From contig NZ_KB907708.1 of assembly GCF_000382165.1 (NCBI RefSeq), positions 62,001 through 126,000 of the forward strand: DNA of 64,000 nucleotides, written 5' to 3'. Made by a program: the position numbers and the translations under genes. Each line of letters starts with the position of its first letter. Position 1 is the stretch's first letter. Positions 1 through 64,000 of the stretch are shown here, in pieces. The DNA is from Arsukibacterium perlucidum DSM 18276. GTDB lineage: Bacteria > Pseudomonadota > Gammaproteobacteria > Enterobacterales > Alteromonadaceae. Under the pieces are notes generated by a model that did not search any database, was not told the origin of the DNA, and saw only the letters and a program-made list of their open reading frames with translations.

Positions 1-1198
1 TAGCCGCATCAATAGCCGCATCGAAATCATTAAAGCGGAATACTTTTAGCAGTGGGCCGAAATGCTCTTCGTCCGGGAAGTTTTTGACGTTGCTGCATTC
101 AATAATACCCGGGGATACCAGTGCAGTATCGCTTTGCAGATGCTGTAACTCAACCAGTACTTCGCCACCTAACTCAATCAGCTGTTGCTGAGCAGCACGC
201 ATGCCTTTGGCGGCAGCTACTGAAATCATCGCGCCGATAAAAGGCTGTGGTTCTGCATCATACAGGCCGGTTTTAATATTACGGGTAACCTCAATTAAGC
301 GGGCCAGAATAGCGTCGCCCTGAACATTGGCCGGTAAAAACAGCTTACGGGCACAGGTACAGCGCTGGCCAGCAGAAATAAAGGCTGATTGCACGATATC
401 ATGTACCGTGGCATCAACATTGCTGACATCCTGCACAAGCAGTGGGTTATTACCGCCCATTTCCAAGGCCAGAATTTTCTCCGGCCGGCCAGCAAATTGT
501 TGGTGTAAATAGTGGCCGGTGCGTGAACTGCCAGTGAAAAACAGGCCGTCGATACCATCATGGCTTGCTATCGCCTTGCCGGTATCAACTTCGCCCTGTA
601 ATAAGTTTAGTACGCCTGCCGGCAAACCCGCTTTCTGCCATAGTTTAACCGTGTGCTCGGCAACCATTGGGGTTAACTCGGACGGTTTAAACACTACGGT
701 ATTGCCTGCTAATAAAGCCGGTACAATATGGCCATTAGGCAGATGGCCCGGGAAATTATATGGGCCAAACACCGCCACCACGCCATGTGGTTTATGCCGG
801 ACAAAAGCCCGGCCTTGCGGCATTGGATTTTCTTTGGTACCTGTGCGCTCTTCGTATGCCCGCACCGAAATATCAACCTTTCCAATCATAGCAGCCACTT
901 CAGTGCGGCTTTCCCACAGTGCTTTACCGGTATCTCTGGCAATACACAGCGCCAGCTCTTCTTTATTTGCAGCCAGTTGCTCAGCAAACTGCTTCACAAC
1001 GGCTACTCTGCCTTCAAAACTTAAATCGCCCCAGCTATACTGGGCGGCGCGGGCAGCATTAATCGCTGCGTCTACCTGTTCAGCACTCGCGGCTTCGCCT
1101 TGCCAAACCTGTTGATTTTTGGCCGGGTCAAGCGATGTAAATGGCTTACCCTCTCCTGCCAGCCATTGGCCATTAATAAATTGCACTGCGTGGCTCAT
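1..1198 (-). CDS. astD: N-succinylglutamate 5-semialdehyde dehydrogenase, 3' end cut by window edge
   Basis: AstD oxidises N-succinylglutamate semialdehyde to N-succinylglutamate with NAD+, the fourth step of the arginine succinyltransferase pathway in the cytoplasm. Reading leftward from ATG at 1198 gives 399 residues of an aldehyde dehydrogenase with no stop before base 1. The family is about 490 residues, so roughly 90 are missing. Visible landmarks are the cofactor-binding stretch [11 protein letters not shown] (about 140-150), the general base Glu246 in LEMGGN, and the catalytic Cys280 in GQRCT. The start lies 13 bp behind the astA stop, so astC-astA-astD reads as one operon. A general aldehyde dehydrogenase is the only alternative, and position behind astA makes AstD the best call. 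Confidence 0.93.
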
Positions 1199-1211
1199 GT
1201 CTTACCCCTGC

Positions 1212-2231
1212 TTAAATTCTGGTTAATCTGACTTGCTCACCGGCTTTTACTCCCAAAGCATCGGCGCAGGCCTGCGGCAGTACAACCTGGTCGCTTTGCT
1301 CAGATACAGTAAGCGGTAACCAGGTAGCACGGAAATTTTCAATAGTAGTGTTACAGATTAGATAGGGCTGGCTATCCGGCCCTGGTGTGCCAATCTGCAC
1401 CTGTAGCTTGCGACTATACCGAATTGAACGGATATGCTCCACCCTGGCCTCAACTGTTGGTCCGGCGTCAAAAATATCTACATAGCCTCGGTTGGAGAAA
1501 CCTTCCGACTGCAACAACGCCAGGGCGGGGCGGGTTTTATCATGTACTTTACCAATAACCTGCTGCGCTTCTTTGCTTAGCAGGCTGACATAAATCGGAT
1601 ATTTTGGCATCAGCTCGGCAATAAACACTTTCTGGCCGATACCGGTCAGGTAGTCTGCAGTTGGGAAATCGACTGAAAAGAAATGCTCCTGCAGCCAACG
1701 CCAGAACGGTGAATGACCGTTCTGATCCGATACGCCACGCATTTCCGCAATCACTCTGTCAGCAAAGCGCTCGGCAAATTCAGCCATGAACAAAAAGCGG
1801 GCTTTTGATAACAAGCGACCGTTGTTTTTTTCACGCCGGTTTTCGCGCAGAAATAAGGTGCATAGTTCACTGACGCCGGTGTAATCGTTACACAGGGTCA
1901 GAATATCAACCGTTTTGTATACGCCAAGCGACCGGGAACTATGGACTACCTTACCCAGATGATAGTGATAAAAAGCATCATCCAGGCCAACTGCGGCTTC
2001 CAGCGCACTGGTACCACAGACATCACCATTGCTGGTATCTTCCAGTACAAATAAATAGCCTTCATCACCAGGGCTGCTGACAGCTTTTTGTAATGACTGC
2101 TCTGAACGGCTGATTTTACGCATCAGCAGCTCATCATTTACCGGCAGCGAGGTAAAACCATGCCCCGATTCCACTGCCATCTGATAGAGCGCCGGGTAAT
2201 CATCCGCTCGGATTGGGCGAATCACCATCAT
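1212..2231 (-). CDS. astA: Arginine N-succinyltransferase
   Basis: AstA transfers succinyl from succinyl-CoA to the alpha-amino group of arginine, committing it to the AST degradation pathway. The product has 339 residues, close to the family norm of about 340. Recognisable family stretches are GTSALEAAVGLDDAFYHYHL near residues 73-92 and DIFDAGPTVEARVEHIRSIR in the C-terminal third. It has a GNAT-like fold. The start is the first of two adjacent ATG codons, with GGAG about 9 bp upstream. It lies between astC and astD on the same strand, 111 bp behind astC. Gamma-proteobacteria usually have one AstA; the alpha subunit of a two-subunit AruFG enzyme is possible in principle, but no second subunit is next to it. 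Confidence 0.95.
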   Translation of the reverse strand: MMVIRPIRADDYPALYQMAVESGHGFTSLPVNDELLMRKISRSEQSLQKAVSSPGDEGYLFVLEDTSNGDVCGTSALEAAVGLDDAFYHYHLGKVVHSSRSLGVYKTVDILTLCNDYTGVSELCTLFLRENRREKNNGRLLSKARFLFMAEFAERFADRVIAEMRGVSDQNGHSPFWRWLQEHFFSVDFPTADYLTGIGQKVFIAELMPKYPIYVSLLSKEAQQVIGKVHDKTRPALALLQSEGFSNRGYVDIFDAGPTVEARVEHIRSIRYSRKLQVQIGTPGPDSQPYLICNTTIENFRATWLPLTVSEQSDQVVLPQACADALGVKAGEQVRLTRI

Positions 2232-2342
2232 CGTCGCTTACTCCATTTTTGCTTTATAACCTTACGGGGCAAACTACTTTACCCCGCTATGCTTCATAAA
2301 CGGTCTTAATGCCGCTTTCTTGGGTTTGATGCAGCTGGCCTG

Positions 2343-3665
<1,323 letters not shown>

Positions 3666-3850
3666 TCAGGAAAAATAGCTAAAGCCAGAAAAATCAAGGG
3701 CTGCAGATAGATTTGCATCCGAACTGAATAACTAAGCAACCAGTAACTCGTCAGTCAGAACCAGCTGCGACCCCCGTTAAAGGTGCAGCTGGCGATATGG
3801 TCGTTAGCCAGCAGAATTTCGGGCCTGCATGAATATGGCCAAAAAAAATG

Positions 3851-4966
3851 TTATAAATCGATACTAAGCCGTTTTAAATTGGTTTTAGCCAGAGTATTAA
3901 GCTGTTCTTCCGTTAATTTAACTGCAGCGAACCAGTCTGCCGCATCCTGCTGACTGGCTTTGCCCGCGGTCTTTAACTGTTGCCACTGCACATAAACCTG
4001 AGCCTGCTGCACAATACGTCCCAGCGGGCTTATCCCCGGATAACCGATACCTTCTGCCAGCTGATCTAAGGTCTGACATAATGGCAAATGTTGTAATGAC
4101 CAACGTGAGCTGATATCTGCACTGAGAATGTCAGCGAATTCCAATAAACTGTCACTTAAAAAACTGGCATCTGGTTCCAGGCCGTCCAGCGCATCAGTTA
4201 ACTCGTTGTTGCGCTCGTCCCGAGCTTTTAACAGCTCTTCCTGCTTTATTTGCTGATAAGTTCGCAGGTAATTGCGGGTCACTACTATATGGCCGAGCGG
4301 ATGAAACAAACCAACACAAAACGCAGCATAAGGCAGCTCTGCACTGTCTTCGGCTAACCGGCGCGCGGCAATGGCACAAGCCAGAGCGTAATCCCATAAA
4401 CGGGTTTTAAAACCAATAAAAGGGTCAGTAGCATGCGGTAAACAACGGCGCATGCCATATACCGGCACAATCAGCTGCAGACTTTCCACCCCGAGAAATC
4501 GTAAGGCTGTTTTAACATCTTTAATCAGCGCGCCAGAGGCAGTGCGATTGCGATACTGCGGTTGGTTAACCAGCTTTAATAAGTCTTCCTTTAGCCAGTC
4601 AACCTGACTGATTAACGGGTCGAGCTGGTTTATGGTCACGGCTTTGTGGGCAAGTTTGTCCAGCACCTGATGATAACTATCTCCTAAATCGAAAATAGAG
4701 GCGCTGACCAGCGATATATTGCCCAGTCGCTGAAACAGCTGGTCAGCAACCTGATCATGCATATGGGCCTGGGCAAACTCGACAAACTGCTGGCGGGCCT
4801 GTTGACCGGCTAACCGCTGCTGCATCGCCTGAGCATCTACCGCCAATAGCTTGCGAATGGGTGAAGAGCCTGCTTTAACCTGATACTGCAAACGAGCCGC
4901 ATCGGGATTCACACCAATAAACTCATCCCAGAAACGTTGGTTTAAAGGCTCTGTCTTATTATTCAT
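3851..4966 (-). CDS. HDOD-domain signalling protein
   Basis: The 371-residue product carries an HDOD domain, a metal-independent relative of HD phosphohydrolases found in bacterial signalling proteins, from about residue 85 to 300. Supporting segments are [18 protein letters not shown], the helix with [20 protein letters not shown], and [15 protein letters not shown], where a catalytic HD pair would sit but is not complete. No signal peptide or membrane segment is present, so it is cytoplasmic. The start ATG overlaps the pabA stop as ATGA (4966-4963), which implies translational coupling. Its target is unknown. HDOD proteins elsewhere connect to c-di-GMP, chemotaxis and stress control, but nothing here identifies the partner. 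Confidence 0.8.
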
Positions 4967-5577
4967 AAGTTACTAACCAGGTTGTGTTGGTAAGTGACTG
5001 CAGACTGCTGCAAAAAATTTTGCAGCATTGCTTTACCAGCGTTGCTTAAAATAGCTTCCGGATGAAATTGCACGCCATGCAGTGCCATGTGCTGATGCAT
5101 TATTCCCATAATTTCATTTGATTGGTCAGGTTCGTCGGTCCAGGCGGTTACAGTCAGCTCCGCGGGCAAACTATCGGCGTCAACCAGTAAAGAATGATAA
5201 CGGGTAACGGCTAACGGACTGGGTAAACCGGCGAATACAGACTGGCCCTGATGATAAATGTCAGAGTTTTTACCATGCATAACTTTAGCCGCCCGGCATA
5301 TCTTAGCACCAAAAACCTGAGCAATAGCCTGATGGCCCAGACAAACCCCAAGCAGTGGTATTTTACCGGCAAACTGCTCGATCGCCGCCAGACTGATACC
5401 GGCCTGCTCGGGTGTCCCCGGCCCTGGTGATATCACAATACACTCGGGTGCCAACGCTGCTATTTGCGCCACATTAATTTCGTCGTTGCGTTTTACTACA
5501 ACCTGCTGGCCCAGCCCGGCAAAATACTGCACCAGATTCCAGGTAAAAGAATCGTAATTGTCGATCATCAGCAGCAT
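4963..5577 (-). CDS. pabA: Aminodeoxychorismate/anthranilate synthase glutamine amidotransferase subunit
   Basis: This class I glutamine amidotransferase supplies ammonia from glutamine to a chorismate-using partner, PabB for p-aminobenzoate and folate or TrpE for tryptophan. The 204 residues match the family length. The nucleophile is Cys79 in GVCLGHQ, the oxyanion motif is [10 protein letters not shown] (51-60), and the His-Glu pair lies in GVQFHPEAI near residue 170. No trpE or pabB is adjacent. Genes of this type placed next to argD/astC are usually called pabA and often serve both pathways, so pabA is a context-based choice over trpG. The stop overlaps the start of the following HDOD gene by 4 bp. 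Confidence 0.88.
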
Positions 5578-5684
5578 GCAGCTGATACTCCGTTAAAGTG
5601 AAGTCGCTATTAAACCAGACAGCAGGCCAGATCAGCAAGCTGTAGCCGCTATATGAGAACAATGAGTGGCGAGTTACGCTTTAG

Positions 5685-6398
5685 TTATCCAGGTAAATCT
5701 AACACTGCAAAATGACGGCATTGTCGGACAGCCTGATTAAATAACGGCAAATGCTCAGCAGCAAAACTGGGGTTCAGGTAAAAGCCCGCTTCACGCTGAT
5801 AATAACCAGACAGCGCCAGCCCTTCGATAGCGCCTTTTTGATATTCCGCAGCCACCGCTCCGGGTATGCTAATCGCGTCTACCCGACCAGCAAGTAACAG
5901 TGGCAACAACTGCTTGTAATCATATACCTGATGGATACTTTGATAACCTTGCTGCGCCAGCCATTCCGCCTGAGGTGATGACTGTTTGACGGCAATATTA
6001 AGCTGCTTGTTTTGCCAGTCAGGCTGGTGCGCAAAATAAGCCCAATAATCCTGCTCCTGCACCAGATAGTCGCTCGGCTGCAATAATTTACTGCGCTCAG
6101 GCGTATATCCCATTGGGAAAATGACATCGACATGATGCTGCACTGCTACATGCACTAAACGGGCTGTAGGGAATTGCTGCCAAACAAAGTCAGCATTAAG
6201 CTGATTTTCCATACAATCGATGATAGTGCGATAATTAAAAGGCAAACCGGGCTTAAGTTTGCCGTCTGCCAGCAATTCCAGGCCCGGAAAGCTTATTGCA
6301 GTGACGGCTTTAATTTGCCAACGTTGACTATCGCCAGAAGCTAATACATTGAAGGTCAAACAAACTGACATTATGACTATGCTATAACACTTTAACAT
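5685..6398 (-). CDS. Periplasmic substrate-binding protein-like (SBP_bac_3 type), orphan
   Basis: The 237-residue product starts with a short hydrophobic secretion signal (about residues 6-20, likely cut after VLASG) and continues with the look of a family 3 extracellular solute-binding protein: a region like LPFNYRTIIDCMENQL followed by a VDVIFPMGYTPERS hinge segment and a second lobe with VDAISIPGAVAAEYQK. Such proteins bind amino acids or other small ligands in the periplasm. No ABC permease or ATPase gene is adjacent, and the gene stands alone 107 bp upstream of pabA on the same strand. Orphan members of this kind are common in Alteromonadales, and their ligand is usually unknown. The family call is moderately firm; the function is open. 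Confidence 0.7.
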   Translation of the reverse strand: MLKCYSIVIMSVCLTFNVLASGDSQRWQIKAVTAISFPGLELLADGKLKPGLPFNYRTIIDCMENQLNADFVWQQFPTARLVHVAVQHHVDVIFPMGYTPERSKLLQPSDYLVQEQDYWAYFAHQPDWQNKQLNIAVKQSSPQAEWLAQQGYQSIHQVYDYKQLLPLLLAGRVDAISIPGAVAAEYQKGAIEGLALSGYYQREAGFYLNPSFAAEHLPLFNQAVRQCRHFAVLDLPG

Positions 6399-6542
6399 AG
6401 CGTTTTACCTATAAATTTAGCATTAACTACAACAGCAAATAACAATACAACGTCTCTTGAAAAATACCAGATATTTTTAGCTCGCGCCCCCCCTGACAAA
6501 TTGTAATCAACTATTAAGCGGCGCCACAGAACCCGGACCTTG

Positions 6543-7547
6543 CTATGGCAACACAAAACCCACTGCATCATTTACTTTAGCCAAAGTGACTGCTGCCCGG
6601 GCCCGGGCTTTTTCAGCACCAGCACGCATTACGCTTTGCAAGGTAGGTAAATCGGCACGCAGTTCGGTAAAAGATTTTTGCACCGGTTCCAGCAAATTGA
6701 TTACTGCATCAGCAACATCACCTTTTAAATGACCATACATTTTACCTTCATACTCGGCTTCCAGTGCCGGCACTGATTTACCAGTAACGCCACTTAAAAT
6801 ACTTAGCAAGTTAGCCACGCCGGGTTTAGCATCGATGTCGAAACGAACCCGTGGCGGGTCTTCTGAATCTGTCATCGCTTTTTTAAATTTCTTGCTGATG
6901 GTTTTCGGATCTTCCAGCAAGCCAACAAAATTCCAAGGGTTCTCATCTGATTTGGACATTTTTTTCGTTGGATCCTGCAGGCTCATTACCCGGGCCGCGA
7001 CCGGCGGAATATAAGGCTCAGGTACTGTAAAGATATCGCCATGGGCCGAATTAAAACGCATTGCAACATCGCGGGCTAATTCTAAATGCTGCTTTTGGTC
7101 ATGGCCTACCGGGATCTGGTTAGCCTGATACAGCAAAATGTCAGCTGCCATTAATACCGGGTAGGTAAATAAGCCGGCATTAACGTTATTATTGTGGCGC
7201 TCAGATTTATCTTTAAACTGGGTCATCCGGCTCAGCTCACCAAACTGGGTATAACAATTAAGTACCCAGGCTAGCTGGCTATGCTCTGGCACATGGGATT
7301 GCATAAATACAGCTGAGCGTTTCGGATCGATGCCACAAGCCAGATACAGGGCCAGACTGTCCAGTGAGGCGCTACGTAATGCAACCGGGTCCTGCCGCAC
7401 CGTTATGGCGTGCAAATCTACAATACAATACAGACAGTCATAGTCATCCTGCATCTGATCCCATTGCCGTAGTGCGCCCAGGTAGTTACCAATGGTCAGT
7501 TGTCCTGAAGGTTGGGCGCCACTTAATACAATTGGTTTGCTACTCAT
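6543..7547 (-). CDS. trpS: Tryptophanyl-tRNA synthetase
   Basis: TrpS charges tRNA-Trp with tryptophan using ATP. It is a class I synthetase. From ATG 7547 the product has 334 residues, the normal length. The HIGH-like motif is TIGN in [12 protein letters not shown] (13-24), and the KMSKS loop is exactly KMSKS at 196-200. I prefer 7547 over an upstream start at 7592 because the protein then begins [15 protein letters not shown] as usual, with GAGGA about 13 bp upstream. It follows rpe by 77 bp on the same strand. In many enterics gph (phosphoglycolate phosphatase) lies between rpe and trpS; it is absent here. Confidence 0.97.
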
Positions 7548-7624
7548 GATGGGTTCACTGTCCTCGGTTAAAACATCCAAAAAGAGCGGCATTATAGCCG
7601 CAAGCGAGCATTGATCGCAGTAAA

Positions 7625-8302
7625 TTATTTGCCATGCACTGCAGCCAGCGTCTGGCGCATGGTGTTGATCGTCTGCTGGTAATCAGCGCTGTTGAAAATG
7701 GCTGAGCCAGCAACAAACATATCAGCGCCTGCTGCGGCAATATCGCCGATATTATCAATCGTCACCCCACCATCCACTTCCAACCTGATTGGCAGGCCGC
7801 TGGCGTCAATCATTTTTCGCACCTGAACCAGCTTATCCAGGGTGGCAGGAATAAATTTCTGGCCACCAAAGCCCGGATTAACCGACATCAGCAAAATGAC
7901 ATCCAGCTTATCCAGCACATAATTAAGATAGCTTAGTGGTGTTGCCGGGTTAAACACTAAACCCGCCTGGCAGCCATGGCTTTTAATCAATTGCAGGGTG
8001 CGATCGATATGGCGCGACGCTTCCGGATGAAAGGTAATAATACTGGCACCGGCTTCAGCAAACTGCGGCACCAGACTGTCAACGGGCTCTACCATCAGAT
8101 GCACATCTATTGGCGCGGTAATGCCATAATTGCGCAGTGCCTTACATACCATCGGCCCAATCGTCAGGTTTGGTACGTAGTGGTTATCCATCACATCAAA
8201 ATGAACCACATCGGCTCCCGCTGCCAGTACATTTTCGACCTCACTGCCAAGCCTGGCGAAATCGGCAGACAAAATAGAAGGGGCAATTAAATAAGGCAAC
8301 AT
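7625..8302 (-). CDS. rpe: Ribulose-phosphate 3-epimerase
   Basis: Rpe interconverts ribulose 5-phosphate and xylulose 5-phosphate in the pentose phosphate pathway. The 225-residue product fits the TIM-barrel family. Metal-binding residues are visible as His34 and Asp36 in [14 protein letters not shown], His68 in DVHLMV, and the Asp of EVDGGV near residue 177. The conserved loop [12 protein letters not shown] is intact. It lies upstream of trpS on the same strand and is probably co-transcribed. In related genomes rpe follows dam directly; here three plus-strand genes separate them. Confidence 0.97.
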
Positions 8303-8523
8303 AAACGGGCTCCAAAGATCTGAAAAGCTGACTTTACTGAATTAACCCACAAAAAGCACGTGCTGTAAGTTGCACAAAAAGCAGGCAGCCGCGCACCAGT
8401 TAGGCGCAACCAGCCGTATATAGACGAACTGAAAACTTGCAGGCTATTGTATTTAAATGTTTATTTCATTTGGCATGCTTATTGGAATGGTTTAGCCAGG
8501 GAATAAACATAAGGGCAATACCA

Positions 8524-9204
8524 ATGAAAATGACAACAACACTTTCCAGTTTAGTAACCGCCAGTTTAATTTTTGGCCTGGCCAGCACCAGTCCGCAGAG
8601 CCATGCTGTTGAGCTTAGTGGTGATATCACTTTTACCTCTGATTATGCGTTTCGCGGTATTTCGCAAACCGATGAAGCTCCGGCCATCCAGGGCGGCTTA
8701 ACCCTAAGTGACGAGTCAGGTTTCTATGTTTCGGTATGGGGTTCAAGTGTAGATTTTGGCGGCCAGGGCACACTTGAGTTTGATGTTATGCTTGGCTGGA
8801 GCGGCGCGTTAAATGAAGACTGGTCAATAGATGTCGGGGCTATGCGTTATGGCTACCCTAACACTGAATTTGCCGGCTCTAATTTCTATGAATTGTATGG
8901 TTCTTTGTCGTATGAGGCTTTTACTTTTGGCCTGGCATACAGTGATGACTATTATGCCAATGCTGGTACCTATTTCTATCTGTATGGTGGTTACAGCTAT
9001 GCGCTTACAGATAACCTGACTCTGGACTTGCATATTGGCCAAAACGAATATGACGACAGTGCAGCTAGCTATCTGGACTGGAGTATTGGCTTAAGCACTG
9101 AAGTACTGGGTGCAGGTTTAAGCCTGGCTTACGTAGATACCGATATTGATGCCTGCAATCTGTGTGATAGCCGGGTTATTTTCACCGTTTCAAAAGGTTT
9201 CTGA
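8524..9204 (+). CDS. TIGR02001-family outer membrane beta-barrel protein
   Basis: From ATG 8524 the product has 226 residues, with a cleavable signal peptide of about 27 residues ending SQSHA. The mature part is made of alternating aromatic strands: it opens GDITFTSDYAFRGISQTDEA, typical of the TIGR02001 (gcw_chp) family, and ends in a C-terminal Phe (VSKGF), the usual outer-membrane assembly signal. The role of the family is not established. I chose 8524 because a good signal peptide starts there, with AAGGG about 10 bp upstream; the 87 bp further upstream read as non-signal sequence. The gene is one of three plus-strand genes inserted between dam and rpe. Two cysteines near the C-terminus (CNLC) are unusual for an outer-membrane barrel. 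Confidence 0.85.
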   Translation: MKMTTTLSSLVTASLIFGLASTSPQSHAVELSGDITFTSDYAFRGISQTDEAPAIQGGLTLSDESGFYVSVWGSSVDFGGQGTLEFDVMLGWSGALNEDWSIDVGAMRYGYPNTEFAGSNFYELYGSLSYEAFTFGLAYSDDYYANAGTYFYLYGGYSYALTDNLTLDLHIGQNEYDDSAASYLDWSIGLSTEVLGAGLSLAYVDTDIDACNLCDSRVIFTVSKGF

Positions 9205-9223
9205 GCATCAATGCCAGCTGTCT

Positions 9224-9253
9224 AAAAAAGTTGCTCAGGATAACCTGAGCAAC
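9224..9253 (-). terminator. Intrinsic terminator acting on leftward (dam-operon) transcription
   Basis: A perfect 10-bp stem, GTTGCTCAGG (9230-9239) and CCTGAGCAAC (9244-9253), closes a four-base loop. A run of six A at 9224-9229 means the minus-strand transcript ends in a hairpin followed by six U. On the plus strand no U-run follows, so it does not look like a normal terminator for the barrel gene. The nearest leftward gene upstream of it is dam, whose stop is about 490 bp away. Confidence 0.65.
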
Positions 9254-9358
9254 TGATCCGGTTAACTACTGCAGCGTATACTAAATAAGCAACTTGTATC
9301 CAAAATGCAGATCCATTACACTCTGCAGTTAGTGATTAAAGCGTTAACTGGATTTAAC

Positions 9359-9613
9359 ATGAAAATTACCTTTAACAGCAAGGCGTTAGCGATTGGAGCC
9401 GTATTTATATTGGCAGCTGCTGCTACCGGCTACTTTAAGGCCAGCCCCTTGTGCCAGGACGGCAGCAGCCAAACGGCTAACGAGCTGTGTCAAAATGCCC
9501 AACAAAATTGGCTAAGCTGGATTAAAGGAGACAGCCGCTCTACCCAGTTCCATTTTGTTGACTTCCTTGAGTTGTTAAACCGTTTAACCCCTGCCAGCAA
9601 CAAAGCTAATTAA
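9359..9613 (+). CDS. Small secreted or membrane-anchored protein of unknown function
   Basis: I do not recognise this 84-residue product. It opens with a basic patch and a hydrophobic segment (about residues 9-24, ALAIGAVFILAAAATGY), followed by a short polar domain with two cysteines (SPLCQ and NELCQ) that could form a disulfide and an amphipathic C-terminal helix (FVDFLELLNRL). It could be a single-pass inner-membrane protein or secreted. An alternative start at 9305 would add 18 residues; 9359 is preferred because the signal or anchor then sits at the N-terminus, although neither start has a strong ribosome site. The stop TAA overlaps the ATG of the next gene (TAATG), so the two are translationally coupled. 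Confidence 0.6.
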   Translation: MKITFNSKALAIGAVFILAAAATGYFKASPLCQDGSSQTANELCQNAQQNWLSWIKGDSRSTQFHFVDFLELLNRLTPASNKAN

Positions 9614-9807
9614 TGGCTGAGACCAAAGCCAGTACCTGGCAAGTTATCAAAGCAGTGCTCGGTGCATTTGTTGGGGTACAATCAGAGAAGCAACGTCAGC
9701 TGGATTTTCAAACCAAGAGCATTGTGCCGTACATAGTTGTTGGCGTTATTGCTGCGTTGCTGTTTGTTGCAACCCTGCTGCTAACGGTAACACTGGTACT
9801 GGGCTAA
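9613..9807 (+). CDS. DUF2970 family small membrane protein
   Basis: The 64-residue product matches the DUF2970 pattern: WQVIKAVLGAFVGVQSEKQR, then a linker, then one transmembrane helix at about residues 38-62. Members are short inner-membrane proteins of unknown function found across Gamma- and Betaproteobacteria. It begins at the TAATG overlap with the preceding small gene. Its last 62 bp lie on the strand opposite the 3' end of dam, so the two genes overlap convergently. The family call is firm; no biochemical role can be given. Confidence 0.85.
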   Translation: MAETKASTWQVIKAVLGAFVGVQSEKQRQLDFQTKSIVPYIVVGVIAALLFVATLLLTVTLVLG

Positions 9808-10624
9808 CCGCCGGATATAACGCAAACAGTTCTGCCACTTTACCTCTGCCTGCTCCGTTCTGACTAATCGAACGACCTACCTGAATAGTTTTTAATACCG
9901 CCTGCTGATATATTTTCCGGGTCCAGGTAGTGTCGTGGTTGCTTATCAACACACTGTGACCCTTTTGCTGGGCCTGTTCAGCCAGATTAGCCAGCTGTGC
10001 TTGATCGTCCAGATTGAAACCCTGCCGCGCGTAACTGGTAAAACTGGCAGTTTTGCTAAGGGGCACATAGGGCGGGTCACAATAAACGACGGCCTCAGGC
10101 GTCAGCCCGGTAAATACCTGCTGATAACTACTACAACTAAAGCGGGCTTTCTGGGCTTTTTCCGCGAAGTAATATAACTCTGCTTCAGGGAAATAAGGCT
10201 TTTTATAACTACCAAAAGGAACGTTAAACTTGCCCGAAAGGTTATAGCGACACAGCCCGTTATAACCGTGTCGATTCAGGTAAAGAAACAATAATGCCCG
10301 CTGATAAGGATCAGTACAGCTGTTAAATTGTTGCCGAAAGCTAAGATAGCTGCTGCGCAGATTAGCGCTGGCACAAAACAGGCTGCTGGCATCTGCGACA
10401 AAGGTATCGGCTTTATGCTGGACGATCTGATATAACTGAATTAAATCTGCGTTAATGTCATTCAACACGTAACGAGGGTAATCGGTGTTCAGAAAAACCG
10501 AACCTGCACCAACAAAAGGCTCAACCAACTCGGGTCCTTCAGGCAGATGCTTTATCAGTTCAGGCACCAGGCTGTATTTACCACCAGCCCACTTCAAAAA
10601 AGCCCGGTTACGCTTAACATTCAC
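9746..10624 (-). CDS. dam: DNA adenine methylase (GATC)
   Basis: Dam methylates adenine in GATC using S-adenosylmethionine and guides mismatch repair and replication timing. I start it at GTG 10624, giving 292 residues: AGGA lies 8 bp upstream, the start is 4 bp past the damX stop, and the N-terminus then reads VNVKRNRAFLKWAGGK like other Dam proteins. A start at GTG 10654 would overlap damX. The SAM-binding motif FVGAGSVFLN (37-46) and the catalytic DPPY (183-186) are present. The C-terminus runs about 20 residues past the usual end (ELFALYP), and this tail is encoded opposite the DUF2970 gene. Dam is the last gene of the pil-aro-damX set. Confidence 0.95.
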   Translation of the reverse strand: MNVKRNRAFLKWAGGKYSLVPELIKHLPEGPELVEPFVGAGSVFLNTDYPRYVLNDINADLIQLYQIVQHKADTFVADASSLFCASANLRSSYLSFRQQFNSCTDPYQRALLFLYLNRHGYNGLCRYNLSGKFNVPFGSYKKPYFPEAELYYFAEKAQKARFSCSSYQQVFTGLTPEAVVYCDPPYVPLSKTASFTSYARQGFNLDDQAQLANLAEQAQQKGHSVLISNHDTTWTRKIYQQAVLKTIQVGRSISQNGAGRGKVAELFALYPAVSPVPVLPLAAGLQQTATQQ

Positions 10625-10628
10625 CTGA

Positions 10629-12011
10629 CTATTCCTGCCGCTCTGACTCAGCACGTAACCGAGCTAAGGCTTTAATTTCTTGTTGCACCTGCCCAACGGG
10701 CTTGATAAACGGCCCCGCCGCTCGCAGTGTCTCTGGCAGCGTTGCTCGTGCCTGACGTGCACTTTCGACATCAGGATAATAATCTTTAGCCAGTATTATC
10801 CATTGTAATTGCCCTTGCCAACTGCGCTGATACACTACTATATCGGTGTCAGGGTTAGCCTGAATAAACCGCCCGACCGCAACTTCAGATGACAATACCG
10901 CCAGCTGCAGCACCCTGAAACGTGCCGGCAATGCCAGTAACTGCTGTTCCTGATAAAATGATTCAATTGCTGGCTCTGCCACCACAACATCGTTGCTTAA
11001 ACCTGTGTCTGCGGGCTGCTCTGTGACAACAGCCTGCTCAGCATTGACTGTTTGCTCAGTTGTTGTGACCTCAGAGGACGCTTCGCCCTCAACAAGGTCA
11101 GACAACCCGGTTAAGTCTGTCGCTGCAGCGTCTACTTCCAGCTGAACGAAGTCAGGTAATTCAGGACTGTTGTCGGGCTCCGGGCTACTTACTGCATCAG
11201 AATTGATGTTCTGCTCCGGCAACTCAGTTCTCTCGGGTTTCTCGTTATATTCAGAGTTGTCTGCAGGCACAGGAGTGAACTCAGCCACTGCTGGAGTTGG
11301 AGGTTCCACTGCTACAGTCTGCTCACCAGTGGCAGGCAACAACCAGTTGATTGCAACAGCCAGCACCAGCAGAACTATGGCAGCAGGTAGCAACCAAAAT
11401 GCCGCGCCTTGCGTTTTGCGCTCTTCAGGCCTAACAATAGCACTATGCAATAAATGCATATTGCCGCCACTGGCAGCAAACCGTTCAGCAATAGCCAGTG
11501 GATCCAGTGCTTTATCTTTCAATATGTGACTGGCATCTTGCAAGGTAGGGTAATTAATACTTAAATTCAGCGCCATATCGGCAGATGGCTCGGCCAACAT
11601 AAAAAAACCAAGGCAATCGAGCTGCAACAGTTTTTGGCGGGCACTGCTACTGAGCAGATTAAAATTATCAACAATTAACAATAGCGGCATACTGTCAGCT
11701 GGCAGTTCAGCCATCAGTTCTGCCAGTGCAGGTTCAGGCTGGCGCTGCCCAAACCAATGTTGCTGTAACTGGCCTTCGAGTTCCGTCTCATTTATAGGGC
11801 CACTCAGCAGTGCTACGTTTGCCTGTTCTGAGAAAAGTTCCGCCAACGCTAAAGCCAGGGTCGATTTGCCACTGCCTTCAGCACCGACCAGGCCAATATT
11901 CTGAAAGTCATTAAACGCTAGCTGAAACAACAACCTGTTCAACAATTCATGCTGTGATGGCAGTAAATGACGCTGCTGAGCCAGTTTCTGCTGCAATACC
12001 GAGGTATCCAT
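10629..12011 (-). CDS. damX: DamX-like cell division protein (AAA, transmembrane, SPOR)
   Basis: DamX is an inner-membrane SPOR protein that binds denuded septal peptidoglycan during division. The 460-residue product has three parts: an N-terminal AAA-type ATPase-like domain with Walker A GAEGSGKST (43-51); a single transmembrane helix near residues 204-228 (FWLLPAAIVLLVLAVAIN); and, after an acidic, Pro/Thr/Glu-rich linker (about 230-345), a SPOR domain near the C-terminus. The linker is low in complexity and likely disordered. Its ATG overlaps the aroB stop by one base (TAATG). Gene order aroK-aroB-damX-dam matches that in E. coli. Confidence 0.92.
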   Translation of the reverse strand: MDTSVLQQKLAQQRHLLPSQHELLNRLLFQLAFNDFQNIGLVGAEGSGKSTLALALAELFSEQANVALLSGPINETELEGQLQQHWFGQRQPEPALAELMAELPADSMPLLLIVDNFNLLSSSARQKLLQLDCLGFFMLAEPSADMALNLSINYPTLQDASHILKDKALDPLAIAERFAASGGNMHLLHSAIVRPEERKTQGAAFWLLPAAIVLLVLAVAINWLLPATGEQTVAVEPPTPAVAEFTPVPADNSEYNEKPERTELPEQNINSDAVSSPEPDNSPELPDFVQLEVDAAATDLTGLSDLVEGEASSEVTTTEQTVNAEQAVVTEQPADTGLSNDVVVAEPAIESFYQEQQLLALPARFRVLQLAVLSSEVAVGRFIQANPDTDIVVYQRSWQGQLQWIILAKDYYPDVESARQARATLPETLRAAGPFIKPVGQVQQEIKALARLRAESERQE

Positions 12012-13066
12012 TAACCAAAAACCTGCAGCAATTCAGCTTCAGTCACATCAGCAACCAGACTGGCTTGCCCCAGCGCTGGCAGCAATACAAACCTCATCTG
12101 ACCGTCTTTTACTTTTTTATCAGTTTTCATGTAAGGCATAAAATCAGCAATTTTCATCGTATCGGGCATAGTTACTGGTAAGCTGAAACATTGCAAGGCA
12201 CTGCTGACACTAGCAATATCCCCGCTGCTCAGCCAACCGCGATGCGCTGACAATTCTGCCGCCATTACCATGCCAACCGCAACCGCCTCGCCGTGCAGCC
12301 AATTGCCGTAGCCCATAAAGGCCTCTATAGCATGGCCGAAAGTATGGCCCAGATTTAGCAATGCACGCTCCCCCTGCTCCGTCTCGTCCCGACTGACAAT
12401 ATCAGCTTTCATCTGACAGCAATGCTGGATCATCCGGGCCAGGATCTCAGGTTCCTGCCGGCAAATCTGCTCACTATGTTGCAGCAGCCATTGCAGAAAG
12501 GCTGCATCTCCGAGCAGGGCATATTTGACTACCTCTGCCATGCCGGCTGCAAACTCGCGTGGCGGCAAAGTGCTTAGCGTTGCGGTACTGATAATTACCT
12601 GTTCTGGCTGTTTAAAGGCACCAATCATGTTCTTGCCAAGAGGGTGATTAACTGCAGTTTTGCCGCCGACTGATGAGTCAACCTGAGACAGTAAAGTAGT
12701 GGGAATTTGCAAAAACCTTACGCCACGTTGAAAACAGGCTGCAACAAAGCCGGTAAGGTCACCAATGACGCCACCACCAAGAGCAACCAGCAACACATCC
12801 CGTGACAGACCTTTTTCAAGCAGAAAAGACAAGATGGTTTCAAACGAAGCCAGGGTTTTAAAAGCTTCACCATCTGCAATCAGGATATGCTGGGGAGGAT
12901 GACGGAATAAGGCGCTAACCTGCGCTAAATAAAGTGGGGCAACGGTTGGGTTTGAGACGATAACGACTTGTTTGGCATTGGCCAGCGGAGCTGACAAGGC
13001 ACTAAAGCCGGTATCTATATCTATCGGGTAGCTGCGCTGACCAAGTTGGACTTCAACTTTTTGCAT
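12011..13066 (-). CDS. aroB: 3-dehydroquinate synthase
   Basis: AroB converts DAHP to 3-dehydroquinate, the second step of the shikimate pathway, using NAD+ and a divalent metal. From ATG 13066 the product has 351 residues, close to the family norm of about 360. Visible features are the NAD-binding GGGVIGDLTGFVAA, PTTLLSQVDSSVGGKTAVNH in the active site, and metal-binding histidines in LNLGHTFGHAIE and GEAVAVG. I chose 13066 because GGGAG lies 8 bp upstream; longer readings would run into the end of aroK. It is 19 bp behind aroK and coupled to damX. Confidence 0.97.
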   Translation of the reverse strand: MQKVEVQLGQRSYPIDIDTGFSALSAPLANAKQVVIVSNPTVAPLYLAQVSALFRHPPQHILIADGEAFKTLASFETILSFLLEKGLSRDVLLVALGGGVIGDLTGFVAACFQRGVRFLQIPTTLLSQVDSSVGGKTAVNHPLGKNMIGAFKQPEQVIISTATLSTLPPREFAAGMAEVVKYALLGDAAFLQWLLQHSEQICRQEPEILARMIQHCCQMKADIVSRDETEQGERALLNLGHTFGHAIEAFMGYGNWLHGEAVAVGMVMAAELSAHRGWLSSGDIASVSSALQCFSLPVTMPDTMKIADFMPYMKTDKKVKDGQMRFVLLPALGQASLVADVTEAELLQVFG

Positions 13067-13085
13067 TTGCAGCTCCCTGTTTTCG

Positions 13086-13604
13086 TTAAAAACCCAACTG
13101 TTCAATAATCTGATTTGCGACTGCCCGGGCACTTTGCTCGTCAGTGCGCACTGTAAAGTCAGCAATTTCTTCATAAAGCGGATTACGTTCAGCCGCAAGC
13201 CGTTCTAAAACTTCGCGAGGTGCTTCTTCAGTTTGTAACAGAGGCCGCCGCTTATCGCGCTGAGTTCGCGCTACTTGCTTCTCGATCGGGGTTTCCAGAT
13301 AAACCACTATGCCACGGGCTGACAACCGGTTGCGGGTTTCTTTGCTGATAACCGAACCGCCACCTGTAGCTAAAACAATGCCCTGCAATTCTGTTAAATC
13401 TGAAATTACCGTTTCTTCGCGCACTCTGAAACCGTCTTCACCTTCCAAATCAAATACCCAGGCTATATCTGCACCAGTGCGGCGCTCGATTTCCTGATCT
13501 GAATCGTAAAAGTCAAGGTGAAGCATGTCTGCTAAATGACGTCCGATGGTACTTTTGCCTGCGCCCATCGGGCCAACAAGGAAGATATTACGTTTTTCTG
13601 CCAT
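13086..13604 (-). CDS. aroK: Shikimate kinase
   Basis: Shikimate kinase phosphorylates shikimate at the 3-hydroxyl with ATP, the fifth step of the shikimate pathway. The 172 residues match AroK in length. The Walker A is GPMGAGKST (11-19), the substrate-binding DxD-type segment is FYDSDQEIE, and the GGG of ATGGGSV lies near residue 80. The lid arginine region is RRPLL. It heads the aroKB-damX-dam group, 167 bp downstream of pilQ, as in many Gammaproteobacteria. Confidence 0.97.
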
Positions 13605-13657
13605 ATGTCGTAGTGCTAAATCAGCTTACTCAATGAAAAGTTGAATTGAAGGACCAA

Positions 13658-13712
13658 AAGGCTCCCGCGAAAATTTGAAGCGCTGAATTATGTCAGGAAT
13701 GGCCTTTCGTTG
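13658..13712 (-). promoter_or_regulatory. Possible aroK promoter between pilQ and aroK
   Basis: Reading leftward from pilQ toward aroK, TTGCCA and CATAAT are spaced by 18 bp, about 70-110 bp ahead of the aroK start. The hexamers are moderate matches to sigma-70. A separate promoter here is plausible, because a hairpin closes the pilQ unit just upstream. This is a visual match only. Confidence 0.35.
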
Positions 13713-13731
13713 GCAAGTTAAATCTGACTTA

Positions 13732-13760
13732 ATGCGGGAGCCACTGCGCAGCTCCCGCAT
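13732..13760. terminator. GC-rich hairpin behind pilQ
   Basis: ATGCGGGAGC (13732-13741) and GCTCCCGCAT (13751-13760) form a perfect 10-bp stem with a nine-base loop, 11 bp past the pilQ stop. No long U-run follows on either strand, so it may slow or process the transcript rather than terminate it. A third copy of CTCCCGCG lies about 100 bp nearer aroK and could pair alternatively with the GCGGGAG arm. Confidence 0.5.
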
Positions 13761-13770
13761 CAGGTAATGA

Positions 13771-15837
13771 TTACTGGCCTTCGGTCAGGATTTTCGGCGT
13801 TACGAAAATAAGTAACTCATTTTTCTCATTAACATCGCGTTTTGACCGGAATAAAGCCCCAACATAAGGAATATCACCGAACATAGGAACCTTAGATACA
13901 GTAGACAAAATTTGCTGCTGGTAGATACCACCCAGCACGATTGTTTCACCATTATCAACCAATACCTGTGTTTGAATCTGCTGGGTATCTATTGCAGTCG
14001 CAGGCCCGGTAGGCGTTTGCACTGTCTCGCCACGGGTATTCTGGGTAATCACCAAATCCAGGATAATCTTGTTATCCGGGGTGATTTGCGGAGTTACCGT
14101 CAGGCTTAACACGGCTTTCTTAAATTCAACCGTGGTTGCACCACTTGAAGCGGCCTGCACATAAGGAATTTCCACACCTTGCTCAATACGGGCTTCTTTC
14201 TGGTTTGAAGTAGTAATTCTTGGACTGGCAATAATTTCGCCTTTATTTTCCTGCTCCAGTGCGGATAGCTCAAGATCCAGCAGCGTACCGTCGGCTAAAC
14301 GCGCCACGTGGAATGCAATACTACCAGCCGGGTTCTGAATTGGCAGGTTAACATTCCAACGATCATCCAACGCCGGGAACTGGCCGGTAGAGATTGCATT
14401 AGAACCATTAGCATTGCCTGATACACCGCGATTGCCACCACTGGTGCTTTGCTGGTCACTGAAACCCCAGCGAATACCCAACTCATCAGTAACACTGTCA
14501 CGCACCGTCACCATTCTCGATTCAATTAGTACCTGACGAACCGGCACATCAAGTCGCTCAATCAGTTTGCGCACGCTTTCAATGTTACGTGCTGTATCTT
14601 TAATCAGGATGGTGTTGGTACGCTCATCAACCACTACACTACCGCGGCTTGATAACAAGGTAGCATCACGATTGGCCAGCAGGCCCGCTAAATCAGCTGC
14701 TTTAGCATAGTTAATGGTTAAGTAATCGGAATATAAGGGTTCAAGCTGCTCTACCTGCTGTTTGGCTTCCAGTTCGCGAGCTTCCCTGGCAGACAACTCT
14801 TCTGTAGGTGCAACCATCAGGATATTGCCATCCATCCGTTTATCAAGACCTTTAACCCGCAACACGATGTCCAGTGCCTGATCCCATGGTGTACCATCTA
14901 AACGTAAGGTGATATTGCCGGTAACAGAGTCACTGGTTACCAGGTTAAAGCCGTTATAGTCCGCTATAATCTGCAATACAGTCCGGATTGGAATGTCCTG
15001 AAAATTCAAGGATATGGCACGACCTTTATATTCACGACCGCCACCTAAAATACTGCGGTTAGTCGTGTCACGTTCAACGTTAAGGGTAAAGATATTATCA
15101 ATTTGCTGGTAGGTGTAGGTAAAAGCATCGCTGGTAGCAATTTCTAAACGAGCTGACGCACCATCTTTAAAGGTTTCAATTCCGTTAACGATAGTACCGA
15201 AATCCATCACATCTAACTGATATAGTAGCTCATCAAGAATGTCAGTGTTGTGGAATTCGACAATTAATTTGCCGGCCTGCTCACTAACATCAACAGCTGC
15301 CGTGTTTTCCCGCAGGAACACTAACACCCGGCCTTCGCCTTTTTCGCCACGACGAAAATCAATTGCCTGCAACCGGTTAATATAAGTAGGTGTTACATCT
15401 GCAGCCTGACCAACCTGCTCTGCAGTTGGGTTGTCTGAGATATGCATGTAAAACACATTGCCACGAACCCGGGTCCGGTAGATTTTCAGATAATCAAGGT
15501 AAATAGTCGATTTAAAGCCTTCTCCCAGGAATTCAGATTTTACTCTTTTAACACCGGCTTTATCGATTAATACTTCTTCAAGTTTCTCTTCATAATCAGA
15601 GTTATCGAAATATAACTCGATCCGCGCCGGCTCGTTAAATACCTGAATGCTGGGATCGGTATAGAGATCTTCATCGAAAATAAACTCGATCTCTGTTTCG
15701 CCGGTGAGCAAGGGGTTGTACCTGACATCGTACAGCAATGGGACTGCTGCTGCTGGCAATGCTAACAACAATAACGCTGCCAGACATAGCCGGGTGCCGG
15801 TGATTCCTCGTGAAATTCTTTTGATTATTTTATCCAT
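13771..15837 (-). CDS. pilQ: Type IV pilus secretin PilQ
   Basis: PilQ forms the outer-membrane channel through which type IV pili extend and DNA may enter. From ATG 15837 the product has 688 residues. It starts with a signal peptide (basic, then LCLAALLLLALPAAAV), followed by AMIN-type peptidoglycan-binding regions in the first 250 residues, a secretin and TonB short N-terminal domain (GRAISLNFQDIPIRTVLQIIA region), an N-domain with the conserved ANRDATLLSSRGSVVVDERTN-type segment, and the secretin barrel ending VPMFGDIPYVGALFRS. A GTG at 15852 is an alternative start. It closes the pilMNOPQ operon. Confidence 0.96.
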   Translation of the reverse strand: MDKIIKRISRGITGTRLCLAALLLLALPAAAVPLLYDVRYNPLLTGETEIEFIFDEDLYTDPSIQVFNEPARIELYFDNSDYEEKLEEVLIDKAGVKRVKSEFLGEGFKSTIYLDYLKIYRTRVRGNVFYMHISDNPTAEQVGQAADVTPTYINRLQAIDFRRGEKGEGRVLVFLRENTAAVDVSEQAGKLIVEFHNTDILDELLYQLDVMDFGTIVNGIETFKDGASARLEIATSDAFTYTYQQIDNIFTLNVERDTTNRSILGGGREYKGRAISLNFQDIPIRTVLQIIADYNGFNLVTSDSVTGNITLRLDGTPWDQALDIVLRVKGLDKRMDGNILMVAPTEELSAREARELEAKQQVEQLEPLYSDYLTINYAKAADLAGLLANRDATLLSSRGSVVVDERTNTILIKDTARNIESVRKLIERLDVPVRQVLIESRMVTVRDSVTDELGIRWGFSDQQSTSGGNRGVSGNANGSNAISTGQFPALDDRWNVNLPIQNPAGSIAFHVARLADGTLLDLELSALEQENKGEIIASPRITTSNQKEARIEQGVEIPYVQAASSGATTVEFKKAVLSLTVTPQITPDNKIILDLVITQNTRGETVQTPTGPATAIDTQQIQTQVLVDNGETIVLGGIYQQQILSTVSKVPMFGDIPYVGALFRSKRDVNEKNELLIFVTPKILTEGQ

Positions 15838-15855
15838 GATATACTCGCACACCTA

Positions 15856-16392
15856 TCAATTACTCGCCATTGCTGTATTTTCAACCATCTGAATCATGGT
15901 AGTCCGCTCTTTCCAGCAACCTGCCCCATCTGGGATTAACTCTAACAATTCAACATGGGTAGGCTCTACCGTAATTACCCGCCCATGAAATAAACCAACA
16001 TAGTTATTTAACGTTATCCGATGCAAGGTTTTATCTGATGCTTCAATTAACGCCCAGATATTACCGGTATCACCAAGAGTACCGCGCATTTTCAGGTTAT
16101 CCAGTGCATATTTCTCTAACGGTTCTTTGCGCCGCCGCGGGTCCGGATGCAAACAATCCTGTACTTGCAAGAATCGATCCTGTACTGCTTCAGGCCGTGG
16201 TTCTGAAAACGGACTACGGCTATTTTGAGAGACATAAGCGATATGCTCAAATTCTTTAACCTCTGGTAAAGGTTCAACTCTCGGTTGAGTACTGGCTTTA
16301 ACAGAATCCATATGGGCCTGAACGTCGCTTAAGTCATCAAAGCAACCGGATAATAAGGTCGCAACAGAAACTGCTAAGATGAGTTTTCTCAT
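15856..16392 (-). CDS. pilP: Type IV pilus lipoprotein PilP
   Basis: PilP is an inner-membrane lipoprotein that links the PilMNO alignment complex to the PilQ secretin. The 178 residues begin with a lipoprotein signal ending in the lipobox LLSGC, so Cys17 is the likely acylated residue. The C-terminal region has the PilP beta fold with the conserved SPFSEPRP segment and LDNLKMRGTLG. The start overlaps pilO by 4 bp, and the gene ends 18 bp ahead of pilQ. Confidence 0.95.
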   Translation of the reverse strand: MRKLILAVSVATLLSGCFDDLSDVQAHMDSVKASTQPRVEPLPEVKEFEHIAYVSQNSRSPFSEPRPEAVQDRFLQVQDCLHPDPRRRKEPLEKYALDNLKMRGTLGDTGNIWALIEASDKTLHRITLNNYVGLFHGRVITVEPTHVELLELIPDGAGCWKERTTMIQMVENTAMASN

Positions 16393-16988
16393 TGTGCAGT
16401 CTCCTTATAACGATAGGTTTTAGCAGTAACATTAAAACGCAGCCGTTCGTTCTGTTCAGTCTGGATAGAGAAATCGTGCAAGCTGACTATTCGGGGTAAC
16501 TTAGCCACTTCACTAACGAAATTACCAAACTGATGATAATCACCAACTACGTCAATTTTAATTGGCAGCTCAGTATAAAACTCTTTCTCAATTTCCGGTT
16601 CCCAGTTTATCCGCAGAAAGGTCAAGCCGCTGGTAGTACCTACATAGGTAATATCATCCAGCAAACCAGGCGTTTCATGAGTCGTCGGCAACTGTTTCAG
16701 CAAAAACGAGAAAGTATTTTCCATTTCTACCATCTGCTGTTTATACAAATCAAGGTTCACTGCAGATGCGTAACGGGTGCGATAAACCTGCCGTAGCTCA
16801 GTCTCTTTTTGTTTAGCGCTGTTTAATTCGTCAATTTTGCTGTCGATTAACAGAAAATAAGTTAGAGCTGCTACCACTGCCGCCAAAATAATGGCGAAAA
16901 TTACTTTGGCTGCAACGGGCCAGGAGCCCATGTTTTCGATATCAAGATCATTAATATCAATTTCAGATAAATTGAAATTCAGGCTCAT
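16389..16988 (-). CDS. pilO: Type IV pilus inner-membrane protein PilO
   Basis: PilO pairs with PilN in the inner membrane to form the periplasmic alignment scaffold. The 199-residue product has a short cytoplasmic start (LNFNLSEIDINDLDIENMG), one transmembrane helix at about 25-48 (VIFAIILAAVVAALTYFLLI), a coiled-coil segment to about residue 100, and a ferredoxin-like periplasmic domain ending in LRFNVTAKTYRY. It overlaps pilN and pilP by 4 bp each, which supports tight translational coupling. Confidence 0.95.
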   Translation of the reverse strand: MSLNFNLSEIDINDLDIENMGSWPVAAKVIFAIILAAVVAALTYFLLIDSKIDELNSAKQKETELRQVYRTRYASAVNLDLYKQQMVEMENTFSFLLKQLPTTHETPGLLDDITYVGTTSGLTFLRINWEPEIEKEFYTELPIKIDVVGDYHQFGNFVSEVAKLPRIVSLHDFSIQTEQNERLRFNVTAKTYRYKETAQ

Positions 16989-17581
16989 CGTGCACCACCT
17001 CTCGCACTGGGTGTAACCGGCTGATCATCCTGCACCGCTTCATAGCCTTTCACTGTAAGATGCATTTTAAAATTACTCAGTAACCGTGATTCATCTTTAC
17101 CAGCTTCAATAAACTCGAGCAGAGGACTATCCAGCAATTCAGACTGCTCAGCATCACGCAGCATTGTTGACAGCCGGTTGTTCGACTCACTGCGGCCTAT
17201 CAATAATAAATTTGAGCCTTTTTTCTCCAACTGGGTCAGATAAATACCCGATGGCACTACCCGGGCAATTTCAGACATTATTTCAGTACCGAGATTACGA
17301 CTGCCCTGTAACTGTTCGATCAGACTCATTCGCTGCTGTAAGCTACGTTTAGTTTCGTTCAGGGTACGAATTTCAGCAATTCTCTGGTCCAATACCTTAA
17401 TTTCGTTCTCCAGATAGCGATTGCGTTGATACTGACCATCAATCATGCTGCTATAAACCATGTTGATTAGAAAGAACACTAAGAAACTAACTACTGCTGT
17501 CATTGCCAGGACCGTAACGTATTGTTTCTGTTTTTCTTTACGCGCAGCTTCCCGCCAGGGCAGTAAATTTATATATGCCAT
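16985..17581 (-). CDS. pilN: Type IV pilus inner-membrane protein PilN
   Basis: PilN binds PilM through its cytoplasmic N-terminus and PilO through its periplasmic part. The protein starts with the conserved INLLPWRE motif (residues 4-11), the PilM-binding tail, followed by a transmembrane helix at about 24-46, a coiled coil and a periplasmic domain. The 198 residues fit the family. It overlaps pilM by 13 bp and pilO by 4 bp. Confidence 0.96.
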   Translation of the reverse strand: MAYINLLPWREAARKEKQKQYVTVLAMTAVVSFLVFFLINMVYSSMIDGQYQRNRYLENEIKVLDQRIAEIRTLNETKRSLQQRMSLIEQLQGSRNLGTEIMSEIARVVPSGIYLTQLEKKGSNLLLIGRSESNNRLSTMLRDAEQSELLDSPLLEFIEAGKDESRLLSNFKMHLTVKGYEAVQDDQPVTPSARGGAR

Positions 17582-18648
17582 GATGAAAAACTCCGTAAGG
17601 CGAGGCCACTGGCAACCATCAGTTGCGGGGCGCTTTTATTTAATTGTTCACGATCAACCGAGGTAGCAACATCTATTGTTTTAAACGGATTGGCAACAAC
17701 GGTGTGAATACCTAACTCATCAATCAATAGCTTGTCTATGCCATCAATTAATGCGGTACCACCAGAGACAATAAGATAATCAACAGCATCGCGGCCACTA
17801 CTGGTCAGGTACATCTGAATACCACGTCGAATCTGTTGCAGTAGCATAGTCTGGAACGGCGCCAGTACCTCGAAGGTATAGTTCGGTGGTAAGTCACCAC
17901 TGACTTTCGCCAGTTCGGCTTCATCATAGCTTTTGTTGTAGTAAGACAAAATACTGCGGGTATATTGTTCGCCGCCAAAGGCCTGATCGCGGGTATATAA
18001 GGTTTTACCTTTCTCGACAATACTAAGTAAGGTCATAGTCGCGCCAATATCAACCAGGGCGACCACCTTGCCCGCAGCATCATCCGGCAACTGTCTTAAA
18101 CAAAGCTCAGCAGCCCGGCTAAGTGCATAACTTTCCACATCAACCAGCTTGGCACTGAAACCACCATTATCAAGCGCAGCAACACGTGCTTCAACACTTT
18201 CAGTCCTGGCGGCACTTAGCAATACGTTGACTTTGGAAGGATCTGACTCGTTGACATCGAGTTTCTCGAAATCAAGGCTAACTTCGTTCAACGGATAAGG
18301 GATTAATGTATCTGCTTCAACTTCAATCTGACTTTCCAGTTCAGCATCAGTTAATGACACATCCATAAAAATGACTTTACTGATCACTGTGGATCCAGAC
18401 ACTGCAGCCGCAGCAAACTTGACCGACCTGGGGATCTTTTTGCGGATCTTGCCGATCACGTTACCTACGGCTTCGATATCCTGGATCTCCCGATCAGACA
18501 TCGCGCCTTTAATCATTGGCTCGACAGCAAAGGCTTCAACCTTATACTGATCGCCATGCTGGCTTAACAGCACAGCCTTGACGGAGTGGGCACCGATATC
18601 AATGCCAACCATCATGGGTGTTTGTTTACTGAACAGGCTTTTTATCAT
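17569..18648 (-). CDS. pilM: Type IV pilus assembly ATPase-like protein PilM
   Basis: PilM is a cytoplasmic actin-like (FtsA-related) protein that binds the PilN N-terminus at the base of the pilus machine. The 359 residues show the nucleotide-binding VGIDIGAHSVKAVLLS near the start (14-29), a second phosphate loop ALVDIGATMTLLSIVEKG, and the adenosine motif IVSGGTALIDGI. It is the first gene of the pilMNOPQ operon and is divergent from mrcA with 153 bp between the starts, a conserved arrangement in Gammaproteobacteria. Confidence 0.96.
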   Translation of the reverse strand: MIKSLFSKQTPMMVGIDIGAHSVKAVLLSQHGDQYKVEAFAVEPMIKGAMSDREIQDIEAVGNVIGKIRKKIPRSVKFAAAAVSGSTVISKVIFMDVSLTDAELESQIEVEADTLIPYPLNEVSLDFEKLDVNESDPSKVNVLLSAARTESVEARVAALDNGGFSAKLVDVESYALSRAAELCLRQLPDDAAGKVVALVDIGATMTLLSIVEKGKTLYTRDQAFGGEQYTRSILSYYNKSYDEAELAKVSGDLPPNYTFEVLAPFQTMLLQQIRRGIQMYLTSSGRDAVDYLIVSGGTALIDGIDKLLIDELGIHTVVANPFKTIDVATSVDREQLNKSAPQLMVASGLALRSFSSWHI

Positions 18649-18729
18649 AGCTTCCTGTGGCCATTTTATAGTTATGATTCTTATTGTCGTATTCTTAGCT
18701 CAGACGCTATTTTTTAGCAAGAAAAAGCG

Positions 18730-18757
18730 TTTCATCGACAGCCAATAAATATATACT
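18730..18757 (+). promoter_or_regulatory. Probable mrcA promoter
   Basis: TTTCAT (18730-18735) and TATACT (18752-18757) are spaced by 16 bp, about 45 bp ahead of the mrcA GTG start. The -10 is a near-consensus hexamer; the -35 is weak. It lies in the 153-bp gap between divergent pilM and mrcA. Confidence 0.4.
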
Positions 18758-18801
18758 AGCAGCGTTGTAAAGGAATTGGGAGTAAAAATTGGGGTTATTC
18801 A

Positions 18802-21471
18802 GTGTCTTGGGTTAAAAAACTTTTAATTGTCAGCCTGGTTGGTTTTTTCGCTGGGATCCTGACGATCGTGGCAATGTACTTTTACGTCAAAAATGATCTG
18901 CCTGATGTAGCTACCTTAAAGGAAGTAAAGCTGCAAACCCCGATGCAGGTTTATACCGCTGACGGTCAACTTATATCCCAATTTGGCGAGAAGCGACGGA
19001 TACCGTTAAAACTGGATGAAATGCCACCTTTACTGATTCAGGCGTTCTTAGCTATTGAAGACACTCGGTTTTATGATCATCCGGGTATAGATGTTATTGG
19101 TATAATGCGGGCCGCCACGGTGGTTGCATCATCAGGAGACTTCAGTCAGGGCGCCAGTACTATTACTCAGCAGTTAGCCCGGAATTTTTTCCTTAGCCGG
19201 GAAAAAAAGATCATGCGAAAAATCAAGGAAGTCTTTCTGGCATTCCGGATTGAGCAACTTCTGAATAAAGATGAGATTCTCGAGCTATACCTGAATAAAA
19301 TTGAGCTAGGCCATCGTTCTTTCGGTGTTGGCGCTGCCGCTCAGGTTTATTTTGGCAAAACTGTAGCTGAGTTGACGCTCGATGAAATAGCCATTATTGC
19401 GGGCTTACCCAAGGCTCCTTCAATACTTAACCCCATCCGTTCACCTTCGAATGCCAAAAATCGCCGTGATACCGTGTTAACCAGAATGCGCGCAATCGAT
19501 ATGATTAGCGAGCAAGATTACCGGACGGCTTTGGCTGCCCCCATTACCAGTAAGTTACATGGCGCTCAGATCACTGCGTCTGCCCCCTATATTGCGGAAA
19601 TGGTGCGCCAACAGATGGTTGAGCAATTTGGTGAAGACGCGGCTTACTCTGAGGGCTACCGGGTATTTACTACTATTTACAGCAACCAGCAGCATGCTGC
19701 CCAACAAGCATTGCAACAGAATTTGTATGATTACGATGAGCGCCATGGCTACCGCGGCCCGGTAGCAATATTGTGGCAAGCTGAGCTGGCGGAACAAACT
19801 GGCACCCAGCAAGATGTTGATGTTGATGTTGATGTTGATACAGAGCAGGAGCAGGAGCAGCAGCTTATATTTACAGAAGCAGACCGGCCGGAATATGCCG
19901 ACATCATTGCTTATTTAAGCGGGCAACAAGGTATTGAAGATTTATTTCCGGCAGTTGTGCTAACCGTGTATGAAAATAGTGCCGACGTCTTATTGGCCAG
20001 TGACCAGACAATTACCATTGAGTGGGATGGTTTAAAATGGGCCAGAGCATTTATTACTGATGAGCGTCAGGGTGTCGCACCGAAAAGTGCCGCAGCCATT
20101 CTGGCACCAGGCATGCATATTATGGTTCGGCAACAGGCAGGGCAATGGCGATTAAGTCAGGTGCCGGCTGCCAGCAGCGCTCTGGTTGCAATAAATCCGC
20201 AAAATGGTGCTATCCAGGCCCTGGTTGGTGGTTACAGTTTCAGCCAGAGCCAGTTTAACCGGGTTACTCAGGCCAAGCGCCAGGCCGGCTCAAATATTAA
20301 GCCTTTTATCTATTCTGCAGCGTTAGAAAAAGGTTATACCCTGGCCTCAGTTATGAACGATGCCCCGATCCATCAGTGGGATGATAATGCCGGTATAGCC
20401 TGGCGTCCCCGCAATTCACCACCAGTATATGATGGACCGATCCGGATCCGGGAAGCGTTGGCTAAATCGAAAAACGTGGTATCTGTGCGACTACTGCGCG
20501 GCGTTGGGATAGACGACAGCATTCGTCATTTACAGCGCTTTGGCTTTGTAGCCAGTGATCTGCCACGCAACGAGACACTGTCTCTGGGCTCTGCGTCATT
20601 AACACCACTTGAGGTGGTAACAGGTTATGCGGTGTTTGCTAATGGCGGTTTTCTGGTAACGCCTTTTGTGGTCGACCGCGTGCTTAACGAACAGGATGAG
20701 GTTATTTATCAACATCAGCCGGAGATTGCCTGCGCAGACTGTCAGCGCGAATTATCAGCCGACGATCAGCTGGCAGAAGTTGCTGACGAGCCAGCGTATG
20801 ATGTTGACAGTGAACAACAGTTGCATGAACTGTTTAATTCCATGCAACAAGCTGAGCCAGCCAACCCTGAGCTGACCGAACCTGTAATAGCCGAACAGGT
20901 TATCAGTAGTCAGAATGCATTTTTAATTGCCGATGCCCTTACCAGTAGTGTCTGGGGCGGCGGTGATTGGCAACAGGGCACAGGCTGGAATGGCACCGCC
21001 TGGCGGGTGCAGCGTTTAAAGCGTCGTGATATTTCAGCAAAAACCGGTACCACTAACGATTCTAAAGACACCTGGTTTTCCGGATTTACCGCTGCAACGG
21101 CGGTAACCACCTGGGTAGGGTTTGACGATGCCAATCGCAGCCTGGGCCGGGCGCAGTGGCATGCCAATATGGGCCAGGATCAGAGTGCCGGAACCGAATC
21201 AGGTGCCCGTACAGCTTTGCCTGCCTGGTTAAATTATATGACAGAAGTACTACCCGGTTATGATGAGCAACCGCTGCAACCTCCTACCGGTCTGGCGTCG
21301 GTAAGGATTGATCTGGCCAGTGGCTTACTCAGCCGCAGTACCGACCATACCAGCAGTTTTGAGTACTTTAAGATAGGTACTGAACCCAGCCAGTACAGTC
21401 AGAATAGTGTGCAGCAAATTCATTTTGATAATGATAAAAAAGCCGAACCGGACGAATCGGAATTATTCTAA
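18802..21471 (+). CDS. mrcA: Penicillin-binding protein 1A (bifunctional transglycosylase/transpeptidase)
   Basis: PBP1a polymerises and cross-links peptidoglycan from lipid II at the inner membrane. The 889-residue product starts at GTG with GGGG upstream and has a membrane anchor at about 6-27. The glycosyltransferase domain shows EDTRFYDHPGID near residue 86 and GASTITQQLARNFF. The transpeptidase has the active serine in SNIKPF (near residue 497), SKN in LAKSKNVV and KTG in SAKTGTTND. An OB-like insert lies between them. In it, residues 338-354 are a low-complexity Asp-Val then Glu-Gln repeat encoded by hexanucleotide tandem repeats, which is unusual. The gene is divergent from pilM. Confidence 0.96.
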   Translation: MSWVKKLLIVSLVGFFAGILTIVAMYFYVKNDLPDVATLKEVKLQTPMQVYTADGQLISQFGEKRRIPLKLDEMPPLLIQAFLAIEDTRFYDHPGIDVIGIMRAATVVASSGDFSQGASTITQQLARNFFLSREKKIMRKIKEVFLAFRIEQLLNKDEILELYLNKIELGHRSFGVGAAAQVYFGKTVAELTLDEIAIIAGLPKAPSILNPIRSPSNAKNRRDTVLTRMRAIDMISEQDYRTALAAPITSKLHGAQITASAPYIAEMVRQQMVEQFGEDAAYSEGYRVFTTIYSNQQHAAQQALQQNLYDYDERHGYRGPVAILWQAELAEQTGTQQDVDVDVDVDTEQEQEQQLIFTEADRPEYADIIAYLSGQQGIEDLFPAVVLTVYENSADVLLASDQTITIEWDGLKWARAFITDERQGVAPKSAAAILAPGMHIMVRQQAGQWRLSQVPAASSALVAINPQNGAIQALVGGYSFSQSQFNRVTQAKRQAGSNIKPFIYSAALEKGYTLASVMNDAPIHQWDDNAGIAWRPRNSPPVYDGPIRIREALAKSKNVVSVRLLRGVGIDDSIRHLQRFGFVASDLPRNETLSLGSASLTPLEVVTGYAVFANGGFLVTPFVVDRVLNEQDEVIYQHQPEIACADCQRELSADDQLAEVADEPAYDVDSEQQLHELFNSMQQAEPANPELTEPVIAEQVISSQNAFLIADALTSSVWGGGDWQQGTGWNGTAWRVQRLKRRDISAKTGTTNDSKDTWFSGFTAATAVTTWVGFDDANRSLGRAQWHANMGQDQSAGTESGARTALPAWLNYMTEVLPGYDEQPLQPPTGLASVRIDLASGLLSRSTDHTSSFEYFKIGTEPSQYSQNSVQQIHFDNDKKAEPDESELF
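19813..19863 (+). repeat. In-frame hexanucleotide repeats in mrcA
   Basis: Four copies of GATGTT plus GAT (19813-19839) are followed, after ACA, by three copies of GAGCAG plus CAG (19843-19863). They encode alternating Asp-Val and then Glu-Gln in PBP1a. Because the unit is six bases, gain or loss by slippage keeps the frame and changes the protein two residues at a time. Confidence 0.9.
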
Positions 21472-21516
21472 CGGCGACGCTGCGCTGGATAAGTTAAGCA
21501 AAATTCTACGTGTAAA

Positions 21517-21546
21517 TTAAAGGCCAGCATTTTGCTGGCCTTTAAT
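21517..21546. terminator. Bidirectional terminator between mrcA and argH
   Basis: AAAGGCCAGC (21519-21528) pairs with GCTGGCCTTT (21534-21543) around ATTTT. Short U-runs flank the stem on both strands. It lies between the convergent mrcA and argH genes, 48 bp past the mrcA stop and about 30 bp past the argH stop, and can serve both. Confidence 0.75.
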
Positions 21547-21572
21547 TCTGTCTGATAACCAGCTACGGGTTG

Positions 21573-22961
21573 TTACCCCGAAATCGTCTTCTCAAACCAG
21601 CTTTTAGCATTAGCCAGCGCCTGGCCAACCTGCTCTGTCGCTGTGCCGCCTAATGCACAACGTCTGGCCATCCCGGCCTCCAGGGTCAGTGCCGGATAGA
21701 CATCATCGGCAATTAACTCGCTTACCTGTTGCAACTGGCTCAAACTTAACGCTTCCAGCGGTACTTGCTGTTTTGAGGCAATTAACACCAGCTCGCCGGC
21801 ACATTCATGGGCATCCCGAAACGGCATGCCCTTGCTCACCAGATAGTCAGCTAAGTCAGTGGCATTGCTGTAGCCTAGCTCTGCCGCCTTGCGACATTGC
21901 TGCCGGTTTACGCTCAGATGCGGCAATACTGTCGCCAGCACCAACAGCGACTGCTGCCAGCTGTGCATCAGATCAAAAAAGCCTTGTTTGTCTTCCTGCA
22001 TATCTTTGTTGTAAGCCAGTGGCAAACCTTTCAGTACATGCAAAATAGCCACCAGATGACCCAGCACCCGGCCGGTTTTACCCCGGAGTAGCTCAAACAC
22101 GTCCGGGTTTTTCTTCTGCGGCATCAGTGACGAGCCCGAGCTGATGGCATCACCGAGCTTAAAAAAGCCCGCTTCGCCCGAGCAAAAGAAAATGACATCT
22201 TCTGACAAGCGCGATAAGTGAGTCATACAAAGGCTGGCGGTTGCTGACAGCTCCACCAGATAATCGCGATCAGAGACGGCATCGAGACTATTAAGCGCCG
22301 CATTGCTAAAACCCAACTCATTTGCCAGGACCTGGCGATCGATATTAACGCCGGTACCTGCCAGGGCACCGCAACCGAGCGGACAACTGTCCATCCTGGC
22401 TAAGGCATCGTCCAACCGGCCTAAATCGCGTTTAAACATTTCAACGTAGGCCAGCGCCCAGTGTGCGACTAATACCGGCTGTGCCCGTTGCAAGTGGGTA
22501 AAACCCGGCATCACGGCTTGTTCAGCTTTATCAGCAAACTCAAGTAATGCTGCCAGCGCAGCCAACAATGATTTGCGCACTGTGCCAGCTTGTAAGCGGG
22601 TCCATAACCTTAAATCAGTTGCCACTAAATCGTTGCGGCTGCGCCCGGTGTGGAGCTTTTTCGCAACACTGCCAAGCTTAGCGGTAAGCTGACTTTCTAC
22701 CCAGCTATGAATGTCTTCTTCCTTGGTTTGCAATGGCAAACGTGGATCGGCGTCGATAGCAATAGCTAAATCTGCCAGGCCCTGTTCCAGCTGCTGCGCT
22801 TCCGCAGCAGTAATAATTGCTGCATGCAGCAGCCCCTTGGTCCAGGCTCTGGAAGCCGCAATGTCCTGCTGCGCCAGTAAATAATCGAAACTAAGCGAGT
22901 CATTAAACTCTCTGAACTCGCTTAAGGTGGCCTCGGTAAACCGTCCTCCCCACATCGCCAT
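21573..22961 (-). CDS. argH: Argininosuccinate lyase
   Basis: ArgH splits argininosuccinate into arginine and fumarate, the last step of arginine synthesis. The 462 residues match the stand-alone enzyme. The flexible catalytic loop GSSLMPQKKN is at 276-285, with the active serine within it, and GFTHLQRAQP with the catalytic His lies at 153-162. In Vibrio and several Alteromonadales argH is fused to an argA-type acetyltransferase domain; here the protein ends after the lyase (KSWFEKTISG), so no fusion is present. It is the last gene of argCBFGH, 5 bp behind argG. Confidence 0.97.
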   Translation of the reverse strand: MAMWGGRFTEATLSEFREFNDSLSFDYLLAQQDIAASRAWTKGLLHAAIITAAEAQQLEQGLADLAIAIDADPRLPLQTKEEDIHSWVESQLTAKLGSVAKKLHTGRSRNDLVATDLRLWTRLQAGTVRKSLLAALAALLEFADKAEQAVMPGFTHLQRAQPVLVAHWALAYVEMFKRDLGRLDDALARMDSCPLGCGALAGTGVNIDRQVLANELGFSNAALNSLDAVSDRDYLVELSATASLCMTHLSRLSEDVIFFCSGEAGFFKLGDAISSGSSLMPQKKNPDVFELLRGKTGRVLGHLVAILHVLKGLPLAYNKDMQEDKQGFFDLMHSWQQSLLVLATVLPHLSVNRQQCRKAAELGYSNATDLADYLVSKGMPFRDAHECAGELVLIASKQQVPLEALSLSQLQQVSELIADDVYPALTLEAGMARRCALGGTATEQVGQALANAKSWFEKTISG

Positions 22962-22966
22962 AACGA

Positions 22967-24172
22967 TTAATCCTTTTGTTGATGCATGGCCCGGATCCGA
23001 CTGGCCAGGCTGTATAGCCGGATAAAGCCAGCCGCATCTTTCTGATCGTAAACTTCATCACCTTCAAAGGTAGCAAAAGCTTCCGAGTACAAGGTATTAA
23101 CTGAGCGACGTTTCGCTACAGTAACGTTACCTTTATAAAGCTTAATCACCACTTCACCGGTTAATTGTTCGGCCAGCGAGGTTGCAGCAGCCAGCAAAGC
23201 GTCTTTTAATGGCGTAAACCAGCGACCATCGTATACCAGCTGAGCAAACTCCAGACCAATTTCCTCGCGGTACTTCAGCGAACTACGGTCATACACCAGT
23301 GCTTCTAACCCTTTTAAACCAGCAAGTAAAATGGTGCCGCCCGGGGTTTCATAACAACCGCGTGATTTCATACCCACCAGCCGATTTTCAACGATATCAA
23401 TCCGGCCCACGCCATGCTCTGAGCCCAGTTCGTTTAACAGCTCAATTGCTGCCACGCCATCCAGCTGCTTGCCGTTAACATGGCTTAACTGTCCCCGAGC
23501 AAATGCCAGCTCAACATAGGCAGGATGATCTGGCGCCTGCTCGGGTGATTTGGTCCACATCCATACCTGCTCAGATGGCTCGCACCAGGGGTCTTCCAGC
23601 TCACCGCCTTCATGGGAAATATGCCATAGGTTGGCATCACGGCTGTATATCTTGGTGGCTGAAGCGGTGGTAGGCACCTTTTTCTCTGCCAGATAATCCA
23701 GCAAAGACTGGCGTGAGTTAAACTGCCACTCGCGCCATGGCGCGATAACTTTTAAATGCGGGGCTAACGCCGCAAAGCAGCTTTCAAACCGCACCTGATC
23801 ATTACCCTTACCGGTACAGCCATGACATAACGCGTCGGCACCAAGCTCCAGTGCCAGCTTAACCTGGGCCCGGGCGATCACCGGCCGGGCCATCGAAGTG
23901 CCCAGTAAATACTGACCTTCGTATACCGCACCGGTTTTTAAGGTAGGGTAAATAACTTCATTAACCAGCTCGTGGCGCAGATCAACCACATAGCAGCTGC
24001 TGGCGCCCGAATTAATGGCTTTTTGCTCTACCCCAGCCAGCTCTTCATCGCCCTGGCCAACATTGGCAACAAAAGCAATCACTTCACAGTGATAATTATC
24101 TTTTAACCAAGGCACGATAGCCGATGTATCTAAACCACCCGAGTAAGCCAATACCACTTTTTTTACAATCAT
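22967..24172 (-). CDS. argG: Argininosuccinate synthase
   Basis: ArgG joins citrulline and aspartate with ATP to make argininosuccinate. The 401 residues fit the short (type 1) family. The ATP pyrophosphatase P-loop AYSGGLDTS is at 9-17. Substrate-binding segments include [15 protein letters not shown] and [19 protein letters not shown]. It sits 7 bp behind argF and 5 bp ahead of argH, so all three are probably read from one transcript. Confidence 0.97.
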
Positions 24173-24179
24173 TGTTACC

Positions 24180-25094
24180 TCAACTAAATAAACTGACTAA
24201 AACGGCATTCTGGGCATGCATCCGGTTTTCGGCTTGCTGCAATACCAGCGAATAATCACTGTCCAGCACCTCACTGGTCACTTCCTGACCCCGATGCGCC
24301 GGCAAACAGTGCATAAAATGTTTCACCGCTAAACGCTGCATTGCCGCGGTGTTAATCTGATAATCAGCAAACAACTGACCCACTTGCTTTGGATCCGCTT
24401 TGGCACCCATCGATAGCCAGGTATCGGTGTATAATGCATCTACTCCAGCAGCAGAAGACAAATGCTGGCTTAGCACCAGTTTGGCACCACTTTTCGCTGC
24501 CAGTTGCTGAGCTTTTAACAACACATGGGCATCCGGGCCAAAGCCCGGTGGGGTAATAACGGTTAAGTCCATCCCCATAATGGCCGCACCGAGCATTAAT
24601 GAATGACAAACATTATTACCATCGCCAACAAAGGCCAGATGCACCTTATCCAGCTCACCAAACTGTTCGAGCAGGGTCAGTAAATCTGCCAGCGCCTGAC
24701 AGGGATGATATAAATCGCTGAGCGCATTAATCACCGGCTTTTTGCTGCTATGCGCCAGTTCTATCAGGGTTTTCTGCGAAAAAACCCGGGCCACGATCGC
24801 ATCGGTCCAGCACGCCAGATTGCTGCCAAAATCCTGCACAGACTCACGCACACCCATAGCACCGTTTTGTAAGTCGAGATAAACGCTGTGACCGCCCAGC
24901 TTATTGATGCCGACGTCGAAACTCACCCGGGTTCTAAGCGAGGGCTTTTCAAACAGCAAGGCAATACTTTTACCTGCGAGGGCGCTACTGTATTGCCCCG
25001 GGTTACGTTTAATCTCAACGGCTAAATTCAGAATATCGTTAAGTTGGTTCCGGTCCAGATCGGCTAAGCACAAGAGCTGGCTTAATTTACTCAT
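24180..25094 (-). CDS. argF: Ornithine carbamoyltransferase
   Basis: ArgF makes citrulline from ornithine and carbamoyl phosphate. The 304 residues fit the OTC family. The carbamoyl-phosphate-binding motif is read as KPSLRTR near residues 49-56, where enterics have STRTR; SLRTR is also what I recall in Shewanella OTC proteins, so it is not a defect. The ornithine loop DTWLSMG and the catalytic HCLPAHRG near residue 265 are intact, which argues against an N-acetylornithine variant. It is 69 bp behind argB, the longest gap inside the operon. Confidence 0.95.
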
Positions 25095-25163
25095 AAAACA
25101 CGCTGTAATCCGCTATGCGGTTTCCTGATAAAGCCATAGGTGTGCAAGAACACCCTGGCGGGT

Positions 25164-25934
25164 TTAATATAAAATGCTGGTGCCTACCGGCTCGTCCTGC
25201 ATCAGTTTTAATAAATTCTCCGGTTGCTGCCAGCCAGCGACAATAATATTGCGCTGCAATGCCAACCCTGTTTCCAGCGCTGCATCCAATTTAACTTTCA
25301 TGCCACCTTTAATTACGCCGCTGGCAACCAGCTCGGCAGCGCCGGCAGGAGTAAGTTCTGCAATCAGCTGCATCTGGCTATCCAGGATGCCCGGCACATC
25401 CGTCAGCAATACCAATTCACCCTGCACCAGCTGACAAATAGCCGCAGCGGCTAAATCAGCATTTACATTCAGCAACTGGCCTTCACTGCCAATACCTACT
25501 GAGCTGAACACCGGGGTAAAACCTTGTTCAAGTAATAATTCAATCAGCGTAGCGTCATTAGCTTTGGCAAGACCGACAGCCCCCAGTTTAGCGTTAACAG
25601 TAAACTGCAAACTGTTGCCGGCAGACAGGTTCAGGCCCACAGGGTTTAAGCCCTGCAGCAATGCCCGGCTAACCAGTTCAGCATTGACCGCACCGTCTAA
25701 AGCACCGGTAATTACTGGCATTTGCTCTGCGGGCGACACCCGCTGGCCGTCAATTTTTTCGGTGGTATAACCAAATTTTGTCAGCCATTGATCAACCTGA
25801 TCACCACCGCCATGCACCAGCACAACTGGCCGCTGTTGTTTAAGTTGATGACAAACTGTCAGCAAGGCATCCAAGGCCGGGCGCTCCTGTAATAAGCGGC
25901 CACCCATTTTTATTATCAACGGTAAGGTTTTCAT
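25164..25934 (-). CDS. argB: Acetylglutamate kinase
   Basis: ArgB phosphorylates N-acetylglutamate, the second step of arginine synthesis. The 256 residues match the short, arginine-insensitive form seen in E. coli. Visible landmarks are IIKMGGRLL near the N-terminus, LVHGGGDQVDQWL with the glycine-rich nucleotide loop, and GVIKGGMKVKLDAAL at about 210-225 for the active site. The start overlaps the argC stop by 4 bp. Confidence 0.96.
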   Translation of the reverse strand: MKTLPLIIKMGGRLLQERPALDALLTVCHQLKQQRPVVLVHGGGDQVDQWLTKFGYTTEKIDGQRVSPAEQMPVITGALDGAVNAELVSRALLQGLNPVGLNLSAGNSLQFTVNAKLGAVGLAKANDATLIELLLEQGFTPVFSSVGIGSEGQLLNVNADLAAAAICQLVQGELVLLTDVPGILDSQMQLIAELTPAGAAELVASGVIKGGMKVKLDAALETGLALQRNIIVAGWQQPENLLKLMQDEPVGTSILY

Positions 25935-26962
25935 GCCACCACCCCGCTGAATAAACCTGCAGTTTCCGGCTTGTTAAAGCGCACATTTGCCGCCTGCATT
26001 GCCTGGGCTGCGGCACCTTTTAGTAAATTATCAATAGCAGATACCACCACCAGCTGCTCACCGTCTTGCTGCCAGTACAAATCACAATAGGGTGTGCCCA
26101 CCACATTAGCGACATTGGGAGACTGACTTAACAGCCTGACCAGCGGCTTATGCTGATAAGCCTCAGTGAAGGCATGTTTGACCTGCTCCGGACTCACGTC
26201 AGATTTCAAGGTCACCACACTGGTGGCCAGAATGCCGCGTTTAAAATTACCTAAATGGGGGGTAAACACCACTTTGCGACCAAGGTTCTGTTCAATTTCC
26301 GGCCGGTGCCGATGGCCGAAAAAGCCATAGGCATTCAGACCTACTTCACAAAATGAAGTGCTGAGTGCCGCCTTGCGGCCTGCTCCCGACACCCCACTGG
26401 TCGCGTTTATAACAGGGATACACTGCTCAGCCAGCATTTCACCCTTGATCAAGGGTAACAACGCCAGGGAGCAGGCGGTGGGATAACAACCAGGTACCGA
26501 AATTAAATTGCCCGGCGCCTCACTTAACCATTCCATCAGACAATAAACTGCGTCGTTCAGCAGCTGTGGATGCTGATGCTGATAACCATAATATTTAGGA
26601 TACAACTCTGCCTGCTTGAGCCTAAAGGCACCGGATAAGTCAACCACCACTATGCCAGCGGCCAATAATAAGGGAGTAACCGCTTCACTTGCTTCATGCG
26701 GCAACGCCAGGAAAGCGACATCTATTTGCAAAGTGCTGATCCGCTCGTCGAACCAGGGTTCAACCACAATATCAATGGCATTGGTAAAGCGCGGATATAA
26801 ATTGCTTAATGGCTCGGCAGTGCGGCCAGCAGAAGCAAAAGCATGATCCAGTGAGAAGTAAGGATTAGCAGCCAGCAAGGCACATAACTCAGCACCACTG
26901 TAGCCAGCAGCACCGAGTACCGCACTGCGAATTTTTTGATCAGAAGAAGACACTAAAGACAT
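25931..26962 (-). CDS. argC: N-acetyl-gamma-glutamyl-phosphate reductase
   Basis: ArgC reduces N-acetylglutamyl phosphate with NADPH to the semialdehyde. I start it at ATG 26962, giving 343 residues, with GAGA about 8 bp upstream; ATG 26971 and TTG 26983 are possible alternatives. The NADP loop is VLGAAGYSGAEL near the N-terminus. The catalytic Cys lies in SVPGCYPTA, and the His in GHRHRPEIEQ. It is the first gene of argCBFGH and follows a two-box ArgR operator and a sigma-70 promoter. Confidence 0.96.
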   Translation of the reverse strand: MSLVSSSDQKIRSAVLGAAGYSGAELCALLAANPYFSLDHAFASAGRTAEPLSNLYPRFTNAIDIVVEPWFDERISTLQIDVAFLALPHEASEAVTPLLLAAGIVVVDLSGAFRLKQAELYPKYYGYQHQHPQLLNDAVYCLMEWLSEAPGNLISVPGCYPTACSLALLPLIKGEMLAEQCIPVINATSGVSGAGRKAALSTSFCEVGLNAYGFFGHRHRPEIEQNLGRKVVFTPHLGNFKRGILATSVVTLKSDVSPEQVKHAFTEAYQHKPLVRLLSQSPNVANVVGTPYCDLYWQQDGEQLVVVSAIDNLLKGAAAQAMQAANVRFNKPETAGLFSGVVA

Positions 26963-27017
26963 GTTAACCATTCTCAATTGCAAAACCAGCTAAAAGTTAT
27001 AGCATAAAACGGTTGCT

Positions 27018-27046
27018 AGTGTAGAACGGCCAACATGCAGAATCAA
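27018..27046 (-). promoter_or_regulatory. argC operon promoter
   Basis: On the minus strand TTGATT (27046-27041) and TACACT (27023-27018) are separated by exactly 17 bp, 55-85 bp ahead of argC. The first ArgR box overlaps the -35 hexamer, which fits repression by blocking RNA polymerase. Confidence 0.65.
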
Positions 27047-27082
27047 CAATAATTATGCTGTTTTTGTGAATTTTTATCTACT
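27044..27082 (-). promoter_or_regulatory. ArgR operator, two ARG boxes with 3-bp spacing
   Basis: Two 18-bp boxes lie at 27044-27061 (core AATAATTATGC) and 27065-27082 (TGTGAATTTTTAT). Each follows the ArgR pattern TNTGAAT-WWWW-AT. They are separated by 3 bp, so their centres are 21 bp apart, the classic spacing of paired ARG boxes. The second box is the better match. They lie directly upstream of and overlapping the argC promoter. Confidence 0.7.
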
Positions 27083-27085
27083 TTG

Positions 27086-29983
27086 TCAGATTTCACCACT
27101 GTCAGTATTATCATAACTTATTACCGCATTACGACCTGAGTTTTTAGCCCGGTATAGCGCTTTATCTGCATCAATAAGTAGTTGTTTACCATCATTTTTA
27201 TGCTCCAGCATCGCCACACCTATACTTAAAGTAACAGTTAAATCAGGTACAATGTCAACGAAGCAGGTATTGGCTATGCATTGACGCAGTCTGTCGCATA
27301 CTTCTTGTGCTGTTGCCAGTGGCGTATCTGGTAACAAAATAACAAATTCTTCCCCGCCCCAGCGGGCCAGCGAATCTATATCCCGGCAATGCTGCTGCAA
27401 GGTTGCAGCTACCCGCTTTAATACCTCATCACCCACGCTATGTGACCAGTTATCGTTGACCTGCTTAAAGTGATCAATATCAAGCAATGCCAGACACAAC
27501 GGTTCTTGTTGCCGCTTTGCCCTTTTTAACTCATGCTGCATGGCTTCATCAAATGCCCGACGGTTAGCCAGGCCGGTTAGTGAATCCAGTCTGGCCAGAG
27601 CTGCCAGCTCAGCCGTTTTCTCAGCCACTTGTCGTTTCAATTTCAATTCACTGCGTTTTAAGCTGGCCAGACGCCAACGCACAGCGGTAATGACTAATGC
27701 AGCCAGCGCTAATATTACCAGCAACTGAAACAGTGGCCGCTGCCATAAGTGAGGTGCAATGCTAAAAGATACCGACGCCGCGACCGGGCTCCAGCCACCA
27801 TCGGGATAGGAAGCCGCTACGTTAAAAGTATACTGGCCAGGCGCTAAGTTAGTGTATTGCACGTTAACCTGAGTATCCCGCCCTGCCCATTCCTGTTCAA
27901 ACCCTTCCAGCATAGTGCGGTACTGAATATGCTGCGGCATAATAAAACCCAGACCAGCATATTCCAGCTCTATCCGGCTGGTGCCGGCTGCCAGTTCGAT
28001 CGGTTGCTGCAGCGAGTATTGCTTGCCATCTGCCACCAGTTTTTCCAGCACCACTGGCGGTATTACCGCTGAAAAGGAGCTTAACCTGGCCGGTTGCACT
28101 TTACTGACGCCAACAGAAGTGGCAACCCAAACAGCGCCATCGCTATGCAAGCTGGCAGCAGGTGAAGAGCCGCCATTTGCCTGAGCGCTGGCCATACCGT
28201 CACTTTCGCCGAATATTTCATAGTTAATCTGGTCACGCCGGCCGTACACGACATCCAGCACCTGCTGTCTGCCTAGTCGCAGTACACCCCGGTTAGTGGT
28301 TATCCAGAAGTGTTGCTGTTGATCAATAACCAGCTGAAAAAGTTTATCAAAAGGCATACCATGACTGCGTCCCACCAGCGCCAGTTGCTCAGTGGCAAGA
28401 TCAAAAGCTACCAGGCCACGATCTGTGGTCATCCACAGAATACCGGCAGCAGGATCCTCCATAAACCCGAATGCATATTCCGCTTGATCCAATACACTGA
28501 AATCAAGCTGACGCACCTTGTTGTTCTGCCATACCGATACCCCGGCGCCACTACCTATAAATACCCGGCCATCGTCGGTTTGATGCAATGCCATAATAAA
28601 GGGAGAAGGCAGCGCTACCGCGTCTACCGGTGTACTAAGCTGACCATTTTTAATTAAACTTAACCCCTGAGAGGTACCAACCAGCACCGAGCCATCAGGC
28701 CTTGGCAAAATAGCACGAACTTCATTCGCTGCCAGGCCATCTTCACTACGATAGTAGGCAACTACATTACCTTCAGCGTAATGCAACACGCCATCCGTAT
28801 AGGTGCCAATCCACAAGCTTTGCTGCTGATCCAGAGCCAGACTGAGCACAGATTGCCCTTTGGCATGACTTGAGAGGTCAATATTGCGGATAATCCCGCT
28901 GCAAATCTGGTCGAGGCCTCTGCTGCTGCCTACATAGACACAATCTGCCTGGTCAGACATTACCGTACGAACATAATTATCTGCCAGGCCCTGGTCGCTG
29001 GTATAGGTTGTGAAAGGGGCATCGCGCAGACGGAAAACACCGCCGTTAGTGCCAACCCACAGGCTTTGCTCTTTATCGCGCAACAATGCCAGCACCCGGT
29101 TATTCGGTAATCCCTGCTCGATACTCAGTTGTTCCAGAGTGTTGTTATAAAGCCTGAGTAAACCGCGGTCGACAGTGCCTATCCATAACATGCCCGACGC
29201 TTCCGGCAACAAGGTAGCGACCGGCACGTTAGCCAATAATTCTGTCAGTTGTTGGTTACTAAGCTGAAACAAACCGCGTTCAGTACCAATCAGCAACTGT
29301 TGCTGCTTGTCGGCAGCCAGAGCAAATACCGGAGAGGTCAGCTGCTCAGCAAATTGCTGAGAAAGTGTCAGGTTAGTGTCAATTAATGCCAGGCCAGCTG
29401 CGGTTCCTATCCAAATCTGGCCTGTACTATCTTCAAACAAACTATGGACCGCATTGGCAGGTAAACCGTTATCTTCAGTAAACTGGCGCCGGCTGCCATC
29501 CGGCGCCTGCATAACAACCCCTTCACCCTCGGTTGCCAGCCAAAGCCGCTGCTGGCTGTCCACCATAGCTTTGTTTATCAAGACGCCCAGTGGCGGATAA
29601 CTTTGCCATTGATGTCCCTTTACCCGTGCAATGCCCCCCCGTGAACCGGCCACCAGCAGATCGCCATTAGCTGCAACACTTAACGTCCGGATCCCAGAGT
29701 CAGGTAAGCCGGTTTCAGTGCTGCGCTCAAAAATATCGAACTGACGACCATTAAAACGGGCGACACCTTCCCAGGTTGCAAACCACAGGTAACCATCAGG
29801 TGTCTGGGCAATAGCATTAACTGTGTTGTGAGGTAAGCCGTGGACGGTAGTCCAGCTTTCGCTGAAGTAGTTATCAAGGCTGACAATGTCATTGTCTGTC
29901 GCGATTACGGGTGTAACCAGCAATCCAAACAGTAACCACAGCAGGCTATATGCACAGCATCGGTAAACAGTTAACAACGGCAT
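27086..29983 (-). CDS. Propeller-sensor diguanylate cyclase (Reg_prop, Y_Y_Y, GGDEF)
   Basis: From ATG 29983 (AGGGA 8 bp upstream) the product has 965 residues. It starts with a signal or anchor (YSLLWLLFGLLVTPVIA), then many Reg_prop repeats of the type GYLWFATWEGVARFNG and DSTGQIWIGTAAGLALI, forming two beta-propellers to about residue 650. A Y_Y_Y domain follows (IELEYAGLGF), then one transmembrane helix near residue 770, a short coiled coil, and a C-terminal GGDEF domain. The active site reads GGEEF, and an inhibitory RxxD site (RDID) lies five residues ahead of it. It should therefore make c-di-GMP in response to a periplasmic signal, with product feedback. The ligand is unknown. Confidence 0.88.
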   Translation of the reverse strand: MPLLTVYRCCAYSLLWLLFGLLVTPVIATDNDIVSLDNYFSESWTTVHGLPHNTVNAIAQTPDGYLWFATWEGVARFNGRQFDIFERSTETGLPDSGIRTLSVAANGDLLVAGSRGGIARVKGHQWQSYPPLGVLINKAMVDSQQRLWLATEGEGVVMQAPDGSRRQFTEDNGLPANAVHSLFEDSTGQIWIGTAAGLALIDTNLTLSQQFAEQLTSPVFALAADKQQQLLIGTERGLFQLSNQQLTELLANVPVATLLPEASGMLWIGTVDRGLLRLYNNTLEQLSIEQGLPNNRVLALLRDKEQSLWVGTNGGVFRLRDAPFTTYTSDQGLADNYVRTVMSDQADCVYVGSSRGLDQICSGIIRNIDLSSHAKGQSVLSLALDQQQSLWIGTYTDGVLHYAEGNVVAYYRSEDGLAANEVRAILPRPDGSVLVGTSQGLSLIKNGQLSTPVDAVALPSPFIMALHQTDDGRVFIGSGAGVSVWQNNKVRQLDFSVLDQAEYAFGFMEDPAAGILWMTTDRGLVAFDLATEQLALVGRSHGMPFDKLFQLVIDQQQHFWITTNRGVLRLGRQQVLDVVYGRRDQINYEIFGESDGMASAQANGGSSPAASLHSDGAVWVATSVGVSKVQPARLSSFSAVIPPVVLEKLVADGKQYSLQQPIELAAGTSRIELEYAGLGFIMPQHIQYRTMLEGFEQEWAGRDTQVNVQYTNLAPGQYTFNVAASYPDGGWSPVAASVSFSIAPHLWQRPLFQLLVILALAALVITAVRWRLASLKRSELKLKRQVAEKTAELAALARLDSLTGLANRRAFDEAMQHELKRAKRQQEPLCLALLDIDHFKQVNDNWSHSVGDEVLKRVAATLQQHCRDIDSLARWGGEEFVILLPDTPLATAQEVCDRLRQCIANTCFVDIVPDLTVTLSIGVAMLEHKNDGKQLLIDADKALYRAKNSGRNAVISYDNTDSGEI

Positions 29984-30072
29984 GGCCAATCCCTGTCTCA
30001 AGAAAGCACAACTTGCATCCGCAAGATTACCGCTTTTGCCAATATTTGGGAAGCCTGATTAAACAGCGGTTA

Positions 30073-33388
<3,316 letters not shown>

Positions 33389-33394
33389 CTTTAT

Positions 33395-34669
33395 TTACCA
33401 AAATGCTGTTAAAGCCGGGTTTAGCCGGAATTGCTGGTCGGCTGAGCCCTTCAAGGCATTACCGCTGGCAACCCGATCAGCGTTGTTATTACGGTGCGGG
33501 GTATTAAGCCAATTTGCTACTGCAATAAAGCCAGCTTGTAAGTCGGCGATTAAATCTGCCGGGGCTTCAATTCCTACCGACAACCGAATTAGTGTCGGGC
33601 CAATACCTGCAGTTTGCTGTGCTGGTGCATCCATCGAAGCATGAGTCATTGAACCCGGATGGCAAATCAGGCTTTCAATGCCCCCTAATGACTGGGCCAG
33701 GGTAAATAATTGCAGGCTGGCAAAAAATACCGGTAAGGCTTCGGCCGGCGCAGCTAAATCAAAGCTGCACATTGCCCCAAAGCCCTTTTGTTGCGCCTTG
33801 GCGATGGCATGGCCCGGGTGGTCCGGCAAACCCGGGTAATACAATTTGCAGACCAGTGGCTGACGCTGCAAAAAACTGACCAGTTCAGCCGTATTTTGTT
33901 GTTGTAACTGCAACCGTGGCACCAGTGTGCGCAGACCGCGCAACGTCATATAGCTGTCAAAAGCAGGTCCGGTTACCCCTAAACAATTAGCCCACCATTT
34001 CAGTTCATCACCAATTGCGGGGTCTTTAGCTACCAGCACACCGCCAACAATGTCGCTGTGGCCATTAATATACTTAGTGGTGGAGTGCACCACGATATCG
34101 GCGCCTAACAGCAGCGGCTGTTGCAATACCGGCGATAAAAAAGTGTTGTCGACCACAACTTTAGCTTGCAAACCTGCAGCCAACTGACAAACAGCCTTAA
34201 CATCGGTAATTTGCAGTAAGGGGTTGCTCGGCGTTTCCAGCCAGATCATTGCCGGCTTTGCCGCCCTGATTTTTTCAGCCCAGCCGGTATCCTGAAAATT
34301 GATGATCACCAGCTTAAAAGCCTGTTTGCGCTGGGCCAGATTAGTGAACAAACGATAACTGCCGCCGTAGCAATCATGCGGGATCACCAGGGTATCGTCT
34401 GGCCCCAATAGTTGCAGCGCCAGCAAACAAGCCGACATGCCACTACCGGTTACTATCGCCCGCGCACCTTGTTCTAACTGACATAACGCATCAGCCAGGG
34501 TATCGCGGGTAGGATTGTTGGAGCGTGAGTAATCATATTGGCCGGGTTGTTTAAAAGCCGGTAACTCGTATGTTGAAGTTAAATATAAAGGTGGGGTAAC
34601 CGCCCCAAACGCCGTATCCTGAGCAATACCGGCCCGGGCAGTAATGGTTGCAGCAGCTGAATGAGACAT
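33395..34669 (-). CDS. metB: Cystathionine gamma-synthase
   Basis: MetB joins O-succinylhomoserine and cysteine to give cystathionine, using PLP. The 424 residues include the PLP lysine in VVHSTTKYINGHSD near residue 197 and the family stretch SLGGIESLICHPGSMTHASM. E. coli MetB has 386 residues; here about 34 extra residues follow the usual end (DLQAGF-IAVANW), rich in Asn and Ala. A methionine gamma-lyase or MetZ is the main alternative, but placement ahead of metL and opposite metJ favours MetB. It is transcribed from a TTGACA/TATACT promoter containing a perfect MetJ box. Confidence 0.92.
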   Translation of the reverse strand: MSHSAAATITARAGIAQDTAFGAVTPPLYLTSTYELPAFKQPGQYDYSRSNNPTRDTLADALCQLEQGARAIVTGSGMSACLLALQLLGPDDTLVIPHDCYGGSYRLFTNLAQRKQAFKLVIINFQDTGWAEKIRAAKPAMIWLETPSNPLLQITDVKAVCQLAAGLQAKVVVDNTFLSPVLQQPLLLGADIVVHSTTKYINGHSDIVGGVLVAKDPAIGDELKWWANCLGVTGPAFDSYMTLRGLRTLVPRLQLQQQNTAELVSFLQRQPLVCKLYYPGLPDHPGHAIAKAQQKGFGAMCSFDLAAPAEALPVFFASLQLFTLAQSLGGIESLICHPGSMTHASMDAPAQQTAGIGPTLIRLSVGIEAPADLIADLQAGFIAVANWLNTPHRNNNADRVASGNALKGSADQQFRLNPALTAFW

Positions 34670-34688
34670 AACGGCACCTTGTAGATTT

Positions 34689-34720
34689 TTACTTTTGGAT
34701 GTTTAGACGTCTAAAAGTAT
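34689..34720 (-). promoter_or_regulatory. MetJ operator at the metB promoter
   Basis: A perfect MET box AGACGTCT lies at 34705-34712. Adjoining 8-bp units in phase, at 34697-34704, 34713-34720 and 34689-34696, match at 5, 5 and 4 of 8 positions. MetJ dimers bind such tandem 8-bp units cooperatively. The array lies over the expected metB transcription start. Confidence 0.85.
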
Positions 34721-34743
34721 ATCTATCAAAAATTGGATGTCAA
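34716..34743 (-). promoter_or_regulatory. metB operon promoter
   Basis: On the minus strand TTGACA (34743-34738) and TATACT (34721-34716) are spaced by 16 bp. Both hexamers are near consensus, so this is a strong promoter that would need the MetJ array beside it for control. Confidence 0.75.
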
Positions 34744-34763
34744 ACCATTTAGCCGTCTATAAT
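34733..34763 (+). promoter_or_regulatory. metJ promoter with a second MetJ box cluster
   Basis: A consensus -10 TATAAT lies at 34758-34763; TTGGAT at 34733-34738 is the best -35 but the spacer is long, 19 bp. Box-like units GGATGTCA (34735-34742), AACCATTT (34743-34750) and AGCCGTCT (34751-34758, 7 of 8 to the MET box) tile the promoter, so metJ is likely self-regulated. The -35 overlaps that of metB on the other strand. Confidence 0.6.
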
Positions 34764-34866
34764 GATTATTTGTTGCTCTCTATTGGACATGGCAGGATAA
34801 AAAGTTAGAATTTGTCAGCTGCGCGAGCAAATACGAATAACCATTATAAATAACTAAGGTACCCTT

Positions 34867-35202
34867 ATGGCTAAATGGAATGGCGAATACATCCATCCTT
34901 ATGCGGAACATGGTAAAAAGTCAGAACAAGTAAAAAAAATTACCGTTTCCATTCCGCTTAATGTTTTAAAAGTATTAACCGATGAGCGCACCCGCCGCCA
35001 GGTCAACAACCTGCGCCATGCCACTAACAGTGAATTGTTATGCGAAGCGTTTTTGCATGCCTTTACCGGCCAGCCATTGCCGGCTGATGAAGACTTACGT
35101 AAAGATAATCCACACCAAATCCCGGCCGAAGTACGGCAAATTCTGACCAGCATGGGTAAACCTATCCCGGTAATTATTGAAGCCGATACCACCGAAGAAT
35201 AA
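34867..35202 (+). CDS. metJ: Methionine repressor MetJ
   Basis: MetJ is a ribbon-helix-helix repressor that uses S-adenosylmethionine as corepressor and binds MET boxes. The 111 residues are a close full-length match: [20 protein letters not shown] (23-42) contains the DNA-contacting beta ribbon, followed by the [20 protein letters not shown] helices. The ribosome site AAGG lies about 9 bp before ATG. It is divergent from metB and ends in an intrinsic terminator. Confidence 0.98.
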
Positions 35203-35229
35203 GCCTGGCAATATCAGCTCTAATTGAAT

Positions 35230-35252
35230 AAACCGCCTGAGGGCGGTTTTTT
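35230..35252 (+). terminator. metJ terminator
   Basis: AACCGCC (35231-35237) and GGCGGTT (35242-35248) form a 7-bp stem with loop TGAG, followed by six T. It lies 28 bp past the metJ stop. Confidence 0.85.
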
Positions 35253-35284
35253 ATCGCAAAAAAAGTTTTGAAACGCAGCAAACG

Positions 35285-35932
35285 TTAATTGATAAGGCCA
35301 AGCTCCAGTGCCAGCAAGACGGCCCGGGTTCGGTCACGCACCCCGAGCTTGGCCAGAATGGCGGAACACTGGTTTTTCACCGTTCCTTCCGATTTATACA
35401 ATGCAGTCGCAATTTCCTTGTTGCTGTAACCCGCCGCCATTAATTGCAGAATTTCCAGCTCTTTGTCACTCAGCGGCTCCAGCTGGGCGGGCATGCTGAA
35501 ACCCGCATCGCTGGTTTGCCGGATACTACCAAGTAAGCGCTCGGTAATATTGGGGGCAAACCAGCTACCGCCGCCAGCCAGAGTTGCGATCGCCTGCACC
35601 AGGGTCTCTAATGACACATCTTTCAATAAAAAGCCCCGTGCACCATAAGAGATACTCTGTAACACCAGCTCATGTTCATCGAAAGTGGTCAGGATCAATA
35701 CCGGCGTGCTGACCCCGGCCTGCTTTAGTGACGCCAGGGTTTGCACCCCGTTCATCACCGGCATGGACAGATCCAGTAAAATAACGTCTGGTTGCAACTG
35801 TGAGCAGGCTTTGAGCACACCGGAACCATCAACACACTCACCCACTACCACGACTTTTCCAGATAGCCCAAGCAAACTTTTAATACCGTCGCGGATCAGT
35901 TTCTGATCATCAACCAGCAATACTTTATGCAT
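35285..35932 (-). CDS. NarL/FixJ-type response regulator
   Basis: The product has 215 residues from ATG 35932 (GAGAG 6 bp upstream; a GTG at 35938 is less likely). It has a receiver domain with the acidic pair in LLVDDQKL (6-10), phosphoacceptor Asp in VILLDLSMPVMNG near residue 54, and Lys in FLLKDV near 104. A LuxR-type helix-turn-helix follows in the last 65 residues (LSDKELEILQLMAAGYSNKE). It is a transcription factor controlled by the kinase gene just upstream, which it overlaps by 8 bp. The target genes are unknown. Confidence 0.92.
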   Translation of the reverse strand: MHKVLLVDDQKLIRDGIKSLLGLSGKVVVVGECVDGSGVLKACSQLQPDVILLDLSMPVMNGVQTLASLKQAGVSTPVLILTTFDEHELVLQSISYGARGFLLKDVSLETLVQAIATLAGGGSWFAPNITERLLGSIRQTSDAGFSMPAQLEPLSDKELEILQLMAAGYSNKEIATALYKSEGTVKNQCSAILAKLGVRDRTRAVLLALELGLIN

Positions 35933-37067
35933 TGTCACTCTCTTTGTATGGAAGCTTAATGGTTAACTGCATTGCCTGGTTATGATTGCCAAGCACCAAA
36001 CTGCCCTTGCACTCAGCTAACCGCTCCTGCATGCCGGTAATACCGTTACCTGGTTGCCAGCGTGGTGTCAGGCTGCCATTATCATAAATTACTATTTGTA
36101 GCTGTGGTTGTGTTACCTCCGCTTCAATAGTCACTTCGCTGGCACCACTGTGTTTTAAGCTGTTACTTAACGCTTCTTGCACAATACAAAGCAGATGCTG
36201 GGCTTGTGCCAGATCATTGAGCATAATATCAGACGGAATATCCAGCTTTACCTGAAGCTGCATTGGCACTAACCGGGTTAAGCCGCCCAGTGCATCCAGT
36301 AAACTGACATCAGCATACTGGCGCATAGTACTGACGGCATCGCGAACATCTGACAACAATAGTTTCGCCAGCTGATGGCATTTATCAACCTGCACTTTTG
36401 CCTCACCGTCGGTTAAATGGCTGGCGACCTGCAATTGAATAGTCAGGGCTGTTAAATGGTGACCAACCAGATCATGCAAATTACGGGCAATCCGGGTGCG
36501 TTCACTCTGGCGCGACGCTGCCTGCAGCAATTGCTGGGTGGCCAGCAGCTGCTGATGTTTTTGCTCCAGCTCATCTTTGGCATTCTCAGCATCGCTTCTG
36601 GTACTTTGCACCATTACCGCAAATAAATGAAAGCAGCCATACAACAGCGCTGTTATCCAGACCGCCCGACCACCTTGCCAGGCCACCAGCCCAAACCAGA
36701 CCACCACCACTGCTATCGTCAGCAGCAGTGCCGGCCCGGTGCGCATAACAAAAGGCAGCATCGCAGCCCAGATGATGGTGAGGATAGACAGAAACTCAAA
36801 ATTGCGCGCCGGTGTTAACCATAACAAACCGAAAGCCACCAACAACTGCAGCACCAAAAAATGACTGCCAAACTGCCCCTGCAACGTAAAGCGGCCTTGT
36901 TCGCGGGTCAGCAACCAGAATAAGCCACCATAAGCCAGAAATAATATATGCAACGCTAAGCTGCCATATGTTGCCGCTGTTTTCTGCAAAATATACAGAC
37001 TTATGCCATATACCATCAGCCAGGTTAACAAGCCGGCCAGGGTGGCAAAATCAATTTTTGTTTTCAT
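35925..37067 (-). CDS. Sensor histidine kinase (HisKA_3 / HATPase type)
   Basis: The 380-residue product has five or six membrane helices in its first 150 residues, with little periplasmic sequence, then a short coiled coil, a HisKA_3 dimerisation domain with the phosphorylated His in ARNLHDLVGHHLTALTIQLQ near residue 200, and an ATP-binding domain with VQEALSNSLKHSGASE and DNGSLTP. This is the NarX/DesK style of kinase, which pairs with LuxR-type regulators like the next gene. Few periplasmic loops suggest it senses a membrane state or an internal signal, but the signal is unknown. Confidence 0.9.
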   Translation of the reverse strand: MKTKIDFATLAGLLTWLMVYGISLYILQKTAATYGSLALHILFLAYGGLFWLLTREQGRFTLQGQFGSHFLVLQLLVAFGLLWLTPARNFEFLSILTIIWAAMLPFVMRTGPALLLTIAVVVVWFGLVAWQGGRAVWITALLYGCFHLFAVMVQSTRSDAENAKDELEQKHQQLLATQQLLQAASRQSERTRIARNLHDLVGHHLTALTIQLQVASHLTDGEAKVQVDKCHQLAKLLLSDVRDAVSTMRQYADVSLLDALGGLTRLVPMQLQVKLDIPSDIMLNDLAQAQHLLCIVQEALSNSLKHSGASEVTIEAEVTQPQLQIVIYDNGSLTPRWQPGNGITGMQERLAECKGSLVLGNHNQAMQLTIKLPYKESDNA

Positions 37068-37196
37068 TCTGTCATTATGCGGGGTAAATCATTAACTGCA
37101 ATAGGCCAGAAGTCACAGTACAAAATCCTGACTTCTGGCACCTGCCTTGGCAACTTGCCTGGCGTAAGCTGGCAACATTAACCAAGGAGGCTGACC

Positions 37197-37955
37197 ATGT
37201 TAGTTATTCACACCACATTGTTGTATCTGCATATTGCGCTTGGCGCGATAGCGCTGCTGTTATTCTGGCTGCCCATCGTTGCCCGTAAAGGTGGCAAGCT
37301 GCATATTGCTGCCGGCAAGGCTTTTTACACTATTATGCTGGTTGTTGCCGGTTCCGGCATAATAATGACCCTGATTGGCTTAGCTGATCCTGTCGGTATT
37401 TACATCAATAGCAGACAACTGACTCCTGAGCAGATTGAAAGCATGATGCTCTGGCGCATCCCTTTCACTTACTTTTTACTGCTGCTCAGCCTGCTGACCT
37501 GGGTAACGGTGCGTCATGCCATCGGTGTACTGCGCGCTAAAGCTAATCGCATTATGCTGCGCAACTGGCGCTATCAGGGGCCCGTATTTATGATGTTTCC
37601 GGTTGCCTTATTCGTTGGCTGGCAAGGGATAAGTATTGCTATGCCGTTACTAATAATTTTTGCTGTTGTCAGTCTGATCTCAGCAACCACCATTAGTACC
37701 TATGTTTATCGGGCTGAGATAAAGCCCAGGGCCTGGATTATTGAACACTTCAGTGCCATGGTAGGTGCCGGTATTGCAGTTTATACCGCCTTCTTTGCTG
37801 CAGGCGGACGTCGGCTGTTATCACAATGGCTGCCGGGTGAATGGCAAATAGTCAGCTGGCTGGCAGCACCGGTTATTGGCCTGACCATACTTGCCACCCT
37901 GAGCGGTTATTACAAGCGTAAATATAAGGTGCAACACAACAAAGCTTTACAATAA
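37197..37955 (+). CDS. Polytopic membrane protein, DUF2306-like
   Basis: The 252-residue product has about seven hydrophobic helices. The start resembles DUF2306-type proteins: HTTLLYLHIALGAIALLLFW followed by a KGGKLHIAAGKAF loop with conserved Gly and His, a pattern also seen in heme-linked membrane families. No catalytic site can be named. ATG 37197 has a strong ribosome site (AAGGAGG 7 bp upstream). It is 50 bp ahead of an SDR gene on the same strand and may share its transcript. Function is unknown. Confidence 0.65.
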   Translation: MLVIHTTLLYLHIALGAIALLLFWLPIVARKGGKLHIAAGKAFYTIMLVVAGSGIIMTLIGLADPVGIYINSRQLTPEQIESMMLWRIPFTYFLLLLSLLTWVTVRHAIGVLRAKANRIMLRNWRYQGPVFMMFPVALFVGWQGISIAMPLLIIFAVVSLISATTISTYVYRAEIKPRAWIIEHFSAMVGAGIAVYTAFFAAGGRRLLSQWLPGEWQIVSWLAAPVIGLTILATLSGYYKRKYKVQHNKALQ

Positions 37956-38005
37956 CCTCCGGGCTGGCTTAATGTCCCAGACAATGCTGACCAGGGACAA
38001 TAACA

Positions 38006-38815
38006 ATGACCATAAAACACACTGCTGTTAACAATAAAGTGATCTGGATCACCGGTGCTTCTGGTGGTATTGGTGAGGCACTGGCCCGTGAGCTGGCAGC
38101 TGATGGGGCCAGACTGATCTTGAGTGCCCGGCGTCAATCTGAATTGGAGCGGGTGCGCACCAGCCTGCCTAATGCAGCAGCTCACCTGATACTGGCGTTG
38201 GATATTACTGACAGTCAGGCGATTGGCCTGGCTATTAACACCATTTCAGCGCAAATTGGTGGCCTGGACTGGCTTATCAATAATGCCGGTATCAGCCAAC
38301 GCGCGTTGATCACCGACACTACCCTGGATACTGAACGCAAACTATTCGAAGTTGATTACTTTTCCCAGATTAATTTAACCCGCCAGGCTCTGCCCTTATT
38401 GCTGGCCGACGGCGGCGGCAAGGTGGTGTTTGTCTCTTCGGTAGCCGGTTTAGTGGGCACCCAGTATCGCGGCAGCTACTCTGCTGCTAAGGCTGCATTG
38501 CACTTGTGGGCTAATAGCTTACGGGCTGAGCTGTTTGCACAAGGGCTTACGGTAGCAACCATTTTCCCGGGCTTTGTGAAAACAGAAGTGTCACGGAACG
38601 CTTTAACCGGAGATGGCAGCGCTCTGGGTGAAATGGACGATGCTCAGGCAAAAGCCATGAGCGCAGAACTGTTTGCAGAAAAAGCAGTTAAGGCACTGAT
38701 TAACGGTAAAAGTTACATTGTTATAGGTGGCTTAAAGGAACGGTTGGGTGCCTGGGTATCGCGGCTATCACCAGAATTGCTGTATAAAATGATCCCTAAA
38801 AGCAAAGTACGCTGA
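38006..38815 (+). CDS. Short-chain dehydrogenase/reductase
   Basis: The 269 residues form a classical SDR: cofactor loop TGASGGIGEAL (12-22), NNAG motif (INNAGISQRA near 91), catalytic Ser in VFVSSVAGL and YxxxK in YSAAKAAL near residue 158. The C-terminus (ERLGAWVSRLSPELLYKMIP) looks like the membrane-associating tail of the DHRS7B-type group. The substrate is unknown; ketone or hydroxy-steroid-like reduction is typical. It is plus strand behind a membrane-protein gene. AGGGA lies about 9 bp upstream of ATG. Confidence 0.85.
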   Translation: MTIKHTAVNNKVIWITGASGGIGEALARELAADGARLILSARRQSELERVRTSLPNAAAHLILALDITDSQAIGLAINTISAQIGGLDWLINNAGISQRALITDTTLDTERKLFEVDYFSQINLTRQALPLLLADGGGKVVFVSSVAGLVGTQYRGSYSAAKAALHLWANSLRAELFAQGLTVATIFPGFVKTEVSRNALTGDGSALGEMDDAQAKAMSAELFAEKAVKALINGKSYIVIGGLKERLGAWVSRLSPELLYKMIPKSKVR

Positions 38816-38951
38816 CTAACCCTGACAGGCTGGCACTTCCTGCAAACTGCCCTTTACAACAAAACACAATAATCTTTTGATCTGTATCAAGCCATATCAC
38901 TGCTGTTGAACTAGGCTTAATGGCACTCTAAGCCAGCCTGGTAAATTAACT

Positions 38952-39923
38952 ATGTCAGCGGTGTTAAGTGTTTTACTGGCCGGTGGCTGTGGCAGCCGCT
39001 TGCGTCCTTTGACCTTACATCAGGCCAAACCTGCGGTGCCTTTTGCTGGCCGCTTCCGGATAATTGATTTTGTCTTAAGTAATTTACTGCATTCTGGCTT
39101 TACCGACCTGCTGATATTAACCCAATATCAGGCCGCAGGCCTGGAGCACTACTTACAACGATACTGGTTAAGCCGCTTTCAGCATCAGGGCTTTTTGCAC
39201 TGTTGCGCTGCGCCGGCAAATGCAAATGTTGGCACCGCTGGGGCCGTGGCTATGCAATTAAGCCAGATCCGCGACTTGCGGCCACAGTATATCGCCCTGT
39301 TAAGTGCTGACCATATTTACAAAATGGACTACCGGCAATTATTGCAGTTTCATCTGCGGCAACTGGCCGCCGTCACTGTGGCGGCGGTCGCTATACCCAA
39401 AGAGCATGCCCACCACTTTGGCATTATTCAGACTGACGCCAATGGCCGGATGATCGGTTTTATTGAAAAACCTCAGACACCTCCTCCCTGTATGCCAGGC
39501 AAACCAGGTTATGTATTGGCGTCTATGGGAAACTATTTGTTTAATGCCAGTGCCCTGGAGCAAGCACTGATGTCATGCCAACCCGGTCAACACCTCGATT
39601 TTGGCCAGCACGTGTTACCAGCCTTGTTCCAACAACATGCTGTTTATGTTTACGATTTTGCTGACAATCTGTTACCAGGCACCCAGGCGCTGGCCGGTTA
39701 CTGGCGTGATGTCGGCACGCTTAATGCCTACTATGCGGCGCAGCAAGATGTGCTAAACCATCGAAGCTGGCTGCAAGGCCCGCAGCAGCCCTGGCCAATT
39801 CTGAGCGGTGACGCAATTACCCGGGTAAGGCCCCGCCATCAGTTGTGCAAAGTGCAACCGATGACAGGTGGCAGGCCTTGTTACGCGGCTAAACACTACG
39901 GCCTGCAACAACGAGCCAATTAG
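38952..39923 (+). CDS. GlgC-like nucleotidyltransferase lacking the C-terminal beta-helix domain
   Basis: The 323-residue product matches the N-terminal catalytic domain of ADP-glucose pyrophosphorylase: KPAVPFAGRFRIIDFVLSN (26-44), SADHIYKMDY (118-127) with catalytic Asp120, FIEKP, SMGNYLF and YWRDVGTL. GlgC is normally about 420 residues; the left-handed beta-helix domain that carries subunit contacts and regulation is missing, and the stop is only 29 bp from the end of convergent maeB. Two conserved sites differ: the phosphate loop reads GGCGSRL (Arg to Cys at 13) and GTADAV reads GTAGAV (Asp to Gly at 97). No other glg gene is near. It may be a changed-function enzyme or a decaying one. 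Confidence 0.75.
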   Translation: MSAVLSVLLAGGCGSRLRPLTLHQAKPAVPFAGRFRIIDFVLSNLLHSGFTDLLILTQYQAAGLEHYLQRYWLSRFQHQGFLHCCAAPANANVGTAGAVAMQLSQIRDLRPQYIALLSADHIYKMDYRQLLQFHLRQLAAVTVAAVAIPKEHAHHFGIIQTDANGRMIGFIEKPQTPPPCMPGKPGYVLASMGNYLFNASALEQALMSCQPGQHLDFGQHVLPALFQQHAVYVYDFADNLLPGTQALAGYWRDVGTLNAYYAAQQDVLNHRSWLQGPQQPWPILSGDAITRVRPRHQLCKVQPMTGGRPCYAAKHYGLQQRAN

Positions 39924-39952
39924 CTGACAACAGAGTAAGTTCGCTGCGGACC

Positions 39953-41194
39953 TTACTGATAGTAATTGTCTGGCAGCTCAATCCGCGCCACGCCAGAGGC
40001 TACTGCCGCTTCAGCAACAGCACGGGCAACCCGTGGCAGCAACCTTGGGTCCATTGGCTTGGGTATAATATAGGCTTTGCCAAATTCCAGTTTATCGATT
40101 TGGGCGGCCTGCAGCACTGCAGCTGGCACCGGCTCTTTGGCGATCGCACGAATGGCATTAACTGCAGCAATTTTCATTTCATCGTTGATAACACTGGCGC
40201 GCACATCGAGTGCGCCACGAAAAATAAACGGGAAACACAAAACATTATTAACCTGATTAGGATAATCAGAACGACCGGTCGCCATAATCAAATCTTTACG
40301 GGCTGCATGGGCCAGTGCCGGTTTTATTTCAGGGTCAGGATTGGAACAAGCGAAAATCACCGGATTTGGCGCCATTAATTGCAAAGCCTCGGGTGGCAGC
40401 ACATCCGGGCCGGACACCCCGACAAATACATCAGCGCCGTTTAGTGCATCTTCCAGGGTTCGTTTATCTGTGTTGTTAGCGAACAGCAATTTGTACTGGT
40501 TTAAGTCATCACGCCGGGTATGAATAACCCCTTTGGTATCCAGCATATAGATATGCTCGCGCTGCGCGCCACATTTGATCAGCAGCTCCATACAGGCGAT
40601 AGCAGCTGCGCCGGCACCCATACAGACAATAATAGCTTTGTTGATGTCTTTACCCTGAATTTCCAGCGCGTTCAGCATGCCAGCGGCCGTAACGATAGCG
40701 GTACCATGCTGATCATCATGAAATACCGGTATTTTACAGCGTTTAATCAACTCTTTTTCAATTTCAAAGCATTCCGGCGCTTTAATATCTTCCAGGTTAA
40801 TACCACCAAAGGTATCTGCGATATTGGCAACCGTATTAATAAATTCTTCAGTAGTGCGATGGCTGACTTCAATATCAATCGAGTCCAGATTGGCAAAACG
40901 TTTAAACAGCAAAGCCTTACCTTCCATAACCGGCTTGGAGGCCATAGGCCCTAAATTACCTAAGCCAAGAATTGCCGTGCCATTGGTAATTACCGCCACC
41001 AGATTGCCTTTGGCGGTATATTTGTAGACATTGTCAACGTCAGCCGCAATTTCGCGCACCGGCTCCGCCACGCCGGGACTATATGCCAGCGCCAGATCTT
41101 TTACGGTTTCTGCCGGCTTACTGATTTCAATACTAATTTTGCCCGGGGTCGGCTCTGCATGGTACCTCAGTGCCTGCTCTCTGAAATCTGACAT
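39953..41194 (-). CDS. maeB: Malic enzyme, short form
   Basis: This enzyme decarboxylates malate to pyruvate with NAD(P)+ and a divalent metal. The 413 residues comprise only the malic-enzyme part (VAEPVREI, FHDDQHGTAIV with metal site, VCMGAGAAAIACMELL as the Rossmann loop); the phosphotransacetylase domain of the 759-residue E. coli MaeB is not present. The start ATG 41194 has AGGA upstream. It faces the GlgC-like gene convergently. NADP preference is likely from family similarity but cannot be read here. Confidence 0.93.
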   Translation of the reverse strand: MSDFREQALRYHAEPTPGKISIEISKPAETVKDLALAYSPGVAEPVREIAADVDNVYKYTAKGNLVAVITNGTAILGLGNLGPMASKPVMEGKALLFKRFANLDSIDIEVSHRTTEEFINTVANIADTFGGINLEDIKAPECFEIEKELIKRCKIPVFHDDQHGTAIVTAAGMLNALEIQGKDINKAIIVCMGAGAAAIACMELLIKCGAQREHIYMLDTKGVIHTRRDDLNQYKLLFANNTDKRTLEDALNGADVFVGVSGPDVLPPEALQLMAPNPVIFACSNPDPEIKPALAHAARKDLIMATGRSDYPNQVNNVLCFPFIFRGALDVRASVINDEMKIAAVNAIRAIAKEPVPAAVLQAAQIDKLEFGKAYIIPKPMDPRLLPRVARAVAEAAVASGVARIELPDNYYQ

Positions 41195-41749
41195 CTTGTT
41201 TTCCTGCTTATAATGAGTGAGGGTAACTTCTGATTGTTATTGTTATGCGACGGCGATACGGTGATCTTACCAGCGCAGCTGCGCCTTACTGACCATACCA
41301 CTTTAGTCTTATTGCCAGCTGTTATAGCAACTTCAGCCGCAATCGCCAAGCCCACACCTGGCACGAAATTTCCCTTATCAGGTAAAAATCAACATAATCC
41401 GGATACTTTGCGCTTCCGCTATCGATTAAGATTGCGATTATTGTGATTAACTATCAGCAAATGTAGCCACCTGTTTCAGCTCAAAATGCTGGCAATTCAG
41501 GCGTGTAGCCATCTAAAAGCCTCATTCGGAATTGCATAATCAGCTAAATGATGGAAAATAAACCATTTTTTTTATTAATAACGACTATTTGCTTAAAAAA
41601 CCAGCAGATAATCATAGTTCTGATTTACTAACCAAGCTCCCCCCAGGCAATACATTTGTTTACAGTTTGCTGTCCCTATTGTCTTGACCCTGCAGACTGA
41701 GTGGCCGATCATTGTCATATAAATTTTTTGTAAACAGGCTGGGGGAATA
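41195..41749. other. 555-bp non-coding region
   Basis: This is the longest gap in the window, between maeB and the Sel1 gene, which are divergent. It is AT-rich with several short A/T runs. I see no convincing ORF, RNA gene, hairpin terminator or repeat. Promoters for both flanking genes must lie here, but no hexamer pair is good enough to name. Confidence 0.6.
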
Positions 41750-42655
41750 ATGCAAGCATCACGGATAGTAAGCGCGATAGCGCTTAGCCTAACACTGACT
41801 TTTACCGGAGTGAGCAGCATGCCTGCCATGGCAGCAGCCGGAGCAAAGGTATGTCAAGGTGACCAGTGTGCAAATGAGATGCGGCGCTTGATTAAACTGG
41901 CGCGCAGTGGTAGCGGTGACGCAGCGGCATTTGTTGCCATGGCTTACGCGTCTGGCGATGGACTGGAACTCGACCACAAAGAAGCAGCACGTTTTATTAA
42001 GCTTGGCGTCAGGCATCGTAACCCAATGGCAACCTACCTGATGTCAGATTGGTATCGTAATGGTTTTGTGCTGGAGCAGGATACCGCTCAGGCCGATAAA
42101 TTATTAGCCCAGGCGGTGCAAAGTGATTACCCGCCTGCCATGTACCAGCAGGCGTTGTTATATTTACAAACTGACGATGAAACCAGAGTAACTGAAGCTG
42201 TTAGTTTGCTTGAGAAAGCAGCCGAAAATAAACTAATGAACGCGATGTTTCTGCTGGCAAGGCTGAAGCAGACAGGCACCGCCACAGAGCAGGATTTAGC
42301 CGGAGCCGGTGCTTTATACAAAGCATTAACGCTGGCGCGTCACCCTCAGGCTCGTGACTATCTGCAACAGGTAATAGACGAAATGGCCACGGACCAGCAG
42401 CAAACTGAGCTGATTACCGACTTCAGAAGTGTTGATGATATTGAAGTTATTCAGGTACGTGGCCAGAAAATGGAAGCTAATGTGATGCTGGATGGTTTAG
42501 TAAGGCGGCTTAATGCCAGTGGCAAATATGATCGCCGCTCTATTGGCAGCCGGATCAGCGGCGTTAGCTGTGAGAATTCAGGTTCTGCCTGCGCGTCAGT
42601 CAAACCAGATAAAGGTGCCAGCTCTCTAGGTGAAGTATTAAGCGGTAGCAAGTAA
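41750..42655 (+). CDS. Secreted Sel1-like repeat protein
   Basis: The 301 residues begin with a signal peptide of about 28 residues (LSLTLTFTGVSSMPAMAAA) and continue with TPR-like Sel1 repeats between about 40 and 200 (for example AAFVAMAYASGDGLELDHKEA, then similar units spaced 36-38 residues apart). A non-repeat tail has four cysteines near the C-terminus (SCENSGSAC is part). Sel1 proteins act as protein-protein scaffolds, here in the periplasm; the partner is unknown. ATG has GGGGG about 6 bp upstream. The gene ends 70 bp before a bidirectional terminator. Confidence 0.75.
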   Translation: MQASRIVSAIALSLTLTFTGVSSMPAMAAAGAKVCQGDQCANEMRRLIKLARSGSGDAAAFVAMAYASGDGLELDHKEAARFIKLGVRHRNPMATYLMSDWYRNGFVLEQDTAQADKLLAQAVQSDYPPAMYQQALLYLQTDDETRVTEAVSLLEKAAENKLMNAMFLLARLKQTGTATEQDLAGAGALYKALTLARHPQARDYLQQVIDEMATDQQQTELITDFRSVDDIEVIQVRGQKMEANVMLDGLVRRLNASGKYDRRSIGSRISGVSCENSGSACASVKPDKGASSLGEVLSGSK

Positions 42656-42660
42656 CTATT

Positions 42661-42696
42661 AGCTATAACTGCCCCGACAGCTATAACTGCCCTGAC
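42661..42696 (+). repeat. Tandem 18-bp repeat behind the Sel1 gene
   Basis: AGCTATAACTGCCCCGAC (42661-42678) is followed directly by a copy that differs by one base (42679-42696), then a fading third unit beginning AGCTGAAACT. It lies between the Sel1 stop and the terminator hairpin. Confidence 0.85.
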
Positions 42697-42723
42697 AGCT
42701 GAAACTAAGTAGCAAGCTGCAAT

Positions 42724-42751
42724 AAAAAAAGCACCCGAAGGTGCTTTTTTT
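42724..42751. terminator. Bidirectional terminator between the Sel1 gene and rpmE
   Basis: GCACC (42731-42735) and GGTGC (42740-42744) close a CGAA loop. Seven A precede and seven T follow, so both strands give a hairpin with a U-run. It serves the convergent Sel1 gene and rpmE. Confidence 0.85.
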
Positions 42752-42773
42752 GTGTGCGACATATCCAGGCGAA

Positions 42774-42986
42774 TTAACGATTGCCCAGCACCGCGAAACG
42801 TTTTTTGAAGCGGTCAACCCGGCCGCCAACGTCTAATACTTTCTGCTTACCAGTATAGAACGGGTGGCAGCTTGAACATACGTCCAAGTGAATATCTTTG
42901 CACAGGGCTGAGTGCGTTTTGAAGCTGTTACCGCAAGTACAGGTTGCAGTAATTTCTTTGTATTCTGGGTGGATACCTGGTTTCAT
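42774..42986 (-). CDS. rpmE: 50S ribosomal protein L31
   Basis: L31 bridges the small and large ribosomal subunits. The 70 residues are full length and contain the four-cysteine zinc site of the zinc-binding (C+) form: CTC near residues 16-18 and CSSC near 37-40. The conserved [10 protein letters not shown] follows. It is divergent from priA as in many Gammaproteobacteria. Genomes often keep a second zinc-free L31 (ykgM) elsewhere, which cannot be judged here. Confidence 0.98.
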
Positions 42987-43130
42987 GGGTTACCTCGTTA
43001 GGCCGTATCGCTATCTGGTCATCATGTGCCAGACACCATACGTAATTACAGTTAATTAAGGGCGCGTAGCTTAATAGATAGCCAGCAAAGTTGCAACTGT
43101 CATACCGGCTTATTTACAACTTTGTTTTAC

Positions 43131-43159
43131 TTGGCAGTGGCCAGAGTGCACCTTACACT
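43131..43159 (+). promoter_or_regulatory. priA promoter
   Basis: TTGGCA (43131-43136) and TACACT (43154-43159) are spaced by 17 bp, about 30 bp ahead of the priA GTG. Both hexamers differ from consensus at one or two positions. Confidence 0.6.
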
Positions 43160-43189
43160 ATGGCTTGCCTAACCTGAAGGATTTTAGCT

Positions 43190-45364
43190 GTGTCAGTTAT
43201 TCGCGTTGCTCTGCCGTTGCCATTACGACAACACTTTGATTATTTGCTTAGTGCCGGCCAGCAGGTGCAGATTGGCAGCAGGCTGCGGGTTCCTTTTGGC
43301 AAGCGCGAGTTAATTGGTATTGCCTGGCAACTTAATCCCGCTGATCATTATCCTTTGGCGCAGTTAAAACCAGTGATCAGTGTTATTGATAAGCAGCCCG
43401 TATTAAGTGACACCCTGCGCCAGTTGCTGACTTTTGCGGCCGAGTACTATCATCATCCGCTGGGGGAAGTATTAACGGCTGCCCTGCCCGCATTACTGCG
43501 GGAAGGCAAAGACCTGGCAGAGTACCAGCAATATGCCTGGCGCCTCACCGCTGCCGGCACGGATGCCAGCGCGGCAGACTTTAAACGCTCGGCCCGTCAA
43601 TTAGCATTATTCCAGGCGCTGCAGGCTGGCCCTGTGCCAGCTATTGAGTTACTGATCAGTCATCCGCGCACCGCTTTTAAGCAACTTGCAGATAAAGGCC
43701 TGATTGAGCAACAGGTATTGCCACTGACCCCCTTTAGCCAGCAAGGTCTGAAACAACCCGCATTGCGGCTGACAGCCGACCAGGCATTAGCTGTGACTGC
43801 AATTAATCAGGCTGCCGGCCGTTTTCAGAGTTTGTTACTGGAAGGGGTCACGGGTTCAGGCAAAACAGAAGTTTACCTGCAAGCTATCGCCCCACTGCTC
43901 GACGCCGGTCAGCAGGTGCTATTGATAGTGCCGGAAATAGGCCTTACCCCGCAAACACTCTCCCGCTTTCAGAGTCGTTTTCAGGCGCCGGTACTGTGCT
44001 GGCATTCCAACCTGACTGATACAGAGCGCCTGAACTGCTGGCAACAAACGCAGGCTGGCAGCGCCGCTATTGTCGTCGGCACTCGCTCAGCCTTGTTTTT
44101 ACCTTTTGCCCGCCTCGGTTTAATTATTATTGATGAAGAGCATGATCAATCACTAAAACAGCAGGATGGCTTTCGCTATCACGCCAGGGATCTGGCGATT
44201 AAACGGGCAGCCATTGAGCATTGTCCTATTTTGCTTGGCTCAGCAACGCCGTCATTGGAAAGCCTGTACAATTGTCAGCAGCAACGCTTTATTCACCTTA
44301 GCCTGCATAACCGGGCTGGTGGCCAGGCTATGCCGCGTTACCAACTGGTAGATTTAAAACAGCAGGTGCTGCAATTTGGTCTGGCCAGCCAGACGTTGCA
44401 GTATATTCGCCAGCAGCTGCAGCAAGGCATGCAGGTAATGTTATTTTTAAACCGGCGTGGCTTTGCCCCGGCATTGAGCTGCCAAGAGTGCGGCTGGCTG
44501 ACGGAATGCCATCGCTGCAGTGCATTTACCACCTATCATAAACAAAGCAGACAGCTGGTATGTCACCACTGCGGTGCAATAAAAGCAGTGCCGCGCCAAT
44601 GCAAACAATGTGGCAGCGCCCGCTTAGCACCTGTTGGACAAGGCACCGAGCAGCTGGAAGAAAATTTACAGCAATTGTTCCCGGATGTTGCGATTACCCG
44701 GCTTGATCGCGACACGACGCGCCGCAAGGGGGCGTTAGCAAGCGCGCTTGATAGCATCAATCAAAGTGGCCCACGACTGATATTGGGTACCCAGATGCTG
44801 GCTAAAGGCCATCACTTTCCATTCGTAACCCTGGTGGTTATTGTCGATGTCGATGGCGCTCTGTACAGCAGCGATTTCAGAGCCCCGGAGCAACTCGGCC
44901 AGTTGCTTACTCAGGTAGCCGGCAGGGCAGGCCGGGGCAGCAATCCGGGCACCGTATTACTGCAGACGCATTACCCGGAGCATGTGCTGCTGCAGGATAT
45001 TATTCAAAATGGCTATGCCTCTTTTGCCCGCAGCGCCCTGCTGGAAAGGCAGCACACCCGCTTGCCGCCATACCAGCATCTGGCGTTATTCCGGGCAGAA
45101 GCGCTGCAAAGCACCCTGTGCCAACAATGGTTATCAGAGCTGGTGAGCCTGGCTAAAACTTTGCCAGGGCTGGAGTTATTGGGGCCTGTCAGTTCGCCAA
45201 TGGAAAAACGGGCCGGCAAATACCGCTGGCAGTTACAGCTATATAGCAGCCAGCGGCCGCAGCTGCATCAGGCACTAAATACATTGCTGGCGGCGTTGCA
45301 AAGCTGGCCACTAAGCCGCCAGCTAAAGTGGCAGCTGGATGTCGATCCAATCGATCTGAGTTAA
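43190..45364 (+). CDS. priA: Primosomal replication protein N' (helicase PriA)
   Basis: PriA restarts stalled replication forks by loading DnaB after recombination repair. The 724-residue product starts at GTG with AAGGA about 9 bp upstream. After an N-terminal 3'-end-binding and winged-helix region come the helicase lobes: Walker A GVTGSGKTEVYLQ near residue 220, DEEH box in IIIDEEHDQS, and an eight-cysteine zinc cluster (CQECGW, CHRC, CHHCG, CKQCGS) near 425-480. The C-terminal lobe is complete. It is divergent from rpmE and 87 bp ahead of ftsN. Confidence 0.97.
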   Translation: MSVIRVALPLPLRQHFDYLLSAGQQVQIGSRLRVPFGKRELIGIAWQLNPADHYPLAQLKPVISVIDKQPVLSDTLRQLLTFAAEYYHHPLGEVLTAALPALLREGKDLAEYQQYAWRLTAAGTDASAADFKRSARQLALFQALQAGPVPAIELLISHPRTAFKQLADKGLIEQQVLPLTPFSQQGLKQPALRLTADQALAVTAINQAAGRFQSLLLEGVTGSGKTEVYLQAIAPLLDAGQQVLLIVPEIGLTPQTLSRFQSRFQAPVLCWHSNLTDTERLNCWQQTQAGSAAIVVGTRSALFLPFARLGLIIIDEEHDQSLKQQDGFRYHARDLAIKRAAIEHCPILLGSATPSLESLYNCQQQRFIHLSLHNRAGGQAMPRYQLVDLKQQVLQFGLASQTLQYIRQQLQQGMQVMLFLNRRGFAPALSCQECGWLTECHRCSAFTTYHKQSRQLVCHHCGAIKAVPRQCKQCGSARLAPVGQGTEQLEENLQQLFPDVAITRLDRDTTRRKGALASALDSINQSGPRLILGTQMLAKGHHFPFVTLVVIVDVDGALYSSDFRAPEQLGQLLTQVAGRAGRGSNPGTVLLQTHYPEHVLLQDIIQNGYASFARSALLERQHTRLPPYQHLALFRAEALQSTLCQQWLSELVSLAKTLPGLELLGPVSSPMEKRAGKYRWQLQLYSSQRPQLHQALNTLLAALQSWPLSRQLKWQLDVDPIDLS

Positions 45365-45451
45365 CTGCATTGGTGCTGCTTATTTCTTTTTCAGACTAAG
45401 CAGGTAGAATAGCGCCAGTGAATACATAAGCCAGGTTGTTAAGCTGTCAAT

Positions 45452-46027
45452 ATGCCGCAAAAAGATTACGTAAAAACTGCCCGTCCCAAGCCGAAAGCCA
45501 AACCCCGGGCTACTAACACGCGCCGGGGCAATAGCCGGCCGGCACAAGGTGCAAGTCGTCCCTGGCTCCTGATTATTATCACGGCATTGCTGCTCGGTAG
45601 TTTTGGCTGGTTTTTATGGTATTTAAAACAGCAACCAGCCAACACGCAACAGCCCCCTGCAAAAGTGAGCCAGAGCAAACCCGTTGTTGATGAGCTGCCT
45701 GCTAAGCCGATTGCCGAGCCTTACCAATACATTAAAGAACTAGAAAATAAAGAAGTACAAGTGGAGGTAGACACTACAGAGCGCGAAAATCTGGGGCCCT
45801 TTCAAATGCAATGTGGTTCATTCCGTCAGGCCGAACAAGCCGAAGCTATGCGTGCTCAGATTGCTTTTGCCGGCTTTGCCTCTGCCGTGCGCCGCACCGA
45901 AGGCAGTAATGGCGTCTGGTATCGGGTGGTATTAGGTCCTTATGATTCGAAACGTCAGGCCACTGCCGATCGCAACCGGCTGCAGCAACAAAATATCAAT
46001 GGCTGTCGGATCTGGAACTGGACTTGA
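45452..46027 (+). CDS. ftsN: Cell division protein FtsN (SPOR)
   Basis: FtsN triggers septal peptidoglycan synthesis after divisome assembly. The 191-residue product has a basic cytoplasmic start (residues 1-36), one transmembrane helix at about 37-58 (PWLLIIITALLLGSFGWFLWY), a linker, and a SPOR domain from about 110 to the end (GPFQMQCGSFRQAEQAEAM). E. coli FtsN is longer (319 residues). The gene lies between priA and hslV as in E. coli, but with no cytR between, so FtsN is the best call over a generic SPOR protein. Confidence 0.88.
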   Translation: MPQKDYVKTARPKPKAKPRATNTRRGNSRPAQGASRPWLLIIITALLLGSFGWFLWYLKQQPANTQQPPAKVSQSKPVVDELPAKPIAEPYQYIKELENKEVQVEVDTTERENLGPFQMQCGSFRQAEQAEAMRAQIAFAGFASAVRRTEGSNGVWYRVVLGPYDSKRQATADRNRLQQQNINGCRIWNWT

Positions 46028-46051
46028 AAAGCAGAGCCTCCAGCCACACTT
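46023..46051 (+). promoter_or_regulatory. Likely sigma-32 heat-shock promoter of hslVU
   Basis: CTTGAAA (46023-46029) matches the sigma-32 -35 element exactly, and CCACACTT (46044-46051) matches 6 of 8 positions of the -10 CCCCATNT, with a 14-bp spacer. It overlaps the ftsN stop codon and lies 36 bp ahead of hslV. E. coli hslVU is also heat induced. Confidence 0.6.
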
Positions 46052-46086
46052 AAGCCCTAGGTTCATTCGCCATAGGGCAAAAATCC

Positions 46087-46605
46087 ATGACAACTATCGT
46101 TTCTGTTCGCCGTAATGGCCATGTCGCTATTGGCGGCGATGGCCAGGTGTCGTTAGGTAATACCGTAATGAAAGGTAATGCCCGTAAGGTACGCCGGCTC
46201 TATAACAACAAAGTGCTGGCCGGTTTTGCCGGGGGTACTGCTGATGCTTTCACTTTATTTGAACGTTTTGAAGCTAAACTTGAACTACACCAGGGCCATT
46301 TAATGCGGGCGGCGGTAGAACTGGCTAAAGACTGGCGCACCGATCGTATGCTGCGCAAGCTCGAAGCACTGTTGGCCGTCGCTGATGCTAACTGCTCATT
46401 GATTATTACTGGCAACGGCGACGTTATTCAGCCAGAGCAGGATTTAATTGCTATTGGCAGCGGCGGCCCTTACGCCCAGGCTGCCGCCACCGCTTTATTA
46501 CAAAACACCGAGCTTAGCGCCCAGGATATTGTTGAGAAAAGCTTAACGATTGCTGGTGATATCTGTGTATACACCAATCAGCAACACACCATTGAACAAC
46601 TTTAA
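46087..46605 (+). CDS. hslV: ATP-dependent protease subunit HslV
   Basis: HslV is the dodecameric threonine peptidase of the HslVU protease. The 172 residues match the family. After removal of the first Met, Thr2 is the nucleophile ([20 protein letters not shown]); Lys33-type general base lies in [10 protein letters not shown], and the [11 protein letters not shown] segment near residue 125 is intact. It is 11 bp ahead of hslU and follows a probable sigma-32 promoter. Confidence 0.98.
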
Positions 46606-46616
46606 GCAGGTTTATT

Positions 46617-47951
46617 ATGTCTGATATGACACCCAGAGAAATTGTCCACGAGCTGGACCGGCATATTATTGGCCAGAGCAAAGCAAAGCGGGCGGTCGCC
46701 ATCGCCCTGCGCAATCGCTGGCGCCGGATGCAGTTGGAAGTTGGCCTGCGCGCCGAAGTAACGCCGAAGAATATCCTGATGATTGGCCCGACCGGTGTTG
46801 GTAAAACCGAAATTGCCCGTCGTTTAGCCAAACTGGCCAATGCCCCCTTTATTAAGGTAGAAGCCACTAAGTTCACCGAAGTTGGTTATGTTGGCAAAGA
46901 AGTTGAGAGCATTATCCGCGATTTGACCGACAGTGCCGTGAAAATGTTGCGCGAGCAGGCGATTGCGAAAAACCGCTTCCGGGCAGAGGAAGCTGCCGAA
47001 GAACGGATCCTGGATGCCCTTCTGCCTAGGGGGCGCGACAACTGGGTAGAAACTGATAACCAACCCACCCCTGACAATAATACCCGGCAAATTTTCCGTA
47101 AGAAGTTGCGCGAAGGTCAGCTGGATGATAAAGAAATTGAACTTGAACTGGCACAAAGCCAGGTTGGCATAGAAATTATGGCGCCACCTGGCATGGAAGA
47201 AATGACCTCACAACTGCAAAGCATGTTTCAGAGTCTGGGCAGTGACAAAAAGAAAAAGCGTAAGCTGAAAATTAAAGACGCCTTTAAACAGTTAGTGGAA
47301 GAAGAAGCTGCCAGGCTGGTTAACCCGGAAGAACTGAAGGCCGAAGCACTGGAAGCCGTTGAACAAAATGGCATCGTATTTCTGGACGAAATTGACAAAA
47401 TCTGTAAGCGCGGTGAAACCAGCGGCCCCGATGTCTCCCGTGAAGGGGTGCAACGTGATTTACTGCCGCTAATTGAGGGCTGTACCGTTAATACTAAACA
47501 TGGCATGGTAAAAACAGACCATATTTTATTTATTGCCTCTGGTGCCTTTCAGATGAGTAAGCCTTCTGATTTAGTACCCGAGCTGCAAGGCCGGCTGCCA
47601 ATCCGGGTAGAACTGGAAGCGCTGACAGCCGCGGATTTTGAGCGTATTTTAACTGAGCCTAAAGCGTCGCTGACCGAGCAATCTATTGCCATGCTGGCAA
47701 CCGAAGGCGTGCATATCAGTTTTAGTGACGAGGGCATTAAACGGATTGCTGCGGCAGCGTTTCAGGTTAATGAAACCACCGAAAACATCGGGGCCCGCCG
47801 CCTTTACACGGTTATGGAGCGCTTACTGGAAGAAATATCCTATGATGCAGCTGACCACGCCGGTGAGCATATCGAGATTACTGCCGATTATGTCGAGCAA
47901 CATCTGGGGGCACTGGTGCAGGATGAAGATTTAAGCCGGTTTATCCTGTAA
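46617..47951 (+). CDS. hslU: HslU ATPase subunit
   Basis: HslU is the AAA+ unfoldase ring that feeds protein into HslV. The 444 residues are full length. Walker [10 protein letters not shown] is at 57-65 (Lys63), the pore loop is GYVGKEVES near 91-99, Walker B is VFLDEID, and the C-terminal LSRFIL tail that inserts into HslV is present. The I-domain lies between about 110 and 245. It follows hslV by 11 bp with a good ribosome site (AGCAGG). Confidence 0.98.
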
Positions 47952-47984
47952 TTGATAGCGCGTTGAGTGAAGGCTTAATAACAT

Positions 47985-48353
47985 ATGACATTGCGCACCC
48001 TGCATTACCACCAGCAACAACGTTTGCTGGATCTGATATTCACTGACGGCACGGTAAAAGTGCTGTCAGCTGAGTTTTTGCGGGTGCATTCACCATCCGC
48101 CGAAGTGCGCGGGCACGGCCAGCCAAAATTGGTCACCAATAAACGCGATGTGGCGATCCGGTCTATTAGCCCGGTAGGTCATTATGGCGTTAAATTAACT
48201 TTTGATGATGGGCATAATACCGGCTTGTACCATTTCAGCTATTTATGCCAATTGGCAGACGAGCAGCATACACTGTGGCAGCAATACCTGGCACTGCTTA
48301 AAGCAGCCAATGCCAGCCGCGAAAGCCTGATAAACACCCGCCAGCTTAGTTAG
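47985..48353 (+). CDS. DUF971 protein (gamma-butyrobetaine hydroxylase-like N-terminal domain)
   Basis: The 122 residues match DUF971, which occurs alone in bacteria and as the N-terminal domain of gamma-butyrobetaine hydroxylase-type proteins in eukaryotes. It reads LHYHQQQRLLDLIFTDGTVK, then a sheet with VTNKRDVAIRSISPVGHYGVK and DDGHNTGLYHFSYL. In eukaryotes the corresponding domain holds zinc; the bacterial role is uncertain. It is 33 bp behind hslU and convergent with the chemoreceptor gene, with stops 27 bp apart. Confidence 0.85.
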   Translation: MTLRTLHYHQQQRLLDLIFTDGTVKVLSAEFLRVHSPSAEVRGHGQPKLVTNKRDVAIRSISPVGHYGVKLTFDDGHNTGLYHFSYLCQLADEQHTLWQQYLALLKAANASRESLINTRQLS

Positions 48354-48380
48354 CAGGTCAGATCGTGAGTTATTAGCAAC

Positions 48381-50243
48381 TCAGGCTTTAAAGATTTGCA
48401 CACTCTGGCGCAAACTTGCTGCCTGTTGTGCCACTTCCTCACTAATAGTCGCATTTTGGCGGGCATAGCCAAAAGTATCGTCAGATAAATCGCGTATTTT
48501 AACCACGTTTTTATTAACCTCGGCTGCGACATGGCTTTGCTCCTCAATCGCCGCCGCGATCTGGGTAGTCATATCCATAATATTGGTAACATCTGCAGTA
48601 ATCTCACCCAGTAACGTCATGGCAATACCCGCCTGCTCAGCGCTGTCATTACCTTGCTGCCGGCACTGCTGCATAGCTTCTACAATGTGGCGGGTGCGGC
48701 CTTGTAACGCGGCAATAATCTCTTCGATTTGCCCGGTCGATTGCGCCGTACGCTGCGCTAAATGACGCACTTCGTCTGCAACTACAGCAAAACCACGGCC
48801 CTGATCGCCAGCGCGGGCAGCTTCAATAGCAGCATTTAACGCCAGTAAATTGGTTTGCTCGGCAATACCACGAATAACATCAAGTACCGAACCGATAGTC
48901 TGACTGTCCTGCTCCAGCTCGGTAACAATGGTAGTTGCTTCCTTTAAGCGTTTGGATAACTGCTGGATCTGATTTACCGTTTGCTCTACTTCCTTACGGC
49001 CGCTGTTAGCATTCTGGTTAGTACTGTCTGCCTTAGCAGCTGTCATCTCAGTATTGCTGGCAATTTCATTAATGGTGGCGCCCATCTGCGTAACCGCAGT
49101 CGCCACCATATCGGTCTCTGATTGCTGGCGTTGCATGCCCTGGCTGGTGTCGGAAGTTGACTGAGCCAGCTCAGCTGTTGCCTGATCCAGCATAGACAAG
49201 GCTTCGTTTACGGTGCGGATTAAATGCTGCACATCGGCTAACATCGCGTTGAAATCCTGCGCCAGATGGCTCATTTCATCCTGGCCACTTTCATCCACCC
49301 GTTGCCGGAAATCGTGCTCAGTCCGAATTAAACCTATGGTATGGCAGACCGCTCTCACCGGACCAATAATACTGCTGCTGGTAAAGCCAACCAGCGCCAG
49401 CATCAACAACAATACGACAATAAAAATAATAACCGCCAGCTGTTTGGTACTACCAACTGCAGCCGTAATTGCTGCACTGGTTTCTTCTGACAAGGTTTTC
49501 AGGCTGGTTTCTGTCTGGTGAATTGCTGCACGCATCTGACCGGTCAGGCCTTCAGTTTCGCTCATTCCCAGTTGCTGCATACCGGCAACCAGACGATTAA
49601 AGCCTTCGCTGTAAGCAGTTGCAGCTGCCATGCCTGGCCGGTAGTCCTGCTGCAAGGTGGTTATGAATGTTGCAAAATCACGGTTAAAGCTTTCTACGTA
49701 ACGCAGATCAAGCCGCAGTAAAAAATCTTTTTCCTGACGGCGTAATTGTAGTAGCTGCAATTGCCACTCTGTTTCACCCGCTAAGACAAGTTGTTGCTCC
49801 AGGCTCTGAGCCGCTTCGCGCAAACGGCCTTGTAAACCTTCTTCCGGCGTTAAGCCCAGTTGTTGCTGCTGGGCCACCAGACTATTAAACACTTGCTGAT
49901 ATTCAGTGGTCAACTGACTGAACCTGTTTAGTGGTTCGACAGCAATATCATGGCGCTGCAGATGCTGACGCAGCGAACTGACCATGTCAGTTAACTCTTG
50001 AATACGGTCATTTAAGCGTTTTTGGTATTTCAGGTCGCTGCGCATCATAAAATCTTTTTCATGGCGTCGCAGCATCAATACTTTAGTATTTAATTGTTCT
50101 ACCAATTGCTGAGTTGAGGCCAGACTACTGAGTTGATTACTCTGGAAAAACAGGATAGCCAACATCAACAGCATGGCAATAATTAAAGCGAAAGCATTGG
50201 CTAACAACCGTTGTTTAATGGTCAACCGACGAAGAAGCTGCAT
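48381..50243 (-). CDS. Methyl-accepting chemotaxis protein with HBM sensor
   Basis: From ATG 50243 (GGTGAG about 8 bp upstream) the product has 620 residues. A first transmembrane helix is near 14-34, then a periplasmic helical bimodular (HBM) domain to about 270. The two modules repeat: LRRHEKDFMMRSDLKY near residue 55 and LRRQEKDFLLRLDLRY near 168, each followed by a GLTPEEGL/GMSETEGL-type turn. A second helix at about 275-297, HAMP, and a cytoplasmic signalling hairpin with [20 protein letters not shown] follow. HBM receptors such as McpS bind organic acids, so that class of ligand is likely but not shown. Confidence 0.92.
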   Translation of the reverse strand: MQLLRRLTIKQRLLANAFALIIAMLLMLAILFFQSNQLSSLASTQQLVEQLNTKVLMLRRHEKDFMMRSDLKYQKRLNDRIQELTDMVSSLRQHLQRHDIAVEPLNRFSQLTTEYQQVFNSLVAQQQQLGLTPEEGLQGRLREAAQSLEQQLVLAGETEWQLQLLQLRRQEKDFLLRLDLRYVESFNRDFATFITTLQQDYRPGMAAATAYSEGFNRLVAGMQQLGMSETEGLTGQMRAAIHQTETSLKTLSEETSAAITAAVGSTKQLAVIIFIVVLLLMLALVGFTSSSIIGPVRAVCHTIGLIRTEHDFRQRVDESGQDEMSHLAQDFNAMLADVQHLIRTVNEALSMLDQATAELAQSTSDTSQGMQRQQSETDMVATAVTQMGATINEIASNTEMTAAKADSTNQNANSGRKEVEQTVNQIQQLSKRLKEATTIVTELEQDSQTIGSVLDVIRGIAEQTNLLALNAAIEAARAGDQGRGFAVVADEVRHLAQRTAQSTGQIEEIIAALQGRTRHIVEAMQQCRQQGNDSAEQAGIAMTLLGEITADVTNIMDMTTQIAAAIEEQSHVAAEVNKNVVKIRDLSDDTFGYARQNATISEEVAQQAASLRQSVQIFKA

Positions 50244-50318
50244 AAATATCACTCACCAGGCTAATTGAAATATAAGATTAAATTACTTTAGTATATGTAA
50301 ACAGCAACAACGAATTAT

Positions 50319-52319
50319 TTAGCGCGGATAGGTGCGAAAAAATGCCAGCGCCTCAGTTTCAGGTAGTGGTTTGGCGATGTAATAACCCTGAACGGCATCA
50401 CAGGATAAGCTACGCAGTAAGTTTAGTTGCTCAACCGTTTCTACGCCTTCCGCCAGAATGCGCTTCCCTAACCCATGCGCCAGTTTTATCATGGTTTTAA
50501 CAATCATCATGTCGGAGTCATTCGAGGTCATATCCATGACGAAGCTGCGATCTATTTTAATTTTTTCAATTGGCATTTTACGCAAATAAGCCAGCGAGGA
50601 GTATCCAGTACCAAAATCATCTATCGATACCTTAATACCCATTTGCTGCAGTTCCAGCGCAAAGTTAGAGCCTTTCTCCATATCCTGCATCGCTGTGTTT
50701 TCTGTCACCTCTAACTCCACCATTTCCGGAGAAACCTTGTATTGTTGCAGCAAGCCCTTCAGTTCCTGTTTCAACCCCTCCTGCTCAAAATGAATAGGTG
50801 ACATATTGATCGCCAGCGGAATGTGAACTCCTTGCTGCTGCCAGCGCTGAATACTGGCAATAGCATTACGCAAAATAACTAAATCCAGCACCTGGCTCAG
50901 GCCAAGCTGCTCACAGAGTGGTAAAAACTCTCCCGGCATCAATAAGCCACGTTGTGGGTGTTGCCAACGCACCAATACTTCAAAACCCTCCAGTAAATTG
51001 CTGCGCAGGCTGAGCTGCGGCTGATAATACAACACAAACTGGTTTTCACTGATTGCCTGTAACAGTTCACTTTCCCAGGCCAGTAAACGGGCGGTTTCCT
51101 CTTCCATGCCGGTCTGATAACTGAGCCAGCTGGCTTGCAAACGCTTCGCCTGATGAAAGGCAATATTTGCCTGTTGCAGCAATTGTTCGGCACTATGAGC
51201 ATGCAACGGATATTGGGACAAGCCGATGCTGGTGGTCAGTTTAACCGGACCACTATCAAGTAAAAACGGTTTTTCAACCAACTGCTGGACATGCTGCAGG
51301 GTATATTGCAGCTGTTTCTCGTTAACGACATCCGCCAGCACCAATGCAAAAATATCGCCGCCAGTGCGGGCAATCAACGCCGGTTTAACAATACTAAGTT
51401 CAAAACGCCGGATCACTTCCCGTAAAATCCGGTCACCCTGTTTCAGGCCAACTGATTCATTAACGTTTTTAAATTTATCCAGCCCCAGCATGACCAGGTG
51501 CAAATTCCCAACGGGGTTAGTTGTAATCAACTGGTCGAGTTTTACTAATAAGGCATCACGATTAAGCGCCCCGGTAAGCTGATCGTGCTGATCCAGATAC
51601 CGGGTTTTTTCGGTCAGTTTCAGGTTAGTGTTTCGCTCATTTTCCTGCAACCAGATCACCAGCGAAAAACCCAGAGTAACCAGCAAGGTCAGTTCAATAC
51701 ATTTATAAATCATTAACTGGTACAACGAAAAATAGCTGCTTGACTGTAACAAATCGCCGATGATATTGCTCAGGTACAAAACGCCCCACAGCAGCAGGAC
51801 AATTGCCGACAGCCGCGGCCCCGCTCTGCGGTTACTGTTTCGCCATAACCACACGCCAGCGCTAAACAGCAGCATGCCACTGACAATAAACCGGGCGCTG
51901 AATTCCAGAAAAGGTTGCCATGGCGCTAATGCCGTTATCATTTCAGGTAGAAGTGCAGTGATGGTTGCCAGTAACATTACTATTATAAAATAAAAACTGG
52001 CAGGCCAACGTTGCTGATGCTCTGTGCTGTCAAAGAATTGCAGTCGATTACCAAGCAACATTAATAACGCAAATGCATAAAAGCAGAAGTGCATCAGCGT
52101 TACCAGCGGGAGTCTTACTACTGACGATCCAAGTGGCGAGTTGTTTATCAGTAAAACGGCGGTTTGATATCCTGCAAAAGCCAGAAAAGCCAGCAACCAG
52201 TACTTCAGATACGCTTGCCGGTAAACCCGCAGGTAGTACCAAAATAAAAGTACCATCAATAACGCTAAAACAGCTTGCGTTAAATACAGGGGTATTCTGG
52301 CGAATAGTTCTGCTGGCAC
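50319..52319 (-). CDS. Membrane GGDEF-EAL protein, probable c-di-GMP phosphodiesterase
   Basis: From GTG 52319 (AAGAGAG upstream) the product has 666 residues: about seven membrane helices in the first 220, then a GGDEF domain whose site reads GGDIF rather than GGDEF and has no RxxD inhibitory site, then an EAL domain. EAL catalytic elements are intact: EVLVRWQHP, the Asn in AINMSP, LEVTENTAM, DDFGTGYSSLAYL, KIDRSF and LAEGVET. It should hydrolyse c-di-GMP, with GGDIF perhaps a GTP sensor. It lies 75 bp upstream of the chemoreceptor gene on the same strand. A TTG start at 52358 is an alternative. Confidence 0.85.
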   Translation of the reverse strand: MPAELFARIPLYLTQAVLALLMVLLFWYYLRVYRQAYLKYWLLAFLAFAGYQTAVLLINNSPLGSSVVRLPLVTLMHFCFYAFALLMLLGNRLQFFDSTEHQQRWPASFYFIIVMLLATITALLPEMITALAPWQPFLEFSARFIVSGMLLFSAGVWLWRNSNRRAGPRLSAIVLLLWGVLYLSNIIGDLLQSSSYFSLYQLMIYKCIELTLLVTLGFSLVIWLQENERNTNLKLTEKTRYLDQHDQLTGALNRDALLVKLDQLITTNPVGNLHLVMLGLDKFKNVNESVGLKQGDRILREVIRRFELSIVKPALIARTGGDIFALVLADVVNEKQLQYTLQHVQQLVEKPFLLDSGPVKLTTSIGLSQYPLHAHSAEQLLQQANIAFHQAKRLQASWLSYQTGMEEETARLLAWESELLQAISENQFVLYYQPQLSLRSNLLEGFEVLVRWQHPQRGLLMPGEFLPLCEQLGLSQVLDLVILRNAIASIQRWQQQGVHIPLAINMSPIHFEQEGLKQELKGLLQQYKVSPEMVELEVTENTAMQDMEKGSNFALELQQMGIKVSIDDFGTGYSSLAYLRKMPIEKIKIDRSFVMDMTSNDSDMMIVKTMIKLAHGLGKRILAEGVETVEQLNLLRSLSCDAVQGYYIAKPLPETEALAFFRTYPR

Positions 52320-52420
52320 TTGGCGCTCTCTTATGTCTTGACGATTACACCTTAGCAAACAAATTACTTTTGCAGCAATACTTTGTTGAACGTAAAGCAG
52401 CGACGTTGCACATTATTACC

Positions 52421-52448
52421 TTGAGCTTGCAAAGCATAGCGCTATACT
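52421..52448 (+). promoter_or_regulatory. rraA promoter
   Basis: TTGAGC (52421-52426) and TATACT (52443-52448) are spaced by 16 bp, about 34 bp ahead of the rraA ATG. Both are near consensus. It lies in the gap to the divergent GGDEF-EAL gene. Confidence 0.6.
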
Positions 52449-52481
52449 GTGCAAAAGCTGTTACTGCCCACGGAGCCTTAC

Positions 52482-52967
52482 ATGGAATACAATACCTCAG
52501 AGCTATGCGATCTTTATGCGGATCAGGTGGACGTTGTTGAACCGATCTTTGCAAACTACGGTGGCAGACGTTCATTCGGCGGTCAAATTTATACTATTAA
52601 ATGCTTCGAGGACAACGGTCTGGTGCGTCAGGTGCTGGCCGATAACGGCGTGGGTAAGGTGTTGTTAATTGACGGTGGCGGCTCTGCCCGCCGCGCGTTA
52701 ATTGATGCAGAACTAGCCAGTCTGGCAGCCGGCAATGGCTGGGAAGGTATTGTTTGTTACGGCAGTGTTCGCGATCTGGATGCACTGGAAGATTTCGAAA
52801 TTGGTATTCAGGCCGTTAATGCGATCCCTATCGGTGCTGATGACAATGGTTTTGGTGAAACCGAAGTGCCGGTTAATTTTGCCGGAGTAACCTTCTTACC
52901 GGGCGATCATTTGTATGCTGACAGTACCGGCATTATTATGTCACCGGATCCGCTCGATATTGAATAA
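52482..52967 (+). CDS. rraA: Ribonuclease E activity regulator RraA
   Basis: RraA binds RNase E and dampens mRNA turnover. From ATG 52482 (GGAG 7 bp upstream) the product has 161 residues, matching E. coli RraA. It has the swivelling beta-beta-alpha fold, with the surface stretch [19 protein letters not shown] and [13 protein letters not shown]. An in-frame GTG at 52449 is less likely. Placement in the priA-ftsN-hslVU neighbourhood is typical. It is followed 17 bp later by hutG. Confidence 0.96.
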
Positions 52968-52984
52968 AAATATTGAAAAGCCAT

Positions 52985-54043
52985 ATGCTACAACGTTTTA
53001 CTATTAGTGATTTAAATGATCTTTGTGTCCGGCGCAGTGGCGAGAGCCGGCTTGGCCAGCAGCTACGGTTGCCTGACCCGGCTCTGTCAGTGGCTGAACT
53101 ATTAGCTGGCCATAAAGCTGACGGTGGCCAGTTTGTTTTGCTGGGCATTGCCGAGTGTATTGGCCCAAGAGCAAATATGGGTAACCCTGGGGCCGAACTG
53201 GGCTGGCAGGCTTTTTTACAACGCTTTTTAAATCTGCAACATAACGATAACCTGGTGCCTGAACACATTTTGTTACTGGGTCAGATCGACTGTGTCGATT
53301 TGCAACAACAAGCTACCACTCTGGATAATCAGGATCCGCAGCAATTGGCAACCTTGCGCCAGCTCTGTGCCGAGCTTGACCAAAGGGTCAACCAGCAACT
53401 TATTCCTATTTTTGAAGCCGGCCTGTATCCAATCGTAATCGGGGGCGGCCATAATAATGCCTATCCACTATTGCAGGCGCTGGCAGAGGTAAGCCAGCAG
53501 CCGGTAAATTGCGCCAACCTGGATCCCCACGCAGATTTCCGGCCGCTGGAAGGCCGGCATAGTGGTAATGGCTTCAGTTACGCCAGCGCAGCCGGTTATC
53601 TAGAGCACTATATGGTGCTGGGGCTTGATCTGCATAAAAACTCAGCAACCAGTCTGGCCATGCTGCATCAGGCTGGCGGCGAATACATCAGCTATCAGCA
53701 GGTCGCAGTCCGTCAGGAGTTAAGTTTTCAGCAGGCGTTAGATAAAGTGGTAGAACATTGTTGCCATGGCATAGCTGATATTGCTATCGAGCTGGATACC
53801 GACAGTATTCAGCAGATGCCGGCCAGTGCCCTTAATTATACCGGGCTGAGTGCAGAACAAGCGGCGCAGTTTGTATTTCAGCTGGCACGCTTACCCCGCG
53901 CCCGCTATCTGCATCTGGCCGAAGCGGCTCCGGCTTGTCATCCGGCCGGTCTTGCGGCTGGTATCAACCAATGCGGTCAGGTGTTGGCAACATTAGTGCT
54001 GGCTTTTATTAATGGCAAAGCGCTGCAACCGCCACAAATTTAA
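52985..54043 (+). CDS. hutG: Formimidoylglutamase
   Basis: HutG hydrolyses N-formimino-glutamate to glutamate and formamide, the last histidine-degradation step. From ATG 52985 the product has 352 residues in the arginase superfamily, somewhat longer than typical HutG (about 310-320). Metal ligands are visible: His in GGGHNNAYP near residue 154, DPHAD in NLDPHADFRPLEG near 180, and DTD in IELDTDSIQQMP near 275. Arginase or agmatinase are alternatives, but the hut cluster 1.6 kb away favours HutG. It sits behind rraA, not with hutI/U/H. Its stop overlaps the convergent GGDEF-EAL gene by 4 bp. Confidence 0.82.
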   Translation: MLQRFTISDLNDLCVRRSGESRLGQQLRLPDPALSVAELLAGHKADGGQFVLLGIAECIGPRANMGNPGAELGWQAFLQRFLNLQHNDNLVPEHILLLGQIDCVDLQQQATTLDNQDPQQLATLRQLCAELDQRVNQQLIPIFEAGLYPIVIGGGHNNAYPLLQALAEVSQQPVNCANLDPHADFRPLEGRHSGNGFSYASAAGYLEHYMVLGLDLHKNSATSLAMLHQAGGEYISYQQVAVRQELSFQQALDKVVEHCCHGIADIAIELDTDSIQQMPASALNYTGLSAEQAAQFVFQLARLPRARYLHLAEAAPACHPAGLAAGINQCGQVLATLVLAFINGKALQPPQI

Positions 54044-55566
54044 CCGGGGTGGCGATGTTGCCACTGGCGTAACCACGCCGGAAAACCACTCAGTTCAAAT
54101 GGCTGTGAATACCAGAACCCCTGCCCCCGCGAGCAGCCCATTCTTAGCAGCTTATCTTCAACTTCAGCACCTTCTACACCTTCTGCGATCACCCCCAAAC
54201 CAAGGTTGCGTGCCATATCAATAATTGCACCGGTAATCGCCATATGCGCTTCGGTTTTGTGTAATTCGCTGATAAAACTACAATCTACTTTGACATACTG
54301 CACTGGCAGCTGACGCAAATAAGCCAGAGATGAAAAACCAGTACCAAAATCATCCAGAGCCAGTTCAACGCCCAGCTGATGCAGTCGCTGCATCATTGCC
54401 ATAGTCCGGTCAGGCTCGGCTGACAAGGCATTTTCACTTATTTCCAGCATTAGCAGTTGCGGCTTTACCTGATATTTTTCAAATAACTGTTCCAATGCTT
54501 CTACCAGCTCATCGTGCAGCAAATCTTTGCTGGAAATATTGACCGCTATCCGGCTAACCAATTGCTGTTCAGTAAGGCTGGCAATGGTTTTAATAGCCTG
54601 CTCTAACACCCAAAGACTGAGTGGATAAATTACCCCCATCTCTTCTGCCAGAGCAAGAAACGCCTCTGGTGCCAGCAAACCTTTTTTCGGATGGCGCCAA
54701 CGAATGAGTACTTCAGCAGCCAGCACCTGACGGTTACGCATTGCCATTTGTGGTTGAACAAACAACACTAACTGATCTTCGTCAATGGCCTGGCGTAATT
54801 CTGCCATCAACGCCAGTTTTTCGGTGGTATAGTTGATCATGTCCGGCGCAAACATCAGACTGGCACCACGCTGCCACTGAAAATGCTGCAAAGCCAGATA
54901 GGCCCGCTCCAGTAGCTCATTCAGCTGAGTGCTGTGCTCAGGATAAAGCGATATCCCGACTCCCAGCCGATAATCAATGGCGCAACCGTGCACCAGCATC
55001 GGCTGTGGTACCGATTGTTGTAATTGCCTGGCTAAAAACTCAGCCCGCGCCGGCTGGTTACCAATATCAAGCCAGATAGCAAAATCAACACTACCCAGGT
55101 GACAGACCCGCACCGGTTGTTGCTGACGATATTCATAGGTCAGGATTTTGCTTTCGTCGGCAAGTTTATCGTTAATACGCTGGGCGATTTGGGCCAGAAT
55201 TAAATTGCTGTTGCTGTGGCCCAGCAGTTGGTTTATCTGGTCGAATTGCTCCACTTTAAGTAAAATCAGGGCGAACTGCTGATCCGGAGCACTTTTCAGC
55301 ACATCATCAAGCTTGCGTTGCAATGCATATTTATTAGGAAAGCCACTGATGTCATCGTGTAAGGAATAAAAGCCCTGTAAATCAGGTTTGGGTTGCAACG
55401 CCCGTTTGAGGCGGAACTTAAGCGCGACGATATAAATAAACGCCAACACCAATAACAGCAATAAAAGCAGGGTAACCGGCATAGCCGGCGCGGATTGATT
55501 AGCCATCGCCGGCCCGCTAACACTGACCAGCCCCAGAGCCGACAAACGAATAAATCCAATTACCAT
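54040..55566 (-). CDS. GGDEF-EAL protein with a degenerate GGDEF domain
   Basis: The 508-residue product starts with a hydrophobic segment and one transmembrane helix at about 29-49 (VTLLLLLLLVLAFIYIVAL). The GGDEF domain is decayed, with the active site reading GSVDF. The EAL domain is complete: AEVLIRWRHP, AVNISSKD, LEISENALS, DDFGTGFSSLAYL, KVDCSF and IAEGVEG. This predicts a c-di-GMP phosphodiesterase. The start lies 81 bp behind hutI on the same strand, so the HutC-controlled hutI promoter may read into it. The 3' end overlaps hutG by 4 bp. Confidence 0.85.
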   Translation of the reverse strand: MVIGFIRLSALGLVSVSGPAMANQSAPAMPVTLLLLLLLVLAFIYIVALKFRLKRALQPKPDLQGFYSLHDDISGFPNKYALQRKLDDVLKSAPDQQFALILLKVEQFDQINQLLGHSNSNLILAQIAQRINDKLADESKILTYEYRQQQPVRVCHLGSVDFAIWLDIGNQPARAEFLARQLQQSVPQPMLVHGCAIDYRLGVGISLYPEHSTQLNELLERAYLALQHFQWQRGASLMFAPDMINYTTEKLALMAELRQAIDEDQLVLFVQPQMAMRNRQVLAAEVLIRWRHPKKGLLAPEAFLALAEEMGVIYPLSLWVLEQAIKTIASLTEQQLVSRIAVNISSKDLLHDELVEALEQLFEKYQVKPQLLMLEISENALSAEPDRTMAMMQRLHQLGVELALDDFGTGFSSLAYLRQLPVQYVKVDCSFISELHKTEAHMAITGAIIDMARNLGLGVIAEGVEGAEVEDKLLRMGCSRGQGFWYSQPFELSGFPAWLRQWQHRHPG

Positions 55567-55647
55567 GGCGCTACCACACTTTATTACTGCCGCGTTGTAT
55601 TCTGCTGACAGCTTACGCCAAATTTACCGCTTGTAAAGCTGCCTGGA

Positions 55648-56868
55648 TTACAGCTTAATTACTTTTCCATTAACAATCAGCTGCTTAAGCTGATTAACTC
55701 CAAATTGATAACAAAGCTCAGCCGGCCTGTTGATACTATAGCAGGCAAAATCGGCCCGCATACCCCTCGCCAGCACTCCCCTGTCAGCTAATCCTAAGGC
55801 TGCAGCCGCATGCCGGGTTACCCCCAGTAGCGCTTCTTCCGGGGTTAAGCGAAACAAGGTGCAGGCCATATTTAACATTAATGGCAGTGAGCACAGTGGG
55901 GAGGTACCCGGGTTTAAATCAGTTGCCACGGCCATCGGTACACCATATTGACGCAATAGCTCAACCGGCGGTAGCTGGGTTTCACGCAAGAAATAGTATG
56001 CGCCAGGCAACAGTACTGCGACGGTGCCAGCTTCTGCCATCCTGGCCACTCCTGCCTCATCCAGAAACTCAATATGATCAGCCGACAAACCGCCAAACCC
56101 GGCAACTAAACTGCTGCCTCCAAGGTTAGACAACTGCTCTGCATGAGCCTTAACCGGCAATCCCAGTGCTTGCGCGGTAGCAAATACTTTCCGGCACTGG
56201 CTGATGCTAAAACCTATGCCCTCGCAGAACACATCGACGGCATCAACCAGTTTTCTGGTATGTAACCGGGGTAACATCTGACATACCGCATCAATATAAC
56301 CATCAGCATCGTCAGCAAATTCAGCTGGCAGAGCATGTGCCCCCAGAAACGTTTTAACTACTGTCGCTGGGTGATGTTTATCCAGTTCGACCGCCACTTC
56401 CAGCATTTTCTGCTCGGTCGCTAAATCCAGGCCATAGCCTGACTTTATTTCCACCGTGGTAACACCCTGGGCTAACAGGGTATTCAACCGGTCTTTGGCC
56501 AGCACAAACAATTGCTCATGGCTGGCAGCTCGGGTTGCCGCTACTGTAGCTTTAATACCGCCACCACTGGCAGCAATCTGCTGATAGCTGGCACCATTTA
56601 AACGCATTTCGAACTCATTCGCCCGGCTGCCAGCGTAAATAAGGTGGGTATGGCAATCAATAAAACCCGGCAGCAACCACTTACCCTGCATATCGTGTAG
56701 CGGCGTCGCCATCGCATCAAACTCAGGTAGCTCGCCGCGACTGCCAACAAAGACAATAATGCCATCCTTCACGGCCAGCACACCATTTTCAATAGCACCG
56801 TAAGGCATGCCGTTATTGGTCATGGTGGCAATATTGGCGTTAATCCAGATGGCATCAAACTGTTGCAT
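55648..56868 (-). CDS. hutI: Imidazolonepropionase
   Basis: HutI opens the imidazolone ring to give N-formimino-glutamate, the third step of histidine degradation. The 406 residues are an amidohydrolase with metal histidines in [15 protein letters not shown] near residue 72, His in [12 protein letters not shown], and Asp in [10 protein letters not shown] near residue 312. ATG 56868 has AGGAG about 7 bp upstream. It is divergent from hutC across a HutC operator. Confidence 0.96.
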
Positions 56869-56896
56869 AAGGTTCTCCTGTTACGAACTATAAATA

Positions 56897-56924
56897 ATTT
56901 TACACCAACAACTTGTATATACAA
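56897..56924 (-). promoter_or_regulatory. hutI promoter
   Basis: On the minus strand TTGTAT (56924-56919) and TAAAAT (56902-56897) are spaced by 16 bp. The -35 lies inside the HutC operator, so bound HutC would block it. It also could allow read-through into the GGDEF-EAL gene behind hutI. Confidence 0.5.
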
Positions 56925-56925
56925 C
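56912..56925. promoter_or_regulatory. HutC operator palindrome
   Basis: The 12-bp core TTGTATATACAA (56913-56924) is a perfect palindrome and matches the known HutC operator pattern. It lies between divergent hutI and hutC, overlapping the -35 elements on both sides. Confidence 0.85.
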
Positions 56926-56998
56926 CAAATTACCGTATTTTTATTTATAGCAGTTTTCTAGTTAACAGCAGTAATTTTTACTCAGTAGCGGAGTCGTT

Positions 56999-57727
56999 AT
57001 GGCAGTTGCCAAATTTGCCGAGATAAAAGAGTTTATGTTAAGCCAGATTGAAATTGGTGCCTGGCCGGAGCATAACCGGGTGCCATCAGAAAATGAGCTG
57101 GCTGAGCAATTCAGTGTCAGTCGGATGACAGCCCGCCGTGCATTGCAGGAGCTGACTGAGCAGGGTATTTTGTACCGCACTCAGGGAGTTGGCAGCTTTG
57201 TGGCGGCACTGAAATCTCAATCCTCGTTACTGGAAATCCGCAATATTGCCGATGAAGTACAAGCCCGGGGCCACGCATATAGCGCCCGCTTGCTACAACT
57301 GACTGAACTGCCCTGTCCAACCATTATTGCCAGCGCCCTCGGTTTACGGCGCAATGAACCGGTATTTTTCTCATTAATTGTGCACCTGGAAAACAACCTG
57401 CCATTGCAACTGGAGGCACGCTATGTCAGTCCGCTGCAGGTACCTGACTATACCGCTCAGGACTTCAGTTACCAGACCCCACACCAATACTTAAGCCTGA
57501 TAGCACCGCTTACTGAAGCCGAACACACAGTTGAGGCCATCTGGCCGGATGACTTTACCTGTAAACATTTAATGCTGAAAAAAGCCGAACCCTGCCTGCG
57601 CCTGACCCGCCGCACATTTAGCCGCGAGGGCGCAGTCAGCCTGGCCTATTTAACATCACCAGGTAGCCGTTATCGCTTAGGCGGCCATCTGAATTTTTCA
57701 TTACCAAAAAGTATAGAGAGTATTTGA
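56999..57727 (+). CDS. hutC: Histidine utilization repressor HutC
   Basis: HutC represses hut genes and is released by urocanate. The 242 residues have a GntR winged helix at the N-terminus ([20 protein letters not shown], 27-46) and a UTRA ligand domain (about 95-235) ending [18 protein letters not shown] has GGAG 6 bp upstream. It heads hutC-hutU-hutH: its TGA overlaps the hutU ATG by one base. The operator ahead of it indicates self-regulation as well as control of hutI and, through the same transcript, hutU and hutH. Confidence 0.95.
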
Positions 57728-59400
57728 TGACAGACTCACGTATTGATAACAGCCGGGTGATCCGAGCTGAACGCGGTAGCAAGATCACCGCAAAAAGCTG
57801 GCAAACTGAAGCGGCCAAGCGGATGTTGATGAACAACCTGGACCCGGAAGTAGCCGAGCATCCGCAAGCGTTAGTTGTATATGGTGGTATTGGCCGCGCT
57901 GCGCGCAACTGGCAGTGCTTTGATAAAATTGTCGACGTACTTAACCGGCTGGAAGATAACCAGACCTTGCTGGTGCAAAGTGGCAAGCCTGTAGGGGTAT
58001 TTCCAACCCACCCGGATGCACCACGGGTACTGATTGCCAACTCAAATCTGGTACCGGCATGGGCAAACTGGCAGCATTTTAACGAGCTGGACCGCAAAGG
58101 CCTGATGATGTACGGCCAGATGACAGCCGGCTCATGGATTTATATTGGTACTCAGGGCATTGTTCAGGGCACCTACGAAACCTTTGTCGCGATGGCGAAA
58201 CAGCATTTTAACGGTGACGCCGGCGGCAAATGGATTTTAACTGGTGGTTTAGGTGGGATGGGTGGCGCTCAGCCACTTGCAGCCACCATGGCCGGCTTTC
58301 ATATGATCGCCTGTGAGGTTGATGAAAGCCGCATCGATTTCCGGCTGAAAACCCGTTATCTGGATAAGAAAGCCTACTCGCTGGATGAAGCACTGGCCAT
58401 GCTGGAGCAGGCAAAAGCTGACGGTAAGCCTAGCTCTATCGGCCTGCTGGCGAATGCAGCTGATGTGTTTGCTGAACTGGTAACCCGTGGTATCACCCCT
58501 GATGTGGTAACTGACCAGACTTCAGCCCATGATCCGCTTAACGGCTATCTGCCCCAGGGCTGGAGCATGCAGTATGCCGCTGAACAACGGAAGACTGACG
58601 AGGCCGGCGTGGTAAAAGCGGCCAAACAGTCGATGGCAGTGCAGGTACAGGCCATTCTGACTTTGCAGCAACGCGGTGCCGTGGCAACCGACTACGGCAA
58701 TAATATCCGCCAGATGGCCATGGACGAGGGCGTAAGCAACGCCTTCGATTTTCCGGGCTTTGTACCGGCCTATATCCGACCATTATTTTGCCAGGGTATT
58801 GGGCCGTTTCGCTGGGTAGCCCTGTCAGGCGATGCCGAAGATATCTACAAAACTGATGCTAAAGTTAAAGAACTGATCCCTGATGATTTGCACCTGCATA
58901 ACTGGCTGGATATGGCGCGTGAGCGCATTCAGTTTCAGGGCCTGCCGGCGCGTATTTGCTGGATTGGCTTAAAAGACCGGGCCCGCATTGCCCTGGCATT
59001 TAATGAGATGGTAAAGAACGGCCAGCTGAAAGCCCCGATAGTGATTGGCCGCGACCACCTGGATTCCGGCTCGGTTGCCAGCCCTAATCGTGAAACTGAA
59101 GCCATGCTGGATGGCTCTGATGCCGTATCAGACTGGCCTTTATTAAATGCGCTGCTTAATACTGCCGGTGGTGCAACCTGGGTGTCATTGCATCATGGTG
59201 GTGGCGTAGGTATGGGTTACAGCCAGCACAGTGGTGTGGTAATCGTCGCAGACGGCACTGACGCTGCAGCAGCACGTTTAGGCCGGGTATTGTGGAATGA
59301 CCCCGGTACCGGCGTAATGCGCCATGCCGATGCCGGTTATGACATCGCGGTAAACTGCGCCAAAGAGCAAGCCTTAGACTTACCAATGGTTACGGAGTAA
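57727..59400 (+). CDS. hutU: Urocanate hydratase
   Basis: HutU converts urocanate to imidazolone propionate using NAD+ as an electrophile. From ATG 57727 the product has 557 residues, the family norm. The NAD-binding [11 protein letters not shown] lies near residue 175, and the urocanase signature [13 protein letters not shown] near 405, with its conserved Cys. The end is complete. It is coupled to hutC by a one-base overlap and is 4 bp ahead of hutH. Confidence 0.98.
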
Positions 59401-59404
59401 CAAC

Positions 59405-60940
59405 ATGAGTTTCACATTGAATTTAGTGCCAGGTAAGTTAACCCTGGCTCAATTACGGCAGGTGCAGCAAGGCCCGGTGCAACTAACCCTGGACAGCATA
59501 GCAATACCAGCAATTGAAAAATCTGCAGCTTGCGTTGCCGAGGTTATTAAACAGAATAAAGTGGTGTATGGCATTAACACCGGCTTTGGCCTGTTAGCCA
59601 ATACCCGGATTAAAAATGAAGAGTTAGAACTGCTGCAGCGTTCCATCGTGCTATCCCATGCCGCCGGTTTCGGTGACTTTATGGATGACAGTACCGTACG
59701 TTTAATGCTGGTCCTGAAAATTAACGCTCTGGCCCGTGGGTTTTCAGGGATCCGCTTGAGCGTGATCGAAGCTTTAATTGGCTTGGTTAACGCCGGACTT
59801 TACCCCTGCATTCCGTTAAAAGGCTCGGTTGGTGCCTCAGGCGATTTGGCACCGTTAGCTCATATGGTATTGCCGTTAATTGGCGAAGGTGAAGTGAGCT
59901 TCAACGGCCAGATATATGATGCAACCGAAGGCCTGGCGCTGGCGGGTATGGCACCCTTAACTCTGGCGGCTAAAGAAGGGCTGGCGTTGTTAAACGGCAC
60001 TCAGGCATCGACGGCTCTGGCGCTGGAAGGCTTGTTCCGGGCCGAGAATTTGTTTGCTGCCGGCGCAGTAATTGGCGCGATGAGTGTTGAAGCGGCGCTT
60101 GGCAGTCGCGCGCCTTTTGATGCCAGAATTCATGCAGCGCGCGGTCAGCGGGGCCAAATTGATGCCGCAGCAATATACCGCCACTTACTTGCCACCAATT
60201 CTGAGGTGGGCGCTTCGCATAAAGATTGTGAAAAAGTACAAGACCCTTACAGCTTAAGATGTCAGCCTCAGGTAATGGGTGCCTGCTTAACCCAGATCAG
60301 GCAGGCAGCAGAGGTACTTGAAGTTGAAGCTAATGGCGTCACTGACAACCCGTTGGTGTTTGCCGATGAAGGCGACATTATCTCCGGCGGCAATTTTCAT
60401 GCTGAACCGGTAGCAATGGCTGCTGACAACCTGGCGCTGGCCATCGCAGAGATTGGCGCCTTGTCTGAGCGGCGGATGGCGTTGCTGATCGACGCCAGCT
60501 TAAGTAAGTTACCGGCTTTTCTGGTCCCGAATGGTGGAGTAAACAGTGGCTTTATGATTGCTCAGGTCACCGCGGCGGCGTTGGCCTCAGAAAATAAAAG
60601 CCTGGCCCACCCGGCATCGGTTGACAGCCTGCCAACTTCGGCCAATCAGGAAGATCATGTATCAATGGCAACCTTTGCGGCACGGCGCTTAGCTGACATG
60701 AGTGAAAACACCACTGGTGTGCTTGCCGTAGAGTATTTAGCAGCAGCTCAGGGCCTTGATTTCAGGGCGCCATTAGTATCGACTCCTGAACTGGAAAACG
60801 CCAAAGCATTGTTGCGGGCACAAGTAAGCTTTTATAAGCAGGATCGTTACTTCGGGCCAGATATTGAAAAGAGCGCCAGCCTGATCCGTAGTGCTACCCT
60901 GAACCAGTTTATTCCGGCAGCTTCGCTCTGTAGTTTTTAA
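59405..60940 (+). CDS. hutH: Histidine ammonia-lyase
   Basis: HutH removes ammonia from histidine to form urocanate, the first degradation step. The 511 residues are full length. The Ala-Ser-Gly triad that cyclises to the MIO cofactor is at 144-146 in [10 protein letters not shown], and the catalytic Tyr lies in VYGINTGFG near residue 55. No metal or cofactor site is altered. It is the last gene of hutCUH and is followed by a strong hairpin. Confidence 0.98.
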
Positions 60941-60961
60941 CCCTTACTAAACCTGCCTATA

Positions 60962-60986
60962 CAGCCGCACCGAAATGGTGCGGCTG
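60962..60986 (+). terminator. Hairpin behind hutH
   Basis: CAGCCGCACC (60962-60971) and GGTGCGGCTG (60977-60986) form a perfect GC-rich 10-bp stem with a five-base loop, 22 bp past the hutH stop. No U-run follows, so it may protect the transcript end or need another factor, rather than be a simple intrinsic terminator. Confidence 0.5.
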
Positions 60987-61127
60987 CTCATTCAACAGCA
61001 ATTTATTGGCATATAAGCTATTATTTCTAGCTTTACCCATTTATCTTTGTTTGCTACCTTGTTGTTTTTACACTAACTACTGTTTTGTCACTATACTCAG
61101 ACATACGGGCATTAACTGGCGAAGCTT

Positions 61128-63155
61128 ATGACATTAAAAGTTGCTCACAAAGTCATCCTTGGCTTTAGTTTTATCGCGGCACTATTGCTGCTTGCCAGCA
61201 TTTTAGCGCTTTTTAGCTTTAATACCGTTACCCGCTACAGTAATGACGTTAACCAGTTGGCAGTACCGGCCCAACAGCAAAGTAACCTGGCCCAAATCCA
61301 ATTGTTGAAACTGGCAAAGTTGTCGGCCTTAGGTTTTACCGCTGAACAACAAACTGAAATAGACAATTATCAGCAACAATTTGCCACCAGCCGCAACCTT
61401 TTCACCGCTCTGATTAACGATTTCAATCAGTTAACAGCAGAGGATGAAGCGTTACAGCAACCATTACAGGCTGCAATGAGCCATTTCAGTCAATACAGTG
61501 ACGCTGTAGACATCATGTTTCAGGCACGTAGCCAGAGTAACGCTGCTGCAGAGGCTGTTGCAGCTGAGCTGAGTCAGCTGGAAACGGCCATTGATGACGC
61601 CGGCGCCAGCTTGCTCGACTTAGCCGATGCTGACCTGTCGCTGGATGACTCTATGATGGAGCAAATAAGTGGTAATGCAGGCCGGATTGATGGCCAGATC
61701 CTTGGCTTATTAAACACGGTGCGGGAAGTAGCTGGCTACGTTGATTTAGCCACACTGGAACGCAACCAGCAGAATATCGGTTTTACCCTTAGCGATATTC
61801 AGGTAAATATTGACTATATGGACCGGCAAATAAACAACATTGACACCGATGGCCTGTGGCCACAGTTTCAACAGCAATTTGGCGCATTAACTGAGCAACT
61901 GCAAAACAGTACCAGCCTGTTAAGCCTGAAACAACAGCAACTGCAACAACTGCAAACTGCCCGCCGCCAACTGAACAGCTCTGAGCAACAGGTTGAACAA
62001 GCTGTACTGGCACTGGATCAGGTAGTTGAACTGGCTGACCAGCGCTTTAATCAGTTGCAACTACAGGTTTCAGATGCTTTAAACTCAGGCAGCAACCGTA
62101 CCTTGATTATGATGCTGGTCTTAGTTGTGTTGGCCGTGGTTACTGCCTATTTTACTATTAGTGCCATGTTGAAGCCGCTGGCCAGTATTAATCATATGCT
62201 GGGCGATATAGCCAAGGGTGACTTAACCCGCGAACTGACAATAGTACAACAAGATGAATTTGGCGCTTTGTCAGCCAAGGTTAACAGCCTGATAGCAGCA
62301 CTGCGCAGTTTAATAACCAATATTCAGCAAAATGCCACTGATTTAAACAACAATGCCAGCCAATCCAGCAGTGAAGTGCAGGAAATAAGTACATCACTGC
62401 AACAGCAGCAGCAACAAATCAGCCGGGTTAACGACATCACCGGTGAATTAGCCGACAACACGCAAACCGTGGCAGAGCAGGCGCAGCAGGCTGGCGAGGC
62501 CATGCGGCAGGCTCTTGATAAAAGCCAGCAAATTCAACAGATTGCTGATAAAAACAAACTTTTGATTACCGGTCTGGCCAATCAGCTTTCTGGCACCAGT
62601 GATGTCATGAACAAAGTAAACGACCAGTCTACTAACATTGGCGGCATTCTTACCACTATCAGCGCCATTGCCGAGCAGACTAACTTGTTGGCATTAAATG
62701 CTGCAATTGAAGCGGCAAGGGCCGGAGAACAGGGGCGTGGCTTTGCTGTAGTGGCGGATGAAGTGCGCTCCCTGGCCGGACGCACGCAGCAGGCAACCAA
62801 CGAAATACGGCAGATGATTACCAGCTTGCAACAACAAAGCCAACAGGCTGTAGCATCAGTACTGACAGGAAAAACTGATGCTGAACAATGTGTCGCCACC
62901 ACCGAGCAACTGGCAACAGCGCTGGAGGCAGTGACCGAGGCTATGGCACAAACGCGACAAATAAGTAATGCAGTCAGCGCAGCCAGTGCCGGTCAGTTAG
63001 ACTTAGGAGCGGCCATTAGCGATAATATGCAGCAAATGGTGCAACTGGCTAACAGCAGTACCAGCAAAGCAGAGCGCACCTTAGTCCATAGTGATGATGT
63101 TGCCAGATTAGCGGCACAACTTCAGTCTGCAGCAACCCGCTTTAAAATCAACTGA
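61128..63155 (+). CDS. Methyl-accepting chemotaxis protein
   Basis: The 675-residue product has a first transmembrane helix at about 9-31, a long helical periplasmic domain (about 35-320, Gln-rich and coiled), a second helix near 326-348 and HAMP ([20 protein letters not shown]). The signalling hairpin tip is [20 protein letters not shown], near residues 511-530. The periplasmic part is not a Cache, HBM or four-helix Tar-like domain that I can name with confidence. It lies 187 bp behind hutH. A link to histidine or urocanate sensing is possible from position only. Confidence 0.9.
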
Positions 63156-63200
63156 TTTGGCACTCCCTGCCGGGCTGTCTTTTCTTCGCTTGCAAGCAGC

Positions 63201-63227
63201 CAAGAAAAAAGCTGGCCGAAGCCAGCT
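63201..63227 (-). terminator. Terminator for the leftward Mrr-like membrane gene
   Basis: AGCTGGC (63210-63216) and GCCAGCT (63221-63227) close a CGAA loop; an A-rich run at 63202-63210 gives a U-run on the minus strand. It lies about 100 bp past the stop of the 63324-63944 gene. Confidence 0.75.
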
Positions 63228-63323
63228 ATGCAGGAAGTGAAGCAGTCCATGTTTAATATTTTGATTCCTTTCGCTACTGAATATCGCTTTTTTACTAACA
63301 AAAATCCTGATGAAACTTTGATA

Positions 63324-63944
63324 TCAGCTCTGAATTACCGGTACTTGCTGAATTTTTGCACGTTTTTGCTGTTTTCTTAAACTTTTACTGTCCAGTAAAC
63401 TGATATTCGCTTCCTGAGCAAAAATCCAGGCCTGATTAGAAAAGCCACCGCTGCTAACGACAAGACCATCTGAAACATCTATTGCCAGCATTTGTTGAAA
63501 CATCATCCTGACCTGAGTAATGTCTACCGGCAATTCGCTTTGTTGAATAAAGACCAGAGTGTCACGCTGCGCATGCAGTATCTGATAATCGGCCGTTACT
63601 TTGTTGCTGGCAGACAACTGCCCTTTGCGACTTAACAGGCGTTGTGCGTCCTGCAAAAACTGGTGCTGGCGGTCTGTGCCAGCCAGCATGGTACGCAAAC
63701 GCTGATTTACCCCTGCTAATCTGTGCTCGTCATCAAGTTCCATAAAAGCCAGGACATTACACAGCAGTGCCACCACAAACATCAGCACAAAAACCCACAA
63801 CATAAATGTCGACCAGAAGGCCGACAAAGTCAGGTCTTTATCGCTTAATAACAATGAATGCTCGGCAAAGAACAGGTATACACCGCCGGCCAGAACACCA
63901 ATTATGGTGCTGATAGACGAAACCCAAAGCCACTTACTTTTCAT
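63324..63944 (-). CDS. Membrane protein with a degenerate Mrr-like restriction endonuclease domain
   Basis: From ATG 63944 (GAGG about 6 bp upstream) the product has 206 residues with two membrane helices near 6-27 and 43-66, a helical linker and a C-terminal domain like the Mrr/DUF2034 fold: VSSGGFSNQAWIFAQEANIS, then LLDSKSLRKQ, resembling the VTSGGFTxxA...LIDGxxL end of Mrr proteins. The catalytic Asp and QxK ahead of it are not seen, so cleavage is doubtful. Similar membrane-Mrr proteins are of unknown role. It is a single minus-strand gene with its own terminator. Confidence 0.6.
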   Translation of the reverse strand: MKSKWLWVSSISTIIGVLAGGVYLFFAEHSLLLSDKDLTLSAFWSTFMLWVFVLMFVVALLCNVLAFMELDDEHRLAGVNQRLRTMLAGTDRQHQFLQDAQRLLSRKGQLSASNKVTADYQILHAQRDTLVFIQQSELPVDITQVRMMFQQMLAIDVSDGLVVSSGGFSNQAWIFAQEANISLLDSKSLRKQQKRAKIQQVPVIQS

Positions 63945-64000
63945 ATCCACCTCAAACCTGTGTTGGCTGAAATGAATTATCTACCCATGTTTGTTAAGCC

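Follow-up and report, generated by a model that had tools for sequence, protein, structure and literature searches.

Where dam transcription may end: a convergent overlap, an old gene cassette and a clade-specific leftward hairpin at the torF 3′ end

Mismatch repair, the timing of replication and phase variation all depend on how much Dam a cell has, and the place where the dam transcript ends is the question raised by this locus. In the window (the whole stretch of DNA analysed, 64,000 nucleotides long), the minus strand carries pil genes, aroK, aroB, damX and dam, then a gap, and then rpe and trpS; matches in family libraries back the names dam, damX and rpe, weakly so for damX (E=6e-8, below its cut-off), and the names pil, aro and trpS, taken from the initial annotation and from recognition of the open reading frames, are presumably correct. 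The dam gene (9746-10654, minus strand) encodes a Dam-family adenine methyltransferase (Pfam D12 methyltransferase, E=1.3e-68; NCBIfam TIGR00571 dam), and rpe (7625-8302, minus strand; family-library matches) is the next gene on its strand. The gap between them holds three plus-strand genes: torF (8527-9204), an outer-membrane barrel of the TorF/Gcw_chp type by family-library matches; sml (9359-9613), an open reading frame of 84 amino acids from a family without a name; and a DUF2970 gene (9613-9807; Pfam, E=5.8e-21), which encodes a small membrane protein and whose first base is the last base of sml. The DUF2970 gene is convergent with dam, and the gene coordinates bear out the tail-to-tail coding overlap of 62 bp (9746-9807, both strands) reported in the initial annotation, which had gone on to propose that dam transcription runs antisense across both small genes to a distant terminator. 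Searches of the literature on the dam operon and antisense transcription, and on strand-specific transcriptomes of Rheinheimera, listed nothing on the present locus, and the papers found on DUF2970 mention it in passing.

The proposed terminator is a hairpin at 9229-9254, 492 nt from the dam stop on the minus strand; read on the plus strand, it begins 25 nt downstream of torF. The plus strand reads AAAAAA (9224-9229), then GTTGCTCAGG-ATAA-CCTGAGCAAC (9230-9253), and an extra A-T pair (9229/9254) brings the perfect stem to 11 pairs, 6 of them GC. The A-run corresponds to the U-run of a leftward RNA, and the plus-strand tail of the hairpin is TGATCCGG; a GC-containing stem followed by a U-run on the transcribed strand, the form of an intrinsic terminator, is therefore present leftward, where termination is predicted, and the earlier description of a perfect stem with a leftward U-run about 490 bp past dam, and with none on the plus strand, proves correct. 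Among perfect stems the hairpin is unique in the window; ranked by energy it is surpassed. Under a strict rule (a Watson-Crick stem without mismatches, 9 or more pairs long, including 5 or more GC pairs, and a T-run of at least 4), the hairpin is the sole match on either strand of the 64-kb window, and 20 dinucleotide shuffles yield 1 match in total, which shows that such perfect stems seldom arise by chance; under an energy rule (a T-run of 4, an energy of -14 or lower, imperfect stems allowed), the part of the contig that forms the window contains 10 hairpins, of which two are stronger than this one (-20.7 and -21.4 vs. -18.2), and no other lies between dam and the hairpin. Two weak leftward candidates are seen, one of 5 pairs at 9640-9628 and one of 11 pairs with one mismatch, 1,334 nt past dam and before rpe; a loose terminator list over 14 kb stays at chance level (13 vs. 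14.9 ± 4.6), and no Rfam family matched between 6 and 20 kb of the window. Taken alone, the window's hairpin would be an ordinary terminator.

A different picture comes from the related genomes, where the hairpin follows torF. The genus-mates of the source genome include Rheinheimera and Alishewanella species, and of the 28 genomes of the genus that carry torF, 21 have a compact hairpin 8-41 nt downstream of its stop, with sequences that differ entirely between lineages. Sought in relatives, the hairpin thus recurs in its position at the torF stop but not in its leftward U-run, which in clear form is confined to the window's clade: among the 21 hairpins, 7 have the U-run on the left (the window, L031-L034, L036 and L037, with the A-run on the torF side), 3 on the right (L039, L053 and L056) and 11 on neither side. 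An A-run of at least 4 is found in all seven clade genomes, weakly so in L034 (AAAAT). No compact hairpin follows torF in L038, L040, L042, L043, L046 and L051, and the sole hairpin of L054 is a palindrome in the sml promoter. The former six genomes carry a long-loop inverted repeat (for example CCAGACACA...TGTGTCTGG) around a conserved ATCAGCTTG box. The seven leftward genomes group together in a tree of rpe and trpS DNA (95/91 support), on which the leftward U-run is a single gain kept in all seven as labelled; the labels were set by hand, given that one automatic finder over-extended stems (window, L034, L053, L056, L064, L071) and a second misses A/T runs inside stems, and they count L034 as left, though weak, and L055 as having no U-run. 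The latter genome belongs to a different lineage; four A's stand in a row close to its hairpin, and a cruder rule labels it left, in which case the trait arose twice. Because the hairpin goes with torF and its U-run lies to the right or is missing outside the clade, an antisense tail that stops here cannot be how dam transcripts generally end in the genus. The hairpin has the look of a leftward stop signal particular to the clade, placed where torF ends.

Outside the genus, a plus-strand T-run, read by eye, follows torF in 9 of the 16 non-duplicate loci (L064, L066, L067, L071, L075, L091, L120, L126 and L163), all of which except L064, L071 and L163 also have an A-run (6 of 9). The ancestral element was likely a torF terminator, often two-sided, of which the window's clade shows only the leftward half. 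The G-U wobbles among the 21 hairpins (5 plus-only, two of them in sisters, 1 minus-only and 1 both) favour the plus strand, which hints faintly that the hairpin serves the torF mRNA as well. The loop as scored in the window's clade is of 4-6 nt, the spacing between the GTTGCTCAG and CTGAGCAAC halves varies from 5 to 9 nt, and the L034 hairpin carries a compensated pair, as expected of an RNA hairpin and not of a protein site.

The genes lying in the path of leftward RNA are probably transcribed on a promoter of their own, towards dam. A sigma-70-type promoter is predicted from the conserved alignment at 9294-9322 on the plus strand (TTGTAT, 17 nt, TACACT), and its CTTG and TAnnnT elements keep a constant spacing in 30 of 30 aligned genomes, an alignment that covers 30 of the 31 genus genomes, L057 being left out by the start-finding rule. 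The sml protein combines an N-terminal hydrophobic stretch with a C-terminal motif around SRSTQFHFVDxLELLxRLxP, strongly conserved in the homologues upstream of DUF2970 (W.W..G.SRS.QFHF.DLLELL.R in most), and four members tried against Pfam matched no family at E≤1. The initial annotation had regarded the genes between dam and rpe as an inserted block; a recent insertion is rejected, the cassette being genus-wide and wider, hence old. DUF2970 is present in all 31 genus genomes, window included, and lies beside dam in 30; torF is at the locus in 28, with L057, L059 and L060 as the exceptions. Outside the genus, DUF2970 occurs in 17 of 29 sampled genomes, and among 80 named loci chosen by dam similarity (5 of them apparently from genomes that are also in the set compared here) it follows dam directly and convergently in 38, from Rheinheimera, Alishewanella, Pseudoalteromonas, Shewanella, Aestuariibacter, Enterovibrio, Salinivibrio, Zobellella, Agarivorans and others. 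Beyond the cassette, rpe is co-directional with dam in 35 of these 38. In 32 of the 80, among them enterics and Vibrio, rpe is at most 400 nt from dam with no DUF2970 between, the remaining 10 falling in neither class, and in E. coli the dam-rpe junction was matched in 5375 of 5426 genomes. Judged from these gene orders, the cassette interrupts, throughout a large group, what would otherwise be a classical operon order. A single genus genome (L044, G024) has dam about 3.5 kb from DUF2970, as if by an insertion between them.

The overlap itself is widespread, being found in 27 of the 31 genus genomes and measuring at least 56 bp in 21. The dam stops were located in two ways, the second of which fails in L034, L038, L040 and L046, with the stated counts the same either way; as to the overlap length in L041 and L047-L050, one stop-walking procedure overshoots and the other gives 56, and the named-locus count uses the former. 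In 8 close genomes, the dam tail inside the overlap has pS 0.09 and pN 0.32, vs. 0.76 and 0.06 for the rest of dam without the tail, and it looks free as a protein, mirroring the DUF2970 frame. Within the overlap, which spans about 20 codons, DUF2970 shows a lower pS (0.59), a dip that may reflect either double-coding constraint or noise. Elsewhere, synonymous divergence in the same 8 genomes is not lowered in sml (0.73) or in DUF2970 outside the overlap (0.77) vs. trpS, rpe and torF (0.63-0.70), a comparison of diverged sites in short genes that makes for a weak test. On these values, the codons of the small genes show no sign of an antisense constraint outside the overlap, and nothing was found in support of the regulatory link between dam and the small genes that had been suggested.

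The absence of a terminator behind dam may be less telling than it appears. Of the 15 convergent pairs on the 152-kb contig, 9 are without an intrinsic terminator within 200 nt of either gene's end (genes were taken as greedy open reading frames, among which DUF2970 is too short, and the dam pair is therefore sml-dam), which makes the missing terminator behind dam ordinary; intrinsic terminators are present at 23 of 133 gene ends and at 7 of 30 ends facing an opposite-strand gene, vs. 12% of random positions. Immediately past the dam stop (1-121 nt; 9625-9745, minus strand) lies a C-rich, C-spaced, rut-like stretch, a possible entry site for Rho. Its score is high among 132 gene ends (78th and 82nd percentiles) but low among 100 antisense stretches (31st and 18th), so that it is not special; of 30 genus genomes, 20 have a rut-like start no more than 100 nt beyond dam and 10 do not. 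Given that terminators are commonly absent and that a rut-like stretch adjoins the dam stop, their absence is no proof of a long transcript. What stands of the proposed antisense run is that no strong terminator intervenes and that the small genes lie in its path, and some of the dam transcripts, at least, may plausibly have an antisense tail. According to a preprint (PMC13082048), convergent transcription in E. coli is widely terminated by head-on collision. At dam/rpe of E. coli BW25113, 47% rifampicin-sensitive termination is tabulated, with an asRNA as a possible reason, and the event is listed as conserved in MG1655 and K. aerogenes, the text naming two E. coli strains (PMC10349824, Table 1); the same source describes few rifampicin-sensitive events in 3′-3′ overlapping transcripts of E. 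coli, K. aerogenes and Synechocystis.

The reading that we favour, and hold to be somewhat better than an even bet, is that the dam and DUF2970 RNAs end by Rho or by collision near the overlap, and that the hairpin is a backstop for read-through before torF. From the layout and its conservation we infer all the RNA ends, the collision, the use of Rho and any regulation. An old cassette, torF followed by sml-DUF2970 with its own promoter, faces the dam operon from a position between dam and rpe; dam and DUF2970 meet tail to tail, with an intrinsic terminator for neither, and both RNAs would most likely end in or near the overlap by Rho-dependent termination, head-on polymerase collision, or both, leaving variable antisense 3′ tails there. 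Some leftward RNA would read through sml and the sml promoter, and in the window's clade the U-run would turn the torF 3′ hairpin into a backstop, acting before the read-through becomes antisense to torF; placed in the torF 3′ UTR, the hairpin may also fix or protect the 3′ end of the torF mRNA. Termination by Rho or collision is favoured by the conserved layout and promoter pair, by the ordinary absence of terminators, by the rut-like stretch and by the published data on collision and on dam/rpe. The backstop role draws support from the hairpin staying with the torF stop while the side of its U-run changes, and the retention of the leftward U-run despite strong synonymous divergence (pS 0.63-0.77) suggests that some leftward RNA probably reaches it. 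Against this reading stand the low rank of the rut-like score among antisense stretches, the 10 genomes with no rut-like start near the dam stop, the scarcity of rifampicin-sensitive events in 3′-3′ overlaps, the thinness of the wobble evidence, and L055, which if counted as left makes the U-run a trait gained twice.

Were the dam operon mRNA instead to run regularly for the approximately 490 nt to the hairpin, its antisense portion would repress sml-DUF2970 inversely to dam. The path is free of strong leftward terminators, the hairpin at its end is the only perfect-stem terminator in 64 kb and retains its U-run in the window's clade, and the RNA would cross the sml promoter (9294-9322); this is nevertheless unlikely, considering that the hairpin is at the torF 3′ end also in lineages without a leftward U-run, that convergent pairs commonly have no terminators, and that sml and the non-overlapping part of DUF2970 are not lowered in synonymous divergence. 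Alternatively, the hairpin might serve torF alone, as a 3′ stabiliser or a decayed terminator, with the A-run incidental to leftward transcription. Its constant place 8-41 nt downstream of torF (21 of 28 genomes), the plus-side T-runs in L039, L053, L056 and 9 of 16 non-genus loci, and the lean of the wobbles to the plus strand agree with this, but the A-run is kept in seven clade genomes while the spacer preceding it varies in length and sequence, and no T-run stands on the plus side, so that we regard an exclusive role for torF as improbable.

More demanding is a noncontiguous operon, in which the dam RNA would pass through the whole cassette into rpe-trpS and the cassette mRNA would act as its antisense. 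Such an arrangement is described in a review (PMC7154746); the order dam-[cassette]-rpe, which in 35 of 38 named loci has rpe on the same strand as dam, would suit it, as would the few and weak leftward terminators of the genus outside the window's clade. Within that clade, however, a leftward terminator is in the way, and the region upstream of rpe has its own conserved blocks throughout the genus, interpretable as a promoter or leader, which makes continuous transcription into rpe very unlikely. A protein-binding operator near the sml promoter, finally, would account for the near-identical arms of the palindrome in the 8-genome clade, but the spacing of the arms varies, and in other lineages the arms change compensatorily or completely while pairing stays; it is rejected for its variable spacing and has next to no probability.

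The locus resembles several known systems in part. The term excludon covers, in the usage of Toledo-Arana and Lasa (PMC7154746, Fig. 3b legend), a convergent 3′ overlap with no terminator between the genes, and dam and DUF2970 are such a pair, with overlapping 3′ regions to be expected as in the convergent 3′-3′ type; the label excludon-like given initially is apt in this respect. An excludon would further entail overlapping mRNAs acting as antisense on each other and repression of each side by the other; a weak and indirect test gave no lowered synonymous divergence in sml or in DUF2970 outside the overlap, and the functions of the genes are not known to be antagonistic. With the E. coli genes of the collision preprint (PMC13082048), it shares a tail-to-tail arrangement, here without classical terminators; it differs in having a strong hairpin 490 nt from the overlap, and not between the convergent genes. 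As at E. coli dam/rpe (PMC10349824, Table 1), opposing RNA at the dam 3′ end is a possible reason for partial termination (47% there), although the opposing RNA is an asRNA in that case and would here come from a protein-coding cassette with a conserved promoter-like pair. The opposite-strand genes within a co-directional row recall the noncontiguous operon menE-menC-MW1733-ytkD of S. aureus (PMC7154746), and opposite-strand genes do lie between genes of one operon order in 35 of 38 loci, with dam and rpe directly adjoining in 32 of 80; in contrast to that operon, a predicted leftward terminator is present in the window's clade.

These likenesses raise the possibility, a tentative and rather doubtful one when all its parts are taken jointly, that the dam 3′ end is a recurrent collision point in Gammaproteobacteria, opposed by an asRNA in enterics and by sml-DUF2970, whose promoter is conserved at least in the window's genus, in Alteromonadales and relatives; convergent transcription would then set the output of the dam operon and shield rpe and torF, and Dam methylation could, in the window's clade, even tune its own opposing transcript via GATC. 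If this is true, an opposing transcript at the dam 3′ end, from enterics to Rheinheimera, would be an overlooked layer of dam-operon control. At the rpe start of enterics, a candidate antisense promoter resembling CCGACA-18-AATACT is seen at one and the same position in 11 of 20 loci; the match is weak and lies within coding sequence. A hairpin with rightward, leftward or no U-runs at one place also constitutes a natural series on the evolution of terminator direction.

The methylation feedback, the least likely of these ideas, starts from a pair of GATC sites separated by 55 bp, the first adjoining the hairpin (9255) and the second in the spacer of the sml promoter (9310). It is kept as a minor idea only, for the spacer site is limited to the clade (7 of 8 genomes, vs. 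0 of the 22 other aligned genomes), its GAT forms part of a longer run of conserved bases, and the contig has fewer GATC sites than expected (414 vs. 593). Conserved blocks are also seen upstream of rpe, in the rpe-torF intergenic region (8302-8527, minus strand; 28 genus genomes aligned), where TGGTGC...TGC...TTTTT.GTGC and approximately CAGTAAAGT may represent a promoter or leader. In L054 and L058, a palindrome (AATCAGC...GCTGATT) surrounds the -35 element of the sml promoter, as a possible operator.
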